64,000 nucleotides of DNA, taken from assembly GCF_003441595.1 (NCBI RefSeq), contig NZ_CP031848.1:186001-250000 (forward strand), written 5' to 3'. This DNA comes from Marinobacter sp. Arc7-DN-1. Lineage in GTDB: Bacteria > Pseudomonadota > Gammaproteobacteria > Pseudomonadales > Oleiphilaceae. This document shows, in pieces, positions 1 to 64,000 of the stretch. The position numbers and the translations under genes were made by a program. How positions within the stretch are numbered: the stretch's first letter is position 1; each line of letters begins with the position of its first letter. Below the pieces are notes generated by a model. The model had not been told where the DNA came from and did no database searches. It worked only from the letters and a program-made list of their open reading frames with translations.

Positions 1-831
1 CCAGCGTTTGCCGCCCATCGACTGTACATCGGCGTAGAACTGATCCACCAGAGCGGTCACCGGCAGCGACGCGTTCACCTTGCGCGCCTCCTCCAGACAG
101 ATCCCCAGATCCTTCCGCATCCAGTCCACCGCGAAGCCATGCTCAAACTCCCCGGCAATCATGGTGCCGGAGCGGTTTTCCATTTGCCAGGATTGGGCGG
201 CGCCTTTGGAAATGACGTTCACCACTTTGGCGACATCCAGTTCCGCCTGTTCGGCAAAATGCAGTGCCTCTGACAGGCCCTGTACCAGGCCGGCAATGGC
301 AATCTGGTTCACCATCTTGGTTTTCTGGCCGCTGCCGGCAGGGCCCATCAGGTTGAGCGCACGGGCGTAGTGTTTCATGACGGGTTCGGCTTTGGCGTAG
401 TCTGCTTCGGAACCGCCGCACATGATGGTCAGTTTGCCGTTTTCAGCGCCCTGCTGGCCACCGGAAACCGGCGCATCGACAAAACCCATCCCGTTGCGGC
501 GGGCGGCCTCGGCGAGGTGTTCGGCAATGCTGGCGGAGGCCGTGGTGTGGTCGACCAGGACAGCGCCCTCGGGGGCATTGGCAAGAATGCCTTCATCGCC
601 TTCGTACACGGCCTTCAGGTCGGTATCGGCGCCAACGCAGGTCAGGACGATATCCGCGCCTTTAACCGCCTCAGCAATGGTGGCGCAGCTGGTTCCGGGG
701 TAATCATTGGCCCATTGCCCGGATTTGGCGGATGTCCGGTTCCAGACCCTGACGGTGAGCCCGGCTTTGGCCAGGTGACCCGCCATCGGATACCCCATGA
801 CCCCCAGGCCGATAAATGCTGCTGTAGACAT
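1..831 (-). CDS. NAD(P)-dependent beta-hydroxyacid dehydrogenase (3-hydroxyisobutyrate dehydrogenase family), 3' end outside window
   Basis: The frame opens with ATG at 829-831 behind a strong AGGAGGAG ribosome site and stays open for 277 codons to the window edge. It lacks only the last 10-25 residues of a normal family member of about 290. The N-terminus has the Rossmann dinucleotide motif GLGVMG (residues 8-13). Further on are the family substrate-binding motif DAPVSGG and GSGQKTKMVNQ, whose first lysine is the catalytic residue of the family. Such enzymes oxidise 3-hydroxyisobutyrate, tartronate semialdehyde or related 3-hydroxyacids with NAD(P). Which substrate applies cannot be read here because the valine-degradation genes that would identify mmsB are not in view. 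A group II intron lies 63 bp upstream of the start and could affect its promoter. Confidence 0.88.
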   Translation of the reverse strand, partial: MSTAAFIGLGVMGYPMAGHLAKAGLTVRVWNRTSAKSGQWANDYPGTSCATIAEAVKGADIVLTCVGADTDLKAVYEGDEGILANAPEGAVLVDHTTASASIAEHLAEAARRNGMGFVDAPVSGGQQGAENGKLTIMCGGSEADYAKAEPVMKHYARALNLMGPAGSGQKTKMVNQIAIAGLVQGLSEALHFAEQAELDVAKVVNVISKGAAQSWQMENRSGTMIAGEFEHGFAVDWMRKDLGICLEEARKVNASLPVTALVDQFYADVQSMGGKRW

Positions 832-894
832 TGCTTTCTCCTCCTGTGTTTTTGTCGGGTTAACTTATCATAGAAGAGTGGGGCAGGCGGTGAA

Positions 895-2730
895 ATCGGG
901 ATAGGGGGGAGCCACTAGACTCCGCCCCTCCCACACCACCCGGCAAGCGGGTCCGCACCGGGCGGTTCGAGACGTTGAGGTATCACGAGAGACGCGGCAC
1001 GCCCAACCGATCAAAGTAGGCAATCGTCAGCACGTTGTGAATGGCAGACCGACTGTTATGCCACCAGCGACGGCTCAGGGCCGCCACTGATTCCGCAACC
1101 CAGGGACTCGCGCCAAGGCGCAGCAGTTCCCGGTAAATGGTCCTGCCCCGCTTCCACTGTTTGAGATGCAAGGCTCTTAGGGCGACGGCGTAACCACTCA
1201 TCCAGCGACCGCCAGATGCGTGGCGTTTGCGCCAGCCGGAAGTACCCTTTCCATCCCAACAGGTAGCTACGGAGTTGCTCTACCACCTGCTCAATACTGC
1301 GCCCTCCGTTGCGTCGGGTCAGTTGCCTGATCCTCCACTTGAACGCCTGTAACGCCTTGGCTGATACCGCGCGCCGGACGTCTCCGTCCCTCGTCTGCCA
1401 TAAGGCATAGCCGAGGAACTTTCGACCGAACGCACTGGCGACTGCGCTTTTGGATTCGTTGATCGTCAAGCGCAATTTGCCGTAACAGCGACGCAACAGT
1501 CGCATCACTCGCTCACCGGCTTTCTGACTGCGTACGTAGACGTTGCAGTCATCGGCATAGCGGGCGAAGCAGTGGCCCCGGCGCTCCAGTTCCCGATCCA
1601 CCTCGTCCAGCAGACGTTCGCCAATAAAGGCGACAGAGGCCCGCCTTGCGGCGTGCCTTCGTGTCGCTCAATGACGACTCCGCCATCCATAATGCCCGCA
1701 TTCAGATACGCCCGAACCAGCCGGATGACTCCGGTGTCGTTCACACGCGGTTTCAGACGGTCGATCAGGATGTCGTGGTTGACCCGGTCGAAGAAACTTC
1801 GACAGGTCGACGTCCACCACGATGTGGTGGCCCTGCTGGGCATAGCGGTGTGCAGCCAAAACCGCATCCTGAGCCCGACGGCCCGGGCGGAAGCCGTGGC
1901 TGTGCTCGCTGAAGGTTGGATCGATCAGAGGTTGCAGCACTTGCAACAGTGCCTGTTGAATCAGACGGTCTGGTCACGGTGGGATACCCAGTTCCCGTTC
2001 ACTTCCGTCCGGTTTCGGGATGCCTACCCGACGGACAGGCTGAGGCGATAGCGACCTTCCAGCAATTGTTGCCGGAGATCCGGCCAGGCCCATTGCAGGT
2101 GTTCGGCTGTCTGGGCAATGTCCAGACCCGTCGATACCCGCCGCTCCCTTGTTGCCTTCACGCGCTTCCATGCCCGTTGCATATTCTCTCGTGCGAATAC
2201 CTGCTCAAGCAGGCCTCGCCCTGCGCCCTCCGGTTCTCGTCGCGGGAGTCCTGTTTCATCGCTGGTCACATCTGGCAAGGCTTCACCTTCCCGCTCCGTA
2301 ACCCGCCCCGCTGGCGCGGGCATCTGATGCCGTACAATGCTCATCGACAAGGCGTTTGACGCTCCTTCTCGTTCGGCCCTTCGTTCCATTCCGGGAAACT
2401 ACTATGGCCTCTGCTGACTTCTCGCTCCGTGTTGCCACGTTGCCCTTTCAGGCATAAGGCGAGATATCCCCGGGTAAGAACACACTCCTTCACCGCACAA
2501 CCGCCGGATTTACGCCGCATCGCCTTGGCCACAAGAGCTTCGCGGCTTCTAGCCCGCTCGCCCTGCTCGGCAGCGCCTTATATCCGATTCTTGTTCATCG
2601 GCTCACGGTTTACGCTCCACGCTTCCTCTCCACAGTTGGTCGCCCTTCCGCAGTTGCGCTTCACTTCGTTCGCTGTGGCCAGCTTACGGGAGGACTTGCA
2701 CCTCCAGGAGTGCGCCCATGCCGGGCGCAC
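895..2730 (-). mobile_element. Group IIC intron, copy A
   Basis: On the minus strand the element begins with GTGCGCCCGGC at 2730, directly after the gltA terminator T-run plus one A. It ends in CCCGAT at 895. The 3' end folds as domain V followed by domain VI, with an unpaired A seven bases before the terminal AT, as expected for a lariat branch point. Insertion straight behind an intrinsic terminator is the hallmark of bacterial class C group II introns. It encodes a reverse transcriptase with an X (maturase) region and no endonuclease domain, also typical of class C. An inverted, nearly identical copy lies at 42479-44315. Both ends were fixed by where the two copies stop matching and by the domain VI fold. 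Confidence 0.9.
983..2344 (-). pseudogene. Group II intron reverse transcriptase/maturase, frame broken by several indels (copy A)
   Basis: The expected protein is about 450 residues, starting near MSIVRHQMPA and ending DRLGVPRLS. Recognisable pieces in three frames are the N-terminal RT0/RT1 region (QRAWKRVKA), IPKPDGSERELGIP, the HSHGFRPGR block, FDRVNHDILIDRL, the GTPQGGPLSPLLAN block, and the catalytic YADD with GRKFLGYA after it. The C-terminal X domain runs to the stop. The breaks are single-base indels, many of them in short homopolymers. Copy B has different breaks, and taking the better base at each site from the two copies rebuilds one open frame. The sequence as given does not encode an intact enzyme, but an assembly error is at least as likely as true decay. 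Confidence 0.85.
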
Positions 2731-2731
2731 T

Positions 2732-2759
2732 AAAAAAGGCCGCTGAATCAGCGGCCTTT
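2732..2759 (-). terminator. Intrinsic terminator of gltA and intron insertion target
   Basis: Read on the minus strand, a perfect GC-rich hairpin (AAAGGCCGCT, loop GATTC, AGCGGCCTTT) is followed by a run of T, 25 bases past the gltA stop. The group IIC intron starts two bases further on, so this hairpin doubles as the target-recognition structure. Confidence 0.9.
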
Positions 2760-2784
2760 GCATGGCGAATCCGGTGGGCCGGAT

Positions 2785-4059
2785 TTATGTTTTCGGGTAG
2801 TCCCGCTTGTCTGAGCCGGTATACAGCTGGCGCGGACGGCCGATGCGGTAATCGCCGCTGACCATCTCGTTCCAGTGCGAGAACCAGCCGATGGTCCGCG
2901 ACATGGCAAAGATAACGGTGAACATGGATGTGGGGATGCCAATAGCCTTGAGAATCAGGCCGGAGTAGAAGTCCACGTTCGGGTAAAGTTTGCGCTGGAC
3001 GAAATACTCGTCTTCCAGCGCAATTTTCTCGAGGCGCCGGGCGATCTTCAGCTGCGGATCGTTCTCCAGGCCCAGTTCGGTCAGGACTTCGCGAGCGGTT
3101 TCGGCCATGACCTTGGCGCGCGGGTCGAAGTTCTTGTAAACGCGGTGACCGAAGCCCATCAGCCGGAACGGGTCGTCCTTGTCCTTGGCTTTGGCAATGA
3201 ACTTCTCGATATTGGATTCGTCGCCGATTTCCGCCAGCATGTCCAGAACGGCTTCGTTAGCGCCGCCGTGAGCCGGCCCCCAGAGGGCTGCAATGCCGGA
3301 CGCAATGCAGGCGTAGGGGTTGGCGCCGGTAGATCCGGCAAGGCGTACGGTGGACGTGGACGCGTTCTGCTCGTGATCCGCGTGCAGGATGAAGATCTTG
3401 TCCATGGCCTTGGACAGGATCGGATTTGGCTTGTACTCCGCGCAGGGCACGCCAAACATCATCTGCAGGAAGTTCTCGGAGTAGGACAGATCATTGCGCG
3501 GATACATGAATGGCTGGCCGAGGCTGTACTTGTAGCACCAGGCAGCGATGGTCGGCATTTTCGCGATCAGGCGATGGGCCGTAATCTGGCGCTGTTTCTC
3601 GTCGGTCACATCCATCTGGTCGTGGTAGAACGCCGACAATGCACCCACAACACCACACATGATGGCCATCGGGTGCGCGTCACGGCGGAAACCCTGGAAG
3701 AAGTTCCGCATCTGGTCGTGCAGCATGGTGTGGTTCTTGATGGTGTCGTGGAACTGCTTGTTCTCTTCGGCGCTGGGCAGCTCGCCATGGAGCAGGAGGT
3801 AGCAGACCTCAAGGTAGTCCGAGTGCTCGGCCAGCTGTTCAATCGGGTAGCCGCGGTGCAGGAGAACACCGTTTTCACCGTCAATGTAAGTAATGGCCGA
3901 TTCGCAGGCTGCTGTGGATACGAATCCCGGATCGTATGTGAAAACGCCTTCCTGGACTAGGCCTCGTACGTCGATAACGTCAGGGCCGACGGTGCCGGAA
4001 TAAACCGGTAGCTCAATGGACTTGTCCCCCACCGAGAGCGTGGCTTTCCTGTCGGTCAT
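2785..4059 (-). CDS. gltA: Citrate synthase (type II, hexameric)
   Basis: This 424-residue protein condenses acetyl-CoA with oxaloacetate to citrate, the first step of the TCA cycle, in the cytoplasm. It has the length of the NADH-sensitive hexameric citrate synthases of Gram-negative bacteria (E. coli 427). Clear signatures are [19 protein letters not shown] with the first catalytic histidine, [12 protein letters not shown] with the second, [15 protein letters not shown], and VDFYSGL carrying the catalytic aspartate region. It is divergent from sdhCDAB, as in many gammaproteobacteria, and both promoters lie in the 477 bp between them. It ends in an intrinsic terminator that carries the intron insertion. 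Start chosen at ATG 4057-4059 with an AGGAG-type site upstream. Confidence 0.97.
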
Positions 4060-4146
4060 GGTGCTCTCCTATTTATCAGCTTTGACAGCTTTATCTACAT
4101 TTATAGATGCGCTAGAAGGCGCGTATTATCGCAAAACTGGCGGCAA

Positions 4147-4174
4147 AATATAGGGCGTTGGCTTTTTTTGTCAA
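4147..4174 (-). promoter_or_regulatory. Probable sigma-70 promoter of gltA
   Basis: On the minus strand a perfect -35 box TTGACA (4169-4174) is followed after 16 bases by TATATT (4147-4152), about 90 bases before the gltA start. The rest of the 4060-4536 gap holds the facing sdh promoter and no gene I can support. Confidence 0.65.
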
Positions 4175-4324
4175 TGGAAGAGTCAGGAAAAGCCGGAATT
4201 TGACGGCGGATGTAAATGAGGGATATCCCGAATAGCAGCGGATCCGGGCAGGAAAAAAATTTGTCAATCATCCATAAGGCTTGCTTAACCCCCTGAAATA
4301 CCCGGCCTGTGCGACGTTGCAGGT

Positions 4325-4353
4325 TTGTAATTGCTTAGGGTACTCCTTATAAT
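4325..4353 (+). promoter_or_regulatory. Probable sigma-70 promoter of sdhCDAB
   Basis: TTGTAA (4325-4330), a 17-base spacer and a perfect TATAAT (4348-4353) give a strong housekeeping-type promoter. The predicted leader to the sdhC start is about 175 bases. I see no convincing riboswitch fold or operator in it. Confidence 0.65.
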
Positions 4354-4536
4354 CCCTAGCCCGGAATCGGGGATAAATCTTTTTACGGTGCCTGTAATTG
4401 GCGGGTTGCCGGCGAGACTTCCTCCCTCCTGAGCCAATCGTGTGCCGGTTTCGTATCTGCACGCTGATCCTTACATACCAACCATCCGCACCCGGTTTTC
4501 CGGTCCCGCGGATCCAAGAGAGAGTGTGAGAGCGCT

Positions 4537-4911
4537 GTGAATAGCAAACGACCAGTAAATCTCGATCTCAGCAAGTTTCATTTTCCGCTGCCAGCCATTA
4601 CGTCCATATTGCACCGCATCACCGGCATCATCATTTTTGTTGGTGTTGCGTTCATGCTATACGGACTCCAGCTTTCCCTGTCCGGGGAAGAGGGCTTCAG
4701 CCGCGTAAGTGAACTGCTGGACAGCTTCCTTGCCAGGCTGATCACCTGGGGCATCTTGTCTGCTCTGTTGTACCACCTGGTTGCAGGTATCAAGCACCTG
4801 TTCATGGATATGGGCATTGGTGAAGAGCTCGAGAGCGGCCGCCTCGCCTCGAAGATCACGATTGTGGTTTCCGTTATTCTCATCGTTCTGGCAGGAGTCT
4901 GGGTATGGTAA
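4537..4911 (+). CDS. sdhC: Succinate dehydrogenase cytochrome b556 subunit
   Basis: A 124-residue inner-membrane protein with three hydrophobic helices, one of the two anchors of respiratory complex II. SILHRITG near residue 25 is the conserved quinone-site motif (Ser and Arg contact ubiquinone). YHLVAGIKHLFMD contains the histidine expected to ligate haem b. The predicted start is GTG (4537-4539) with only a weak purine-rich site before it. A later ATG would remove the conserved N-terminal PVNLDLSKFHFPL segment, so GTG is preferred. It overlaps sdhD by 7 bases, which suggests translational coupling. Confidence 0.95.
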   Translation: MNSKRPVNLDLSKFHFPLPAITSILHRITGIIIFVGVAFMLYGLQLSLSGEEGFSRVSELLDSFLARLITWGILSALLYHLVAGIKHLFMDMGIGEELESGRLASKITIVVSVILIVLAGVWVW

Positions 4912-5249
4912 ACAGCGTCACGAACCTGGGTCGCAGTGGTGTTTTCGACTGGCTGATCCAGCGGGTAACTGCCTACGTACTTGCTTTGTATACAATTTTC
5001 CTGTTCGGCTTTCTGCTGACCTCTGATGTCAACTACGACACCTGGTCGGCCCTGTTTGATCAGACCTGGTTCCGTATCTTTACCCTGCTGGCACTGCTTT
5101 CTATCGGTGCGCACGCTTGGGTAGGTCTCTGGACGGTAACCACTGACTACATCAAGGCCGTGGGCCCGAGGTTTATAGTGCAGGCAGCTTGTGGTCTGAC
5201 CATGTTTGTATATGTGGTCTGGGGCATTCAGATTCTTTGGGGGCTTTAA
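4905..5249 (+). CDS. sdhD: Succinate dehydrogenase hydrophobic membrane anchor subunit
   Basis: A 114-residue, three-helix membrane protein that pairs with SdhC to hold the SdhAB catalytic part at the cytoplasmic face and to bind haem b and ubiquinone. GAHAWVGLWTVTTDYIK carries the second haem-ligand histidine and the conserved Asp-Tyr pair that lines the quinone site. Length matches E. coli SdhD (115). It begins inside the end of sdhC and its stop lies three bases before the sdhA ATG, so the three genes are tightly linked. Confidence 0.95.
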   Translation: MVNSVTNLGRSGVFDWLIQRVTAYVLALYTIFLFGFLLTSDVNYDTWSALFDQTWFRIFTLLALLSIGAHAWVGLWTVTTDYIKAVGPRFIVQAACGLTMFVYVVWGIQILWGL

Positions 5250-5252
5250 TTG

Positions 5253-7025
5253 ATGGCTAATATCAAGACCATGTCTTACGACGCGATCGTTATCGGTGGT
5301 GGCGGTTCTGGAATGCGTGCTGCGCTGCAGCTGACAGAGTCTGGTGTCAATACTGCATGTATTACCAAGGTATTCCCGACCCGCTCGCACACGGTGTCTG
5401 CCCAGGGCGGGATTACCTGCGCGATCGCAAGTGCCGATCCCAACGACGACTGGCGCTGGCACATGTATGACACGGTGAAAGGTTCGGACTACATCGCCGA
5501 CCAGGACGCCGTTGAATATATGTGCTCGGTCGGCCCTCAGGCCGTCTTTGAGCTGGAGCACATGGGGCTGCCGTTCTCCCGTACCGAACAGGGTCGTATC
5601 TATCAGCGTCCGTTTGGTGGCCAGTCCAAGGGTCCGGATAACCCGACTCAGGCGGCGCGTACCTGTGCCGCGGCCGACCGTACCGGTCATGCGCTTCTGC
5701 ACACTCTCTATCAAGCCAACATCAAGGGTGGGACCACCTTCCTTAATGAGTGGTATGCGGTAGATCTCGTCAAGAACAGCAAGGATGAGGTTGTTGGTGT
5801 TGTTGCCATTGAGGTTGAAACCGGTGAAGTGGTTTACATCAAGTCCAAGGCGACGGTTCTGGCGACAGGCGGTGCAGGCCGTATTTACGCATCGACAACG
5901 AATGCCCTGATTAATACTGGTGATGGAGCCGGCATGGCGCTGCGCGCCGGTTTCCCGATGCAGGATATGGAGATGTGGCAGTTCCACCCGACTGGTATCT
6001 ACGGTGCCGGTACGCTGGTAACGGAAGGTTGTCGGGGTGAGGGCGGTTACCTGATCAACGCTGAAGGTGAACGCTTCATGGAGCGCTATGCTCCGAACGC
6101 AAAAGATCTGGCGGGCCGTGATGTTGTCGCCCGGGCGATGGTCATCGAGATTCTGGAGGGGCGCGGTTGTGGACCCGAGAAGGACCACGTTCTGCTGAAG
6201 CTGGACCATCTGGGTGAAGAAACCCTGAATCTGCGTCTGCCAGGCATCTGCGAGCTGTCCCGTACCTTTGCCCATGTGGATCCGGTGAAAGAGCCGATTC
6301 CGGTGGTTCCGACCTGTCACTACATGATGGGCGGCATCCCGACCAACGTCGGTGGTCAGGCCCTGACTCAGGACGAAAATGGTAATGACAAGGCAATTCC
6401 CGGGCTGTTCGCGTGTGGTGAGGCGGCCTGTGTATCGGTACACGGTGCCAACCGTTTGGGCGGTAACTCCCTTCTGGATCTGGTTGTGTTTGGTCGCGCA
6501 GCTGGTCTGCACATCGAAGAGCAGCTGCGTGGCGGATTCGAGGTAGACGGCGCCAGCGAGGAGGACATCAAGCGTGCCATGGCTCGCCTCGACCGTCTGA
6601 GCAATGCCTCTGAGGGTGAAAGTGTGGCCGAGGTTCGCAAGGATCTCCAGAACTGCATGCAGCTGTATTTTGGTGTATTCCGTGACGGTAAGAGCATGGA
6701 AGAGGGTCTGAAAAAGCTGGAAGCCATCGGTGAGCGTGTTCGTAACACCAGACTGGCAGATACCAGCAACGCCTTTAACACTGCCCGCATTGAAGCGCTG
6801 GAGTTGGACAACCTGTACGAAGTGGCTTTGGCTACCGCCATTTCAGCCATTGAGCGTAAGGAAAGCCGGGGTGCCCATGCCCGGAATGACTTCACCGAAC
6901 GTGACGATGAAAACTGGCTGAAGCACTCCATGTACTTCCCGCTGGACAAGCGTGTTGGTAAGCGTGATGTGAATTTTGCGCCGAAGACCGTAGACACGTT
7001 TGAGCCGAAGATCCGGACTTACTAA
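5253..7025 (+). CDS. sdhA: Succinate dehydrogenase flavoprotein subunit
   Basis: The 590-residue catalytic subunit oxidises succinate to fumarate and reduces its covalent FAD. Features in order: the FAD-binding [10 protein letters not shown] near residue 17; [10 protein letters not shown] with the histidine that covalently holds FAD; the active-site block around [15 protein letters not shown] and [21 protein letters not shown]; and the C-terminal helical domain. ATG at 5253 is preferred over the in-frame TTG at 5250, which would directly abut the sdhD stop. Length agrees with E. coli SdhA (588). The sdhB gene follows after a 14-base gap. Confidence 0.97.
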
Positions 7026-7039
7026 GGGGGACGTTGAAA

Positions 7040-7744
7040 ATGTTAGTAAGCCTTTATCGTTATAACCCGGAAACCGACAATGCGCCTTATATGCAGGACG
7101 TGGATGTCGAGATTCCGGCAGGTAAGGATCTGATGGTCCTCGATGTTCTGAACCTCATCAAGGAGCGTGATCCCTCGATGGCCTACCGCCGTTCCTGCCG
7201 TGAAGGCGTTTGTGGCTCGGATGGCATGAACATGAACGGCAGGAACGGCCTGGCCTGCATCACGCCCGTTTCCCAGGTTGTGAAGAATGACAAGCTGGTG
7301 CTACGGCCGCTGCCGGGTCTGCCTGTCATTCGTGATCTGGTGGTCGATATGAGCCTCTTCTACAAGCAGTACGAAAAGGTCATGCCGTACCTGGTGAACG
7401 ACAAGCCGGCGCCAGCCATCGAACGCCTTCAGTCTCCCGAGGACCGGGAAAAGCTGGACGGCCTGTACGAGTGTATTCTCTGTGCCTGCTGTTCCACAGC
7501 CTGCCCGTCGTTCTGGTGGAATCCGGACAAGTTTATCGGCCCGGCAGGGCTGCTGCAGGCTTACCGCTTCCTCGCAGATAGCCGCGACACCGCTCAGGCA
7601 GAGCGTCTTGCCAATCTGGATGACCCGTTCAGTGTTTTCCGCTGCCGGGGCATCATGAACTGTGTCAGTGTCTGCCCGAAGGGCCTGAACCCCACAAGGG
7701 CTATCGGCCACATTCGGAATCTTCTGCTGCAACGGGCCACTTAA
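7040..7744 (+). CDS. sdhB: Succinate dehydrogenase iron-sulfur subunit
   Basis: A 234-residue electron-transfer subunit that passes electrons from SdhA to ubiquinone. The N-terminal plant-type ferredoxin domain has CREGVCGSDGMNMNGRNGLAC, which binds the 2Fe-2S cluster. The C-terminal domain has CILCACCSTACPSFWW and CRGIMNCVSVCPKGLNP for the 4Fe-4S and 3Fe-4S clusters. ATG at 7040 is chosen because the GGGGG ribosome site at 7026-7030 is nine bases away. The upstream in-frame TTG (7034) is too close to it. Length matches E. coli SdhB (238). Confidence 0.96.
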   Translation: MLVSLYRYNPETDNAPYMQDVDVEIPAGKDLMVLDVLNLIKERDPSMAYRRSCREGVCGSDGMNMNGRNGLACITPVSQVVKNDKLVLRPLPGLPVIRDLVVDMSLFYKQYEKVMPYLVNDKPAPAIERLQSPEDREKLDGLYECILCACCSTACPSFWWNPDKFIGPAGLLQAYRFLADSRDTAQAERLANLDDPFSVFRCRGIMNCVSVCPKGLNPTRAIGHIRNLLLQRAT

Positions 7745-7795
7745 GCGGCAGGAGTTCAGACAGACGCTATACTGTTCTGACAAGGTTAGTACCCG

Positions 7796-7822
7796 GAAGG
7801 CCCCGCAATTTGCGGGGCCTTC
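7796..7822. other. Strong hairpin between sdhB and sucA, no U-tract
   Basis: GAAGGCCCCGC pairs perfectly with GCGGGGCCTTC across a 5-base AATTT loop. No T-run follows, so it is not a classical terminator. It may protect the sdh mRNA 3' end or attenuate read-through into sucA. The rest of the 311-base gap (7745-8055) shows no gene, and no convincing promoter that I can defend. Confidence 0.7.
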
Positions 7823-8055
7823 AACCAAAGGCTTATAGTCAAAAGTCTTACCCGGGTGCACACTACGCAAGCCGTGGCGGGAACTTATCAAGTTTTCACC
7901 CCGCTTTGCTGAGTACAAAAACCACCGGGGAACGGAAAACATCCATGTCGGGTGTGGTGGCCAAAGTCGATCCCGTAAAAACCCGTATTGACTGAGAATT
8001 ACCCCTGGCCGACCATACCGGGCTCCCCGCACCAGCCCAAGGTGAGCTATTCAAG

Positions 8056-10893
8056 ATGCACGAAAGCATAATGGAGCAGTTATGGCAGACTTCCCACCTG
8101 CAGGGTGGTAATCTCGCCTATGTTGAACAGCTTTTTGAAACCTACCTGACAGACCCCAATGCCGTTCCTGAAGAATGGCGAAGCTATTTTGACAAGCTTC
8201 CCAGTGTCGATGGCTATCAGGGCCGTGACATTGCGCACTCTTCCATCCGCGAACAGTTTGAACACATCTCTCGCAATCAGCGCTTTCTCACCAGCGGCGG
8301 TGTTCCCGCCAGTGCTACGTCCGACGCAGACAAAAAGCAGATTCGTGTTCTCCAGCTGATCAACGCCTTCCGTTTCCGTGGTCATCAGGAAGCAAAGCTG
8401 GATCCGCTCGGCGTATGGCAGCGTCCTCAGGTAGAGGATCTGGATCCGTCGTTTCACGAACTTTCGGATTCCGATAACGATCTCGAATTCCATACCGGCT
8501 CCCTGAATCTTGGCTCCGAGACCATGAAGCTCGGAGACATCGTTAAGGGGCTGCGTCAGACTTATTGCGAGAGTATCGGCGCGGAATACATGCACGTCGT
8601 CGATACCCGCATCAAGCGTTGGTTTCAGCAGCGTATGGAACCGGTTCGCTCACGGCCGGAGTACGAGGCGAAGACCCGCAAGCATATCCTGGAGCGCCTG
8701 ACCGCCGCCGAGGGTCTGGAGAAATACCTGGGCTCCCGTTATCCGGGCGTGAAGCGTTTTGGCCTTGAAGGTGGCGAGAGTCTGATTCCCTGCCTGGATG
8801 AGCTGATCCAGCGTGCAGGCTCATACGGCGCCAAAGAGATTGTTCTTGGTATGGCACACCGTGGCCGCCTGAACGTTCTGGTGAACACCCTCGGCAAAAA
8901 CCCGAAAGAACTGTTCGACGAGTTTGAAGGCAAGAAGCTGGCTGCTTCCGGTTCCGGTGACGTGAAATACCATCAGGGCTTCTCATCCAACGTGATGACC
9001 CCCGGCGGTGAGGTTCACCTTGCCATGGCCTTTAACCCGTCTCACCTGGAGATCGTGTCTCCGGTGGTTGAAGGTTCTGTTCGCGCCCGCCAGACCCGTC
9101 GCAATGACAATGAAGGCAGCAAGGTCGTTCCGATCATCATGCACGGCGATGCGGCCTTTGCCGGTCAGGGCGTGGTGATGGAGACTTTCCAGATGTCCCA
9201 GACCCGTGGTTTCGGTGTTGGCGGCACCATCCATATCGTCATCAACAACCAGGTCGGCTTCACCACCAGCAAGCAGGAAGACGCGCGGTCTACGGAATAC
9301 TGTACCGACGTCGCCAAGATGATCCAGGCACCGATCCTGCACGTGAATGCGGACGATCCTGAAGCGGTTATGTTCGTTACCCAGATGGCCATGGATTACC
9401 GCAACGAGTTCAAAAACGACGTGGTTATTGATCTGGTGTGCTACCGCCGCCGCGGTCATAACGAAGCGGATGAGCCTGCAGCGACCCAGCCGGTCATGTA
9501 TGGGAAGATCCGCAAGCTGAAAACGACCCGCAACCTCTATGCTGACCAGCTGATGGAGGCTGGTGTGATCAGCGAGAACGAAGCCAAGCAGATGGAGAAC
9601 GACTACCGTGATGCGCTGGATAACGGCGAGCACGTGGTCAAGTCGCTGGTCAAGGAGCCCAACAAGGAGCTCTATGTCGACTGGACGCCGTACCTCGGTC
9701 ACGAGTGGACCGCCAAGTGCAAATCCAGTGTGGCCCTGAAGACGATCCAGAAGCTCGGTAAGAAGCTGACCTCGGTTCCGGAGGGGTTCAGTATCCAGCG
9801 TCAGGTTTCCAAGATTGTTTCAGATCGCGAGAAGATGACGGCAGGTGCCTTGCCCATTAACTGGGGTTATGGCGAGGTTATGGCTTATGCAACGCTGATA
9901 AACGAGGGCCATCCGATTCGTATTACGGGTCAGGACGTCGGCCGGGGTACGTTCTCCCATCGTCACGCGGTGTTGCATAATCAGAAAGATGGTTCAACGC
10001 ACATTGCGCTTGAGCAACTGTCCGAAGACCAGCCGAAGTTCGAGCTCTACGACTCACTGCTCTCTGAAGAAGCCGTCATGGCGTTCGAGTACGGCTATTC
10101 AACCACCGCGCCGGACGGCCTTGTGGTCTGGGAAGCGCAATTTGGTGACTTTGCCAACGGCGCCCAGGTGGTGATCGACCAGTTCCTGACCAGTGGTGAG
10201 CACAAGTGGGGGCGCCTCTGTGGTTTGACCCTGCTGCTGCCGCACGGCTACGAAGGTCAGGGGCCAGAGCACAGTTCGGCACGTCTTGAGCGGTTCCTGC
10301 AGCTGTCTGCCGAACACAACATCCAGGTATGTGTGCCGACAACGCCGTCCCAGGTGTTCCACATGCTTCGTCGTCAGGTCAAGCGCCCACTGCGCAAGCC
10401 ATTGGTCGCAATTACGCCGAAGAGCCTGTTGCGGCACAAGGAAGCTACGTCTGATCTGGATGATCTGACCAGCGGCACCTTCCAGACGGTACTTCCCGAG
10501 AAGGAGCCGTCGGACCCGAAGAAAGTGACGCGCCTGATCATGTGCAGCGGCAAGGTGTATTTCGATCTCCTGGAGAAAAAGAAAGCCGCCGAGCGCGACG
10601 ACGTCGCCATCGTTCGCATCGAGCAGCTCTATCCGTTCCCGGGTGATGATCTTGATGAACTCCTGAGCCATTACAGCAAGCTCAAGCACGTTGTCTGGTG
10701 CCAGGAAGAGCCGATGAACCAGGGTGCCTGGTACTGCAGCCAGCATCACATGCGTAATGCCCTGCATCGCAAGAATCCCAAGCTGTACCTTCAGTATGCC
10801 GGTCGTGATGCTTCCGCTGCGCCTGCCTGTGGGCATATGTCTGCGCACATTGAAGAGCAGAAGAAACTGGTTAACGACGCGTTTGAAATTTGA
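8056..10893 (+). CDS. sucA: 2-oxoglutarate dehydrogenase E1 component
   Basis: The 945-residue thiamine-diphosphate enzyme decarboxylates 2-oxoglutarate and transfers the succinyl group to the lipoyl arm of SucB. The N-terminal segment LWQTSHLQGGNLAYVEQLFE is the family's E2-binding tail. The central ThDP fold has HGDAAFAGQGVVMET followed by INNQVGFTT, the conserved GD...NN motif. The transketolase-like half contains GQDVGRGTFSHRHAVLH, and the C-terminal domain ends near QYAGRDASAAPACGHMSAH. Length is close to E. coli SucA (933). Start ATG 8056 has AAGGTGAG nine bases upstream. First gene of the sucAB-lpd-sucCD run. Confidence 0.97.
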   Translation: MHESIMEQLWQTSHLQGGNLAYVEQLFETYLTDPNAVPEEWRSYFDKLPSVDGYQGRDIAHSSIREQFEHISRNQRFLTSGGVPASATSDADKKQIRVLQLINAFRFRGHQEAKLDPLGVWQRPQVEDLDPSFHELSDSDNDLEFHTGSLNLGSETMKLGDIVKGLRQTYCESIGAEYMHVVDTRIKRWFQQRMEPVRSRPEYEAKTRKHILERLTAAEGLEKYLGSRYPGVKRFGLEGGESLIPCLDELIQRAGSYGAKEIVLGMAHRGRLNVLVNTLGKNPKELFDEFEGKKLAASGSGDVKYHQGFSSNVMTPGGEVHLAMAFNPSHLEIVSPVVEGSVRARQTRRNDNEGSKVVPIIMHGDAAFAGQGVVMETFQMSQTRGFGVGGTIHIVINNQVGFTTSKQEDARSTEYCTDVAKMIQAPILHVNADDPEAVMFVTQMAMDYRNEFKNDVVIDLVCYRRRGHNEADEPAATQPVMYGKIRKLKTTRNLYADQLMEAGVISENEAKQMENDYRDALDNGEHVVKSLVKEPNKELYVDWTPYLGHEWTAKCKSSVALKTIQKLGKKLTSVPEGFSIQRQVSKIVSDREKMTAGALPINWGYGEVMAYATLINEGHPIRITGQDVGRGTFSHRHAVLHNQKDGSTHIALEQLSEDQPKFELYDSLLSEEAVMAFEYGYSTTAPDGLVVWEAQFGDFANGAQVVIDQFLTSGEHKWGRLCGLTLLLPHGYEGQGPEHSSARLERFLQLSAEHNIQVCVPTTPSQVFHMLRRQVKRPLRKPLVAITPKSLLRHKEATSDLDDLTSGTFQTVLPEKEPSDPKKVTRLIMCSGKVYFDLLEKKKAAERDDVAIVRIEQLYPFPGDDLDELLSHYSKLKHVVWCQEEPMNQGAWYCSQHHMRNALHRKNPKLYLQYAGRDASAAPACGHMSAHIEEQKKLVNDAFEI

Positions 10894-10918
10894 CGAGCTA
10901 CCGAACTAAGGATCTGTA

Positions 10919-13626
<2,708 letters not shown>

Positions 13627-13662
13627 CGCAAACCAGGAATTTTTTAATTCGGGACATTAACT

Positions 13663-14829
13663 ATGAATTTGCATGAATATCAGGGCAAGCAGCTTTTCGC
13701 TGAATATGGCCTGCCAGTATCCAAGGGCATTGCCTGTGATACTCCGAAAGAAGCAGTCGACGCAGCCGGTGAAATCGGCGGTGACGCATGGGTGGTCAAG
13801 GCTCAGGTGCACGCGGGTGGCCGTGGTAAGGCTGGCGGTGTCAAGCTGGTCAAGAGCAAAGACGAGATCCGTGAGTTTGCCGAGAACTGGCTGGGCAAGA
13901 AGCTGGTAACCTATCAGACTGACGAAAATGGCCAGCCGGTCAGCAAGATTCTGGTTGAATCCCTCACTGACATCGACCAGGAACTGTACCTCGGAGCCGT
14001 TGTAGACCGTGGCACCCGCCGTATCGTGTTCATGGCCTCCACCGAAGGCGGTGTTGAGATCGAGAAGGTTGCCGAGGAAACCCCCGAGAAGATCCTGAAA
14101 GCGGAAATCGATCCGCTGGTCGGCGCGCAGCCTTACCAGGGCCGCGAACTGGCGTTCAAGCTGGGTCTCGAAGGCAAGCAGATCGGACAGTTCACCAAGA
14201 TTTTCCTGGGTCTGGCCAAGCTGTTTGAAGAGTGCGATCTGGCACTGGTTGAGATCAACCCGCTGGTGATCACGCCGGCCGGTGATCTGCACTGCCTGGA
14301 CGCCAAGATCGGTGTCGACGGTAACGCGTTGTACCGTCAAAAGAAAATCCACGAGATGCACGATCCTTCCCAGGAAGATTCCCGTGAAGCGGAAGCGGCC
14401 AAGTGGGAACTCAACTACGTAGCCCTGGAAGGCAACATCGGTTGTATGGTTAACGGTGCCGGCCTGGCCATGGGTACCATGGACATCATCAAGCTGTCCG
14501 GTGGCCAGCCTGCCAACTTCCTGGATGTTGGGGGCGGTGCGACCAAAGAGCGCGTTTCCGAAGCGTTCAAGATCATCCTGTCTGACGACAATGTCCAGGC
14601 GGTTCTGGTCAACATCTTCGGTGGTATCGTTCGCTGCGACATGATCGCAGAGGGCATTATCGGTGCCGTCAAGGAAGTGGGCGTTAAGGTTCCTGTGGTG
14701 GTTCGCCTTGAAGGCAATAACGCCGAAGTAGGCATCAAGGTACTCGCCGAAAGCGGCCTGAATATCATTGCCGCCACCAGTCTGTCGAATGCGGCAGAGC
14801 AAGTCGTTAAAGCCGCAGGGGGTAAATAA
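13663..14829 (+). CDS. sucC: Succinyl-CoA ligase, beta subunit (ADP/GDP-forming)
   Basis: A 388-residue subunit, exactly the usual length, holding the ATP-grasp nucleotide-binding domain (residues about 1-240) and a CoA-ligase domain. It conserves [12 protein letters not shown] at the start, [15 protein letters not shown] in the nucleotide site, EINPLVI, and [13 protein letters not shown] in the ligase domain. With SucD it converts succinyl-CoA, ADP or GDP and phosphate to succinate, CoA and the nucleoside triphosphate. The stop codon shares one base with the sucD start (TAATG), so translation is coupled. Confidence 0.97.
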
Positions 14830-15701
14830 TGAGCATCCTGATCAACAAAGACACCAAGGTTATCTGTCAGGGCTTTACCGGCGCGCAGGGCACCTTCCAC
14901 TCAGAGCAGGCGATTGCCTACGGCACAAAGATGGTTGGCGGTGTAAGCCCCGGCAAGGGCGGCACTGAGCATCTGGGACTGCCGGTGTTCAACACCGTGC
15001 GTGACGCGGTTGAGAAAACCGGTGCCGAAGCGACCGTTATCTACGTTCCGGCGCCGTTCTGTAAAGACGCCATCATCGAAGCGGCCGATGCCGGTATTCA
15101 GCTGATCGTCTGTATCACTGAAGGCATCCCGACCATCGATATGCTGTACGCCAAGGAATATGTGGATCGCAAGGGCGTTCGCATGATTGGTCCCAACTGC
15201 CCGGGGGTTATCACTCCGGACGAGTGCAAGATCGGCATCATGCCTGGCCACATCCACAAGAAGGGCAAGGTTGGTATCGTGTCCCGTTCAGGCACCCTGA
15301 CGTACGAAGCGGTCAAGCAGACCACGGACTTCGGTTACGGTCAGTCCACCTGTATCGGTATCGGTGGTGACCCGATCCCCGGCTCCAACTTCATCGACAT
15401 CCTGGCGCTGCTTCAGGAAGATCCTGAAACCGAAGCCATTGTGATGATCGGCGAGATCGGCGGTACCGCCGAGGAAGAAGCGGCGGCCTACATCAAGCAG
15501 AACGTCACCAAGCCGGTGGTCTCCTACATCGCGGGTGTTACTGCGCCTCCGGGCAAGCGCATGGGCCACGCTGGCGCCATCATCTCCGGTGGTAAGGGTA
15601 CGGCAGACGAGAAGTTTGCAGCCCTGGAAGACGCCGGTGTGCGCACTGTCCGCAGCCTGGCCGAGATCGGCAAGGCCCTGAAGGAAGTGACTGGCTGGTA
15701 A
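14829..15701 (+). CDS. sucD: Succinyl-CoA ligase, alpha subunit
   Basis: A 290-residue subunit that binds CoA through the N-terminal Rossmann domain ([17 protein letters not shown]). It carries the phosphorylated active-site histidine in [18 protein letters not shown] near residue 247. Length agrees with E. coli SucD (289). It is the last gene of the TCA run and a strong intrinsic terminator follows 20 bases after the stop. Confidence 0.97.
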
Positions 15702-15720
15702 GCTGGCCTTCTTTCAGTAA

Positions 15721-15758
15721 AAACCCCCGTTTCTGCCCTGCAGAGCGGGGGTTTTTTA
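15721..15758 (+). terminator. Intrinsic terminator after sucD
   Basis: AAAACCCCCG pairs with CGGGGGTTTT over a 16-base loop and runs into TTTTTT. This ends the sucAB-lpd-sucCD transcript. Confidence 0.9.
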
Positions 15759-15821
15759 TTTATAATGCCGGGTCGCCTGAACTATGATGGCGGTTCCGAT
15801 ACCAAATAAGGAGTTCGTGCT

Positions 15822-17036
15822 TTGAGTTCTGTAGATTCCCAGCAAAGGGTTTTGTCCGGCATGCGTCCGACCGGCAAGCTTCACCTTGGCCACTATCATG
15901 GTGTGCTGAAAAACTGGGTGAAACTCCAGCACGAATTCGAGTGCTTCTTTTTTGTGGCAGACTGGCATGCGCTTACCACGAACTACGACGATCCCTCGGG
16001 GATTGAGCAGAGTGTGTGGGATATGGTTATTGATTGGCTGGCGGCCGGTGTGAACCCTGGTTCCTCCACCATGTTCATTCAGTCCCAGGTGCCCGAGCAT
16101 GCTGAATTGCATCTGCTGTTGTCCATGATCACGCCTCTTGGCTGGCTGGAACGTATCCCGACCTTCAAGGACCAGCAGGAGAAGTTGCGGGAAAAAGATC
16201 TGGCTACCTACGGTTTCCTGGGTTATCCGCTGCTGCAAAGTGCCGATATCCTGGTGTACCGGGCAGGCAAGGTGCCGGTGGGTGCTGATCAGGTGTCCCA
16301 TGTTGAGATTACCCGTGAGATTGCCCGTCGGTTCAATCATATCTACGGCCGTGAGCCAGGGTTTGAGGAACAGGCGGAAGGCGCCATCGTCAAGATGGGC
16401 AAGAAGAACGCCAAACTGTATCGCGCCCTCAAGAAACGCTATCAGGAAGAGGGCGATATGGAAGCGCTGGAAACCGCCCGCGCTCTGCTGAAAGAGCAGC
16501 AGAACATCTCCCTGGGCGATCGTGAGCGCCTGTATGGCTACATCGAAGGTGGTGGCAAGGTGATTCTGCCCGAACCGCAGCCGTTGCTGACGCCAGAATC
16601 CAGGTTGCCCGGGCTGGACGGGCAGAAAATGTCCAAGTCCTACAACAACTACATTGGCCTGCGCGAAGAGCCGGACAGTGTTGCCCGGAAGGTCCGCACC
16701 ATGCAGACGGATCCTCAGCGGGTTCGTCGCACCGACCCGGGCGAGCCCGAGAAGTGCCCTGTCTGGGGTATGCACAAGATCTATTCGGACGCCGACACCC
16801 AGGAATGGGTCCAGAATGGCTGCCGGAGCGCCGGTATTGGCTGCCTTGACTGCAAGAAGCCCGTGATCGACGCCATTGTCGAGGAGCAGCGGCCTTTGCA
16901 CGAGCGTGCGCGTGAGTATGAGGGCAACCCGGATCTGGTCCATTCGATTCTGCAGGAAGGCCGTGAGCACGCCCGTGATGCCGCCCGGGATACCCTTGAG
17001 GAAGTCCGGGCGGCCATGGGGCTTCATCACCGCTGA
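15822..17036 (+). CDS. trpS: Tryptophanyl-tRNA synthetase
   Basis: A 404-residue class I synthetase that charges tRNA-Trp. The HIGH-type motif is KLHLGHYHG near residue 23 and the KMSKS motif is GQKMSKSYNNY. It is longer than the E. coli enzyme (334) and has the extended form found in Pseudomonas and relatives, with a CLDC pair near residue 350. The start is TTG at 15822, eight bases after AAGGAG. No better ATG exists without losing MRPTGKLHLGH context. Spacing of 60 bases to scpA suggests they may be cotranscribed. Confidence 0.95.
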   Translation: MSSVDSQQRVLSGMRPTGKLHLGHYHGVLKNWVKLQHEFECFFFVADWHALTTNYDDPSGIEQSVWDMVIDWLAAGVNPGSSTMFIQSQVPEHAELHLLLSMITPLGWLERIPTFKDQQEKLREKDLATYGFLGYPLLQSADILVYRAGKVPVGADQVSHVEITREIARRFNHIYGREPGFEEQAEGAIVKMGKKNAKLYRALKKRYQEEGDMEALETARALLKEQQNISLGDRERLYGYIEGGGKVILPEPQPLLTPESRLPGLDGQKMSKSYNNYIGLREEPDSVARKVRTMQTDPQRVRRTDPGEPEKCPVWGMHKIYSDADTQEWVQNGCRSAGIGCLDCKKPVIDAIVEEQRPLHERAREYEGNPDLVHSILQEGREHARDAARDTLEEVRAAMGLHHR

Positions 17037-17096
17037 ATCCGTACAGGCCGGCCATCCGGTGCTGCACGATGCAGTCCCGGTCCGGAGGGAGAGGTT

Positions 17097-17930
17097 ATGA
17101 CGGAAGAATCCACTAATCCGGTAACGCCAGAAGGGCAGGAAGCGACACCCGATCCGTCGCCGCTGGCCCGGGTTTCCGGCAAACCGGTGGTGGATCTTCC
17201 CAGGGATCTCTACATTCCGCCAGATGCCCTGGCGGTTTTCCTGGAGGCCTTTGAGGGGCCCCTGGATCTTCTGCTTTATCTCATCCGCCGCCAGAACATG
17301 AACATTCTGGATATCGACGTCAGCGAGATCACCCGGCAGTACATGGACTACATCGGCGCCGTGGAAGCCATGCGCTTCGAGTTGGCGGCAGAGTACCTGG
17401 TGATGGCAGCAACCCTGGCAGAGATCAAGTCCAGAATGCTTCTCCCCAGGCAGGAGAGCGACGATGACGAGGAGGTCGATCCGAGGGCCGAGCTGATTCG
17501 CCGGCTGCAGCAGTATGAGCGGTTCAAGCAGGCGGCCGAGGATATTGACGCGTTGCCCCGTCTGGAACGGGATTCCTTTGCCGCCTCTGCGGCTTTGCCG
17601 GGAATGCCCTCAAGTCAGCCCCATCCGGATGTGGATCTGAGGGAAATGCTGCTCGCCCTGCAGGGTGTACTGAGGCGGGCGGACCTGTTTACCAGCCACC
17701 ATGTGGAACGGGAGCGGCTGTCGACCCGCGAGCGTATGTCCGCCATTCTGTCTGCTTTGCAGGATGACCACTTTGTGACGTTCGAAAGCCTGTTCACCGC
17801 GGAAGAGGGACGCCTTGGTGTTGTTGTGACGTTCCTGGCCACGCTTGAGCTGGTGAAAGAGCAATTGATTGAGGTTGTGCAGGCCGAGGTCCTGGGGCCG
17901 ATTCATGTACGCGCCCGGGCGGTCAGTTAG
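17097..17930 (+). CDS. scpA: Segregation and condensation protein A (kleisin)
   Basis: A 277-residue kleisin that bridges the SMC heads in the bacterial condensin. The N-terminal FEGPLDLLLYLIRRQNMNILDI is characteristic of ScpA, as is the following EYLVMAATLAEIKSRMLLP. The C-terminal winged-helix region is preserved. A variable N-terminal extension of about 40 residues precedes the conserved core. ATG 17097 follows GGAGGGAGAGG. scpB starts 43 bases downstream and smc lies 3.6 kb further on the same strand. Confidence 0.94.
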   Translation: MTEESTNPVTPEGQEATPDPSPLARVSGKPVVDLPRDLYIPPDALAVFLEAFEGPLDLLLYLIRRQNMNILDIDVSEITRQYMDYIGAVEAMRFELAAEYLVMAATLAEIKSRMLLPRQESDDDEEVDPRAELIRRLQQYERFKQAAEDIDALPRLERDSFAASAALPGMPSSQPHPDVDLREMLLALQGVLRRADLFTSHHVERERLSTRERMSAILSALQDDHFVTFESLFTAEEGRLGVVVTFLATLELVKEQLIEVVQAEVLGPIHVRARAVS

Positions 17931-17973
17931 CGTCCTGTTCAAGGCCGAAAGCACGGAAACACGGATAATCATC

Positions 17974-18612
17974 ATGAACGAAGAACATCTGCTGAGAATC
18001 CAGGCGATTGCCGAAGCCGCCCTGCTGGCGGCCGGCAAGCCGTTGTCTCTTGACCAGTTGCGGGAGTTGTTTCCTGAACAGGAGCGGCCGGCCCGGCAGG
18101 TTATGGAGCACGTCATGGTGCTGCTGGAAAGTGCCTGCGAGGGCCGTGGGTTCGAGCTGAAAAGGGTGGCCAGCGGTTACCGTCTTCAGGTCCGGCAGGA
18201 GTATGCACCCTGGGTTGGCCGCCTGTTCGAGGAGAAGCCCCAGCGTTATTCCCGGGCATTGCTGGAAACCCTCGCGCTGATCGCCTATCGGCAACCGGTT
18301 ACCCGGGGCGAAATTGAAGATATTCGGGGTGTTACGGTAAGCAGCAATATCATTCGTACCCTGCTTGAGCGAGAGTGGGTGCGCGTTGTCGGCCATCGTG
18401 ATGTTCCCGGCCGGCCGGCCATGTACGCGACCACCAGGCAGTTTCTGGACTATTTCAACCTGACGGGGCTGGATCAGATGCCGCCTCTGTCTGACGTCCG
18501 GGATCTCGAAGAAATTGGCCGGGAAATCGAAAAGAACATGCAGGCGGAGATCGAATTTGAGTCGCCCGCCGCGGAGAACGATGACGAGTCTCCGGGTCAG
18601 ACACTTCACTGA
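17974..18612 (+). CDS. scpB: Segregation and condensation protein B
   Basis: A 212-residue tandem winged-helix protein that dimerises and binds ScpA. Diagnostic segments are ALLAAGKPLSLDQL near the start, YRLQVRQEYAPWVGRL, and LLETLALIAYRQPVTRGEIEDIRG in the second winged helix. ATG 17974 (MNEEHLLRIQ) is preferred to an upstream in-frame ATG at 17869, which would overlap scpA by 62 bases and add a non-conserved tail. The C-terminus is acidic. Confidence 0.94.
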   Translation: MNEEHLLRIQAIAEAALLAAGKPLSLDQLRELFPEQERPARQVMEHVMVLLESACEGRGFELKRVASGYRLQVRQEYAPWVGRLFEEKPQRYSRALLETLALIAYRQPVTRGEIEDIRGVTVSSNIIRTLLEREWVRVVGHRDVPGRPAMYATTRQFLDYFNLTGLDQMPPLSDVRDLEEIGREIEKNMQAEIEFESPAAENDDESPGQTLH

Positions 18613-18651
18613 TGCCATTCGGGTATCAGTCAGAGACTAAGGATTGATTTC

Positions 18652-19656
18652 ATGGCGGCAGAGCGCCCCGAAAAACCCGCCAGAGCGGCGAAAAACCCAG
18701 CTAAACACGCAAAAGACAAGGTTACCCATGAGGGCCCCGAACGCATCCAGAAGCTGCTTGCCAGGGCGGGTATCGGTTCACGCCGGGAAATTGAAGGCTG
18801 GATGGAAGCCGGCCGCCTGACGGTAAACGGCCTGGCCGTTGCTCCGGGCCAGAAAGCCACCGTGGAAGACCGTTTTGAACTTGACGGCAAACGTCTCGAG
18901 GTTTCCGGCGCCTCGGAAGTGCTGCGTCGTGTGCTGATCTACAACAAGCCCGAAGGCGAAGTAACTACCCGAAAGGATCCGGAGGGCAGGCCGACGGTAT
19001 TTGATCGCCTGCCAAGGCTGAAGGAACACCGCTGGATTTCCATCGGCCGGCTCGACATCAACACCACCGGTCTGGTGCTTTTCACCACAGACGGAGAGCT
19101 TGCTAACCGGCTAATGCATCCCTCCAGCCAGATTGACCGGGAATATGCGGTGCGTATCTTCGGGGAAGTGGACGATGCCATGATTGAGCGCCTGCTTCAG
19201 GGTGTTTTGCTCGAAGACGGTATGGCTAAGTTCACCGACCTTTCGCCGGCGGGTGGCAGTGGCATGAATCGCTGGTTCCACGTTACCTTGCTGGAAGGTC
19301 GTAACCGGGAAGTCCGTCGTCTCTGGGAATCCCAGGGCGTTCGGGTCAGCCGACTGAAGCGGGTGCGCTACGGACCGGTTTTCCTGCCCAGTCGCCTGAC
19401 AGTGGGTAAGTGGGAGGAACTCGACCAGAGGGCTGTGGATACCCTCAGCCGCAGCGTCGGGCTCGATACCGTTGATATCCCACAGAAGACGCCGGATGAG
19501 AAGGCGGCCCATGATCGCTCGCGCCGGAAGAGTCCGGGGCGATCCGGCAAGAAGACGTCAGGCAACAAATGGGCGGTCAGTGATACCAGGCCGGCCAAAC
19601 CTGCCGGCCGAGCCTCAAAATCCGATCGGCCGCGGAGCAAAACGCCCCGGAGCTGA
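18652..19656 (+). CDS. rluB: 23S rRNA pseudouridine synthase (RluB family)
   Basis: A 334-residue RsuA/RluB-type enzyme that isomerises a uridine in 23S rRNA helix 89 (U2605 in E. coli). A lysine-rich N-terminal tail precedes an S4 RNA-binding domain (RIQKLLARAGIGSRREIEGW, residues about 27-90). The catalytic domain has GRLDINTTGLVLFTTDGEL with the nucleophilic aspartate. A basic, disordered C-terminal tail of about 65 residues follows. The scpA-scpB-rluB order is common in gammaproteobacteria. It converges on the following diguanylate cyclase with a gap of three bases and no terminator. Confidence 0.92.
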   Translation: MAAERPEKPARAAKNPAKHAKDKVTHEGPERIQKLLARAGIGSRREIEGWMEAGRLTVNGLAVAPGQKATVEDRFELDGKRLEVSGASEVLRRVLIYNKPEGEVTTRKDPEGRPTVFDRLPRLKEHRWISIGRLDINTTGLVLFTTDGELANRLMHPSSQIDREYAVRIFGEVDDAMIERLLQGVLLEDGMAKFTDLSPAGGSGMNRWFHVTLLEGRNREVRRLWESQGVRVSRLKRVRYGPVFLPSRLTVGKWEELDQRAVDTLSRSVGLDTVDIPQKTPDEKAAHDRSRRKSPGRSGKKTSGNKWAVSDTRPAKPAGRASKSDRPRSKTPRS

Positions 19657-19659
19657 GGC

Positions 19660-20586
19660 TCAGGAAATGGTGGCAAACACCCGGGTGCAGTTCCGGCCCT
19701 GGTGTTTGGCGCGGTAAAGGGCCTCGTCGGCCCGCGCCAGCCACTCCTGGGCCGATTCTTTGGGCAGGAAGGTGGCCACCCCGCAGCTGGTTGTTACCCG
19801 AAGTTCTTTTTCGCCCCCATCAATCCGAATCGCCGCAATTGCCTCGCGAACCCGTTCGGCTACGTCTTTGGCATCCTGCTCAGCAGTGTGAGGCAGGAGA
19901 ATGGCAAACTCCTCGCCGCCAAACCGGTAGACGCTGTCGGACGTTCGCACGGCCTTTTCAAGTTCTGCGGCAGTAATCTGGAGAAGATGGTCGCCGACCA
20001 CATGCCCGTGGGTGTCGTTGACGGCCTTGAAATGGTCCAGATCGCACAGGATGAGTGAGTAGGGCTCACTATGCCGTTCGGATAACAGGCTGGCACGCCG
20101 CAAGGCGTCGTCCATTGCACGCTTGTTGGGGATGCCGGTCAGTGAATCAGTCAGGGAGGCCTGTTCTATGGCAATGTACTGGCAAGCATTCCGAATCGGG
20201 CAGATGGCGGCACTGAGAATCATCTCGACACCCTCAAGCTCCTGTTCGGAGAACCTCTGCCGGCGGTGCAATACCAGAGTTCCGTAATTCGTTCCCTCAA
20301 GTCCCAAACGGTATTCGCAACGGTGGGGGCCGCCCATGCCGGTGGCGTAAATGAAATCCTGGTTTCCGATTCTGTGACGGTAATTGAGCGTGTCGAAGGG
20401 CACAATCGCGCCCAGCTCGTCGGCCAGAATCGCAAGCTGCTGTTCCAGGGAAAGTGTGGTAGACAGGCGACGGGTCAGCCTGGTGAGGACATCCGGGGTA
20501 CTATTCCAATCCTGATGAGCCTGGCGCAGCGCAGCCAGTTTCTGGGGCTGAGAACCCGACTTGTGGATTGACGGTATGTTTTTCAC
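19660..20586 (-). CDS. Diguanylate cyclase (GGEEF) with N-terminal GAF-like region
   Basis: A 308-residue cytoplasmic protein. The C-terminal half is a GGDEF domain with the active-site loop RFGGEEF, the metal-binding DLDHFKAVNDTHGHVVGD, and an inhibitory-site RTSD five residues before GGEEF, so product feedback is expected. It should make c-di-GMP from two GTP. The N-terminal 135 residues (ILADELGAIVPFDTLNYRHR) resemble a degenerate GAF-type sensor; I cannot name the signal. The gene is divergent from a GntR/FCD regulator and the shared 285-base region contains repeated CTGCAGAAG-type sequences. Confidence 0.9.
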   Translation of the reverse strand: MKNIPSIHKSGSQPQKLAALRQAHQDWNSTPDVLTRLTRRLSTTLSLEQQLAILADELGAIVPFDTLNYRHRIGNQDFIYATGMGGPHRCEYRLGLEGTNYGTLVLHRRQRFSEQELEGVEMILSAAICPIRNACQYIAIEQASLTDSLTGIPNKRAMDDALRRASLLSERHSEPYSLILCDLDHFKAVNDTHGHVVGDHLLQITAAELEKAVRTSDSVYRFGGEEFAILLPHTAEQDAKDVAERVREAIAAIRIDGGEKELRVTTSCGVATFLPKESAQEWLARADEALYRAKHQGRNCTRVFATIS

Positions 20587-20602
20587 TACAGCTCACTCTG
20601 TC

Positions 20603-20856
20603 GCAGAAGTTTACAGTGTTCTAATTTTCTGCAGAAACCATTCCGGAAGGATAAAAAAGTAACAAAAACAGTTAGTAAGGATGGTGTCCAAGAATTGGGG
20701 CCAGGTAGTGGAGCTTAATACACACGCCGTCGTCAAAAAACCGGCAGCGTTTTGCCGCTGCTTCTTCAACGCCTTAGCAAAATATCAGACAAGGGGATGG
20801 GGCTGAATAGTGCGTGTGGTAAACTTCTGCGCTTGTAATTGAGCTGTCTGCAGAAG
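20603..20856. promoter_or_regulatory. Cluster of CTTCTGC/GCAGAAG repeats in the divergent promoter region
   Basis: Four related sites lie between the diguanylate cyclase and the GntR gene. GCAGAAGTTTAC (20603-20614) is repeated exactly as its inverse GTAAACTTCTGC at 20819-20830. A perfect palindrome TTTCTGCAGAAA occupies 20626-20637. TCTGCAGAAG lies at 20847-20856, just before the GntR start. This arrangement looks like an operator set for the adjacent regulator; that role is inferred. Confidence 0.5.
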
Positions 20857-20871
20857 TGAGCGACCAACTTT

Positions 20872-21555
20872 ATGAGGTTTCAGGCCCCGGAAAGTCTATC
20901 CGAACAAATTGCCCAGCATCTCGGGCAGCGGATTATCACGCGAGATCTCAAACCCGGAGAGCGCATTCAGGAACTGAAAGTGGCGGGGGAGCTGAATGTC
21001 AGTCGTGGTTCGGTCCGCGAGGCGTTGCTCATTCTCGAAAGACGCCACCTGATAGAGATCTTCCCCCGCCGGGGAGCGGTGGTCTCAAGCCTGACCCCCG
21101 AAAGCGTTAACAGCCTGTACGATATCTACATTGATTTGTTGTGCATGCTCGGGCGCAAGGTCCTGGAGCGCTGGTCCGGTAAGGAGCTTGGCGGGGTAAT
21201 GGGGCAGGTGCGCGAACTGCAGGCGGTAATTGACGCCCTGAATGCCACCAGGGCAGATGCGGCCGAGCAGGTGATTGACGCCGGCTTCGGTGTGATGCGC
21301 TATGCCTATGGTCTGGTTGAGAACCCGTTTCTTGAGGAAACCCTCGAGAATTTCCGTCCCGCCATCAGTCGCACCTATTTTGTGGCACTCGAACATTTCC
21401 GGGATGAAACCGGGGAAACGGCGACCTTCTTCCGGCAACTGGAAGACGCCGCGGTCAGCGACGATGCCGAGCGCTTACAGGCAGTTATCCAGGCATTCGG
21501 AGAACATCAGCGACAGCAGGTCCTGACCATTCTCCGACAGGAGGAGAGCGCCTGA
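20872..21555 (+). CDS. GntR-family transcriptional regulator, FCD (FadR-type) subgroup
   Basis: A 227-residue DNA-binding protein. Residues about 5-70 form the winged helix (LSEQIAQHLGQRIITRDLKP, then ELNVSRGSVREALLILERR). The rest is an all-helical FCD ligand-binding domain. FCD regulators usually sense organic acids or fatty acyl compounds, but no catabolic gene sits beside it. Its stop is one base before the smc ATG, so smc is probably cotranscribed or translationally coupled. The stretch before its start carries repeated palindromes that may be its own operators. Confidence 0.88.
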   Translation: MRFQAPESLSEQIAQHLGQRIITRDLKPGERIQELKVAGELNVSRGSVREALLILERRHLIEIFPRRGAVVSSLTPESVNSLYDIYIDLLCMLGRKVLERWSGKELGGVMGQVRELQAVIDALNATRADAAEQVIDAGFGVMRYAYGLVENPFLEETLENFRPAISRTYFVALEHFRDETGETATFFRQLEDAAVSDDAERLQAVIQAFGEHQRQQVLTILRQEESA

Positions 21556-21556
21556 T

Positions 21557-24500
21557 ATGCGTCTGAAGTCCATCAAACTGTCCGGTTTCAAATCGTTCGT
21601 CGATCCGACGACCGTGCCGTTTCCATCGAATATGACCGCCGTCGTCGGGCCTAACGGGTGCGGTAAATCCAACATTATTGACGCGGTCCGTTGGGTGATG
21701 GGCGAAAGCTCCGCGAAATACCTGCGCGGCGAGTCCATGACCGACGTGATCTTCAATGGTTCAAGCGCCCGGAAGCCGGTGGGTCAGGCGTCCATTGAGC
21801 TGGTGTTTGATAACAGCGACGGCTCCGCCCCCGGTGAATTTGTCCGGTTCAACGAAATTTCAGTTCGCCGCCGGGTGTCCCGTGAAGGCCAGTCCGAATA
21901 TTTTCTGAACGGTTCCAAGTGTCGGCGCCGGGACATCACTGACCTGTTCCTCGGTACCGGCCTCGGGCCCCGCAGTTATGCCATCATTGAGCAGGGCATG
22001 ATTTCCCGGCTGATTGAGGCAAAGCCCGAAGAGCTCCGAATCTACATTGAGGAAGCCGCCGGCATCTCCAAGTACAAGGAGCGTCGCCGGGAAACGGAAA
22101 ACCGGATACGCAGGACCCAGGAGAATCTGGAGCGCCTGACGGATCTGCGTGAAGAACTTGGGCGCCAGCTCCAGCATCTTGAACGCCAGGCAGCTGCAGC
22201 GGAAAAGTACAAGGCCTACAAACAGGAAGAGCGCCAGAAAAAGGCCGAGCTGGCAGTTCTCCGCTGGCAATCCCTGGACAACGACCTCCAGACCTGGCGG
22301 GGTAAAATCCGCGACACCGAACTCGAGTTGGAGAAGTATCTGACCGAGCGGGTCAGCCTGGAAACGTCGCTGGAATCCCTGCGAGACAGCCACCAGGATC
22401 GCACCGAACACTTCAATCGCGCCCAGGCCCGTTATTATGAGGCTGGCGCCGATATTGCCCGTATTGAACAAAGTCTCGAGCACCAAAGGGAGCGCAGCCG
22501 CCAGATGGCCACGGAGCTTGATCAGGCCCTGGCGAACCAGCGCGAACTGGCCCGGGAACTGGAACAGGACCAGGACAAGCTGGCCGGTATCCAGGAAGAG
22601 CTGGACATGGTGGAGCCTGAACAGGAGGCGCTCACCATACGCTCCGAGGAATCCGGCGAGAAATTGCAGCAGGCCGAAGATGCCATGGGCGACTGGCAGC
22701 ACAAATGGGAAGATTTCAGCGCTCGCTCCTCGGATGCCCGCCGCCAGGCCGAACTCGCCCAGTCCCGGATCCGGTCCCTCGAGGATGCCATTGAGCAATT
22801 GCTGAATCGCCAGCGCAAACTCCAGGATGAACGGGAAGTGCTGGAAGGCCAGATGGACCGGGCTGAGCTGGAAGAATTGCTGGAACAGCAGGAAACCCTG
22901 GAGCTGCAACGGGAAGAGGCTGCCGAACGGATCGCCGGAATTCAGGATGAGCTCTATGAAGCCCGCCAGAGCCAGCGTGATGCCGAGCAATCCGTGTCTG
23001 AAGAGCGCCAGCGGGTCCAGAGCCTGCGGGCGTCACTGGAATCGCAGCAGGCGCTGCTGGATGAGCAGATGGGGTCCCAGGACGATGTCCTGCAAACCTG
23101 GCTGTCAGAGAATTCGTTGAGCGATATGCCCCGTGTTGCCAGCCAGTTGCAGATTGATGATGGCTGGGAGTTTGCGGTTGAGCAGGTGATCGGGCGGTTT
23201 ACCCAGGGCTTGTGCCTTCCGGGCATCGATCAGCTCTCACTGGCCATGAAGGACGCGCCCAAGGGCCTGGCTCTGGTTGATTCCGGAGTTCCTGCCGGCG
23301 ACATGACCGCCGGGCTGGCGGAAAAAGTGTCCGGAGTTCCGGCCGTTGCTGCTTTGCTTCGGGGTATTGATGCGATAGAGACTCTCTCCGATGCCATGGG
23401 CATGCGATCCGGACTGCAGGATGGCCAGAGTGTGATCACTCCAGAGGGGGTCTGGGTGTCCCGGGACTGGGTACTGATGCCGGATTCAGACGCCGGCCAG
23501 GTCGGTGCTATCGAAAGGCAGAAGAAAGTCACGGAACTGACCTCGCAACTGGCGGAGGCCGAGGAAACCCTGGAATCCGCCTGTGAGCACATGGACAGCC
23601 TCCAGGAGCGTGCCGAGCGGTCCGAATCGGCCCGGGACGAAGCCCAGGCCCGTCTGAGCGAGGCCGACCGGGAACTGAGTGCCCTGTCATCCCGGGTCAG
23701 TGGTCTGCGTGCCCGCGCCGAACAGATTGACGCCCGGCTGCAGCGAATCCGGGAAGATGTCTCGGATATTGCCGGGAATCTTGAAGGCCAGCAGGAGTGC
23801 CTGCAGGACGCCCGTGAGGAGTGGCAGCAGGCCCTGGCTTCCACCGAAGACAGCGACGAAGAGAAAGAACGACTGCTTGAGCAGCGGGACAGCCTCCGCG
23901 AGAACCTTGACCGTCTTCGTCAGGAAGCCCGGCACGACAGGGATCATGCCCACCAGTTGCAACTCCAGTTGCAGTCACTGCACAGCCAGCGCGAAGGCCT
24001 GCGGCAGACCATCGACCGGATGCAGATGCAGAAGGAACGCATTGATGAGCACCTGGAGATTCTGCGGGAATCCCGGGAGAGTGCCGAGGAGCCGATCGAG
24101 GATCTGCAGATGCAGCTCGAAGGCCTGCTGGACCGGCGTCTGGCAGAGGAAGAAAAGCTCGGCGCGGCCCGCGACGCGCTTGAGGAGATAGACCGGGAAG
24201 TGCGGGAAAAGGAGCAGGGCCGAAGCGGCACCGATCACCGAATCCAGGATGTCCGGTCCCGGCTGGAGAAGCTGAAAATGGAATCCCAGGCCCTCGAAAT
24301 CCGTTCCGGCAACCACATCGACCAGCTCAGGGAGCTGGATGTTAAGCTGCAGGATATCCTGCAGCAGTTGCCGGAGGGAGCCAGCGAGGAAGACTGGGCG
24401 GAGGAGCTCGAACGGATCGGTAACCGGATACAGCGCCTTGGTGCCATCAACCTCGCGGCCATCGAGGAGTACCAGGTCCAGAGCGAACGGAAAAGCTACC

Positions 24501-25051
24501 TGGATTCCCAGCACGAAGACCTGATGGAAGCGCTGGAAACGCTGGACACCGCCATCCGCAAGATTGACCGGGAGACCCGGCAACGCTTCAAGGAAACCTT
24601 TGATCAGGTCAATGGCGGGCTCCAGGCTCTGTTCCCGAAGGTCTTCGGTGGCGGTAACGCCTATCTCGAGCTCACCGGCGAGGATCTGCTGGAGACCGGC
24701 GTGGCGATCATGGCACGCCCTCCGGGCAAGAAGAACAGCACCATCCATCTGTTATCCGGTGGCGAAAAGGCACTGACGGCCATCGCCCTGGTGTTCTCCA
24801 TTTTCCAGCTGAACCCGGCGCCTTTCTGTATGCTGGATGAAGTGGACGCTCCGCTGGATGATGCCAACGTTGGTCGCTATGCCAATATGGTTAAAGAGAT
24901 GTCGAAACAGGTCCAGTTCATCTACATTACCCACAACAAGATTGCCATGGAAATGGCAGACCAGCTGATGGGTGTGACCATGCATGAGCCGGGCTGTTCG
25001 CGGCTGGTATCCGTGGATGTGGACGAGGCCGCAGCCCTGGCGGAGGCCTGA
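21557..25051 (+). CDS. smc: Chromosome segregation ATPase SMC
   Basis: The 1164-residue housekeeping condensin ATPase. The N-terminal head has Walker A GPNGCGKSN near residue 32. Two long coiled coils rich in Glu, Gln, Arg and Leu flank a hinge at roughly residues 515-650. The C-terminal head has the ABC signature LLSGGEKALTAIAL and Walker B FCMLDEVDAPLDDAN. Together with ScpA and ScpB it forms a ring that extrudes DNA loops and helps segregate origins. Length is normal for the family. It should not be confused with the second, accessory SMC-like protein at the right edge of the window. Confidence 0.97.
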   Translation: MRLKSIKLSGFKSFVDPTTVPFPSNMTAVVGPNGCGKSNIIDAVRWVMGESSAKYLRGESMTDVIFNGSSARKPVGQASIELVFDNSDGSAPGEFVRFNEISVRRRVSREGQSEYFLNGSKCRRRDITDLFLGTGLGPRSYAIIEQGMISRLIEAKPEELRIYIEEAAGISKYKERRRETENRIRRTQENLERLTDLREELGRQLQHLERQAAAAEKYKAYKQEERQKKAELAVLRWQSLDNDLQTWRGKIRDTELELEKYLTERVSLETSLESLRDSHQDRTEHFNRAQARYYEAGADIARIEQSLEHQRERSRQMATELDQALANQRELARELEQDQDKLAGIQEELDMVEPEQEALTIRSEESGEKLQQAEDAMGDWQHKWEDFSARSSDARRQAELAQSRIRSLEDAIEQLLNRQRKLQDEREVLEGQMDRAELEELLEQQETLELQREEAAERIAGIQDELYEARQSQRDAEQSVSEERQRVQSLRASLESQQALLDEQMGSQDDVLQTWLSENSLSDMPRVASQLQIDDGWEFAVEQVIGRFTQGLCLPGIDQLSLAMKDAPKGLALVDSGVPAGDMTAGLAEKVSGVPAVAALLRGIDAIETLSDAMGMRSGLQDGQSVITPEGVWVSRDWVLMPDSDAGQVGAIERQKKVTELTSQLAEAEETLESACEHMDSLQERAERSESARDEAQARLSEADRELSALSSRVSGLRARAEQIDARLQRIREDVSDIAGNLEGQQECLQDAREEWQQALASTEDSDEEKERLLEQRDSLRENLDRLRQEARHDRDHAHQLQLQLQSLHSQREGLRQTIDRMQMQKERIDEHLEILRESRESAEEPIEDLQMQLEGLLDRRLAEEEKLGAARDALEEIDREVREKEQGRSGTDHRIQDVRSRLEKLKMESQALEIRSGNHIDQLRELDVKLQDILQQLPEGASEEDWAEELERIGNRIQRLGAINLAAIEEYQVQSERKSYLDSQHEDLMEALETLDTAIRKIDRETRQRFKETFDQVNGGLQALFPKVFGGGNAYLELTGEDLLETGVAIMARPPGKKNSTIHLLSGGEKALTAIALVFSIFQLNPAPFCMLDEVDAPLDDANVGRYANMVKEMSKQVQFIYITHNKIAMEMADQLMGVTMHEPGCSRLVSVDVDEAAALAEA

Positions 25052-25177
25052 GGCCGGCTGGCTACAAAACCGGCGAGCATGACAAAACGGCCATCTGGCC
25101 CGGGTGTGCGTTGTATTCATTACGGGCTTTTCTTAGAGTAACAATGTTACGGGATCTGCAAACAGGACAGCAGCACT

Positions 25178-26275
25178 ATGTCACTTAGGGAATGGTTAAT
25201 TGCCATCGGTACCCTGGTTATCATCGGCATTGTTATTGACGGAGTCCGCCGCATGCGGCGTGCCCGAAAGGAATCCATGGCGATTTCATCGGGGATGGGC
25301 GCAGATGAGCTCAAGGACTCGCCACTGGATGACGAATTCAATCCCGAGTTGCCAAACGGCGGCGCACGGACCATCTCCCGGGATACGCTTGAAGAGCGTG
25401 GCTACGTCAAACGTGAGAAATCGAGCCGATTCGGTTCCCCCAAGCCCAAACCGACCCGTCCCGTCACAGCGGCCAGTAACAAATCTCCAGAGCAGGGTGC
25501 TGCCCCTGAATCCGGACACGATTTGTCCGACACCGATCTGGACTATGGTCTGTCCAGCCACGAGCCCTTCGACCACGAGTCCGCCGGGATGGAGCCGGAT
25601 TCCGGCTGGGGTGCCACGGAGGATGAGATTGAGCCGGATGATGAAGTAGTCGGAGAGCCACGGGTAATCCGGTCGGAACAGCTTTCCGAGCCGGACACGG
25701 CCGCCGGTGAGCCCGAAGCCGGACATGACGACACCGGAGCGGTACCGCCGACCGTCACCACGGAAGTGGAAGAAGACACGGCCCGGCGCGAGCCTTCCCG
25801 CCCCGACAGTGGCCAGCCTTTGGCGGGAGCCAATCGCCCGGAGGCCCGGGAAGTGGTGGTTATCAATGTGCTTGCCCGTAACGGCGAAGAGTTTAAGGGG
25901 CCGGCTCTGAAAAAGCTGTTTGAAGCCTGCGGCCTTGAGCATGGCGACATGGACATTTACCACCGTCATGAACAGTCAGATACCACCAGCCCGGTCCAGT
26001 TCAGTGTTGCCAATGCCGTGGAGCCCGGCACGTTCAAACCTCGGGACATGCCGGCACTGGCGACCCCGGGCATCAGTTTCTTCATGAGTATGCCAGGGCC
26101 CTCCAACGCGTTGCAGGCCTTTGATTTTATGCTTGAGACCGCCCAATGCGTGGTTCGGAACCTGGGGGGAGAACTGAAGGATGAGCGCCGGAGTGTCATG
26201 ACCCCGCAAACCATAGAGCACTGCCGCCAACGGATCCGGGAGTTTGAGCGCAAACAGCGCTCCCAACGGACCTGA
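25178..26275 (+). CDS. zipA: Cell division protein ZipA
   Basis: A 365-residue inner-membrane protein that tethers FtsZ to the membrane. An N-terminal membrane helix (residues 5-23, EWLIAIGTLVIIGIVIDG) is followed by a basic segment, then a long acidic Pro/Glu-rich unstructured linker. The C-terminal FtsZ-binding domain (about 225-360) includes VVVINVLARNGEEFKGPALKK and ATPGISFFMSMPGP. The smc-zipA-ligA order is common in gammaproteobacteria such as Pseudomonas and supports the call. A terminator separates it from ligA. Confidence 0.95.
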   Translation: MSLREWLIAIGTLVIIGIVIDGVRRMRRARKESMAISSGMGADELKDSPLDDEFNPELPNGGARTISRDTLEERGYVKREKSSRFGSPKPKPTRPVTAASNKSPEQGAAPESGHDLSDTDLDYGLSSHEPFDHESAGMEPDSGWGATEDEIEPDDEVVGEPRVIRSEQLSEPDTAAGEPEAGHDDTGAVPPTVTTEVEEDTARREPSRPDSGQPLAGANRPEAREVVVINVLARNGEEFKGPALKKLFEACGLEHGDMDIYHRHEQSDTTSPVQFSVANAVEPGTFKPRDMPALATPGISFFMSMPGPSNALQAFDFMLETAQCVVRNLGGELKDERRSVMTPQTIEHCRQRIREFERKQRSQRT

Positions 26276-26300
26276 AGCCAGGCGAAACAAGACTGAGTAA

Positions 26301-28385
<2,085 letters not shown>

Positions 28386-28522
28386 CTGAATCTGAGAACT
28401 CGCGCAGATCCCCTGCAGATCAAATTGGCTACCATGGTGTTGTTCTGTAACGGTGTGTAAATCGCCCGGTGTTTCCATCGGGCGTCGCAGCCATAACAAC
28501 AACGGTTTAAACGGATTTTTTC

Positions 28523-31273
28523 ATGGGCGCCGATTTTTACTCCCGCATTCATCCCGTCGTTCGCATTGCCATTCTTGGTCTGTTTTTTTGGGGGCTCTCC
28601 GCCTGCAAAACCGAGAAAGACGCCGATCAACCCACGGTTCTGGGTGTGCCCCCGGTGTCTGCCTATCTGGGAGTGGAGTATTCCTACAACTTCGGCGCCT
28701 ACGGGGGAGAGGGTATACTTGATTACTCCCTGACCAACGCGCCTTCCTGGCTGGCCCTGGAAGACATCAGCAACAAGGCCCGGCAGGGTATTATCCTGCG
28801 GGGCGTTCCGGGTTTAACGGGGGGCAACCGGGGTGAGGCGGATCTTGGCAAGACCGAAGGCATCAATCTGGTGACAACAGACGGGCAGATGTCAGGCGTT
28901 CAGCCCTTTGGGGTTGATGTCAAGTACAACGTGATGTCCCTGGAATCTGAGCCCTTTACCGAAGGTGAAAGCCCTGAAATCCCGGGAAGCAACCGGGAAC
29001 AGTGTGCCTTGCCGGACCTGGAAACAGAGGGCGAACACAGTTTTACGGTCAACCTGTATAACGATGATGGTTCTGTGTCCGGCACCCGCGAGCTGACTCT
29101 GCCAACACGCAGGGTCTTCGTGAAGGTGAATCTGGACCAACCTTCCGTGACCCGGGTTGCAGTTGCCTTTGAGTTACAGTCGGATTACGACGCGACCAGT
29201 TGCGATGCCGGCTTTTCGCCCCCGCACCAGAATTGCGAGCAGAGTAATTCCAATGTGGGCGATGCCACTCCGGGCAAGGATATTGTCGGGCTTGGAAGCA
29301 ACAGCCCCATGCCGCGGGACGAGTCCGGAGAAAATGAGCTCAGCTACATCGACTATGAACTGGATGAAGAGGGTTTCTTTACCCGTGGCGTCATCACGCT
29401 CGAGCCCGGCATTACCGAGTGTTATCTTCCCCTGGAGGTTGTTGAAGACAGCTTTCCCGAACCTGCAGAGTCACTCAGGCTGGCATTGACCGAGGTGCGC
29501 TCTGGTCTGGCGGGCCTGGGCAGTGGCAACGGCGGCGTGGTTTCCAATCTGTCAATTCAGGACAACGAGCCGGTTCTTTCGATTGAGACCGTCAAAGGTG
29601 GCTCCCGGGATACCCTTAATGTTGGCGATGTGCGGGAGTACCTGGCCAGACTCCCGGGTGAGCGTGACCGGGATATCTTCGCCAAACTGACCCACACCGA
29701 AGGCTCGACAGCCCGGCTTGGTACCGAATTTGTGATTGAGCGCCTGGAAGACGGTAACTGGGTTGAAAACGATGAACTGGTTTTTCCGAACGGGACGGAC
29801 GAGGTGCCGTTCCGGATCCGCGTTCCTGCAGCCGGCTATACGAATCCCGCGTTCAGTGACCGGTTCATACTGCTGGGAGTCAACCAGGACTTTCAGGCTG
29901 GCAGAGAGGATTATGCCCGGGGTGAAAGCGACAACCTGATCCGGGTCAGTCTCAACGAACTGACAACACCGCTCGCTCTGAATGGGGCTGACGGGTTTGT
30001 GGCCACTGATATGGCCGTGGGACACGAGGGCCGAGTGTTTGTTTCCGGTTATGATGGTCAGGACAACGATCGGGTGCAGGTAAGGATTTTTGACCAGCGG
30101 GGTAACCTGCTGCAGCAAGTGGCGGTGTCTGCCGCCGGCGACAGCCTGGTGACACCGAATCCTGTGATCAACGTCGTTCAGCGTAAGGTTTCCCAGGGCA
30201 ACATCAAAGTCGACCGTTTCGAGTTCGTTGTTTCCTACAGTACCGACCAGCCGGTTGCAGGGACAAACGCGCTCGGGGCAGAGGACATCGTGACATCTCT
30301 TTACTGGTTTGACGTTGCCAGCAACGGTGGTGAGTATGTCTCGTCCTGGAGCATCCGCACAGGCACCGCTGCAGAAGATCAGGTCCGGTGGGCCGGAATC
30401 AGCAGGGACGCCGGTTATGTGTTGCTGGCGGGCGAAACCAATGGCGTTTTCGATGGCCAGCAGGGATTGGGGGGCCGGGACAGTTTCCTCCAGAGGATCG
30501 ACACCGAGCTTGACGGCAACAGCCAGCTTCCTGCTGTGGCCTGGACCCGCCAGGCCGGATCCGCAGCCGACGACAGTGTTGCCGGGGGCAGCGCCGATTC
30601 AGTGATGCCGCTGCTGTTCGGCTCCGCTGCCGGGTCGGTGGAAGGAGCTCCGGTTATCGGAGGTATTGATGCCTTCTTCTACAATACCTTCGGTGCGAAC
30701 GCTGAACTCAATGTGTACCAGGTTGGCACAGAAGGCGACGAGGTCGTCTCCGGCGGGCTGTTTTTTGCCGGCGCTCTGTGGCTGATCGGCAGCAGTGATG
30801 GTCTTTACTCGGTTCTGGAACGGGAAGAAGAGGATCCCGTTCTTGAGAGGGATCCACTGTCCAGCACGGCCGGTTTCCTTCTTGGCTACTCCTCCACCGG
30901 CACCCCGGGCAGGGTGTTTTCCCTCAATGATGAGAATGATCAGGCGAACGTGCGGCTTTCGGGGCTTACCGGGTTTGATGGCGACATCGTCGTTGCCGGT
31001 TCCACCGATGGCGATTTTGCCAACGATGGTGTTGTTTCCGGCACAACTCAGGGCATTTTGGCCCGGGTATCGCTGGTTCCGGAGGCAGGCAGCGACACCG
31101 AAGACACTACCTTCAGGAATAACTGGCGTTACCAGCTTGATGGGGATAACTCGGAAATTCTGGATCTGGAGAATTTCCGGGACGACGAGGTGGTTGCCCT
31201 GTCCCGGGTGGGGAGCGACTGGTTCGTGTTGTTGTTCAGCCCTGAAGGCGAACTCCTGACACCGCTGAACTAG
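28523..31273 (+). CDS. Large outer-surface or periplasmic lipoprotein with Calx-beta-like and beta-propeller-like regions
   Basis: A 916-residue protein with a clear lipoprotein signal: basic start, hydrophobic stretch at residues 13-25 and lipobox LSAC with the acylated Cys at 28. The next segment (about 40-80) resembles an immunoglobulin-like putative-Ig fold (YLGVEYSYNFGAYGGEGILD). Around residues 290-320 a Calx-beta-like pattern appears (YLPLEVVEDSFPEPAESLRL). The C-terminal half repeats weakly similar blades such as VAWTRQAGSAADDSVAG, VLLAGETNGVFDG and IVVAGSTDGDFAN, which suggest SBBP-type beta-propeller repeats. The protein is acidic, as usual for marine exported proteins. No enzymatic motif is visible and the function is unknown. 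It stands alone between ligA and a convergent CBS gene. Confidence 0.8.
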   Translation: MGADFYSRIHPVVRIAILGLFFWGLSACKTEKDADQPTVLGVPPVSAYLGVEYSYNFGAYGGEGILDYSLTNAPSWLALEDISNKARQGIILRGVPGLTGGNRGEADLGKTEGINLVTTDGQMSGVQPFGVDVKYNVMSLESEPFTEGESPEIPGSNREQCALPDLETEGEHSFTVNLYNDDGSVSGTRELTLPTRRVFVKVNLDQPSVTRVAVAFELQSDYDATSCDAGFSPPHQNCEQSNSNVGDATPGKDIVGLGSNSPMPRDESGENELSYIDYELDEEGFFTRGVITLEPGITECYLPLEVVEDSFPEPAESLRLALTEVRSGLAGLGSGNGGVVSNLSIQDNEPVLSIETVKGGSRDTLNVGDVREYLARLPGERDRDIFAKLTHTEGSTARLGTEFVIERLEDGNWVENDELVFPNGTDEVPFRIRVPAAGYTNPAFSDRFILLGVNQDFQAGREDYARGESDNLIRVSLNELTTPLALNGADGFVATDMAVGHEGRVFVSGYDGQDNDRVQVRIFDQRGNLLQQVAVSAAGDSLVTPNPVINVVQRKVSQGNIKVDRFEFVVSYSTDQPVAGTNALGAEDIVTSLYWFDVASNGGEYVSSWSIRTGTAAEDQVRWAGISRDAGYVLLAGETNGVFDGQQGLGGRDSFLQRIDTELDGNSQLPAVAWTRQAGSAADDSVAGGSADSVMPLLFGSAAGSVEGAPVIGGIDAFFYNTFGANAELNVYQVGTEGDEVVSGGLFFAGALWLIGSSDGLYSVLEREEEDPVLERDPLSSTAGFLLGYSSTGTPGRVFSLNDENDQANVRLSGLTGFDGDIVVAGSTDGDFANDGVVSGTTQGILARVSLVPEAGSDTEDTTFRNNWRYQLDGDNSEILDLENFRDDEVVALSRVGSDWFVLLFSPEGELLTPLN

Positions 31274-31284
31274 CCGGGCAGGAA

Positions 31285-31914
31285 CTAGACGATTCCCTCG
31301 TGCCGGCCTGCGTTGGCGTACAGGCGAAGGTAGTCGGTGCTGGTGACTATACCGGCGGCGGCGCCCTTGGCGTTGACGACCAGAGCGGCATTCAGTTGGT
31401 GGGCGAGCATCAGCCTCGCAAGCTGATGGGCGTCTGTCTCCGGTGACGCGGTGAGGAAAGCAGGAAGTTCGATATACAGCAGGCTCTCGCTCATGGCATT
31501 GGCTTCCTGTTCGCGGAGCCAGCCAAGCAGCCAGCGAAGATCCACAAGGCCTGCAATGTTGTCTCCCGACGTAATCACCAGGTGACTGACCTGGTGCTCG
31601 TCCATCACTGATAACGCCTCGGAAATGGTTGCAGTAGCGGGCACCGAATAGAGCGCAGGAGAAGAAATCCTCGATACCGGAAGGTAAGGGCGGTCTTCCC
31701 GTTGCTCTCCGGCGGCAGCGCCATATTCCTCAAGGGCTCTGTGCCGGCCTGCATTGGCGGCGAGCTGAAACTCCGAATCTGTTGGTTCACTTCGGCCTGG
31801 ATTCGTAGCCTGGGTTTCTGCCAGCTCGGTGACATCGCCCACGCGCCGGGCCCGGAATGCTTCCGGTAGCCGGGTTCCGAGCGGCCGGCCGGGTTCGCTG
31901 ACAAAAATGGACAT
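31285..31914 (-). CDS. Protein with paired CBS domains
   Basis: A 209-residue soluble protein. Residues about 80-209 form two CBS motifs (SVPATATISEALSVMDEHQVSH and the ADAHQ-like LARLMLAHQLNAALVVNAKG stretch), which together usually bind adenosine nucleotides. The first 75 residues look unstructured and resemble nothing I recognise. The hexapeptide ANAGRH occurs twice, once in the linker and once at the extreme C-terminus. No partner enzyme or channel is adjacent, so the regulated target is unknown. It converges on the lipoprotein gene with an 11-base gap. Confidence 0.82.
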   Translation of the reverse strand: MSIFVSEPGRPLGTRLPEAFRARRVGDVTELAETQATNPGRSEPTDSEFQLAANAGRHRALEEYGAAAGEQREDRPYLPVSRISSPALYSVPATATISEALSVMDEHQVSHLVITSGDNIAGLVDLRWLLGWLREQEANAMSESLLYIELPAFLTASPETDAHQLARLMLAHQLNAALVVNAKGAAAGIVTSTDYLRLYANAGRHEGIV

Positions 31915-31986
31915 GTGGTTCTCCCTGACAACACCTTATCATCATCGGTTATCGGCAGTCAGACCGAAATCTCCAGACCAGGTTTA

Positions 31987-33876
31987 TTACGAAATCACCA
32001 CGTCCGTCTGGTACAGGCGTCGGGTTTCCAGGCGCCGCGCGAGCTTTGCCGACAGACACGCGGGCTGCCCCGTCAGTCGGTCGGCCAGGTATTCGGCCAG
32101 TAAGGGGGCGTAGGTCAAACCCTTGCTGCCAAGGCCTGTCAACAAAAACAGGTCCTCAAGTTCATCGTCCTGTCCATTAAAAACCGGGCCGGCCACAGGC
32201 TGATAATCGTGGGTTGTGCTGCGAAAGGCTACCCGGCCATCCAGGTTGGAGGTGTCCAGTTTTTCAGCATCTTTTCGCTTCAGAACGGCCGGCAACATCG
32301 CCGTGAGTTCACGGATATTTTCCTGATGGCTCTCGCTCGTGGTTAAAGGGTTTGCATCATGCAGATCAAAGGTGGCTCCGGTTACTGCGATTTGCCCCAA
32401 GGCAGGGTTCATATACCGGTTGCCACAAATGACCACCCGCGGATTCCGGAGGCCAGTCTTCGGCAGGTGTGTTACCTGGCCCCGGATGCTTTTAAGTCGG
32501 AATTTCCCCTTGACCGGAATGAGTCCGGCACTGAGGTGTCCGGCGCAGATCACTACGCGGTCGGCAACGATGGTCGTTCCGTCGGCACCCGAGATGTGCC
32601 ATTTCCCACTGCAGGGCAGCAACCGGTCTACATTGACACCCCACGCGTGGGTTATCATCGGATGGTCGGCCAGCGCCTGGCACAGCCTCTTTGGCTCTAG
32701 CCAGCCATTGCCGGGGAACCAGAGGCCTCCAGATTCCGTAGGCACACCGGAAAGCTCGCTGGCTTGCTCTCTGTTCACCGGATACAGAACCTCCCGTGGG
32801 TAGAGATTGCGCCGTAGGAACCGATGCTGCCGGTCTGCTTCCTGGGCTGTCTGAGCGAGCTGGAGCAGGCCAGTCGGATGCCAGTATTCTCCGCGCCAGG
32901 TTTCGTAGAACCGCTGGGCAAAGGTCAGCGCCTGCAATGCCAGTTCGGTCTGATCATTGAATTCGACACCAAGCTTCACGTACATGGCGCCCTGAACATT
33001 GCCCGAGGCTTCGGTGCCGGGCCCGTTGGCGGAATCAATCAGGGTAACCGGGACCCCCCGTTCGGCCAGGTTTCTTGCCAGGGTGCACCCCGCAATACCC
33101 GCTCCGATGATTGCAATGGAACCGGGCCGGTTTGCTTCCGTTTGTCCGTCTGCCGGTAACACGCCCCGGAGCATATCCCGCTTGCGGCCAAAGCCGGGCG
33201 TCTTCCGCACGTCGAATCCGGCCGCTGCCAGGGCGCGCCGAACCCTGCCAACGGAGGTAAAGGTCGCCAGGGTGGTGCCGGGCTTGCTGTGGGCGCGGAC
33301 CTGGTCGATCGTCTCGTCCAGCCACATGGATGGATTGCGGGCAGGGGCAAAGCCGTCCATGAACCAGGCGTCGGCAAGAAAATCGAGAGATTGCCAGGCG
33401 TCGGCGATATCGCCGAAACAGAGGGTGAGGCGGACCCGCCCCTGTGCCAGTACCAGGCGGTGGACGCCCCGGACCAGCGGCGGGTATTTTCGAATGAGCT
33501 CCCGAGCCAGGGGGTGCAACTCCGGCCACAGTGCCAGCGCGCGGGTGAGATCCTCCCGGATCAGGGGGAATCGCTCAACGGATACAAAGTGGAGGGTTGC
33601 CTGATGCGCCGGGCCGTGGTTTTGCCAGGCCTGCCACGCTGCCAGAAAATTCAGGCCGGTCCCGAACCCGTTCTCCGCGATAACAAAGTGGCCGCCCTGG
33701 GCGACACTGGCAAACCGCTCCGGCAAATTGTTGTGCCGAAGAAACACATGGCGCGTTTCCTCCAGCCCGTTGTCACGGTTGAAGTAGACATCACCAAACC
33801 GGACAGACTCTGGCACACCCTCGCGCCAGGCCAGCTCTGCGGGCTCGATTCCGGGAGGCAGCATTGGTGAGCGCAT
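31987..33876 (-). CDS. mnmC: Bifunctional tRNA mnm5s2U biosynthesis enzyme MnmC
   Basis: A 629-residue fusion that finishes the 5-methylaminomethyl-2-thiouridine modification at the tRNA wobble position. The N-terminal part (about 1-245) is the SAM-dependent methyltransferase, with FVIAENGFGTGLNFLAAW and DAWFMDGFAPARNPSMW. The C-terminal part is the FAD oxidase, with IAIIGAGIAGCTLARNLAER and VTLIDSANGPGTEASGN. Its end carries a conserved FLLTGLGSKGLTYAPLLAEY block. Length matches the usual 620-670. The cyclophilin gene upstream on the same strand ends four bases before this start, so the two are probably cotranscribed. Confidence 0.95.
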   Translation of the reverse strand: MRSPMLPPGIEPAELAWREGVPESVRFGDVYFNRDNGLEETRHVFLRHNNLPERFASVAQGGHFVIAENGFGTGLNFLAAWQAWQNHGPAHQATLHFVSVERFPLIREDLTRALALWPELHPLARELIRKYPPLVRGVHRLVLAQGRVRLTLCFGDIADAWQSLDFLADAWFMDGFAPARNPSMWLDETIDQVRAHSKPGTTLATFTSVGRVRRALAAAGFDVRKTPGFGRKRDMLRGVLPADGQTEANRPGSIAIIGAGIAGCTLARNLAERGVPVTLIDSANGPGTEASGNVQGAMYVKLGVEFNDQTELALQALTFAQRFYETWRGEYWHPTGLLQLAQTAQEADRQHRFLRRNLYPREVLYPVNREQASELSGVPTESGGLWFPGNGWLEPKRLCQALADHPMITHAWGVNVDRLLPCSGKWHISGADGTTIVADRVVICAGHLSAGLIPVKGKFRLKSIRGQVTHLPKTGLRNPRVVICGNRYMNPALGQIAVTGATFDLHDANPLTTSESHQENIRELTAMLPAVLKRKDAEKLDTSNLDGRVAFRSTTHDYQPVAGPVFNGQDDELEDLFLLTGLGSKGLTYAPLLAEYLADRLTGQPACLSAKLARRLETRRLYQTDVVIS

Positions 33877-33880
33877 GGTG

Positions 33881-34501
33881 TCAGTCTGCAGTATCCAGCA
33901 CGGTTACCTTCTTAATGATCACGGCTTCAACCGGAACATCGGCCATGCCCCGCTTCCGGGTTGTCTGCTTGCGGGCGATAGCATCAACGGCACCCATGCC
34001 CTCGGTCACCTTGCCGAAGACGGCATAGCCAGGGCCACGGACGCCGGCATTGAGGAAATCGTTGTCTGACAGATTGATGAAGAACTGTGAGGTGGCGGAA
34101 TCCGGAGAGCTGGTCCGGGCCATGGCAATGGTTCCACGGAGGTTGGGAAGTGTGGATCTGGCTTCGTTCTTGATGGGGGCGCGGGTCGGTTTGCGGGAGA
34201 GGTCATCGGTAAACCCGCCACCTTGGATCATGAAGCCGGGAATGACCCGATGAAAGATGGTGTCGTCGAAGAATCCGGCCCGTGCGTACTCCAGAAAGTT
34301 GGCAACGGTTGCAGGGGCAACATCCGGGCGGAGCTGCAGTTCAAGGGCACCTTCACTGGTCACCATCCGGACTTTCGGAAGCGGTTCATCGGCTGGTTGG
34401 CCACTGCTCTGGGCCAGAGCAGTGCCAGCGGGCAAAAGCAAAGAGAGAAGTATCAACAGTACGGGAGTCACACTTTTCAAGGGTTTTACCAGATTTGTCA
34501 T
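33881..34501 (-). CDS. Periplasmic peptidyl-prolyl cis-trans isomerase (cyclophilin type)
   Basis: A 206-residue exported folding catalyst. A signal peptide with hydrophobic core [17 protein letters not shown] is followed by a likely cleavage after ALA. The cyclophilin core has [19 protein letters not shown] with the catalytic arginine, then [21 protein letters not shown], and ends in KKVTVLD. It corresponds to PpiA-like enzymes that act on periplasmic proteins; the gene name is not certain because several paralogues exist. The leader contains a perfect 7-bp inverted repeat (34524-34544) of unknown role. Confidence 0.9.
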
Positions 34502-34721
34502 TTTCGGCCGCTCTCTGTGTTATTCGCAGGGGCTTTTCCTGCGACAATTCAGTGAATTCTGTTTTCCGGTGCGTGATCTTAGCAGAACGTGATTGTAAAA
34601 CGGGGACTGTATCCACGCACATTTGATTGTGATCAGCTAACCTTTTCGGATGCAGGAATGAGTGCATCACATTCGCCGGGCAGGGTTGTACGGTTTTCAC
34701 TGTTGAATAAGGAGAAACTGG

Positions 34722-35471
34722 GTGAGAATCCGCCAGGGATTTGAAGAAAAGTCACGCCTTGGGCGATTACTTGTCAATCGCGGGTATCTGTCTGAAGGCC
34801 AGCTGGATGAAGGCCTGAGAATTCAGCGCGAAACCGGCCAACGCCTCGGTGAAGTGCTCATTCAGGCCGGTTGGATCACGGATAAGGAACTTCACCGGGT
34901 TCTCAAGCACCAGTCCCGCTATCGTAACGCGGCGGCCCTGGTGACCATGGTTACGCTTCCGTTCCAGCCGCTGGTGACGTTTGCGGCCAGTAACAGTGCA
35001 GATACCTCCCAGTCGGCGTTGGAAGCCGGCGAACTCTATGAGAGAGGGAATCTTGCGCCGCTGACCGAGACCGAGCTGGCGGCCGTATCGGGGCAGGGTG
35101 ATCCGACCCTGCTAGACCGGATCGGACTGGTCGGGGCGATGGCAGAGAATCCGGCCGGTGGCGACAGCCAGGGAGGAAGCCCGGCGGCTGACGTTATTGA
35201 GGGGATGAAACTGACGGCAAATATCTTCGTGCCGGTTCTGAACTTCCTGGATTCAGACCTTACCATTTCCGGCGTTCACTACCGGGAGGGTGAGCCCCGT
35301 TACGCGGTTCGGGAAGACGGGGCGCTGATGCTGGCCTTTCCGGAACGTATTGAAGAAATCCGCATGGACAATATCCGTGTTACCGGAGGCCAGGGCGCGT
35401 CAATGGGCAACGTGACCATTCAGGATATCCGGTTCCACCCGGACTCCCGGATGACCATTTACACCCGATAG
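34722..35471 (+). CDS. MshEN-domain (c-di-GMP-binding type) protein with unknown C-terminal half
   Basis: A 249-residue protein starting at GTG 34722, eight bases after AAGGAG. Residues about 12-66 contain two copies of the MshEN nucleotide-binding motif RLGxxLLxxGxLxxxxLxxxLxxQ: RLGRLLVNRGYLSEGQLDEG and RLGEVLIQAGWITDKELHRV. They are separated by the canonical five residues. This motif is known to bind c-di-GMP in MshE and related type II/IV secretion ATPases, but no ATPase follows here. After a hydrophobic stretch (about 70-90) comes LTETELAAVSGQGD, like the L-x-E-L-x-x-V-x-G motif of small exported proteins. The last 90 residues look beta-rich. Function unknown; a c-di-GMP-responsive surface or motility role is inferred from the domain and the adjacent flagellar genes. 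Confidence 0.75.
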   Translation: MRIRQGFEEKSRLGRLLVNRGYLSEGQLDEGLRIQRETGQRLGEVLIQAGWITDKELHRVLKHQSRYRNAAALVTMVTLPFQPLVTFAASNSADTSQSALEAGELYERGNLAPLTETELAAVSGQGDPTLLDRIGLVGAMAENPAGGDSQGGSPAADVIEGMKLTANIFVPVLNFLDSDLTISGVHYREGEPRYAVREDGALMLAFPERIEEIRMDNIRVTGGQGASMGNVTIQDIRFHPDSRMTIYTR

Positions 35472-35502
35472 AAACGGTTATGGGCCAAGGCCAGCGCGGT
35501 TT

Positions 35503-35973
35503 TCAGGCGCTTGCGAGCACTGTCCGGCTTGAAACTGTCGTGTGCTCACCACGTGCTCCGTAGAGCTTCTGCTGGCTATTGGCGCCCCGGAAAATGTCGG
35601 CCAGCCGGGTCAGGCGTTTTTGCAGATGGGTGATCACCCGACCGTTGTTCTGGTTCAGGGTCTGACAGGCTCGCAGTTTCTGGTCCGCTTCCTGCCAGAG
35701 CTGATAAAGCTCAGAAAGGCCCGCACTGCGAATAAAGCGGGAGGGCTCTCCGCTCTCGAGGCGATAGCCCATCTGAACCAGCGTCCGGATTTTCTGCTTT
35801 GCCCGCTCACGAATGGCCCCGAGAAGATCGTTTTTCTCTCTGGTCAATTCGTTTAGAGCCTGGAGATCGGAGGTGGCAAGGCAGGTTTTTTCCCTGCCGA
35901 GAATGTCAGCGAGTGTGTCCAGCTGGCTGACATCCTGGGATAGAAGAGCCTTCAGATCATCGATTGCTGCCAT
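35503..35973 (-). CDS. flgN: Flagellar export chaperone FlgN
   Basis: A 156-residue, mostly helical protein that escorts the hook-associated proteins FlgK and FlgL to the export gate. It has the family's long N-terminal coiled coil (LALNELTREKNDLLGAI-type region) and ends with the typical LYGARGEH motif near the C-terminus. It sits seven bases downstream of flgM, the standard flgM-flgN pair, and should share the sigma-28 promoter. Confidence 0.88.
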   Translation of the reverse strand: MAAIDDLKALLSQDVSQLDTLADILGREKTCLATSDLQALNELTREKNDLLGAIRERAKQKIRTLVQMGYRLESGEPSRFIRSAGLSELYQLWQEADQKLRACQTLNQNNGRVITHLQKRLTRLADIFRGANSQQKLYGARGEHTTVSSRTVLASA

Positions 35974-35980
35974 GATTTAC

Positions 35981-36307
35981 TCACCCGAAAATGCTTTCAT
36001 CCATCTCAAGCATTTTCTGGGCCAGTTTTTCGGCGTCAATTTTGTAGGTCCCGTTTTCGAGAGCGGAACGGATCTGCTCAATACGGTCATCATCCATCTC
36101 AGGATAATCACCCAGCTTCTGTTCCAGCTGTTTGAGATTCCTGGCCTGACTGCTCAGGCTCACGTTTTCACCCCGGGCTCCCCGGGTCTGAGTTTTTGCC
36201 TGCTCGTTGGTCGCCGGCTGGCTGCTCTGAGCGCCAGCGCCCTTGTCGGCCGTGGTTCTCTGGGTGTTGACCTGGCCGGGGCCAATTCCATTGAAGTCAA
36301 CTGACAT
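35981..36307 (-). CDS. flgM: Anti-sigma-28 factor FlgM
   Basis: A 108-residue anti-sigma factor that holds FliA inactive until it is exported through the completed hook. The N-terminal half is Gly/Gln/Thr-rich and probably unfolded, as in known FlgM. The C-terminal half has the sigma-binding helices (VSLSSQARNLKQLEQKL, MDDDRIEQIRSALENGTY, KLAQKMLEMDESIFG). ATG 36307 (MSVDFNGIG) is chosen over an upstream in-frame ATG at 36337, because it matches the family start. A good sigma-28 promoter lies 60 bases upstream, which makes a feedback loop. Confidence 0.92.
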   Translation of the reverse strand: MSVDFNGIGPGQVNTQRTTADKGAGAQSSQPATNEQAKTQTRGARGENVSLSSQARNLKQLEQKLGDYPEMDDDRIEQIRSALENGTYKIDAEKLAQKMLEMDESIFG

Positions 36308-36368
36308 ATCGATACCTGCTTGCCTGATGCGCCACACGTTTGCGGCGCTTACTCGAGTTTATGTCTTC

Positions 36369-36395
36369 TTAACGGCGGAACCGCAGAAACCTTTA
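36369..36395 (-). promoter_or_regulatory. Sigma-28 (FliA) promoter of flgMN
   Basis: On the minus strand TAAAGGTT (36388-36395), an 11-base spacer and GCCGTTAA (36369-36376) match the consensus TAAAGTTT-N11-GCCGATAA at 14 of 16 positions. Its place upstream of flgM agrees with known FliA control of that gene. Confidence 0.75.
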
Positions 36396-36530
36396 GAAAC
36401 TTTTTGCCTTCCGGATTAACATATTTTTACCCGGTAAATTTTTTCACCCCCAACCACTACTGCTCCCGCTACTACTGTCACCGGGCCTGGCAGAATCTTG
36501 CCGTGCCGGCAAAGTGCTGCCGAAGCGCGG

Positions 36531-37232
36531 CTACATCTGGATCTCAACACGGCCGGGGGCAACAACGTTCGCCTTTACCGTACGTGAGGAGCTCAGATTC
36601 TCGACCAGAACTTGCTCTCCTATGCCTGCGTTGGCCAGAGCCTTACCTCGGGAACGCACTGAAAATCCGCCGGTTTTCGCAGTAATGATAACATGATCCC
36701 CACGCTCTACCGCATCCGGCGCAGAGAGTATATCCGGAGTGATCAAAGAGCCGGCATTTATGGATCGCCGAACCTCCATTCCGACCGCTTGTGCGGTCTC
36801 GGTTATCGCTCCGCGCCTTGAGGCATTGATCTCCACGGACTGATGCGTCACCAGATCCGGGGTAATCCGCTCACCGCGAGTCAGGGGGCGGGTTGCAATC
36901 AGGGCGGGCCCACGGATTGAGATGGAGGCCGTAACGAACATTCGCCAGGGGCGGCTTCCCTCACAGGCTACCAGCAGGGACGGGCTTGTACTCTTCCAGG
37001 GGTCGCCGCTGAACCCGACACTCAGGGGGCGTTCGCACCCGGCGAGGGTGAGGCGGCTATCGATGGACCCTGGTTCAAAGGAAACCGTATAGCCCGCACT
37101 GGCCTGTTCGTTGGCAAAGTCGTCCAGAAACGCCAGGGTGGCCTGCCGGATCTGTTTGGCAGTGGTTTGGGCCAGCAATGGGCCGCTCAGGCTGGACATT
37201 AGCAGGAGTAGGGCAAAATTGGTGATGCGCAT
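36531..37232 (-). CDS. flgA: Flagellar basal body P-ring formation chaperone FlgA
   Basis: A 233-residue periplasmic protein that helps FlgI assemble into the P ring. It has a signal peptide (MRITNFALLLLMSSLSGPLLA) cut after LLA, a middle SAF-type region and a C-terminal SAF domain with RPLTRGERITPDLV and AVGMEVRRSINAGSLITPD. It ends with LVENLSSSRTVKANVVAPG. It is upstream of flgM on the same strand with a 223-base gap that carries the FliA promoter, and divergent from cheV. Confidence 0.93.
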   Translation of the reverse strand: MRITNFALLLLMSSLSGPLLAQTTAKQIRQATLAFLDDFANEQASAGYTVSFEPGSIDSRLTLAGCERPLSVGFSGDPWKSTSPSLLVACEGSRPWRMFVTASISIRGPALIATRPLTRGERITPDLVTHQSVEINASRRGAITETAQAVGMEVRRSINAGSLITPDILSAPDAVERGDHVIITAKTGGFSVRSRGKALANAGIGEQVLVENLSSSRTVKANVVAPGRVEIQM

Positions 37233-37433
37233 ACGTATGAGTTTGTCCTATGCTTGTCAATATCAGGGCAGAAAAACCCGAACAATGCTAAGGGTTCCGG
37301 GAAAATGGCCGTTAAGTTGGCTGACCCGCCGCTGAGATGACGGTTTCCCGTCGATCAGGCGATTATTCGGCGATATATTCAGTGAACAGCAAGATATATG
37401 CCGGCGGAAAGCCGGCCAGCCAGGAGAAACAAA

Positions 37434-38363
37434 ATGGCAGGGGTATTGGACAGCGTAAACCAGCGCACGCAGCTGGTAGGGCAGAATCGCCTTGAGCTCC
37501 TTCTTTTCCGCTTGAGAGGGCGTCAGATTTACGGCATTAACGTTTTCAAGGTGAAGGAGGTTTTGCAATGTCCCAGGCTGTCATCTATTCCCAACAGCCG
37601 GAACGTCGTCAGGGGGGTCGCCCATATCCGGGGCGAAACCATTCCGATTATTGATCTGAGCATGTCCATTGGATTGCCCGGAATTCCACAGGAAGAGCTG
37701 GCGACCAGTTTTGTCATCATTACCGAGTACAACCGTAAAACCCAGGGCTTCCTCGTTACTGGTGTCGACCGGATCATGAACATGAACTGGGAAGATATTC
37801 TGCCACCGCCCAGGGGTGCCGGAAGGGATGTTTACCTTACCGCTGTCACCAAGATCGATGATAAGCTGGTAGAAATCATTGATGTAGAGAAGATTCTTGC
37901 AGAAGTTTCTCCGCTCGGTGAGGATGTTACCGAAGCCGTGCTGAGCAAGAGTGCCGATCGGGTGCCCGGCCACCTGCCCGTCCTGGTGGTGGATGATTCG
38001 TCCGTGGCCCGTCGCCAGATAGAGCGTTGCCTGACGGCTATCGGAATGGAAGTCGTCACCAGGAATGACGGCAAACAGGCTTATCAATACCTGAAGGAAG
38101 TGACTGCCGACGGTTCGCGGGCAAAGGATCATTTCTCCCTGATCATTTCCGACGTTGAAATGCCAGAGATGGACGGCTATACGCTGGTGACGAAGCTTAA
38201 GGGTGATCCGGCCCTCGCCGACATGTTTATCATGCTGCACACCTCTCTCAGTGGGGTCTTTAATCAGGCCATGGTCAAGAAGGTCGGTGCCGACGACTTC
38301 ATGGCAAAGTTCAGTCCGGACGAACTCGCCGAGCGGGTAATGGAAATCATCGACCAGGGTTGA
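37434..38363 (+). CDS. cheV: Chemotaxis coupling protein CheV
   Basis: A 309-residue two-domain protein. Residues 1-165 are a CheW-like coupling domain (LELLLFRLRGRQIYGINVFK, HIRGETIPIIDLSMSIG). Residues about 180-309 are a receiver domain with the acidic pair VVDDSS, the phosphorylated Asp in SDVEMPEMDGYTLV and the conserved Lys in MAKFSPDEL. CheV links receptors to CheA and helps adaptation. ATG 37434 follows AGGAGA, and the upstream in-frame ATG at 37398 lacks conservation. It is followed 37 bases later by cheR. Confidence 0.95.
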   Translation: MAGVLDSVNQRTQLVGQNRLELLLFRLRGRQIYGINVFKVKEVLQCPRLSSIPNSRNVVRGVAHIRGETIPIIDLSMSIGLPGIPQEELATSFVIITEYNRKTQGFLVTGVDRIMNMNWEDILPPPRGAGRDVYLTAVTKIDDKLVEIIDVEKILAEVSPLGEDVTEAVLSKSADRVPGHLPVLVVDDSSVARRQIERCLTAIGMEVVTRNDGKQAYQYLKEVTADGSRAKDHFSLIISDVEMPEMDGYTLVTKLKGDPALADMFIMLHTSLSGVFNQAMVKKVGADDFMAKFSPDELAERVMEIIDQG

Positions 38364-38400
38364 TGAAGCTGCTCAGAGATTCACTCAGAACAGAGATCCA

Positions 38401-39228
38401 ATGAAAGCGGATATAACGCCACAGGAATATGAAGCCTTCAAGTCGTTCCTGCAGGATGCCTGTGGGATTTTGCTGGGAGAGAACAAGCAGTACCTGGTGA
38501 AAAGCCGGTTACGCCGGATTCTCGAGGAGAACAGCCTGAACTCGCTCGGTGAGCTCCTTGATCGTCTCAAGCGGCCAGGCCGGGGTGGTTTGCGTGAAGT
38601 TGTTATTGACGCCATGACCACCAATGAAACCCTGTGGTTCCGTGATAACCATCCGTTCCGGATCCTTCAGGAGAAACTGCTTCCCGAATTTGCCGAGCGC
38701 AATTCCAGCCAGCCGCTTCGAATCTGGTCTGCCGCTTGTTCAACCGGGCAGGAACCTTACTCGATTGCGATGATTGTGGAGGAGTTCCGAAGGCTCCGGC
38801 CAGGCAAATTGCGTGATGTAAGAATCACCGCAACGGATATTTCCAAAAGCGTGCTTGAGGTTGCCCGTAAGGGCGAATACGAGATGATCGCCATTGGTCG
38901 CGGGTTATCACCGGAGCGGCAGAAGCAGTTCTTTACGCCGTCCCTGAACGGTGGCTGGCAAATCAAGCCGCAGATCAAGACCATGGTAGAGTTCAAGGAG
39001 CTGAACCTGCTGGAGCGATACATGCTCGGCAAATTCGATATTGTGATGTGTCGCAACGTTCTGATTTATTTCTCAGCGGAATCAAAGAAAGACATCCTGA
39101 CCAGGATGCATGCCACCCTTAATCCGGGAGGTTATCTGGTTCTTGGTGCCTCTGAATCTCTTAACGGTTTGCCCCACCTTTACGAGATGGTCCAGTGCCA
39201 CCCCGGAATTATCTACAGGAAAAAATAA
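38401..39228 (+). CDS. cheR: Chemoreceptor glutamate methyltransferase CheR
   Basis: A 275-residue SAM-dependent enzyme that methylates receptor glutamates in adaptation. The N-terminal helical domain has EYEAFKSFLQDACGILLGE. The SAM site is in IWSAACSTGQEPYSIAM, followed by RITATDISKSVLEVARKGEY and DIVMCRNVLIYFS. The flgA/cheV/cheR order is standard in Pseudomonas and Marinobacter, where flgBCDE usually comes next. Here an unrelated MFS gene follows after 3 bases. Confidence 0.95.
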   Translation: MKADITPQEYEAFKSFLQDACGILLGENKQYLVKSRLRRILEENSLNSLGELLDRLKRPGRGGLREVVIDAMTTNETLWFRDNHPFRILQEKLLPEFAERNSSQPLRIWSAACSTGQEPYSIAMIVEEFRRLRPGKLRDVRITATDISKSVLEVARKGEYEMIAIGRGLSPERQKQFFTPSLNGGWQIKPQIKTMVEFKELNLLERYMLGKFDIVMCRNVLIYFSAESKKDILTRMHATLNPGGYLVLGASESLNGLPHLYEMVQCHPGIIYRKK

Positions 39229-39231
39229 ACC

Positions 39232-40428
39232 ATGCCCATGAATGTCTGGGTGCTGGTTGCGGCTCAGGCGCTGGCGATGTGCACAGCGCCCTTCATTGTT
39301 TTCATTGGCAGCATCCAGGGCCGTATGCTTGCACCCGCAGCGGAATACGCCACACTTCCTGTCGGTCTTGTTGTCGTCGGGACAGTACTGGCCATCAAGC
39401 CTGCCACCTGGCTGATGGAACGATTCGGCCGCAAGCGGGTGATGCTGCTGGGCGCAACCATGGGGATGCTGGCCGGATTGCTCGGTGCACTGGCATCCTG
39501 GCTCGGATTGTTTTCGCTTTTGTGCCTGGCGACGGTTGTTGGTGGCACCGGATTGGCGGTAGTTCATCAATACCGTTTCGCAGCCATGGAGTCTGTGCCT
39601 CCGGGGCTGGCAGGTTCTGCCGCAGCCCGGGTGCTGCTTGGCGGGTTGGTTGCTGCCTGGCTAGGGCCCGAAGTCGCCGCTATTGGCAGTGGGTCGGCTG
39701 AGCAGTATCCGTTTCTGATCAGTTGGGTTGGTCTGACGGTTGTGCAGAGCGCGGCCTTGCTTATACTGGGCGCCGGTTACCGGGCAAAAGGTGAACTGGT
39801 ACGGGAAACACATCCTGGCGGTGGCCGCCCTTTGCGTGAGATTCTTTCCAATCCACTGGTATGGGCCTCGATCAGCGCTGCTGCTATTGGTTATGCGGTG
39901 ATGAGCTTCATCATGACGGCCACACCGCTGAGCATGACCGAGATGGCCGGGCATAATCTCAACGACGCCAAGCGTGTTATCCAGCTCCATATCATGGCCA
40001 TGTACTTTCCCTCGCTCATCAGCGGCTGGCTGACCCGTGTTGTGAGTATACCTCTGATGATGGCGGCAGGGCTTCTCGCTTATCTGGGTTGCATCGTGCT
40101 CGCTGCCGGCGGCATCAGTTTCCATCATTATCTTGGGGCCCTGTTGTTGCTGGGTGTGGGCTGGAACTTCCTCTTTGTAGGTGGCACAACGCTACTTCCC
40201 AGGGGGTACCAGGATGCAGAGCGTTTCAGGGTTCAGGGGTTGAACGACATCATGGTGTTCGGTTCCCAGGCCACTGCTGCACTCTCTGCCGGTGCCATCC
40301 TGAGCTGGCTGGGCTGGGGCGGGCTTGTTATGGTCGCCCTGCCATTTCTTATCCTCCACGGAATCCTTATGACCCTGTGGCTCATCCGTGAGCGTACACC
40401 TGAAGCCGCGGTTAACGGGAGAAACTGA
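39232..40428 (+). CDS. Major facilitator superfamily permease
   Basis: A 398-residue integral membrane protein with about twelve hydrophobic segments. The loop after the second helix has LMERFGRKRVMLLG, the MFS motif A (GxxxDRxGRR-like). A central hydrophilic loop near residue 200 carries GGGRPLREI. No substrate-specific motif is visible. Its stop shares a base with the next gene's start (TGATG), and the flavin-reductase-like and NhaR-like genes follow, so the three may form one unit. The start could also be ATG 39238. Confidence 0.85.
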   Translation: MPMNVWVLVAAQALAMCTAPFIVFIGSIQGRMLAPAAEYATLPVGLVVVGTVLAIKPATWLMERFGRKRVMLLGATMGMLAGLLGALASWLGLFSLLCLATVVGGTGLAVVHQYRFAAMESVPPGLAGSAAARVLLGGLVAAWLGPEVAAIGSGSAEQYPFLISWVGLTVVQSAALLILGAGYRAKGELVRETHPGGGRPLREILSNPLVWASISAAAIGYAVMSFIMTATPLSMTEMAGHNLNDAKRVIQLHIMAMYFPSLISGWLTRVVSIPLMMAAGLLAYLGCIVLAAGGISFHHYLGALLLLGVGWNFLFVGGTTLLPRGYQDAERFRVQGLNDIMVFGSQATAALSAGAILSWLGWGGLVMVALPFLILHGILMTLWLIRERTPEAAVNGRN

Positions 40429-41045
40429 TGCTTATCGATTTCGAGGGGATGGACCCGAAAGACGCCTATCACATCCTGACCCAGACCGTGATTCCACGCC
40501 CCGTCGCCTGGGTGTTGAGTGAGAACCCGGATGGTGATTACAATCTTGCGCCATTTTCCTTTTTTACGCCCATCACCAGCAATCCGCCGTTGCTGATGAT
40601 TTCGGTCGGCAAAAAACCCACGGATAGGGCCTCAAAGGATACCCGGGTCAATATTGAAAAACGAAAGCATTTCGTGGTTCATATTGCCCACCGGGAGCTT
40701 GCGGCGGCAGTAACCGAGTCATCCAGAACCTTGCCCCATGGCGACTCCGAGCTGAACAATCTCGACCTCGAGTTGACGGACTTCGATGGGAGCAGGCTGC
40801 CGCGCCTCAAGGACTGCCACGTCGCTTTTGCCTGTGAGCTGTATGACATCAAGGAAATCGGTGCCGGCCCGCAATCGCTGGTGTTCGGCAAGGTAAATCG
40901 GGTGTGGGTAAGCGACGATGCGGTCCGTTACGACGACAAGAGCCGGCTCACGTTTGACGGTTCTGCAATTGATCCGCTTGGTCGCCTTGGCGGCAGCGAA
41001 TACGTCACCTTCGGTGAAGTACTGAAGGTTCCGAGGCCTTCCTGA
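40428..41045 (+). CDS. Flavin reductase-like FMN-binding split-barrel protein
   Basis: A 205-residue protein of the flavin reductase/FMN-binding family. RPVAWVLSENPDGDYNLAPFSFF and NPPLLMISVGKKP are the characteristic FMN-contact segments, and GKVNRVWVSDDAVR is a typical late strand. Members reduce free flavin for a partner monooxygenase or act as oxygen-sensitive reductases. No monooxygenase is adjacent, so the substrate is unknown. Translation is coupled to the MFS gene by an overlapping stop and start. Confidence 0.83.
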   Translation: MLIDFEGMDPKDAYHILTQTVIPRPVAWVLSENPDGDYNLAPFSFFTPITSNPPLLMISVGKKPTDRASKDTRVNIEKRKHFVVHIAHRELAAAVTESSRTLPHGDSELNNLDLELTDFDGSRLPRLKDCHVAFACELYDIKEIGAGPQSLVFGKVNRVWVSDDAVRYDDKSRLTFDGSAIDPLGRLGGSEYVTFGEVLKVPRPS

Positions 41046-41066
41046 ATTCTGGCGAGGGGCGTCGCA

Positions 41067-41969
41067 ATGGGACAGCTTAATCTAAGGCATCTCTATTATT
41101 TCTGGGTGATCAGTCGCGAGGGCTCCATTGCCCGGGCCAGCGAGGTTCTGGAGCTGGCGCCACAGACCCTTAGCGGTCAGCTTGCGACGTTCGAAGCCTC
41201 CGTTGGTGGCCGTTTGTTTTCACGGGAACGGCGACAACTGATTCTGACTGATCTGGGGCGATTAATCCTTGGTTATGCCGATGACATTTTTGCGCTTACC
41301 GGCGAGCTCACTGAAACCCTGCGGCTCGATCCTTCCGAGCGCCCCCTCACGCTTCGTGCCGGCATTTCCGCATCGATTCACAAGCTGATTGCCTATTATC
41401 TCCTGCAACCGGCGATGGCTGTTGAGCGGTCGATTCAACTGGAATGCCAGACAGGGCGCACTGAGGACCTGGTCCTTAGTCTCAAGCGCAAGGAGCTTGA
41501 TCTGGTCCTTACAGACCGCATGCCAAAGCTTCAGGAGGAGGGCAATCTCACCGTCCATCCGTTGGCGGGCTCAAGCATGAGCCTGTTTGCGGCGCCGGCA
41601 TTGGCGGGCCGGTTAAAAGACGGGTTCCCGGAATCCCTCAATGGTCAGCCGCTGCTGGCCAACGCCACCGATGCACCTTACTTCGAACGTCTCATGAACT
41701 GGTTTAGCCTCAATGGCGTGCGGATGAGGCTTGTTGCGCAGGTAGACGACAGCGCATTGATCAAAGTATTCGGAAGCCAGGGCTATGGCGTATTTGCGGC
41801 ACCGACAGTCATTTGGGAGGAGGTCTGCCGACAGTATGAGGTTGAGGAAATCGCCTCAATTGATGACGTCGTGGATGAGCTTTTCGCAATTACCCGTGGC
41901 CGAAAAATTGCGCATGAGGGTGTTAGAGCTATCTGTGAGGCCCACTCCGACTTCCAGGGCCTGAAATGA
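41067..41969 (+). CDS. LysR-type regulator of the NhaR subgroup
   Basis: A 300-residue LysR protein with an N-terminal winged helix-turn-helix (LRHLYYFWVISREGSIARAS, residues about 5-24, then LAPQTLSGQLATFEASVGGR). NLRHLYYFWVxxREG at the start is characteristic of NhaR, which activates the Na+/H+ antiporter gene nhaA in response to sodium in E. coli. No nhaA is next to it, so the regulated gene is open. The neighbouring MFS and flavin-reductase genes are candidates. GAGGGG lies before the ATG at 41067. Confidence 0.82.
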   Translation: MGQLNLRHLYYFWVISREGSIARASEVLELAPQTLSGQLATFEASVGGRLFSRERRQLILTDLGRLILGYADDIFALTGELTETLRLDPSERPLTLRAGISASIHKLIAYYLLQPAMAVERSIQLECQTGRTEDLVLSLKRKELDLVLTDRMPKLQEEGNLTVHPLAGSSMSLFAAPALAGRLKDGFPESLNGQPLLANATDAPYFERLMNWFSLNGVRMRLVAQVDDSALIKVFGSQGYGVFAAPTVIWEEVCRQYEVEEIASIDDVVDELFAITRGRKIAHEGVRAICEAHSDFQGLK

Positions 41970-42076
41970 CCTCGAAAAAAGCGATGCAAAAACCTCAGGA
42001 AAGTTTATTTTATCGATCTCTGTTCCCGTCCACTATGAAATTGTGAAAGGCAGCAACCCGAAGAGGAGTAGCAGCT

Positions 42077-42445
42077 ATGAAAACCATCCACAAATTCCGT
42101 CTGGAACCGGGCAAGGAGCCGACCACTCTCTCACTCCGGGAAGGTTATCGGGTGGTGCGCAGCGAGTACATCGTGCCCCACAAGGCCGTCTACCTCTGGG
42201 TGGAGCAGCCCTTGAATGTCACCACTCCGACCCTGGAACGGCGATTCCGCGTCGTGTACTCCGGTGAGCCTGTGCCGGATAGGTTTGAGTATGTCGACAC
42301 TGCGCTGGATCCGTTTGGTCCCGAGGCATACCACGTGTTTGCGGTTCCGGCCGACGAGGATTCGGCAACATTCAGTCCTACGGGTGAAGGGGCAAGCAAC
42401 GATGCCTTCACCAGGCGTAACTGGCAACCCACAGCGATCTCTTGA
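42077..42445 (+). CDS. Small conserved protein of unknown function (DUF7352-like)
   Basis: A 122-residue soluble protein. It opens MKTIHKFRLEPGKEPTTL and has a YLWVE ... RFRVVYSGEPVPD ... EYVDTAL ... AYHVFAV pattern. From memory this resembles the short DUF7352-type proteins often seen in phages and proteobacteria, which share an MKTIHK start and a FRxxGTGxP turn. That link is unverified. The last 30 residues look disordered. An intrinsic terminator follows, into which a group II intron has inserted. Confidence 0.6.
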   Translation: MKTIHKFRLEPGKEPTTLSLREGYRVVRSEYIVPHKAVYLWVEQPLNVTTPTLERRFRVVYSGEPVPDRFEYVDTALDPFGPEAYHVFAVPADEDSATFSPTGEGASNDAFTRRNWQPTAIS

Positions 42446-42453
42446 CGATACCT

Positions 42454-42477
42454 GGGCTCCTTTCGGAGCCCTTTTTT
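42454..42477. terminator. Bidirectional intrinsic terminator interrupted downstream by intron copy B
   Basis: GGGCTCC, loop TTTC, GGAGCCC and TTTTTT form a perfect terminator for the preceding gene. The intron starts two bases past the T-run. Before the insertion the facing cupin gene would have ended TAA inside this T-run and used the same hairpin, so it probably served both strands. Confidence 0.9.
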
Positions 42478-42478
42478 A

Positions 42479-44315
42479 GTGCGCCCGGCATGGGCGCACT
42501 CCTGGAGGTGCAAGTCCTCCCGTAAGCTGGCCACAGCGAACGAAGTGAAGCGCAACTGCGGAAGGGCGACCAACTGTGGAGAGGAAGCGTGGAGCGTAAA
42601 CCGTGAGCCGATGAACAAGAATCGGATATAAGGCGCTGCCGAGCAGGGCGAGCGGGCTAGAAGCCGCGAAGCTCTTGTGGCCAAGGCGATGCGGCGTAAA
42701 TCCGGCGGTTGTGCGGTGAAGGAGTGTGTTCTTACCCGGGGATATCTCGCCTTATGCCTGAAAGGGCAACGTGGCAACACGGAGCGAGAAGTCAGCAGAG
42801 GCCATAGTAGTTTCCGGAATGGAACGAAGGGCCGAACGAGAAGGAGCGTCAAACGCCTTGTCGATGAGCATTGTACGGCATCAGATGCCCGCGCCAGCGG
42901 GGCGGGTTACGGAGCGGGAAGGTGAAGCCTTGCCAGATGTGACCAGCGATGAAACAGGACTCCGCGACGAGAACCGGAGGGCGCAGGGCGAGGCCTGCTT
43001 GAGCAGGTATTCGCACGAGAGAATATGCAACGGGCATGGAAGCGCGTGAAGGCCAACAAGGAGCGGCGGGTATCGACGGTCTGGACATTGCCCAGACAGC
43101 CGAACACCTGCAATGGGCCTGGCCGGATCTCCGGCAACAATTGCTGGAAGGTCGCTATCGGCCTCAGCCTGTCCGTCGGGTAGGCATCCCGAAACCGACG
43201 GAATGAACGGGAACTGGGTATCCCCACCGTGACCGACCGTTCTGATTCAACAGGCACTGTTGCAAGTGTCTGCAACCTCTGATCGATCCAACCTTCAGCG
43301 AGCACAGCCACGGCTTCCGCCGGGCCGTCGGGCTCAGGATGGCGGTTTTGGCTGCACACCGCTATGCCCAGCAGGGGCCACCACATCGTGGTGGACGTCG
43401 ACCTGTCGAAGTTCTTCGACCGGGCGTCAACCACGACATCCTGATCGACCGTCTGAAACCGCGTAGTGAACGACACCGGAGTCATCCGGCTGGTTCGGGC
43501 GTATCTGAATGCGGGCATTATGGATGCGGAGTCGTCATTGAGCGACACGAAGGCACGCCGCAAGGCGGGCCTCTGTCGCCTTTATTGGCGAACGTCCTGC
43601 TGACGAGGTGGATCGGGAAACTGGAGCGCCGGGGCCACTGCTTCGCCCGCTATGCCGATGACTGCAACGTCTACGTACGCAGTCAGAAAGCCGCGTGAGC
43701 GAGTGATGCGACTGTTGCGTCGCTGTTACGGCAAATTGCGCTTGACGATCAACGAATCCAAAAGCGCAGTCGCCAGTGCGTTCGGTCGAAAGTTCCTCGG
43801 CTATGCCTTATGGCAGACGAGGGACGGAGACGTCCGGCGCGCGGTATCAGCCAAGGCGTTACAGGCGTTCAAGTGGAGGATCAGGCAACTGACCCGACGC
43901 AACGGAGGGCGCAGTATTGAGCAGGTGGTAGAGCAACTCCGTAGCTACCTGTTGGGATGGAAAGGGTACTTCCGGCTGGCGCAAACGCCACGCATCTGGC
44001 GGTCGCTGGATGAGTGGTTACGCCGTCGCCTAAGAGCCTTGCATCTCAAACAGTGGAAGCGGGGCAGGACCATTTACCGGGAACTGCTGCGCCTTGGCGC
44101 GAGTCCCTGGGTTGCGGAATCAGTGGCGGCCCTGAGCCGTCGCTGGTGGCATAACAGTCGGTCTGCCATTCACAACGTGCTGACGATTGCCTACTTTGAT
44201 CGGTTGGGCGTGCCGCGTCTCTCGTGATACCTCAACGTCTCGAACCGCCCGGTGCGGACCCGCTTGCCGGGTGGTGTGGGAGGGGCGGAGTCTAGTGGCT
44301 CCCCCCTATCCCGAT
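42479..44315 (+). mobile_element. Group IIC intron, copy B
   Basis: Same element as at 895-2730 in opposite orientation, 1837 bases. It begins GTGCGCCCGGC right after an intrinsic terminator and ends CCCGAT with a domain V/VI fold. The domain VI stem (GGAGTC pairing with GGCTCC) leaves an unpaired A seven bases from the 3' end. Compared base by base with copy A I find about two dozen single-base insertions or deletions and no substitution. The 5' flank T-run plus A and the first 3' flank base T are shared by both sites; beyond that the flanks differ. Confidence 0.9.
42864..44227 (+). pseudogene. Group II intron reverse transcriptase/maturase, frame broken by several indels (copy B)
   Basis: Same protein as copy A, expected near 450 residues from ATG 42864 (MSIVRHQMPA) to TGA 44225-44227. 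The frame is lost early (a missing C near 42960), recovers and is lost again several times. A spurious base near 43694 splits RYADDCNVYVRSQKA from the C-terminal maturase part, which is then open to the stop (GRKFLGYALWQTRDGDVRRA, SYLLGWKGYFRLAQTPRIW). Nearly all breaks differ from those of copy A, so neither copy by itself is functional as written, but together they define an intact gene. Confidence 0.85.
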
Positions 44316-44972
44316 TGGCTGGTCGCCAGGAAGGTGGCCCGTCTTGACCCAGATCACAGTTTCCTTATCCACGAACGGATGGTGTTGGCTCAGATGGGGG
44401 CTCCGGATCCAGGTTCCCTCAGGGTACCTGCCGTGCTCGTCGCAGAATTCCCCGGACAGTACGAAAATCTCTTCACCTCCGAAGTGTCTGTGGGGCTGGA
44501 AGACTTCGTTCGCCGGCCATTTCACCAGGGCAACATGCTCATGCTCGAACTCGTGCAGGGGCATAACCTGCAAGCCCCCAATGCCGGCGAGCCAGGGCGT
44601 ATTGGTGGTGTCGATACGAACCGTTGACTGATCCCGTTCATCGAACTGATGCAGTTTCACCAGCAGGGTGCAACCTTCCTTGCTGAACGGGGCGTGGCCA
44701 CTTCCCGGCGGGTTGCGCAGGTAAGTACCTGCCGGATAGTCGCCGGTTTCATCGGAAAATACGCCGTCGAGAACCAGAATTTCCTCGCCGAGTGGATGTT
44801 CGTGCCGCTTGAATGAGGCTCCGGGTTCATAACGAACAACGCTGGTTGCGTGCCCGCGCTCCGCTTCCTCTCTGGCAAGGGGTTTTCTGAGTACACCGCC
44901 TGCGGGGCTGGGAACCCATTCCTGTTCGGCAGTCCGAATTACGACCTTGCGGGTAAAATCCATGTTTAGCAT
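44292..44972 (-). CDS. Two-module cupin protein (ChrR-like), C-terminus extended by the intron
   Basis: A 226-residue protein with two cupin modules. The first has FKRHEHPLGEEILVLDGVFSDE and the second FQPHRHFGGEEIFVLSGEFCDE, each followed by a YPxGTxxRxP turn. The histidines and glutamate of each are the expected metal ligands. This pattern is that of ChrR-type cupins, found as zinc-binding anti-sigma modules and as stand-alone dioxygenase-like proteins. No sigma factor is adjacent. ATG 44972 follows GAGG. The last seven residues (IGIGGSH) and the stop codon come from the intron. Without it the gene would end GDQP followed by TAA. Confidence 0.85.
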   Translation of the reverse strand: MLNMDFTRKVVIRTAEQEWVPSPAGGVLRKPLAREEAERGHATSVVRYEPGASFKRHEHPLGEEILVLDGVFSDETGDYPAGTYLRNPPGSGHAPFSKEGCTLLVKLHQFDERDQSTVRIDTTNTPWLAGIGGLQVMPLHEFEHEHVALVKWPANEVFQPHRHFGGEEIFVLSGEFCDEHGRYPEGTWIRSPHLSQHHPFVDKETVIWVKTGHLPGDQPIGIGGSH

Positions 44973-45040
44973 CGGTAACCTCAAGAACTGCGTGGGATTT
45001 CGGGGGTGTGTTTACGTCGGCATCGCTGTGCTGGATGCAT

Positions 45041-45571
45041 TTACTTGATCAGCGCCTGAATGTTCCTGAATTGCGGATGCCTGCAATGGCGCATCCATTC
45101 GAATGCCACCATTTCAAGGGTCACGACCCGTGCTCCGCTTTCGCTCAGGCGATCCAGGGCGACGTCACGGTCAAACTCGTTCCGGGAACCTGTCGCATCG
45201 GCCACCACCCAGACCTTGTAGCCGGCGTCGACAAGGCTGAGGGCGGTCTGCATCATGCAGACATGGGTCTCACAACCACCCACTACAATGTGTTGCCGGC
45301 CTTCGGGAAGGTGATCGACAAGCCCGTCGGGGCAGGCGTCAAAATGGTGTTTCGCCAGAGTTTGATGAGAAAGCTCCCGAACCGCCTCGACATTATGGCC
45401 CAGCTTGTCCGGAAGCTGTTCGGTGGCCAGTACCGGCACTTCCATCAGGCCAGCTATGGTTGCGAGTGTAATACATCGGTCAACCACCTCTTCACCGTGG
45501 CTTATGGCTGGCATGAGCTTTTCCTGTACGTCGATCAGCAGCAATGTCGATTGCTCAGCTTTCATCAGCAT
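45041..45571 (-). CDS. Isochorismatase-family hydrolase
   Basis: A 176-residue cysteine hydrolase-fold protein. STLLLIDVQEKLMPAI contains the catalytic Asp and VVGGCETHVCMMQTALSLVD the catalytic Cys (second Cys of the motif). This branch includes YcaC-like and isochorismatase-like proteins acting on small amides or esters; the natural substrate is unknown. ATG 45571 is chosen for the GGGGAG site before it. Its start region faces the DUF2905 gene, which begins 51 bases away on the other strand. Confidence 0.87.
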   Translation of the reverse strand: MLMKAEQSTLLLIDVQEKLMPAISHGEEVVDRCITLATIAGLMEVPVLATEQLPDKLGHNVEAVRELSHQTLAKHHFDACPDGLVDHLPEGRQHIVVGGCETHVCMMQTALSLVDAGYKVWVVADATGSRNEFDRDVALDRLSESGARVVTLEMVAFEWMRHCRHPQFRNIQALIK

Positions 45572-45621
45572 TGTTATTCTCCCCGTATCTTTATCGGATC
45601 TGGTCACCAAAGGTACCCGCC

Positions 45622-45828
45622 ATGGCCCGCTGGTTCATTGTCGCCGGCATCATACTGATTGTTGTTGGGGCTATCCTCCATTTTACACCCGGCATTCTGA
45701 ACTGGTTCGGAAAACTGCCCGGTGACATCAATATACGTTCGGAAAACAGCCGGGTGTTTATCCCGATTACGTCCATGATCATCATCAGCGTTGTGTTAAC
45801 CATAGTCCTGAATCTGTTCAACCGGTAA
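45622..45828 (+). CDS. DUF2905 small membrane protein
   Basis: A 68-residue protein with two membrane helices (WFIVAGIILIVVGAILHFTP and ITSMIIISVVLTIVLNLF). They flank a short loop with the family signature KLPGDINIRSENSRVFIPI. The function of DUF2905 is not known. ATG 45622 follows AAAGG. Confidence 0.9.
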   Translation: MARWFIVAGIILIVVGAILHFTPGILNWFGKLPGDINIRSENSRVFIPITSMIIISVVLTIVLNLFNR

Positions 45829-45879
45829 ACAGAAAAGCCGGCGATTCCCGAAATTTTTTGGCGATTTCTCCAAAGGGAG

Positions 45880-45908
45880 TTGCCAATCGCCCGTAAAACC
45901 ATTAAAGT
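45880..45908 (+). promoter_or_regulatory. Possible promoter of tRNA-Ser
   Basis: TTGCCA (45880-45885), 17 bases, TAAAGT (45903-45908), about 50 bases before the tRNA. The boxes are only moderate matches. Confidence 0.35.
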
Positions 45909-45956
45909 TTGCGCCCTCAAATGCGCGACGACATCGCTGATTTGAAACAGTTTATT

Positions 45957-46047
45957 GGAGAGGTGGCCGAGTGGCTGAAGGCGCACGCCTGGAAAGTGTG
46001 TATACGTTAATAGCGTATCGAGGGTTCGAATCCCTCCCTCTCCGCCA
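45957..46047 (+). tRNA. tRNA-Ser (GGA)
   Basis: A 91-base class II tRNA with acceptor stem GGAGAGG/CCTCTCC (with discriminator G and encoded CCA). It has a D arm with GGCCGAGTGGCTGAAGGC, an anticodon loop CTGGAAA giving GGA, a long variable arm (GTATACGTTAATAGCGTATC), and a T arm GGGTTCGAATCCC. It reads UCC and UCU codons. Confidence 0.97.
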
Positions 46048-46066
46048 ATACAATCCGCCAATACAA
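46041..46066 (+). repeat. Tandem 13-bp duplication of the tRNA-Ser 3' end
   Basis: TCCGCCAATACAA occurs twice in a row. The first copy contains the last seven bases of the tRNA including CCA. It may be a slippage product or the scar of an integration or excision event. Confidence 0.75.
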
Positions 46067-46090
46067 AACCCCGGCACCGTCGAGGTTTTT
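46065..46090. terminator. Likely terminator after tRNA-Ser
   Basis: AAAACC pairs with GGTTTT across an imperfect stem (CGG against the GTCG side) and runs into TTTTT. It lies between the tRNA and the convergent DUF938 gene, so it could serve both. Confidence 0.5.
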
Positions 46091-46096
46091 ATACCT

Positions 46097-46702
46097 TCAC
46101 TCAGACCGGCGCCAGACAAGCAGCCGGTTGTTGGCGGGCATGTCGAAATCCTGTTCCATCGTCAGGCCTGTGGCCTTACCCAGGCGCTGCAAATCCTCGA
46201 TATCCCGTATACCCATGTGTGGAGCCTGCGCTCTGAGCGAGCTGTCGAACCGTTCGTTGCTGGGGCTGGTATGCTTGCCCGCATAACTGAACGGGCCATA
46301 GAGGCAGAAAGTACCGCCCATTGGTAATGCCTTGCCGATGCCCCGAAACATTGCCTCTACCTCCGGCCAGGCCATGATGTGAGCGGTATTGGCGGAGAAG
46401 GCGCCGCTGATGGCGGGTACCTGGGCCCAATCCCCGGCGAGGACATCAAGGGGTAGAGGCGGGCTGATATTGGGCAGCATTGCGTCGTCCAGCCACGGAA
46501 TGCAAAGCTGGGTGTTGCGCGGGCGATCACTGGGCTGCCATGTCAGGTGCGGCAAATGCCCGGCAAAGTGCACCGCGTGCTGGCCGGTGCCTGTTCCGAT
46601 TTCCAGAATCGTGCCCGGTTGTTTGAAAAGCCCGGAGAGTTTTTCAAGAATCGGTTGCCTGTTATTCTCACAAGCTTGGGAAAACGGTTTGTCCTTTGGC
46701 AT
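46097..46702 (-). CDS. DUF938 family protein (SAM-dependent methyltransferase fold)
   Basis: A 201-residue protein. KPFSQACENNRQPILEKL at the N-terminus and GTILEIGTGTGQHAVHFA (the SAM-binding glycine motif) are characteristic of DUF938. It continues with HLTWQPSDRPRNT, AVFSANTAHIMAWPEVE-like residues and GTFCLYGPFSYAGKHTSPSN. Members are predicted methyltransferases with no established substrate. Confidence 0.9.
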   Translation of the reverse strand: MPKDKPFSQACENNRQPILEKLSGLFKQPGTILEIGTGTGQHAVHFAGHLPHLTWQPSDRPRNTQLCIPWLDDAMLPNISPPLPLDVLAGDWAQVPAISGAFSANTAHIMAWPEVEAMFRGIGKALPMGGTFCLYGPFSYAGKHTSPSNERFDSSLRAQAPHMGIRDIEDLQRLGKATGLTMEQDFDMPANNRLLVWRRSE

Positions 46703-46779
46703 GCCCCGACCTCTGAAAGGTGGTAGGTAGATAGTGGTGGTAACCCTGGCCCGGTGTATCGGTCACTGAAAGGCATCGA

Positions 46780-47058
46780 TTAGCGAACGCTGAAATCAGT
46801 GAACGCTCCTGAGGGGGGCTGTTCCGTGATTTCGATGGCGTCTACCCGGGCATCCGGTGGCCCGCCTTTGCACCACTCATGAAGCTGATGCAACTGGCCT
46901 TCCGATCCTTCGGCAACCACTTCTACCTGGCCGGAGGGCAGGTTGCGGGCATAGCCGGTGAGGCCAAGTTCAGCGGCCCGTTTTTCGGTAGAGGCCCGGT
47001 AGTAGACGCCCTGTACCCGCCCGGAGATAAGAAGGTGCCAGCGTTTTTTATCCATCAT
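46780..47058 (-). CDS. acyP: Acylphosphatase
   Basis: A 92-residue alpha/beta enzyme that hydrolyses acyl phosphates. The substrate-binding loop GRVQGVYYRAST holds the catalytic Arg, and GYARNLPSGQVEVVAEG contains the catalytic Asn. Length is standard. The start may be either of two adjacent ATG codons. Confidence 0.93.
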   Translation of the reverse strand: MMDKKRWHLLISGRVQGVYYRASTEKRAAELGLTGYARNLPSGQVEVVAEGSEGQLHQLHEWCKGGPPDARVDAIEITEQPPSGAFTDFSVR

Positions 47059-47138
47059 TTGCCCCTTTAAATGCGTCGTGTCAGGCTTTGGTTCAATCTA
47101 CCGGTTCCGGCAGGAAAACTTCAAGGAGTGTGTTCCCC

Positions 47139-47912
47139 ATGGCCGATACCTACCTGAAACAGAACGCCACCGGCTATGCCAATGCGTTGATTTGCGAGGC
47201 GGAAGGTCTGGAACGTCTTGCCAGCGCTCTTGGCGAGGCCGGGGTCACTGATATCGGCGTTCCGAGGGTTTACCGGGTAGATGAATCCGAACTGGAAATC
47301 ACCGCCATCGAAGCCTTGGGGGCGTCGGATCGTGCCCGGCAAGCGCTTGGTGAAGGCCTGGCCCGACTGCACAGCCTTCCGCAGGATGCCTACGGCTGGA
47401 GCCACGACAACTACATCGGGTTGTCGCCGCAACCCAACCGCTGGTGCCGCAGCTGGGGCGAATTTTTTGTTCGGGACCGCCTTGGATATCAGGTTACCAG
47501 GGTGCGCGACGCCGCCCAGCGGACCCGTTTTCAGAAGGTGCTGGAGCAGCAGGGTGAAGTGCTCATGAAATGGCTCGACACCCATTGTGACCACCCGAGC
47601 CTGCTTCATGGCGACCTCTGGAGCGGAAACGTGCTGTTTGATGTGAAAATGCCCTGGCTGATTGACCCAGCTGTCTATTGCGGTGACCGGGAAGCCGATC
47701 TCGCCATGACGGAAATGTTCGGAGGTTTCGGGCGATCCTTCTACGCCGCCTACGATCGTCAATATCCCCGAACACCTGTGTATGGCGTGAAGCGTGAGGT
47801 CTACAACCTTTACCACTATCTGAATCACTACAATCTGTTCGGTGGCGGGTATCTCGGCGGCTGTCAGGCCGGGATTGCCGTTATTGAGTCTATTAGCCAG
47901 ACGGGACACTGA
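47139..47912 (+). CDS. Fructosamine kinase family protein
   Basis: A 257-residue protein kinase-like enzyme of the FN3K family, which phosphorylates glycated amines for removal (protein deglycation). Key motifs are HGDLWSGNVLFD with the catalytic Asp, then IDPAVYCGDREADLAMTEMF with the metal-binding Asp. The N-terminal ATP region is shorter than in the usual 288-residue members; the sequence begins MADTYLKQNATGYANAL, so part of the N-lobe glycine loop may be missing or the start may lie upstream. ATG 47139 has AAGGAG ten bases before it. It overlaps the convergent AEC permease by 20 bases. Confidence 0.88.
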   Translation: MADTYLKQNATGYANALICEAEGLERLASALGEAGVTDIGVPRVYRVDESELEITAIEALGASDRARQALGEGLARLHSLPQDAYGWSHDNYIGLSPQPNRWCRSWGEFFVRDRLGYQVTRVRDAAQRTRFQKVLEQQGEVLMKWLDTHCDHPSLLHGDLWSGNVLFDVKMPWLIDPAVYCGDREADLAMTEMFGGFGRSFYAAYDRQYPRTPVYGVKREVYNLYHYLNHYNLFGGGYLGGCQAGIAVIESISQTGH

Positions 47913-48855
47913 TCAGCCCTGCGCTTCGCAATACGAACACGCCCAGAGTCACGGTAATGCTGGCCATCAAGGTTGTCAGGGCGATTATATTGGCGGCCAG
48001 CCGGTCGTTTCCACCCAGAGCTTTTACCATCACAAAGCTGGCCGCGGCGGTGGGGCTGGCAAAGAACAGGAACATCAGTCCCAGTTCAGGACCGCGGAAG
48101 CCTGCCAGCCAGGCCGCGGCCGTACTCAGCGTGGGTAGCACGACCATCTTCATCAGGCTGGAGCTGAACGCCGTTTTACTGTCGTTCCGGATAGCACTGA
48201 GAGAGACTGTGGCCCCGATGCAGAGCAGCGCCAGCGGAAGGGTCAGGGATGCAAAATAGTCACCGCTGATCATTACCCAGCCCGGTAGCGTGATTTCCAG
48301 CGCGGCAAAGGGAATGGCGACAAACACGGCGATAATGAGCGGGTTACGAACAATATCGTGAAAGATCTTCCGCCAGTCTGTGGCCTGCCCGGGCTGATAG
48401 GCCACCAATACGATCACGGACAGGATGTTGTAGGAGATAATCACCAGCCCCAGCAGGATACCGCCGGCAGATAAGCCAAAATCGCCATACAGGTTGGCGG
48501 CGAGCGCGAGACCCACGATGCCGCAGTTGCCACGGAAGGCACCCTGCACATAAACCCCCCGATCTTCCCGGACAACGCGCCAGCGGGCCCAGAGCCAGGC
48601 TATTGCGAAACTTGCCAGGGTCGCGCCCAGGTAGAACACCAGAAGGCCGGGATTGAAGGCCGTATCCAGGTCCGCGCGGATGATGCTCAGAAACACGAGG
48701 GTCGGTAGCGTCGCCTTGAAGACCAGGGCCGAGGCCGTGTTAACAAATGCGCCGTCAATCCAGCCGATGCGTCGCAGCCCAAGCCCAATAAAGACCATTA
48801 TGAAAACCGGTAATGTGGTTTCCATGGTTTGCAGGAACAGGTCGATCAGGGTCAT
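47893..48855 (-). CDS. AEC-family (auxin efflux carrier type) permease
   Basis: A 320-residue membrane protein with about ten hydrophobic segments in two halves. TLPVFIMVFIGLGLRRIGWID at the start and GNCGIVGLALAANLYG are typical of the AEC/YfdV family, which exports or takes up carboxylates. ATG 48855 (MTLIDLFLQ) is preferred over an upstream start, because the added residues look like non-coding sequence. The substrate is unknown. Confidence 0.87.
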   Translation of the reverse strand: MTLIDLFLQTMETTLPVFIMVFIGLGLRRIGWIDGAFVNTASALVFKATLPTLVFLSIIRADLDTAFNPGLLVFYLGATLASFAIAWLWARWRVVREDRGVYVQGAFRGNCGIVGLALAANLYGDFGLSAGGILLGLVIISYNILSVIVLVAYQPGQATDWRKIFHDIVRNPLIIAVFVAIPFAALEITLPGWVMISGDYFASLTLPLALLCIGATVSLSAIRNDSKTAFSSSLMKMVVLPTLSTAAAWLAGFRGPELGLMFLFFASPTAAASFVMVKALGGNDRLAANIIALTTLMASITVTLGVFVLRSAGLISVPSG

Positions 48856-49000
48856 TACGGCTGGCCATTTCCGGGTTGTGTTGAGGATGAGGATTATAAG
48901 CGCTGCACTACCTAGCCTGCTACCGGAATGCCACCAAGGTTCCATTCAGGAGTGGTTCCGAATTTAACAAATAGTTGACAAGATGACATAGTTTGGTGGC

Positions 49001-51211
49001 GTGAAAGCTGTATACTTCAGGCAACTCATCGCCGGATTTGCAGGGAAATTGTGCTCCACGGACAGGTTTCCGGCTAACTGTCATTTTGTTTCGCTGGAGC
49101 CGTCGCTTATCTTGAACCCTGACCACCTTCTTCAGGCCAGCCAGGCCTCTCAATCGTCTGCTGCCCCTCCTGTGCGAAATACGTCTCTCCTCAGCATTCA
49201 ACCCTGTGGCTGCCTGTTGGTTCTGGATAAGGACCTTTCCCTGATTGTTCAATGCAGTGCGAACGCACAGCAGTATTTGCGTGTGGCTGCTGATGAGTTG
49301 CTGGATCAGAAGCCTGAACAGGTGCTCGGTAAACGGATTACGGGGAAGGCGCGAAACGAATTGCGCACGGGCAGCCGGCTCAGTGGTCCGCTTTCAATCC
49401 AGAGAGATATTGACGGTCGCAAGACCCGGCTGCAGGTCAATGCCTTCCGGTCCGGTGATGCGGTCATCGTCGAGATCGAGCCCATTACACCGCTTGGCAA
49501 CCGGCGCCTGATGGGAACGGTGAACCAGTGGCTGACCAGACTGGCCCGGGCCGAAACGCCGGGCGCTCTGATGGACATCCTGGTGGCCGGTGTGCGGGAT
49601 ATAACCCGTTTTGAGCGTGTCCTGGTGTTCCATTTCGATGACGAAGGCCATGGTGTCTGTCTTGCGGAGGATTTGGCCGAAGGTCTGTCCCCGGTTGTGG
49701 GGCAGCGCTTTGCCGCGAGTGACTATCCGGCGGAACAGCGGGAAAAGTTTGCGGCAAGGGAGGTTCGAAGCATTCCGGATTTGGGTGCGGATGCCGTTCC
49801 GGTTGTTTCCTCAGCAGCACTTTCAGAACACAGGATCCGGGACATTGATGCCAGTGGTACGGTGCTGCGGGCCCCGTCCCGACGTCAGCGAAACTTTCTG
49901 GATGACTTCAATGCCAGGTCCCTTTTGTCTCTCGCCATCGTAGGTCAGGCAGGCCTCTGGGGAATGGTGACCTGCATTTCCGCGACGCCAATGCCGCTGG
50001 CACCCACACTCAGGGATGCCGCCCGAACTCTGGTTACCATGGCGACTCAACGACTGTTCCTGCTCAAGGCGCGAATGGAATCCAGCTTTCTTTTGCAGGT
50101 GCAGGAGTCCAGGGACTTTCTGGTGGAGGATGTCAAAGCCGGGCTGTCGCCCACGGCAATGCTCGAAAAGTACGGCAACGAATGGCTCGTGTTTTTTCGC
50201 GCGGCCGGCCTGGCGTTCAGGACTAAAGGCGAGATATCCGGGTTCGGCGTGACTCCACCCCTGAAAACCATCGCAGAGTTTGCAAGAAGGCTCGAACAAA
50301 GCCACGGCCAGGGAGCCTGGGTGAGCAGCCGCCTCAGGAATGAACCGTTGGCAGCGGGCCTTGAGCTGAATGGTTGCTGTGGGATGCTCGCAGCACCCTT
50401 GCCGGGGGAAGATTCTGAAGGTTGGTTGATGTTTTTCCGCCCGGAGCATGACAGGACGTTTTACTGGGCTGGAAAACCGGATTCCGATGCTTTGGTCAGC
50501 GCCCCCGCCAGCGGGCAGGACCTGCACCGCACCTTCAGCGCCTGGCAGGAGGAGGTCCGGGGCACCAGCGATCCGTGGAAACCGATTGAGCGTCAGGCCG
50601 CGGTGGATCTTGGTGAGGATGTGGCCCTGCTGGCATCGGCCAGCGAAATTACCCGGCTGAACGAAATGCTCCGGGAGGAGCAGCAGGCGCTTGCCAGGGC
50701 AAATGAAAAACTCCGTGAAGCGGTCAGTCATGATTCCCTGACCGGTATCTGGAATCGGTACCGGACCGAACAGGAGCTGGACAAGGAACTGGCGAAAGCC
50801 CGCCGGCACAAACTTCCGTTTTGTGTCCTGTTGTTGGACGTTGATCACTTCAAACGAGTGAATGACACCTGGGGTCATGAGGCAGGAGACGAGTTGCTGG
50901 GGCACATTGCCTGCGAGGTAAACGGCGTGCTGAGGCAGGAAGACCATATTGGTCGGTGGGGCGGTGAGGAATTTGTGGTTGTGGCCACCGGCGCAGCCAG
51001 GGAAGACGGAGTGATTCTGGCGGAGCGTATCCGTAAGGCAGTTGCCGGTGTGCGCATAAGCAGGATGCCGGAAGGCGTAACCGCCAGCATCGGAGTCGCT
51101 ACCTGGCGTCCCGAGGACAAGCGTAAGGAGCTGGTGGCCCGTGCCGACAGAGCCATGTATGCGGCAAAAACAGGCGGGCGCAACCGGATAGAGACAGATC
51201 AGGGCCTCTGA
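49001..51211 (+). CDS. Bacteriophytochrome-like PAS-GAF-PHY diguanylate cyclase with degenerate chromophore site
   Basis: A protein of up to 736 residues (GTG start; a GTG at 49172 is possible). SIQPCGCLLVLDKDLSLIVQ near residue 65 is the phytochrome PAS-2 opening, where a His normally stands at the first Cys. The GAF domain follows (about 185-370) with RFAASDYPAEQREKF, equivalent to the PASDIPxxxR chromophore motif. The PHY domain contains WLMFFRPEHDRTFYWAGKP. The C-terminal GGDEF has GRWGGEEFVVVATG and an RQED inhibitory site. The usual biliverdin-binding Cys (C-x-x-E-P-I-H) and the GAF His are not seen, so light sensing is uncertain while cyclase activity looks intact. Confidence 0.82.
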   Translation: MKAVYFRQLIAGFAGKLCSTDRFPANCHFVSLEPSLILNPDHLLQASQASQSSAAPPVRNTSLLSIQPCGCLLVLDKDLSLIVQCSANAQQYLRVAADELLDQKPEQVLGKRITGKARNELRTGSRLSGPLSIQRDIDGRKTRLQVNAFRSGDAVIVEIEPITPLGNRRLMGTVNQWLTRLARAETPGALMDILVAGVRDITRFERVLVFHFDDEGHGVCLAEDLAEGLSPVVGQRFAASDYPAEQREKFAAREVRSIPDLGADAVPVVSSAALSEHRIRDIDASGTVLRAPSRRQRNFLDDFNARSLLSLAIVGQAGLWGMVTCISATPMPLAPTLRDAARTLVTMATQRLFLLKARMESSFLLQVQESRDFLVEDVKAGLSPTAMLEKYGNEWLVFFRAAGLAFRTKGEISGFGVTPPLKTIAEFARRLEQSHGQGAWVSSRLRNEPLAAGLELNGCCGMLAAPLPGEDSEGWLMFFRPEHDRTFYWAGKPDSDALVSAPASGQDLHRTFSAWQEEVRGTSDPWKPIERQAAVDLGEDVALLASASEITRLNEMLREEQQALARANEKLREAVSHDSLTGIWNRYRTEQELDKELAKARRHKLPFCVLLLDVDHFKRVNDTWGHEAGDELLGHIACEVNGVLRQEDHIGRWGGEEFVVVATGAAREDGVILAERIRKAVAGVRISRMPEGVTASIGVATWRPEDKRKELVARADRAMYAAKTGGRNRIETDQGL

Positions 51212-51245
51212 GGAGGCCCTGATGTTGCTTTAACCCTTCAACCCT

Positions 51246-52103
51246 TCAACTGATCACCGACCGGCAGGCGCCTTCCAACTGGGAGCGAATGTGCTCCGGG
51301 TTGGCCTGTTTGCCGCAGTCAAAGGCAATGTCTGCCCGGTGGATGGTGAGCTCACCCTGATCATCTACTTCCACCTCGAACACGATGGCCGTGTAGGAGA
51401 CAAAGCTGTGATGAAAGGCCAGACCAAGCCCCCGACCGTCACCCAGGGATTTGCTCCAGCCCGCTTCGCCAGTAGCCCGCTCAATCACATTCCGCATCCT
51501 GCCGATATCGATCGGATAGAGGTCCGGGTCTTCACCGTAGTTCCAGCCATCGCCCACCGTCAGGTTATGGATCTCGCGGTCGGGGCCGAGCAAATCCAGC
51601 ACGTAATCCCGGTGATCCCGGCCAGCGGCCACCGACAGCTCATGGGCAAAGCTCTGGATCGCCCAGGCATGAGGAAGGTTGTACACCGAGCGGAACCAGT
51701 GGCGCATGCTACGGGAACCGTCGGTATTCTGGTTGCCATATTTGCTGTGGTCACGTTCAGCCTGCCGGACCTTAACCCGGTCCCAGTCAGCGCCAAGCTC
51801 GTCGGCACCCACCATGACCAGGCTGGTTCGGATGCCCTGGCCCATCTCGGATCGATTATTCATGATGGTAACGGTGCCATCGGCATCAATGTGAATGAAC
51901 ACGTTGGGGTTATCCACCCAGCCTCCGGGCATGGCGCCAGCGCCGAATTGCGCTTTTTCGCTGGCCATGGGCATATCCCAGCGGGCAGCCAGAACCAGGG
52001 CAGAGCCGCCGGCCAATGTATCGTTTCGTTCACTGTAGCTATACGAGATAAGAAGGCAAACAGTGCAGCCTGAGTGAAAGGTAATGAAAACCCTTGCGTT
52101 CAT
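51246..52103 (-). pseudogene. Remnant of an isoquinoline 1-oxidoreductase/aldehyde oxidase large subunit (molybdenum hydroxylase)
   Basis: The readable frame is 285 residues, whereas the family subunit is about 700-750. GWVDNPNVFIHIDADGTVTI and MNNRSEMGQGIRTSLVMVGAD are the N-terminal molybdopterin-binding beginning. Then the sequence jumps to SRSMRHWFRSVYNLPHAWA and to a late segment ending YTAIVFEVEVDDQGELTIHR and CGKQANPEHIRSQLEGA. It stops at SVIS shortly after. Large internal and C-terminal parts are missing, so this is a deleted remnant. No 2Fe-2S small subunit is adjacent. Confidence 0.75.
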
Positions 52104-52157
52104 GCATCAGGGCTAGGCTATAGTAGGCGCCGGAACCACGAGAACAAGAGGATAAGG

Positions 52158-52604
52158 ATGGACGCCATTAATCCCACGCCCGAGCAGCTGCAGAAGGTAC
52201 TGGCAGATACCCCCAAGGATCAGCCAGTGGTTATGTTGAACCTGCTGCGTTTTCGTGAGCGGGCCAGTTACAAGGAAGAGGCGCCGGAGCGGTCTGGCCG
52301 GGAGGCCTATAAGCTGTATATGGAGGAGGCCGCCGCCTGTGTGGAATCCGTGGGTGCCGAGGTTATCTGGTCTGGCCGGAGCCTCGGCCCGCTGATCGCG
52401 CCACCGGATGAGTCCTGGGACCAGATTCTTCTGGTTCGCTACCCCTCCATAGATGCCTTTATGGCCATGATCGAAAGCGCTGAGTACAAGGGTGTTGTCA
52501 GGCACCGTACCGCGGCACTGAAGGATTCCCGGCTGGTGGCGAGCGTTGAGGACGGAATCTTGCGCAGCAAATGCCACGCCCGGCGGCAGGCAGCCGAGCA
52601 GTGA
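52158..52604 (+). CDS. DUF1330-like protein
   Basis: A 148-residue small alpha/beta-barrel protein. QPVVMLNLLRFRERA, then EAYKLYMEEAAACVESVGAE and SWDQILLVRYPSIDAFMAMI match the DUF1330 pattern of dimeric ferredoxin-like folds. The biological role is unknown. ATG 52158 is preceded by GATAAGG, and an upstream in-frame start at 52074 would add non-conserved residues. Confidence 0.8.
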   Translation: MDAINPTPEQLQKVLADTPKDQPVVMLNLLRFRERASYKEEAPERSGREAYKLYMEEAAACVESVGAEVIWSGRSLGPLIAPPDESWDQILLVRYPSIDAFMAMIESAEYKGVVRHRTAALKDSRLVASVEDGILRSKCHARRQAAEQ

Positions 52605-52689
52605 AGGTGATTTTCTGACGCAACGATTGCAATAAAAGTGTCACAGATTCGGCATACCATCCGCGGCATAGCCCGCTGTTGGAGTTGTC

Positions 52690-53054
52690 ATGTTCGGCAC
52701 AGTAAGAACCCGGATTCTGTTTTTCGCGTTTCTCTCGGTCTTTGCCCTGGCAGGACTCGCCGCTCTGTCCTGGAGCATCATCCTGAAAGCGCAAGACGCT
52801 TCAGAAACCCTGAGTGCCTGGGCGGAAGATCACAGAGAGAACTTCGAGCGGGTTCAGGCCCTGATGGCCCGGATGAAGTTTCTTTCCGGCCAGCAAAACT
52901 TTCTGGTCGCCGGTTCCGTGTCTCCGGTTCTATTCATGCCCTGAATGAGTCCACTGGCAAGATCGAGCAGGTAATCGGCGTGATTGCGGAGATTGCCGAA
53001 CAGACCAATCTGCTGGCCATCATTATCCTTACTATGGTGGCCCACAGGAGGTAG
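52690..53054 (+). pseudogene. Remnant of a methyl-accepting chemotaxis protein
   Basis: The first frame (52690-52944) gives a typical receptor N-terminus with membrane helix (ILFFAFLSVFALAGLAALSW, about residues 9-28) and the start of a helical sensor. Without a gap the sequence then shifts frame near 52915 and becomes ALNESTGKIEQVIGVIAEIA and EQTNLLA. That belongs to the conserved signalling hairpin some 400 residues downstream in an intact receptor. It ends soon after at a stop (53052-53054). Most of the gene is deleted. Confidence 0.8.
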
Positions 53055-53055
53055 T

Positions 53056-53307
53056 ATGACCGACAGCACCGAGCATCAGCCCCAGCAGGATCCCAGACAG
53101 GAAAAGTTCACCGTTGATACCGAGTTGTTAACGGAAGATCAGCTTCTGGGCCTGGTTGAAGAATATTGCACCCGGTATCACGGACTGAACGACACCGAAA
53201 ACCCCATGGGTGAACGGAGCCGGGTGCTGGCTGCAGTTCGCCGGGGCGATCTGGTGGTCTGGTTTGACCCCGTAGAGAATACCGCGGGCCTGGGTGTGCC
53301 TGCATAG
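53056..53307 (+). CDS. YheU/UPF0270-like small protein
   Basis: An 83-residue acidic protein. VDTELLTEDQLLGLVEEYCT, then SRVLAAVRRGDLVVWFDPVENTAG fits the UPF0270 pattern (a Leu-rich N-terminal helix pair, then a basic residue, Gly-Asp and a hydrophobic strand). The function is not established. ATG 53056 follows AGGAGGT. It begins directly after the chemoreceptor remnant. Confidence 0.72.
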   Translation: MTDSTEHQPQQDPRQEKFTVDTELLTEDQLLGLVEEYCTRYHGLNDTENPMGERSRVLAAVRRGDLVVWFDPVENTAGLGVPA

Positions 53308-53407
53308 GCGGCATGTCTGTTATGGTATTTGGGGTTGCACCTACCCGGGGCCTGAACTAAACGTTACAATCGCGCTGTTTTCCCGAAAGCCGTGTGCGAG
53401 GTGAATT

Positions 53408-54070
53408 TTGATCAGGGTACTGGTTGTTGATGATCATGAGCTGGTGAGATCCGGTATTACCCGGATGCTGGCTGATAACCCGGACATTGAAGTCATCGGG
53501 CAGGCGTCCTCCGGAGAGGACGCGATCGATTTCGTGCGCCAGCAGCGGCCGGACATTGTCCTGATGGACATCCGTATGCCCGGCATCGGAGGCCTTGAGG
53601 CTACCCGCCGCATCCTTCGGATTGATGATTCCCTTCGCGTGATTGTCGTTACCGCCTGTGCGGACGACCCCTATCCGGCCCGAGTGATGCAAAGCGGCGC
53701 CACGGCCTACATAACCAAGGGTGCAGACATCAGGGAGATGGTTCGCGCCATTCGTATGGCCCATACGGGGCAGCGTTACATCAGCCCGGAAATCGCTCAG
53801 AAAATGGCGCTGAAACAGCTTGGCGGCGGCGACCGGGATGAAGACGGCGAGCTGTCGCTGTTTGACCGGCTTTCCGAGCGGGAAATGCAGATTGCGATGA
53901 TGGTTGTGGGCTGCCAGAAAGTGCAGGACATTTCCGACAAGCTGTGCCTGAGCCCGAAAACGGTCAACAGCTATCGCTACCGGATTTTTGAGAAGCTGGA
54001 AATTTCCAGTGATGTGGAGTTGGCCCTGATGGCAGTGCGGCTTGGTTTGCTTGATGCCGACAAGGTCTGA
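53408..54070 (+). CDS. gacA: GacA/UvrY-type response regulator
   Basis: A 220-residue NarL/FixJ-type regulator. The receiver domain has VVDDHELVRSG, the phosphorylated Asp in VLMDIRMPGIGG, and ITKGADIREMV. The C-terminal LuxR-type helix-turn-helix has RLSEREMQIAMMVVGCQKV and LCLSPKTVNSYRYRIFEKL. Its place right before uvrC identifies it as the GacA/UvrY/VarA orthologue, the partner of GacS/BarA that turns on small RNAs acting on CsrA/RsmA. The start is TTG 53408, giving MIRVLVVDDHEL as in the family. It overlaps uvrC. Confidence 0.94.
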   Translation: MIRVLVVDDHELVRSGITRMLADNPDIEVIGQASSGEDAIDFVRQQRPDIVLMDIRMPGIGGLEATRRILRIDDSLRVIVVTACADDPYPARVMQSGATAYITKGADIREMVRAIRMAHTGQRYISPEIAQKMALKQLGGGDRDEDGELSLFDRLSEREMQIAMMVVGCQKVQDISDKLCLSPKTVNSYRYRIFEKLEISSDVELALMAVRLGLLDADKV

Positions 54071-55916
54071 CCCTGAGAGTAACAACATCGGGGAGTTTGA
54101 CAGCAAGAGCTTCCTGAAGCAGCTCACGGAGCGGCCCGGCGTCTACCGAATGTATGACGAGGGCGGCGCAGTGCTGTACGTCGGCAAGGCCCGTAACCTG
54201 AAAAAGCGGGTCGGCAGCTACTTTCGCAAGACCGGCCTGGCGCCGAAAACCGAAGCGCTGGTTGCCAGGATTGCCTCAATCGAAGTCACGATTACCGGCA
54301 GTGAAACCGAGGCCCTGCTACTCGAGCAGAACCTGATCAAGTCGTTACGGCCGCCCTACAATATTCTTCTCCGGGACGATAAGTCCTATCCCTATATTTA
54401 CCTGTCCTCCCACAGCGACTATCCCTCGCTGACGTTTCGCCGGGGGCGCACCAAGAAAGGCGGCGGCACCTGGTTTGGGCCGTTTCCAAGTTCCGGTGCG
54501 GTCAAGGAAAGTCTTAATATTCTGCAGAAGGTATTCCGCATAAGATCCTGTAGTGAAAGCTATTTCCGAAACCGGACGCGGCCTTGCCTGCAGTACCAGA
54601 TCAACCGGTGTACCGCGCCCTGTGTTGGTTATGTGGCGCCGGAGGAATACCAGCAGGACATTCGCCACGCCACCATGTTCCTGGAAGGGAAGAACCCGGC
54701 CATCATCCATGATCTGATGAATGCCATGGAGGCTGCCTCGCAAAACCTGGAGTTCGAGAAGGCGGCGGCCTACCGGGATCAGATTAACCATCTGCGCCAC
54801 GTTCAGGAACAGCAGTCGGTGGATGGCGAAGGCGGCGATGCCGATGTGGTCGCCATTGCCCAGGATGCCGGGGTTGTCTGTATTGTGGTCATCATTGTTC
54901 GTGGCGGCCGGGTGCTGGGTACCAAGGACTACTTTCCCCGATACTCCATCGAACAGACCGAAGGCGAGCTGCTCAGCGCCTTCCTCGGCCAGTATTATTT
55001 TGGTGGCAATACCCGCCGGGAGATTCCCCGGGACATCCTTGTGCCCGTTGAGGTTGAGGGTCAGGAGCTTCTCGCCCGGGCACTCACGGAGTCCGCTAAC
55101 CGGGAGATCCGTATCCGGGGCAATGTGAGGGGAGAACGTCGCCGCTGGCTCGAACTGGCCATGACCAACGCCCGCCAGACATTGCTCACACACCTTGCCA
55201 GCAAGGAAACCGTGTACCGGCGGTTACTGGCCCTGCGGGACCTGCTTGAGCTCGCAGAAACCCCGTCGCGCATGGAGTGTTTCGACATCAGCCACAGCCA
55301 CGGGGAAAATACCGTCGCATCCTGCGTGGTTTTCGATGAGAATGGCCCCCTGAAGACCGATTACCGCCTGTTCAATATCGAAGGCGTCACCGCCGGTGAT
55401 GACTACGCCGCCATGCGCCAGGTGCTTTCCCGCCGCTACAAGCGAATGGTGGCCGGGGAGGGCAAGCGCCCGGATCTTGTCTTCATTGATGGTGGTAAAG
55501 GGCAATTGAACATTGCCCGGGAAGTGTTTGATGAGCTTGAAATTTCCGATATACCGCTGATCGGTGTCGCCAAGGGCGTGACCCGCCGGGCAGGCATGGA
55601 GCAGCTCATTGATGCGATGACCGGCGATGTCTTCCGGGTACCGGCAGACTCGCCGGCATTGCATCTGATTCAGCACATCCGGGACGAGTCCCACCGCTTT
55701 GCGATTACCGGGCACCGAGCGCGCCGGGACAAAAAACGGCGACAGTCTACACTGGAGGGTATCGAAGGTGTGGGGCCGAAAAAACGCCGCGACCTGATAC
55801 GCTATTTCGGCGGAATACAAGAACTCCGCAAAGCGGGTGTTGATGAGATGGTCAAGGTGCCGGGCATCAGCAAATCACTGGCAGAAACCCTATACGCAGC
55901 TTTGCACGACGAGTAA
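54054..55916 (+). CDS. uvrC: Excinuclease ABC subunit C
   Basis: A 620-residue dual-incision nuclease of nucleotide excision repair. The N-terminal GIY-YIG domain has GVYRMYDEGGAVLYVGKARN. A UvrB-binding UVR region (about 200-240) follows. The RNase H-like 5'-incision domain has MECFDISHSHGENTVASCVV and LVFIDGGKGQLNIA. The C-terminus holds a helix-hairpin-helix (STLEGIEGVGPKKRRDLIRY). Length is near E. coli UvrC (610). ATG 54054 is chosen. TTG 54042 is also in frame and both overlap the gacA end, so translation may be coupled. Confidence 0.96.
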   Translation: MPTRSDPESNNIGEFDSKSFLKQLTERPGVYRMYDEGGAVLYVGKARNLKKRVGSYFRKTGLAPKTEALVARIASIEVTITGSETEALLLEQNLIKSLRPPYNILLRDDKSYPYIYLSSHSDYPSLTFRRGRTKKGGGTWFGPFPSSGAVKESLNILQKVFRIRSCSESYFRNRTRPCLQYQINRCTAPCVGYVAPEEYQQDIRHATMFLEGKNPAIIHDLMNAMEAASQNLEFEKAAAYRDQINHLRHVQEQQSVDGEGGDADVVAIAQDAGVVCIVVIIVRGGRVLGTKDYFPRYSIEQTEGELLSAFLGQYYFGGNTRREIPRDILVPVEVEGQELLARALTESANREIRIRGNVRGERRRWLELAMTNARQTLLTHLASKETVYRRLLALRDLLELAETPSRMECFDISHSHGENTVASCVVFDENGPLKTDYRLFNIEGVTAGDDYAAMRQVLSRRYKRMVAGEGKRPDLVFIDGGKGQLNIAREVFDELEISDIPLIGVAKGVTRRAGMEQLIDAMTGDVFRVPADSPALHLIQHIRDESHRFAITGHRARRDKKRRQSTLEGIEGVGPKKRRDLIRYFGGIQELRKAGVDEMVKVPGISKSLAETLYAALHDE

Positions 55917-55923
55917 GGACAGC

Positions 55924-56490
55924 ATGAATCTACCTAATATCCTCACCCTTTCCCGCATCATCATGATTCCGGTGTTCGTGGTGATCTTCTACCTGCCAGT
56001 GGAATGGAGCTATCTCGTGAGTGCGGCCATTTTCGGGCTGGCGGCGGCCACAGACTGGCTTGACGGATACCTGGCGAGAAAGCTCGACCAGAGCACCCCA
56101 TTTGGGGCCTTCCTCGATCCGGTCGCTGACAAGCTGATGGTGGCCGTGGCTCTGGCTGTGCTTATTGAGGAGCATTCGGCCATTCTTCTGACCATTCCTG
56201 CGACGGTAATCATCGGTCGGGAAATCGTGATTTCCGCCCTGCGCGAGTGGATGGCGGAAATTGGCAGTCGTGGCAGCGTCGCTGTCTCCTACATCGGCAA
56301 GATCAAGACTACGGCTCAGATGGCTGCCATCGTTGGGTTGCTGGCGTTTCCGCCGGGGGTATTCTGGTCCAATGTTGCGCTGGTGCTGCTCTATATCGCC
56401 GCCACTCTTACCCTCTGGTCCATGGGGCTCTACCTCAAGGCTGCCTGGGCTGACCTCTTTCCGGGTGAGACGGAAGGTCGCACGCCGTAG
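55924..56490 (+). CDS. pgsA: CDP-diacylglycerol-glycerol-3-phosphate 3-phosphatidyltransferase
   Basis: A 188-residue membrane enzyme making phosphatidylglycerol phosphate, the committed step to anionic phospholipids. It contains the CDP-alcohol phosphotransferase motif D-G-x2-A-R-x8-G-x3-D-x3-D as DGYLARKLDQSTPFGAFLDP plus VADK. Several membrane helices are visible. gacA-uvrC-pgsA followed by tRNAs is a conserved gammaproteobacterial order. Its last 56 bases overlap the convergent lipoprotein gene. Confidence 0.96.
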   Translation: MNLPNILTLSRIIMIPVFVVIFYLPVEWSYLVSAAIFGLAAATDWLDGYLARKLDQSTPFGAFLDPVADKLMVAVALAVLIEEHSAILLTIPATVIIGREIVISALREWMAEIGSRGSVAVSYIGKIKTTAQMAAIVGLLAFPPGVFWSNVALVLLYIAATLTLWSMGLYLKAAWADLFPGETEGRTP

Positions 56491-57076
56491 CCCAGAGAAT
56501 CACTCTGTCTGAGAGCGTATTGCCGGCGGCACCGAACGCTTCGATAATCTGCTCAATAGCAGGGCCGGGCGCCGGTTCAGCTATCCTGAAGTTGTTGCTG
56601 CACAGGCTGGCCCGGGAGCGGTTGTGGATCAGTTGCACGTGCAGCTCGATAACAATCCGGGGCGTGCTCTCAGGATTTTCGACGTGAAAGGCGGAAAGCT
56701 CGCTGATCAGGGTGAGCTCTGCCTCGGCGGGGCTGGTTTCACTGATCACGCTGGCAAACGCCTCGCTTTGTCTCAGGGTGCTGACCAGGGTGTCACGCAC
56801 CACAACCGGCACCGTGTCGCGCCAGCGAACGCCTTCATAAGACCTGAACTCCCAGGGCGCAGGCTTGGCCAGGATCCTCGTACTGTTGAATGGTTTGGAC
56901 GCATAGGGTGTATCAACGCGCAGCGATTCCGGGAAGCGTTGGTCTGCCTTGCTGATTGTTTCTGGTGCAGCCATGTCCATCACCCGGGGTGGCTCGGGGG
57001 TCGGAAACACTGTGCAGCCACCTGCAAGGCCGATGCCCAGGAGGAGGGCGAGGTTAACGATTGGCGCTACCTTCAC
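56435..57076 (-). CDS. MCE-system auxiliary lipoprotein (ABC_trans_aux/PqiC-like)
   Basis: A 213-residue lipoprotein with signal LALLLGIGLAGGC (lipobox AGGC at residues 18-21). The rest is a soluble domain with VVVRDTLVSTLRQSEAFASV, SELSAFHV and the RIVIELHVQLIHNRS segment of the ABC-type transport auxiliary family (PqiC/YmbA type). It is the last gene of the transporter operon, overlapping the MlaD-like gene start-to-stop by four bases. It should be anchored in the outer membrane and help pass lipids between membranes. Confidence 0.82.
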   Translation of the reverse strand: MKVAPIVNLALLLGIGLAGGCTVFPTPEPPRVMDMAAPETISKADQRFPESLRVDTPYASKPFNSTRILAKPAPWEFRSYEGVRWRDTVPVVVRDTLVSTLRQSEAFASVISETSPAEAELTLISELSAFHVENPESTPRIVIELHVQLIHNRSRASLCSNNFRIAEPAPGPAIEQIIEAFGAAGNTLSDRVILWATACDLPSHPERGQPRQP

Positions 57077-58011
57077 TTGGAAAGCTCCTTCATGGTGTCG
57101 TTTCCGAACAGAGTCCCCGTCGGGTCCTCTTCCAGGCGTTGGGTAAACTGGTTCAGATTCCGAAGCGTCGCCCTCAGCTCCCTGAGTGCCGGTGCCAGTT
57201 CACCCATCCCCTGAAGCCCGGAATCCATGGCACCCCGGTTGTCGCGCGTCAGCTGATCAATTCTGGATATGGTGGCGTAAATGATGCCCAGCGTTTTGTC
57301 CATGGATTGCAGGACCCGTCGACCGTCCGTTTGCAGCAATTCGTTTGCGTTATCAGAGACCCTCGAAACCTTGATGGCGGCTTCCGCGGTGCGAGACCCG
57401 GCAGCATCCAACCGGTCGAGCAGGGCTGACAGCTGTTCGCGGCGGGCGAGAAGGGCGTCGGTTGCTTCACGTGTATTCCGCAGGATAGCCGTCAGGTTCT
57501 CGATGTTATCGCCAGAAAGGAGTTCTGTGGCGTTACTGAGCAAGAGGTCCGCCTTGGCCAAAAGCTGATGGCCGTTGGCGAGCAAGCTGTTAAATGTAGA
57601 GGGCTCAGCGACGATCAGCGGAGGATTGTCGCGGTTTCCCTTTAGTGCTGGCCGATCCGGGCTGCCACCACTGAACTGAACACTCATGCTGCCGGTAATG
57701 TTTGCCAGCACGAGCCCTGCCTTGGTGTTGTCACGAATGGGTACGGACTGATCAACCCGAACGAGCACCCGGACACGACCAGGGTTTTCAGAGTCGAGGG
57801 TCAGCGCCATCACGTCACCCACCTGCACGCCGCTGTAAAGAACCGGATTGCCTTCAGCCAGGCCGCTGACGGCGTGGTCAAAGACAATTTCGTAGTAAGC
57901 CCATTCCCGGTCAGCAGATGATTTTGCCAGCCACAGGGAAAAAATCAGGGCTGCCCCGAACGCGATGATGGTGAACAGGCCAATGATCAGGTGATGGGCC
58001 CTGGGCTCCAT
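57073..58011 (-). CDS. MCE/MlaD-family substrate-binding protein
   Basis: A 312-residue protein with one N-terminal membrane helix (LIIGLFTIIAFGAALIFSLWL) and a single MCE domain (residues about 40-120, VFDHAVSGLAEGNPVLYSGV, IRDNTKAGLVLANITGSMSV). A long helical C-terminus with the LRNLNQFTQRLEEDP ending follows. MCE proteins form hexamers that carry lipids across the periplasm. It is larger than E. coli MlaD (183), as in many operons with a single MCE protein. Confidence 0.9.
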   Translation of the reverse strand: MEPRAHHLIIGLFTIIAFGAALIFSLWLAKSSADREWAYYEIVFDHAVSGLAEGNPVLYSGVQVGDVMALTLDSENPGRVRVLVRVDQSVPIRDNTKAGLVLANITGSMSVQFSGGSPDRPALKGNRDNPPLIVAEPSTFNSLLANGHQLLAKADLLLSNATELLSGDNIENLTAILRNTREATDALLARREQLSALLDRLDAAGSRTAEAAIKVSRVSDNANELLQTDGRRVLQSMDKTLGIIYATISRIDQLTRDNRGAMDSGLQGMGELAPALRELRATLRNLNQFTQRLEEDPTGTLFGNDTMKELSK

Positions 58012-58016
58012 GGTTA

Positions 58017-58847
58017 CTACTCCTGATTCCGTATCTGCGAATGATCCATGAAGGCGTAACTGGCTGCGCGACCGCGGGGGCCGTTAAAATAGTCCTGAAT
58101 CCACTCATCCTCCATGGTGGCAACCGTCTCCAGAGTATCAGCTACCAGCACGCGGCGCTGTGACAGTACCGCAACCCTGTCACAGGTTGAATACAGAGTA
58201 TCGAGGTCATGGGTGACCAGGAACACCGTCAGCCCAAGGGCATCCCGTAGCGTCACAATGAGGCGGTCGAAGGCGGCGGCGCCGATGGGATCCAGCCCGG
58301 CGGTGGGCTCGTCCAGAAACAGGATTTCAGGATCCAGGGCCAGCGCTCTTGCCAGGCTCGCCCGTTTGACCATGCCACCGGAGAGTTCAGACGGGTATTT
58401 CACGGCGGCCTCCGGTGATAGTCCGGTAAGCGCCAGTTTCATTCGTGCCAGCTTTTCCGCTTCCGGCCTTTTCAGGCCGGCGTGTTCAATCAGGGGTACC
58501 GCGATATTCTCCTGCAGGTTCAGGGAGGTGAACAGGGCGCCCCCCTGGAACAGGACACCAAATCGTTGCTCGATCCTTGAGCGGGCCATCGCCGGGAGTT
58601 GTGTAAGGTCCTGGTCAAATACCCGAATGTGGCCGGAGGCGGGCGTAATAAGCCCGACAATACTTCGCAGGAGCACGGTTTTACCGGTTCCCGAGCCACC
58701 AACCACGCCCAGGATCTCGCCGCCGAGGAGGTCCAGTTCCAGGTTTTCATGGACAATATGGTCACCAAACCGGTTGCACAGTTCGCGCACTTCGATTACT
58801 GGCTCCGTAGCGGCTTTGGTTTCCCGGGTTGCACTCATAAACACCAT
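58017..58847 (-). CDS. MlaF-like ABC transporter ATPase
   Basis: A 276-residue ATPase of the lipid ABC transporter. Walker A GGSGTGKTVLL, signature LSGGMVKRASLARA, Walker B EILFLDEPTAGLDPIG and the switch histidine in VFLVTHDLDTLYSTC are all present. The LSGGM variant is typical of Mla/Ttg2A ATPases. The start is two bases after the permease stop; ATG 58838 is an alternative. Confidence 0.93.
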   Translation of the reverse strand: MVFMSATRETKAATEPVIEVRELCNRFGDHIVHENLELDLLGGEILGVVGGSGTGKTVLLRSIVGLITPASGHIRVFDQDLTQLPAMARSRIEQRFGVLFQGGALFTSLNLQENIAVPLIEHAGLKRPEAEKLARMKLALTGLSPEAAVKYPSELSGGMVKRASLARALALDPEILFLDEPTAGLDPIGAAAFDRLIVTLRDALGLTVFLVTHDLDTLYSTCDRVAVLSQRRVLVADTLETVATMEDEWIQDYFNGPRGRAASYAFMDHSQIRNQE

Positions 58848-58849
58848 GA

Positions 58850-60103
58850 TTACCAGCCCATTTCCATAAAGAATAGCGCAGCAATGGAGTCCAGAAGAAT
58901 GACCATGAAAATGGACTGGACGACACTGGCGGTTGTGTGTTCCCCAACGGATTGCGCGCTGCCTGCAACCTTGAACCCCTCAAGGCAGCCGATAACCGCT
59001 ATCAGAAAGGCAAAAACCGGAGCTTTAACCAGACCCACCAGGAAATGCTTCAGTGCAATATCGCGCTCAACAATGGCCATGAACTGGGTGGGCGAGATAT
59101 CCAGCACCAGGGCACACACCACGGCCCCGCCAACCATCCCCGAGATCATCCCGACAAAGGTAAGAATCGGCAGGCTGACCATCATGGCCATTACCCGGGG
59201 CAGTACCAGTAGTTCAATGGGATTGAGCCCCAGGGTGCGGATGGCATCCAGCTCTTCATTAACCTTCATGGCGCCTATGTGTGCGGTAAAAGCGCTGGCG
59301 GTACGGCCGGCCAGAAGGATGGCAGCGAGGAGCACACCGAACTCCCGGAGGAATGAAAATGCCACCAGGTTGACGGTATAAATCGTAGCGCCGAAGCCGT
59401 CCAGTACCGTGGCTCCGAGGAAGGCCACAACAGCACCGACCAGAAATGTCAGTAATGCCACAATGGGCAGTGCGTTCAGGCCAGTGTCATGAACGGCCGC
59501 TACAAACGCCGTCATTCGCCAGCGCCTTGGTCTGGGCAGGTTCCAGGCCAGAGTGGCCAGGGTCTGGCCGATAAAACCCACGAGAATCCACAGCAGCCGG
59601 AAGATGCTTTCCACCTTCTGACCGGTTCCGGTGATAAAGCTCCAGAGCAGGGAGGGTGCCGCACGGCCCGGTGCGGGCTGGTCTTTCATCGCTTCGCAGA
59701 CGGCCGCAATCAGGGCGGATTTCTCGCGGGGTAACTCTCCGGGGGCCGACGCCGCTTCCAGCAAGCGATCCGGCCCGACCAGCGAGGCCAGTTGTGATGC
59801 ACCGGCGGTATCAATCCGGTCCAACCGGGAGAGGTCAACCGGTAATTTGCTGATCTCCTGTACAGACACAGAAGACGCCACCGATGTCAGCGCCCGGTAA
59901 TGGCTCAGCAACCAGTCCCCGGCGACCCTGAGGGTACCGGCTTCAACGGTCACGGAGCCCGGGCCGGAGAAAGGTCTTTGTGGATCGGTCTGCTCGGAAG
60001 AAACGGGACTGGGCACGTTCTGTCGAATCCATAAGTAATGTTGCTGGCCATTCACTAGCTTAGAGAGTGCAGTGGATATCTGCCAGTGCGGAATCTGCTT
60101 CAT
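58850..60103 (-). CDS. MlaE-like permease with fused STAS domain
   Basis: A 417-residue inner-membrane permease. The C-terminal 260 residues are an MlaE domain with GLNALPIVALLTFLVGAVVA, LREFGVLLAAILLAGRTASA, the EExDAIRxxGxxP motif (NEELDAIRTLGLNPIELLVL), and helices to the end. The N-terminal 150 residues hold a STAS-like domain (KLPVDLSRLDRIDTAGASQL), the role played by the separate MlaB in E. coli. Fused STAS-MlaE proteins are known in this family. ATG 60103 is chosen, with TTG 60142 possible. First gene of a four-gene operon. Confidence 0.9.
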   Translation of the reverse strand: MKQIPHWQISTALSKLVNGQQHYLWIRQNVPSPVSSEQTDPQRPFSGPGSVTVEAGTLRVAGDWLLSHYRALTSVASSVSVQEISKLPVDLSRLDRIDTAGASQLASLVGPDRLLEAASAPGELPREKSALIAAVCEAMKDQPAPGRAAPSLLWSFITGTGQKVESIFRLLWILVGFIGQTLATLAWNLPRPRRWRMTAFVAAVHDTGLNALPIVALLTFLVGAVVAFLGATVLDGFGATIYTVNLVAFSFLREFGVLLAAILLAGRTASAFTAHIGAMKVNEELDAIRTLGLNPIELLVLPRVMAMMVSLPILTFVGMISGMVGGAVVCALVLDISPTQFMAIVERDIALKHFLVGLVKAPVFAFLIAVIGCLEGFKVAGSAQSVGEHTTASVVQSIFMVILLDSIAALFFMEMGW

Positions 60104-60175
60104 CGCATCGTGTGTTCGCGATTGGCCAAACTTTACCCACAAACTCCAATAAAACAGAACCTTGATAAAAAACTA

Positions 60176-60203
60176 TTGACGCCTGAACGGTAATCCGTAG
60201 AAT
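60176..60203 (+). promoter_or_regulatory. Promoter of the tRNA-Gly/tRNA-Cys pair
   Basis: TTGACG (60176-60181), 16 bases, TAGAAT (60198-60203). A TSS near 60210 would give a short leader before tRNA-Gly at 60241. Confidence 0.6.
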
Positions 60204-60240
60204 ACGCAGCCGTTGACGAGGCAATGCCTCTTAGCGAAGA

Positions 60241-60316
60241 GCGGGAATAGCTCAGTTGGTAGAGCACAACCTTGCCAAGGTTGGGGTCGCGAGTTCGAAT
60301 CTCGTTTCCCGCTCCA
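60241..60316 (+). tRNA. tRNA-Gly (GCC)
   Basis: A 76-base tRNA with acceptor stem GCGGGAA/TTCCCGC and encoded CCA. It has a D arm AGCTCAGTTGGTAGAGC, anticodon stem CAACC/GGTTG with loop TTGCCAA (anticodon GCC), and a T arm CGAGTTCGAATCTCG. It reads GGC and GGU. Confidence 0.97.
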
Positions 60317-60376
60317 ATTTCAAGTCTCTCAATGCCCACCTGAGAGCACAAAGATCCGATTTCTTCGATCTTTTCC

Positions 60377-60450
60377 GGCGCGGTGGCAGAGTGGTTATGC
60401 AGCGGACTGCAACTCCGTGTACGCCGGTTCGATTCCGACCCGCGCCTCCA
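60377..60450 (+). tRNA. tRNA-Cys (GCA)
   Basis: A 74-base tRNA closely like E. coli tRNA-Cys. It has acceptor stem GGCGCGG/CCGCGCC with encoded TCCA end, anticodon loop CTGCAAC (anticodon GCA), and T loop GGTTCGATTCC. It is cotranscribed with tRNA-Gly. The usual tRNA-Leu third member of this operon is not seen after it; an AT-rich accessory stretch begins instead. Confidence 0.97.
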
Positions 60451-60500
60451 TTTTCACCCTTTAAAATCAACAAACTAACTCGCCTTAATTTGGTTGAGTT

Positions 60501-60530
60501 TCTCACCCAAAAAATATCCAAATTAAACCC
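60501..60530 (+). repeat. Left copy of a 30-bp imperfect direct repeat
   Basis: TCTCACCCAAAAAATATCCA plus ten bases ending in TTAAACCC. It matches the sequence at 61735-61764 at 25 of 30 positions. The two copies flank the nucleotidyltransferase module. Confidence 0.6.
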
Positions 60531-60547
60531 AAAGTATTTTTACGGGT

Positions 60548-61499
60548 TTAGGTCGCATGCCCGGTCGGTAACCAGCGATGAATTCCAATTGGTGCGGCGT
60601 TTCCGGGTTTGAGGTGACGATACCTGAGCATGGCTCTTCGACGGTACTTGTCATAAGCCTTGCCAATAATCCGGGGTATCTGTTCGTCTCGAGTTCTTTG
60701 GGGCCATCCTCGGTGAGCAGCAGGTATGCAGAGCGTTGGGTCCGCATCGGCACCAAGGACTGCCTCTACGGTGTCGTCATGTTCAAACAGCTGAGACAAG
60801 AACTTAAGAATATTCAGCGCGTGGCGGGGTGCCCCCCCGTTATTTTCAAGATACTGTTCATCAAGCAGTTCACTCAGATAACATTTAGTGATCTTTATGG
60901 CTGTGTTGATTCGAATGGCCTCGCGAGCAGCCTTGTCAGGCCCGTAACCCAGTGTGGCGAAATTATGAATCCTGCTTGCCAGACAAAGTGGGGGTGAGAG
61001 AAAGCGCACAGTTTCGCCACCAATCACAAATCCATCCCAGAAGGCCTCAATATGTTTCTGAGGCACTCCCTGTACGCTCTCCATGAAATCAATCTTGTAT
61101 GGTTCATCTTCCTCTGGCAGATTGAGAAGGACGATGGCGCTTTGTGGCGTGTTGTCACCGAACTTCGGGTAGGTGGCCTTGCCTACCCAGCGCTCGGCGC
61201 AAGCTTCGATAGCTTGTTTGTCCCTGGCATAAAGATCCAGGTCCATGCTGGCAATAGCGATTGCTTCATCTTCGCTGAACTCGAGGGGGCTTGGTCGTGT
61301 CTGGGCATATTTCATGGACCAAAACATAAGTGCTTGGCCGGCCGCCCACGACAAAGACCAGATCCCGTGCGCTGTCTGGAATTCGGCAAAGCAGGTCATT
61401 GATAAGAAAATATTGTTCTACAACGGAACGCTGTTGGTCTTGGATGACCTGAAACGATGGCGGGAATGTTTGGTCGGGGGGAGGATTAGCCTCTGACAC
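60548..61499 (-). pseudogene. Nucleotidyltransferase (AbiEii/DUF6036-like), frameshifted by a 4-bp duplication
   Basis: Two overlapping frames make one protein of about 310 residues. The N-terminal part (GTG 61499, MSEANPPPDQTFPPSF) runs to DLVFVVGG. The rest continues in another frame as QALMFWSMKYAQTRPSPLEF and IASMDLDLYARDKQAIE, which is the nucleotidyltransferase GG...DxD pattern. It ends IGIHRWLPTGHAT. At the junction the DNA reads GGCCGGCC; removing four bases joins VVGG to QALMFW in one frame. The C-terminal half contains RFLSPPLCLASRIHNFATLG and a helical region. Similar folds are toxins or immunity proteins in bacteria-phage conflict, but the exact family is my inference. Confidence 0.65.
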
Positions 61500-61653
61500 G
61501 AGCTCTTACAGGCGCAGGAGCAGCACCTTTAAGCAGGGCGGACATCTCTTTGCCATAGGCAGGGTCTTTATAGTCGCGCATGCGAACAATTTCTTTTTCC
61601 GCACTACGACGGCTAAAGAGATTGTCAGATTTAAGGGCAGCGTTTTGGGCCAT
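61486..61653 (-). CDS. Small basic protein, possible partner of the nucleotidyltransferase
   Basis: A 55-residue ORF from ATG 61653 (TTG 61671 also in frame). It is rich in Arg/Lys with NLFSRRSAEKEIVRMRDYKD in the middle and a basic tail PVRARVRG. Its stop lies 14 bases inside the start of the nucleotidyltransferase gene, so the two are translationally coupled. A small first gene overlapping a nucleotidyltransferase is the layout of some toxin-antitoxin or anti-phage pairs. I recognise no family, and it could be a chance ORF. Confidence 0.5.
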   Translation of the reverse strand: MAQNAALKSDNLFSRRSAEKEIVRMRDYKDPAYGKEMSALLKGAAPAPVRARVRG

Positions 61654-61734
61654 AAGGCTAACCAAGTCCAATAATTAGTCTGAAAATTGTGCGCACATTT
61701 TGATCGTTTGTCAAACTGATAGAAAGCTTTGTTC

Positions 61735-61764
61735 TCTCACCCGAAAAATACCCGGATTAAACCA
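61735..61764 (+). repeat. Right copy of a 30-bp imperfect direct repeat
   Basis: TCTCACCCGAAAAATACCCG plus ten bases ending in TTAAACCA. It covers the stop codon region of the TOPRIM gene (61757). See the copy at 60501-60530. Confidence 0.6.
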
Positions 61765-62626
61765 AAAACACGGCCTCCTGCTCCAGCGCTTTTCCGCTGA
61801 GCTTCAGGGCTTTCAGAAGCTCCAGAACCTCTTCCGGTTCCTTGTCCGGATCCAACCTCTGCTCGGCACTGGCCACATATTTAAGATTTTTTCGCCACAC
61901 GTCAGAATCGCCGTAGCGTTCCAGTTTCCGCTTCCAGTCAGGCATTAGCCACAGTTCGACGTTTTCGCCCATTGCCTGGCGCAGACGGGCATAATTCTGA
62001 AGCCCGACGCCATCGTAGTCGGGAAAGAAAAGAATCCTCGGGCTTCGGCTTCTCGCAACTAACCAGGTGATCAGCCGGTTGCTGATCTGGCCCTGATAAA
62101 AGAGTACGGATCCATTCAGGTCCTCGGGTACCCAACTGGTGTCGTCCAGCAGGGCCTGGTTTTCCACCAACCACAAGGGGTTGCCCGAGGTCAGCGAGGT
62201 ATCCGCCTGGCTGATATCGATGGCCAGGGCTCCTGCCAGGGAGGATAGGGCCCAGAGATTGAGGGATTTGCTGTCGCAACTCCAGGTCACTCCAGGGGCC
62301 GTTGCTTTCAGTAGCCGGTAGGAAGCCTCGTGAGTATTCTTCCGACCTTTCGTGGATCGGGTAAGCGCCAGGTTCTTTGCACGAACCGGGAGATTCTCGT
62401 CAACCGATTCGGCATCAGGTCGTAACTCTCGAAGATTCTGCCTAAACACCGTCGGGTTGGTGACACGATAGACGGTGCCGTTTCCCTGGCGCACCCTGGT
62501 TACGCAGGCGGTCGTGCGGAGGAAGTCATCAAGTACTCGTTTTTGGGAAGGAGTGAACCGCGAGCCCACGCACTCTCCACCAGAATCCTCTAGCTTGATC
62601 AATGCTTCTCTCAGGGATCTGTTCAT
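61757..62626 (-). CDS. TOPRIM (DUF2220-like) protein, JetD/MksG-like, short form
   Basis: A 289-residue protein right after the SMC-like gene (10-base gap; a TTG at 62647 would overlap it). The C-terminal half has the TOPRIM pattern of DUF2220: WLVENQALL with Glu155, then LFFPDYDGVGLQNYARLRQ with Asp203 and Asp205. The tail ends LEQEAVFLV, matching the LEQE ending of JetD/MksG. In Wadjet/MksBEFG these residues form the nuclease site that cuts plasmid DNA. The first 110 residues (RFTPSQKRVLDDFLRTTACV, GNGTVYRVTNPTVF) look like a winged helix instead of the longer DUF3322 region of classical JetD (about 380-400 residues). The subunit role is inferred from the neighbour. Confidence 0.75.
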   Translation of the reverse strand: MNRSLREALIKLEDSGGECVGSRFTPSQKRVLDDFLRTTACVTRVRQGNGTVYRVTNPTVFRQNLRELRPDAESVDENLPVRAKNLALTRSTKGRKNTHEASYRLLKATAPGVTWSCDSKSLNLWALSSLAGALAIDISQADTSLTSGNPLWLVENQALLDDTSWVPEDLNGSVLFYQGQISNRLITWLVARSRSPRILFFPDYDGVGLQNYARLRQAMGENVELWLMPDWKRKLERYGDSDVWRKNLKYVASAEQRLDPDKEPEEVLELLKALKLSGKALEQEAVFLV

Positions 62627-62636
62627 GGGTGGGAAC

Positions 62637-64000
62637 TCACGCCTCAACAGCCTCTAACGGTTGCAGGATCTGCCAGTGTTTGCGGCTGATGTGGTTCATA
62701 CCGTTGCTCCTCTGCTGAATAGGCACGCAGTAGTGGGCCGTGATCAACGGTGAAGGTGAGGCAAAGATCAGCGCGAAACCAAATTCGGAAGCGGTCTTGA
62801 TCAGGCTCTTCTGGTTCGCCGCGTCCAGGGCCAGGGCTTCGTCCAGGTAGCACAACGCCTGGATCTGACGGGTCTTGTCCTGCATCAGGTACAGCATGGC
62901 CAGTCCGGTAACCAGTTTGGCCATGAGCACGGTTCCGTTGGAGGCCGCGCTGTCGATATCGTCAAAGCTCTCAGGGTCCTGGTTTTCCTTTCCCAGCTCG
63001 AATGTCAGTCGGAACAGGTCGGCCACCTTCAGGCCGTGGCGGGCGCTGCCCTCGTCAATCAATAACTGGCGGGCCTGGTCCAGCTGCCGGTCGTCGAGCA
63101 CACTGGTTTGATTGAACAACTCAAAGGACTCACCGGATTCTACCTTTTCCGCAGTCTGTATCAGCAGATCAATGGCGTCCACCAGGTGGCTTTCGTGAAC
63201 CGGCTGGATGCGGAACACCTTGAGATCTGACAGCCTTCTGCGGCTGATTAACCGATTGAATTCATGCATGGCATTTTCAAAGGACTGCAGGTTGCCCCGA
63301 AGATCCCGGAGACTGGCCGTCACGGTGACCACGGCGCTGCGGGCTTTCTTTTCCAGTGCTTCTGCTTCCCGGGCGAGGTGATGGCGAAATTCAACCATCA
63401 GCCGGATTTCCTCCTCCGTGCTCGGGGCATACTGGAACTTGGTCAGTCCGCCGCTGTGGAGCGTGATGCGCAGGTGGTGGAGGTCCCGGTCCAGGTCTTT
63501 CAGTCGCTGGCAGTCCCGCTGGTATTCCCGCAACGTTTCGGCCAACCGGTCGAGGGGTAACTCGGGGTCGCCCACCCAGGGAGTGTGGGGCAGGTCTTCC
63601 AGCCAGTTAAATTGCTCGTCTGTATCACCCCGGTTCTGGCGGATGCGATCTATCTCCTGATGCGCGGCCTCCAGCTTTTGCTTTTGGTTCGCCAATGTCT
63701 GGAGCTGATCTCTCAGGGCTTGTTGTCGGACGCTGGCCTGTTTCTGGGCATGGTCAATCTCAGTCAGTTCCCGGTTGGCTGCGCCCATTTCCTTTCGTCG
63801 GTCCGGGTGAGTGTTTTGAAGGCGTTTCAACTCATCAAACTGTTCCAGGCCCTTTTCCAGATTCTTTGCTTCCTGCTCAAGCTCCAGCTTGCGCTTCCGT
63901 TGGCTATCGAGCTCCCGGGCCGCAGCCTGCTGTTCCTCCAGCGCCTGGAGCCGGGCCTGGCATTCTTCGGTCAGGCGCGCAATCTCCTCAGCTGACCGTT
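62637..64000 (-). CDS. SMC-like coiled-coil ATPase (JetC/MksB-like), N-terminal part outside window
   Basis: About 450 residues are visible, open to the right edge. The first 150 are strongly charged coiled coil (AKNLEKGLEQFDELKRL, EMGAANRELTEIDHAQKQAS). A further coiled coil and helical segment follow. The C-terminal ATPase head has DDIDSAASNGTVLMAKLVTG, in the place of the ABC signature. Walker B is ALCYLDEALALDAANQ, followed by SEFGFALIFASPSPLI. SNGT-K in place of LSGGE is, as I recall it, typical of JetC/MksB-type condensins and not of housekeeping SMC. The Walker A end is not seen. It is the first visible gene of a minus-strand operon ending in the TOPRIM gene. The other subunits (JetA, JetB type) should lie beyond the edge. 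Confidence 0.75.
   Translation of the reverse strand, partial: RSAEEIARLTEECQARLQALEEQQAAARELDSQRKRKLELEQEAKNLEKGLEQFDELKRLQNTHPDRRKEMGAANRELTEIDHAQKQASVRQQALRDQLQTLANQKQKLEAAHQEIDRIRQNRGDTDEQFNWLEDLPHTPWVGDPELPLDRLAETLREYQRDCQRLKDLDRDLHHLRITLHSGGLTKFQYAPSTEEEIRLMVEFRHHLAREAEALEKKARSAVVTVTASLRDLRGNLQSFENAMHEFNRLISRRRLSDLKVFRIQPVHESHLVDAIDLLIQTAEKVESGESFELFNQTSVLDDRQLDQARQLLIDEGSARHGLKVADLFRLTFELGKENQDPESFDDIDSAASNGTVLMAKLVTGLAMLYLMQDKTRQIQALCYLDEALALDAANQKSLIKTASEFGFALIFASPSPLITAHYCVPIQQRSNGMNHISRKHWQILQPLEAVEA

Follow-up and report, generated by a model that had tools for sequence, protein, structure and literature searches.

At the right edge of a 64,000-nucleotide stretch of the Marinobacter sp. 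Arc7-DN-1 genome (hereafter the window, part of a 4.30-Mb one-contig genome), an initial annotation recognised the C-terminal part of an SMC-like ATPase with a signature and a Walker B motif, followed 10 bases later by a TOPRIM gene, and proposed a divergent Wadjet/MksBEFG-type system separate from the housekeeping smc at 21.6 kb. The locus raises the question of whether such a system is present, which known system it resembles, and on what DNA it acts. A complete mksFEBG operon is present, and we consider it likely that its condensin-like motor and predicted TOPRIM nuclease destroy incoming plasmids.

Gene content and subunits of the operon

Read beyond the right edge of the window, the operon is complete and has the order mksF–mksE–mksB–mksG, with the four genes co-directional and tightly packed (Table 1). 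The kleisin gene, the winged-helix gene and the Walker A motif that had been expected in the next 5–6 kb all lie within the next 4 kb. A kleisin, a KITE protein, an SMC protein and a TOPRIM protein, the gene set of the MksBEFG/Wadjet group in the broad sense, are thus encoded in one operon. The housekeeping smc is indeed a separate gene, and the tRNA-Cys gene noted beside the module is where it was said to be.

Table 1 Features of the locus. Positions are numbered from the first letter of the window, and the same numbering continues beyond its right edge at 64,000.
Feature	Position	Strand	Evidence
Housekeeping smc	21557–25051		TIGR02168, 1135 bits (cut-off 567)
tRNA-Cys(GCA), island insertion site	60377–60450	+	ARAGORN; 16-base repeat of its 3' end in the M. 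orientalis stretch (L062)
Island end common to mks-bearing relatives	60451–60538	.	Match with relatives
Extra 1.2-kb insert, island end to mksG	60539–61756	.	GC 0.507; unmatched in relatives compared
283-aa frame inside the 1.2-kb insert	60548–61399	−	Open reading frame
mksG, predicted TOPRIM nuclease subunit, 289 aa	61757–62626	−	Winged helix and TOPRIM, DUF7281
mksB, SMC-like ATPase, 923 aa (C-terminal half in window)	62637–64000, gene to 65408	−	NF040859, motifs
mksE, KITE, 197 aa (beyond window edge)	65405–65998	−	Pfam MksE (PF21980), 108 bits
mksF, kleisin, 431 aa (beyond window edge)	66030–67325	−	NF040857, 124 bits; model and fold search
vapC-like PIN gene, 144 aa (beyond window edge)	67331–67765	−	PF01850, 58.7 bits
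phd-like antitoxin gene, 78 aa (beyond window edge)	67765–68001	−	Open frame; PF02604, 42.5 bits on the M. orientalis copy

The 453-aa open frame at 62637–63998 (minus strand) is the C-terminal half of MksB, in agreement with the first reading of the right edge. MksB has all three ATPase motifs intact: the Walker A motif APNNTGKTS at residue 33, lying outside the window, the signature AASNGTVLMAK at residue 821, and the Walker B motif ALCYLDEALALD at residue 851. The NCBIfam model NF040859 matches residues 3–913 with 355.9 bits. The generic Pfam models AAA_15 and AAA_21 match MksB as well, below their cut-offs, which would suit a repair ATPase of the RecN/SbcC/Rad50 type beside an unrelated gene. 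The probability of that reading is negligible, and we regard it as refuted: models of the Rad50/SbcC type reach 12.3 bits at best against the full-length Mks match, and kleisin and KITE genes are present. The two findings named beforehand as fatal to a Wadjet/MksBEFG-type system, a lack of kleisin and winged-helix genes and a better score for a RecN/SbcC-type family, thus did not occur.

MksF has the kleisin layout of an N-terminal winged-helix domain, a helical middle domain and a C-terminal winged-helix domain. Its predicted model resembles MukF and JetA, and MukF and JetA entries top the fold search, with a TM-score of 0.30 at best rank and a large rmsd because the domains move relative to each other. 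Searches of PDB sequences with MksB, MksG and the profiles of MksF and MksG return chance matches or none, so structure comparison is needed.

The start codon of mksG is the ATG at 62626, which lies ten bases past the mksB stop, the spacing first noted. Homologues share this start; the open-frame listing gives 296 aa, from an upstream TTG. The protein had been described as DUF2220-like. Instead, its sole Pfam match is DUF7281 (PF23947; 39.4 bits, cut-off 27), and DUF2220/JetD_C gives no Pfam match at E 1. The predicted model comprises a winged helix and a TOPRIM domain, as in MksG, JetD and topoisomerase VI-A. The residues corresponding to the catalytic glutamate and the DxD motif (E155, D203, and D205) are invariant in 102 rows, and the acidic residues E/DxD/ExE are invariant among relatives. 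Only 97 residues precede the matched TOPRIM domain, vs 205–214 in JetD and C. glutamicum MksG, and the long N-terminal DUF3322/CAP region described for JetD/MksG is absent from the Marinobacter protein. Control of the nuclease may differ from that of JetD. Judged from sequence comparison, the operon genes are under purifying selection (dN/dS of 0.12–0.15 for mksG and 0.05–0.10 for mksB, mksE and mksF, with dS near saturation).

Relation to Wadjet and MksBEF

The operon is not one of Wadjet I–III as profiled in the PADLOC version 2.0.0 models. JetA gives no match at E 1 for the operon proteins, and the other profiles score 15 (JetB1), 21 (JetC1), 20 (JetD1), 19 (JetD2), and 15.5 bits (JetD3). 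The best PADLOC matches of MksB are LmuB (27.3 bits) and AriA (25.5 bits), both above JetC1 (21.1 bits). Two Wadjet I operons in the same genome, which also carries one decayed relative, serve as a positive control and score 265–1565 bits for JetC/JetD and 166–802 bits for JetA/JetB. In a 30-row tree of SMC heads, JetC is represented by 7 rows, six of type I and one of type II, and these split from the 23 others at 100/100. The epithet divergent is therefore apt.

The three NCBIfam models NF040857–NF040859 stand for the P. aeruginosa MksBEF complex. Most of the length of the operon's SMC, KITE and kleisin proteins is matched by these models, but the scores do not come near the equivalog cut-offs (356 of 1900 bits for MksB, 69 of 400 for MksE, 124 of 750 for MksF). 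A condensin of the P. aeruginosa type would exceed those cut-offs and have no TOPRIM partner; the operon here has one, so that we do not assign it to that type. The operon SMC and the SMCs found by the MksBEF model nevertheless form one group at 100/100 in a 20-row tree. The motor thus groups with the MksBEF condensin family and not with the Wadjet motors compared. Of the 11 distinct close copies, 4 are in the trees, which have no JetC of type III, no MukB and no sequence known to come from P. aeruginosa.

Excerpts of a 2023 review state that Wadjet acts on plasmids, that MksBEF organises the P. aeruginosa chromosome, and that P. aeruginosa MksBEF may have arisen from a Wadjet that lost its nuclease (PMC10586767). 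The operon here is a nuclease-bearing relative of MksBEF that sits on the MksBEF side of the SMC tree. Tentatively, and with slightly less than even confidence, it may represent a Wadjet of a fourth kind, in which a mobile complex on the MksBEF lineage kills plasmids with a minimal nuclease made of a winged helix and a TOPRIM domain. It would then be a sister that has kept its nuclease, and the MksBEF condensin of the Pseudomonas chromosome would have arisen from it by losing that subunit. A single loss of mksG is not claimed: operons that lack mksG need two changes in the 20-row tree, where long branches meet, and form one group in 14% of its bootstrap trees. In the 30-row tree, the window lineage and the mksG-less rows do not strictly form a single group, being united in 36% of bootstrap trees, and the DUF3584 family and a family of 886–998 aa, joined at 98/98, fall on the side of the window lineage.

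Besides the MksBEF condensin, three systems come close. In Wadjet type I (JetABCD; PA14 JetD, PDB 7til; E. coli JetABCD, PDB 8q72), JetD has a longer CAP region, whereas Marinobacter MksG has one winged helix and an N-terminal region about 110 residues shorter. In C. glutamicum MksBEFG (MksG, PDB 8b7f), MksB is 1111 aa long, vs 923 aa here, according to excerpts of PMC10123090, and the N-terminal region of MksG is much longer than in the 289-aa protein here. Operons in congeners that encode a DUF3584 SMC, a KITE protein and a DUF7281 protein (type B) share with the operon a TOPRIM protein of about 290 aa with DUF7281 and a KITE protein of the MksE family; they differ in gene order (SMC–KITE–third gene–TOPRIM), in the size of the SMC (1244–1274 aa) and in lying on a long separate branch of the tree. 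We found no description of the present variant in the literature searched, in which the term DUF7281 occurs in no paper. Such operons may be among those in Data S1 of a survey that covered the Wadjet group across about 257,500 genomes (PMC7617805, consulted as excerpts).

Distribution and mobility

The module is present in 5 of 37 genomes of the genus, a patchy distribution, and mksG accompanies mksB in all five. Among 369 genomes of the class, mksG lies beside each full-length mksB of 317–356 bits (5/5), whereas mksB operons nearer the NCBIfam MksBEF model lack an MksG match (2/2). These counts cover 7 of 10 matching genomes; the other 3 match over about the first 100 residues and are left out. 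Two genomes with an MksG match and no mksB match, G070 (fragments, one stop) and G346 (a 4.7-kb contig), are outside the 5/5 count. The three genomes nearest the MksBEF model (G055, G296, and G042) have no MksG match as judged by profile A2 or PF23947. Profile A2 scores only 0.6–15 bits on the TOPRIM proteins of two lineages outside the window lineage, so its silence is compatible with other TOPRIM types. The stop in the mksG match of G208 is the gene's own last codon.

These data bear on an unlikely alternative, in which the operon encodes an accessory condensin that organises the chromosome as P. aeruginosa MksBEF does, with the TOPRIM partner acting as a topoisomerase or repair factor. Against it, the module is patchy and mobile, a housekeeping smc is already present, and the operons nearest the MksBEF model lack a TOPRIM match while those like the window's keep it.

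The operon is cargo of a tRNA-Cys island, together with a phd–vapC pair. Of the 11 distinct close copies, 8 have the 3' end of tRNA-Cys near mksG. An integrase gene is whole in 4 copies and broken or partial in 3; 1 copy is cut by the contig end, and 3 have no integrase gene. In M. orientalis (L062), a 7.6-kb island lies between the 16-base repeats of tRNA-Cys, and G009 has an empty site. Within the stretches read, the other integrase-bearing copies have no such att repeat, whether 14 identical bases are required or 3 mismatches are allowed in 20; both island ends are therefore shown for one genome. In stretches without the operon, the match to the window ends by position 60469 in 10 of 11 cases. 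It reaches 60523 in the remaining one (G007), which has no operon in the genus search and carries another insertion at tRNA-Cys.

The toxin–antitoxin-like pair reported inside the window is not borne out. The reading was dropped for 60548–61671, where PADLOC, Pfam, NCBIfam and PHROGs give no match to a toxin or an antitoxin. The larger frame there is shortened and related to an uncharacterised family (10 proteins found, most of 299–329 aa). The real phd–vapC pair flanks the operon on its far side, beyond the window edge, and the PIN-toxin pair travels with the mks module in the genus.

In three of the 11 close copies, mksG is whole although a motor gene is broken: mksF and mksB are broken in M. 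salarius, mksE is broken in Kineobactrum, and strain SS21 has a fused mksF–mksB frame. A whole mksG beside a broken motor is odd if the free nuclease is dangerous.

Proposed action on plasmid DNA

In C. glutamicum, MksG is a nuclease and the system restricts plasmids, according to excerpts of PMC10123090. By analogy, the operon would restrict and cleave plasmids: the motor MksB would reel in small circular DNA, and the predicted nuclease MksG would then cut it. If Wadjet/MksBEFG biochemistry applies, MksF would bridge the MksB heads together with MksE, and the complex would extrude loops; on a small circle, extrusion would run to completion, and the stalled complex would pass the DNA to an MksG dimer for a metal-dependent cut. 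Because MksG has a single winged helix in place of the longer CAP region of JetD, that domain and MksBEF would have to keep the nuclease in check.

Operons of the same kind are found on circular plasmids of 76–972 kb, with mksG next to mksB in 6 of 6 plasmid records, and the operon must therefore tolerate some circles. The six plasmid records, and the integrase islands with a phd–vapC pair, also speak for a weapon, island- or plasmid-borne, between mobile elements including phages, whose target would be rivals' DNA, either circular or newly replicated, and not small plasmids as such. We consider this improbable: phage-specific evidence is lacking, and the relatives described in the excerpted papers act on plasmids. 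It differs from plasmid destruction by the operon in target, not in mechanism.

Several points count against plasmid destruction. The MksBEF family includes the chromosome organiser of P. aeruginosa, circular plasmids carry the operon, and the PADLOC models miss it. In addition, the N-terminus of MksG is short, motor genes are broken in the three copies above, and the TM-scores of MksF are low.

The operon offers a compact, complete system for asking whether it restricts plasmids, whether its motor also acts on the chromosome, and how a TOPRIM nuclease with a short N-terminus is kept quiet, in a genome that holds two Wadjet I operons besides mksFEBG. As a class missed by the PADLOC models tested, such operons would add to counts of anti-plasmid systems. 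The mks genes are all labelled 'hypothetical protein' in the five annotated plasmid records.

Composition of the operon

The partial gene at the right edge of the window (bases 186001-250000 of the one-contig, 4.30-Mb genome) extends to 923 aa in L002, the 16 kb taken to continue past that edge, in which positions equal window positions minus 60000. Two further genes are located upstream of mksB in the same direction. The initial annotation had proposed a divergent Wadjet/MksBEFG-type system, which is right, because the upstream genes are mksF and mksE and the completed mksB contains a Walker A motif. The mksE and mksB genes overlap by 4 bases, and mksB and mksG are separated by 10 bases, the same spacing as annotated initially between the ATPase and TOPRIM genes.

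Positions of the operon and of related features. Unprefixed positions are in window numbering, continued past the right edge; G000:C1, contig of the window genome; L, loci read
Feature	Position	Strand	Remarks
mksF	67325-66030	-	first in transcription order
mksE	65998-65405	-	second
mksB	65408-62637	-	third
mksG	62626-61757	-	fourth
phd-vapC type pair (PF02604, PF01850), window genome	67331-68001 (L002 7331-8001)
phd-vapC type pair (PF02604, PF01850), M. orientalis	L062 3680-4374
M. salarius copy	L048/L065		mksF and mksB spread over several frames; mksG whole
Marinobacter sp. SS21 copy	L067 7701-9008		435-aa frame matching MksF and MksB, fusion by deletion; mksG whole
Kineobactrum copy	L063		mksE split in two frames; mksG whole
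283-aa frame	60548-61399	-
Wadjet I operon	G000:C1:403304-410490 (L153 3304-10490)		outside window; JetA 367, JetB 166, JetC 1053, JetD 265 bits
Second Wadjet I operon	G000:C1:1133746-1140504 (L154 1746-8504)		outside window; JetA 802, JetB 342, JetC 1565, JetD 574 bits
Likely DUF3584-SMC/DUF7281 remnant	G000:C1:3103594-3104364 (L059)
Insertion in G007	L119 1246-4862

MksE matches the Pfam MksE profile with 108 bits (cut-off 27), MksB matches NCBIfam NF040859 with 355.9 bits across residues 3-913, and MksF matches NF040857 with 124 bits across residues 1-397. NCBIfam labels NF040859 (926 positions, SMC) as MksF and NF040857 (412 positions, kleisin) as MksB. These names look swapped, since PMC10123090 uses MksB for the ATPase and MksF for the kleisin. 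MksB carries Walker A, the SNGT signature, and Walker B. In an alignment of 20 SMC rows including the window protein, Walker A is legible in all 20, SNGT itself in 14, and the DE of Walker B in 19, the remaining row having no residues at that position.

The structure of MksF was predicted with 53 of 120 listed homologues (629 found; pLDDT 79.7). In the model, a helical middle lies between one winged helix at the N-terminus and another at the C-terminus. Foldseek ranks 1-11 are exclusively MukBEF/MukEF/MukF or JetABCD chains; TM-scores by query are low (0.16-0.32), as the domains are placed differently relative to each other.

All four genes are open in the window copy. With dS near saturation, dN/dS against five relatives is 0.12-0.15 for mksG, 0.07-0.10 for mksB, 0.08-0.10 for mksE, and 0.05-0.07 for mksF.

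Relation to Wadjet systems and MksBEF condensins

Among the PADLOC Wadjet models, JetA has no match in the window operon at E 1, and JetB1, JetC1, and JetD1 score 15, 21, and 20 bits, respectively. The top PADLOC matches of MksB are LmuB (27 bits) and AriA (25.5 bits). Two further operons of the same genome, each with four open genes, served as positive controls; both score fully and are Wadjet I by their models. The second has other models on top than the first, and its JetA is DUF3375. With mksFEBG, the genome thus holds three SMC-TOPRIM operons. TIR-like and WYL-like genes, recognised by eye, are located upstream of the first Wadjet I operon.

When 30 SMC rows are compared in a head-domain tree, the seven JetC rows fall on one side with support 100/100, and the window lineage lies opposite, together with two other families and the MksB rows that lack MksG. 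In a full-length tree of 20 SMC rows, 14 rows with mksG and three without form one group (100/100), outside of which are three rows of an 886-998-aa family. The complex is thus of the Wadjet group in composition and, by these tests, not Wadjet I-III; in mechanism, it would by inference belong to the Wadjet group as well. The operon is mobile, armed, and related to the MksBEF condensins. It is a variant of known Wadjet-group systems and a direct test object for the kinship of chromosome condensins with plasmid-defence machinery.

By analogy to Wadjet and C. glutamicum MksBEFG, as described in PMC10586767 and PMC10123090, a dimer of MksBEF dimers would extrude DNA loops, extrusion would run to completion on a small circle, and an MksG dimer would then be activated to make a metal-dependent cut. 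The CAP domains of JetD can close over the DNA cleft, according to PMC10586767, whereas MksG here has a short N-terminus with one winged helix, suggesting that control would be exerted through this winged helix and contacts with MksF and MksE.

Presence of mksG and related lineages

NF040859 matches are found in 10 of 369 genomes drawn from the class, seven of them across nearly full length. Five of the seven score 317-356 bits, and in each of these the mksB match is accompanied by an MksG match at a distance of 43-89 bases. The other two, G055 (1991 bits, above the equivalog cut-off) and G296 (1006 bits), are the only matches above 1000 bits, and neither genome has an MksG match. G042, a genome of the same order with a 587-bit NF040859 match, has no DUF7281 match. 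This SMC also has matches in six plasmid records, and in each of them mksG adjoins the SMC gene (Halioglobus, 156 kb; Polaromonas, 190 kb; Neptuniibacter, 172 kb; Salinibacter, 76 kb; Pseudomonas Leaf58, 904 kb; P. amygdali, 972 kb). The review PMC10586767 suggests that P. aeruginosa MksBEF derives from an armed complex by loss. The pattern of mksG presence and absence fits this origin, with one or more losses compatible with the 20-row tree.

Other SMC-TOPRIM lineages occur in congeners. In L051-L054, another armed operon encodes a DUF3584 SMC of 1244-1274 aa, an MksE-family KITE, a third protein of 414-448 aa (no Pfam match with profiles run on L053), and a DUF7281 TOPRIM. The window genome has a likely remnant of such an operon, in which a frame resembling an SMC N-terminus by eye is followed 240 bases on by a DUF7281 C-terminal piece (38 bits). 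In a third lineage (L057, L058, and L060), a TOPRIM-like gene (JetD_C, 33.7 bits in L060; DUF7281, 21.6 bits and under the cut-off in L057) comes first, then an SMC of 980-998 aa, followed in L057 and L058 by a 472-aa gene and a KITE. Short NF040859 matches of this kind occur in 21 of 37 genus genomes; the loci read are these three.

Distribution and the tRNA-Cys island

A long MksB match is present in five of the 37 genus genomes (window genome counted), in one case in broken frames, and a DUF7281 match lies beside it in all five. With six further named copies (four of the ten named loci being from genomes already counted), the distinct close copies total 11, of which Kineobactrum has one and Marinobacter 10. 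In all 11, mksF has a PIN gene as its neighbour, and a phd-like gene is seen in the eight whose maps or frames were read. The phd-vapC pair thus accompanies the operon, possibly keeping the island in place. Motor genes are broken in three of the 11 copies, and mksG is whole in these decaying copies.

A gene resembling tyrosine integrases (27.8 bits to a PHROG integrase; no Pfam match) is whole in four copies, broken or partial in three, cut by the contig end in one, and absent in three, including the window genome. The tRNA-Cys 3' end is near the mksG side in eight of the 11, at about 0.15 kb in seven and 1.3 kb in the window genome; of the others, one has a 50-base tRNA-Cys fragment and two have neither within the stretch read. 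Operon copies at that site have the 88 bases after tRNA-Cys in common, whole or in pieces. Among 11 operon-free stretches, 10 match no further than 60469 and one (G007) reaches 60523. In M. orientalis, an exact 16-base repeat of the tRNA-Cys 3' end is located at a distance of 7.6 kb. It lies immediately outside the integrase, adjoining an NADH-dehydrogenase-like gene. In G009, a relative, the NADH-dehydrogenase-like gene is 140 bases from tRNA-Cys. The two arrangements therefore correspond to an occupied and an empty site, respectively.

The island end and mksG are 1.2 kb apart in the window genome, with other DNA in between. The 283-aa frame there looks N-terminally shortened, as most of the 10 homologues found are of 299-329 aa; these are unnamed proteins. 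The tRNA-Cys site of G007 is occupied by a different insertion, which has other cargo and is bounded by a 37-base repeat of the tRNA gene.
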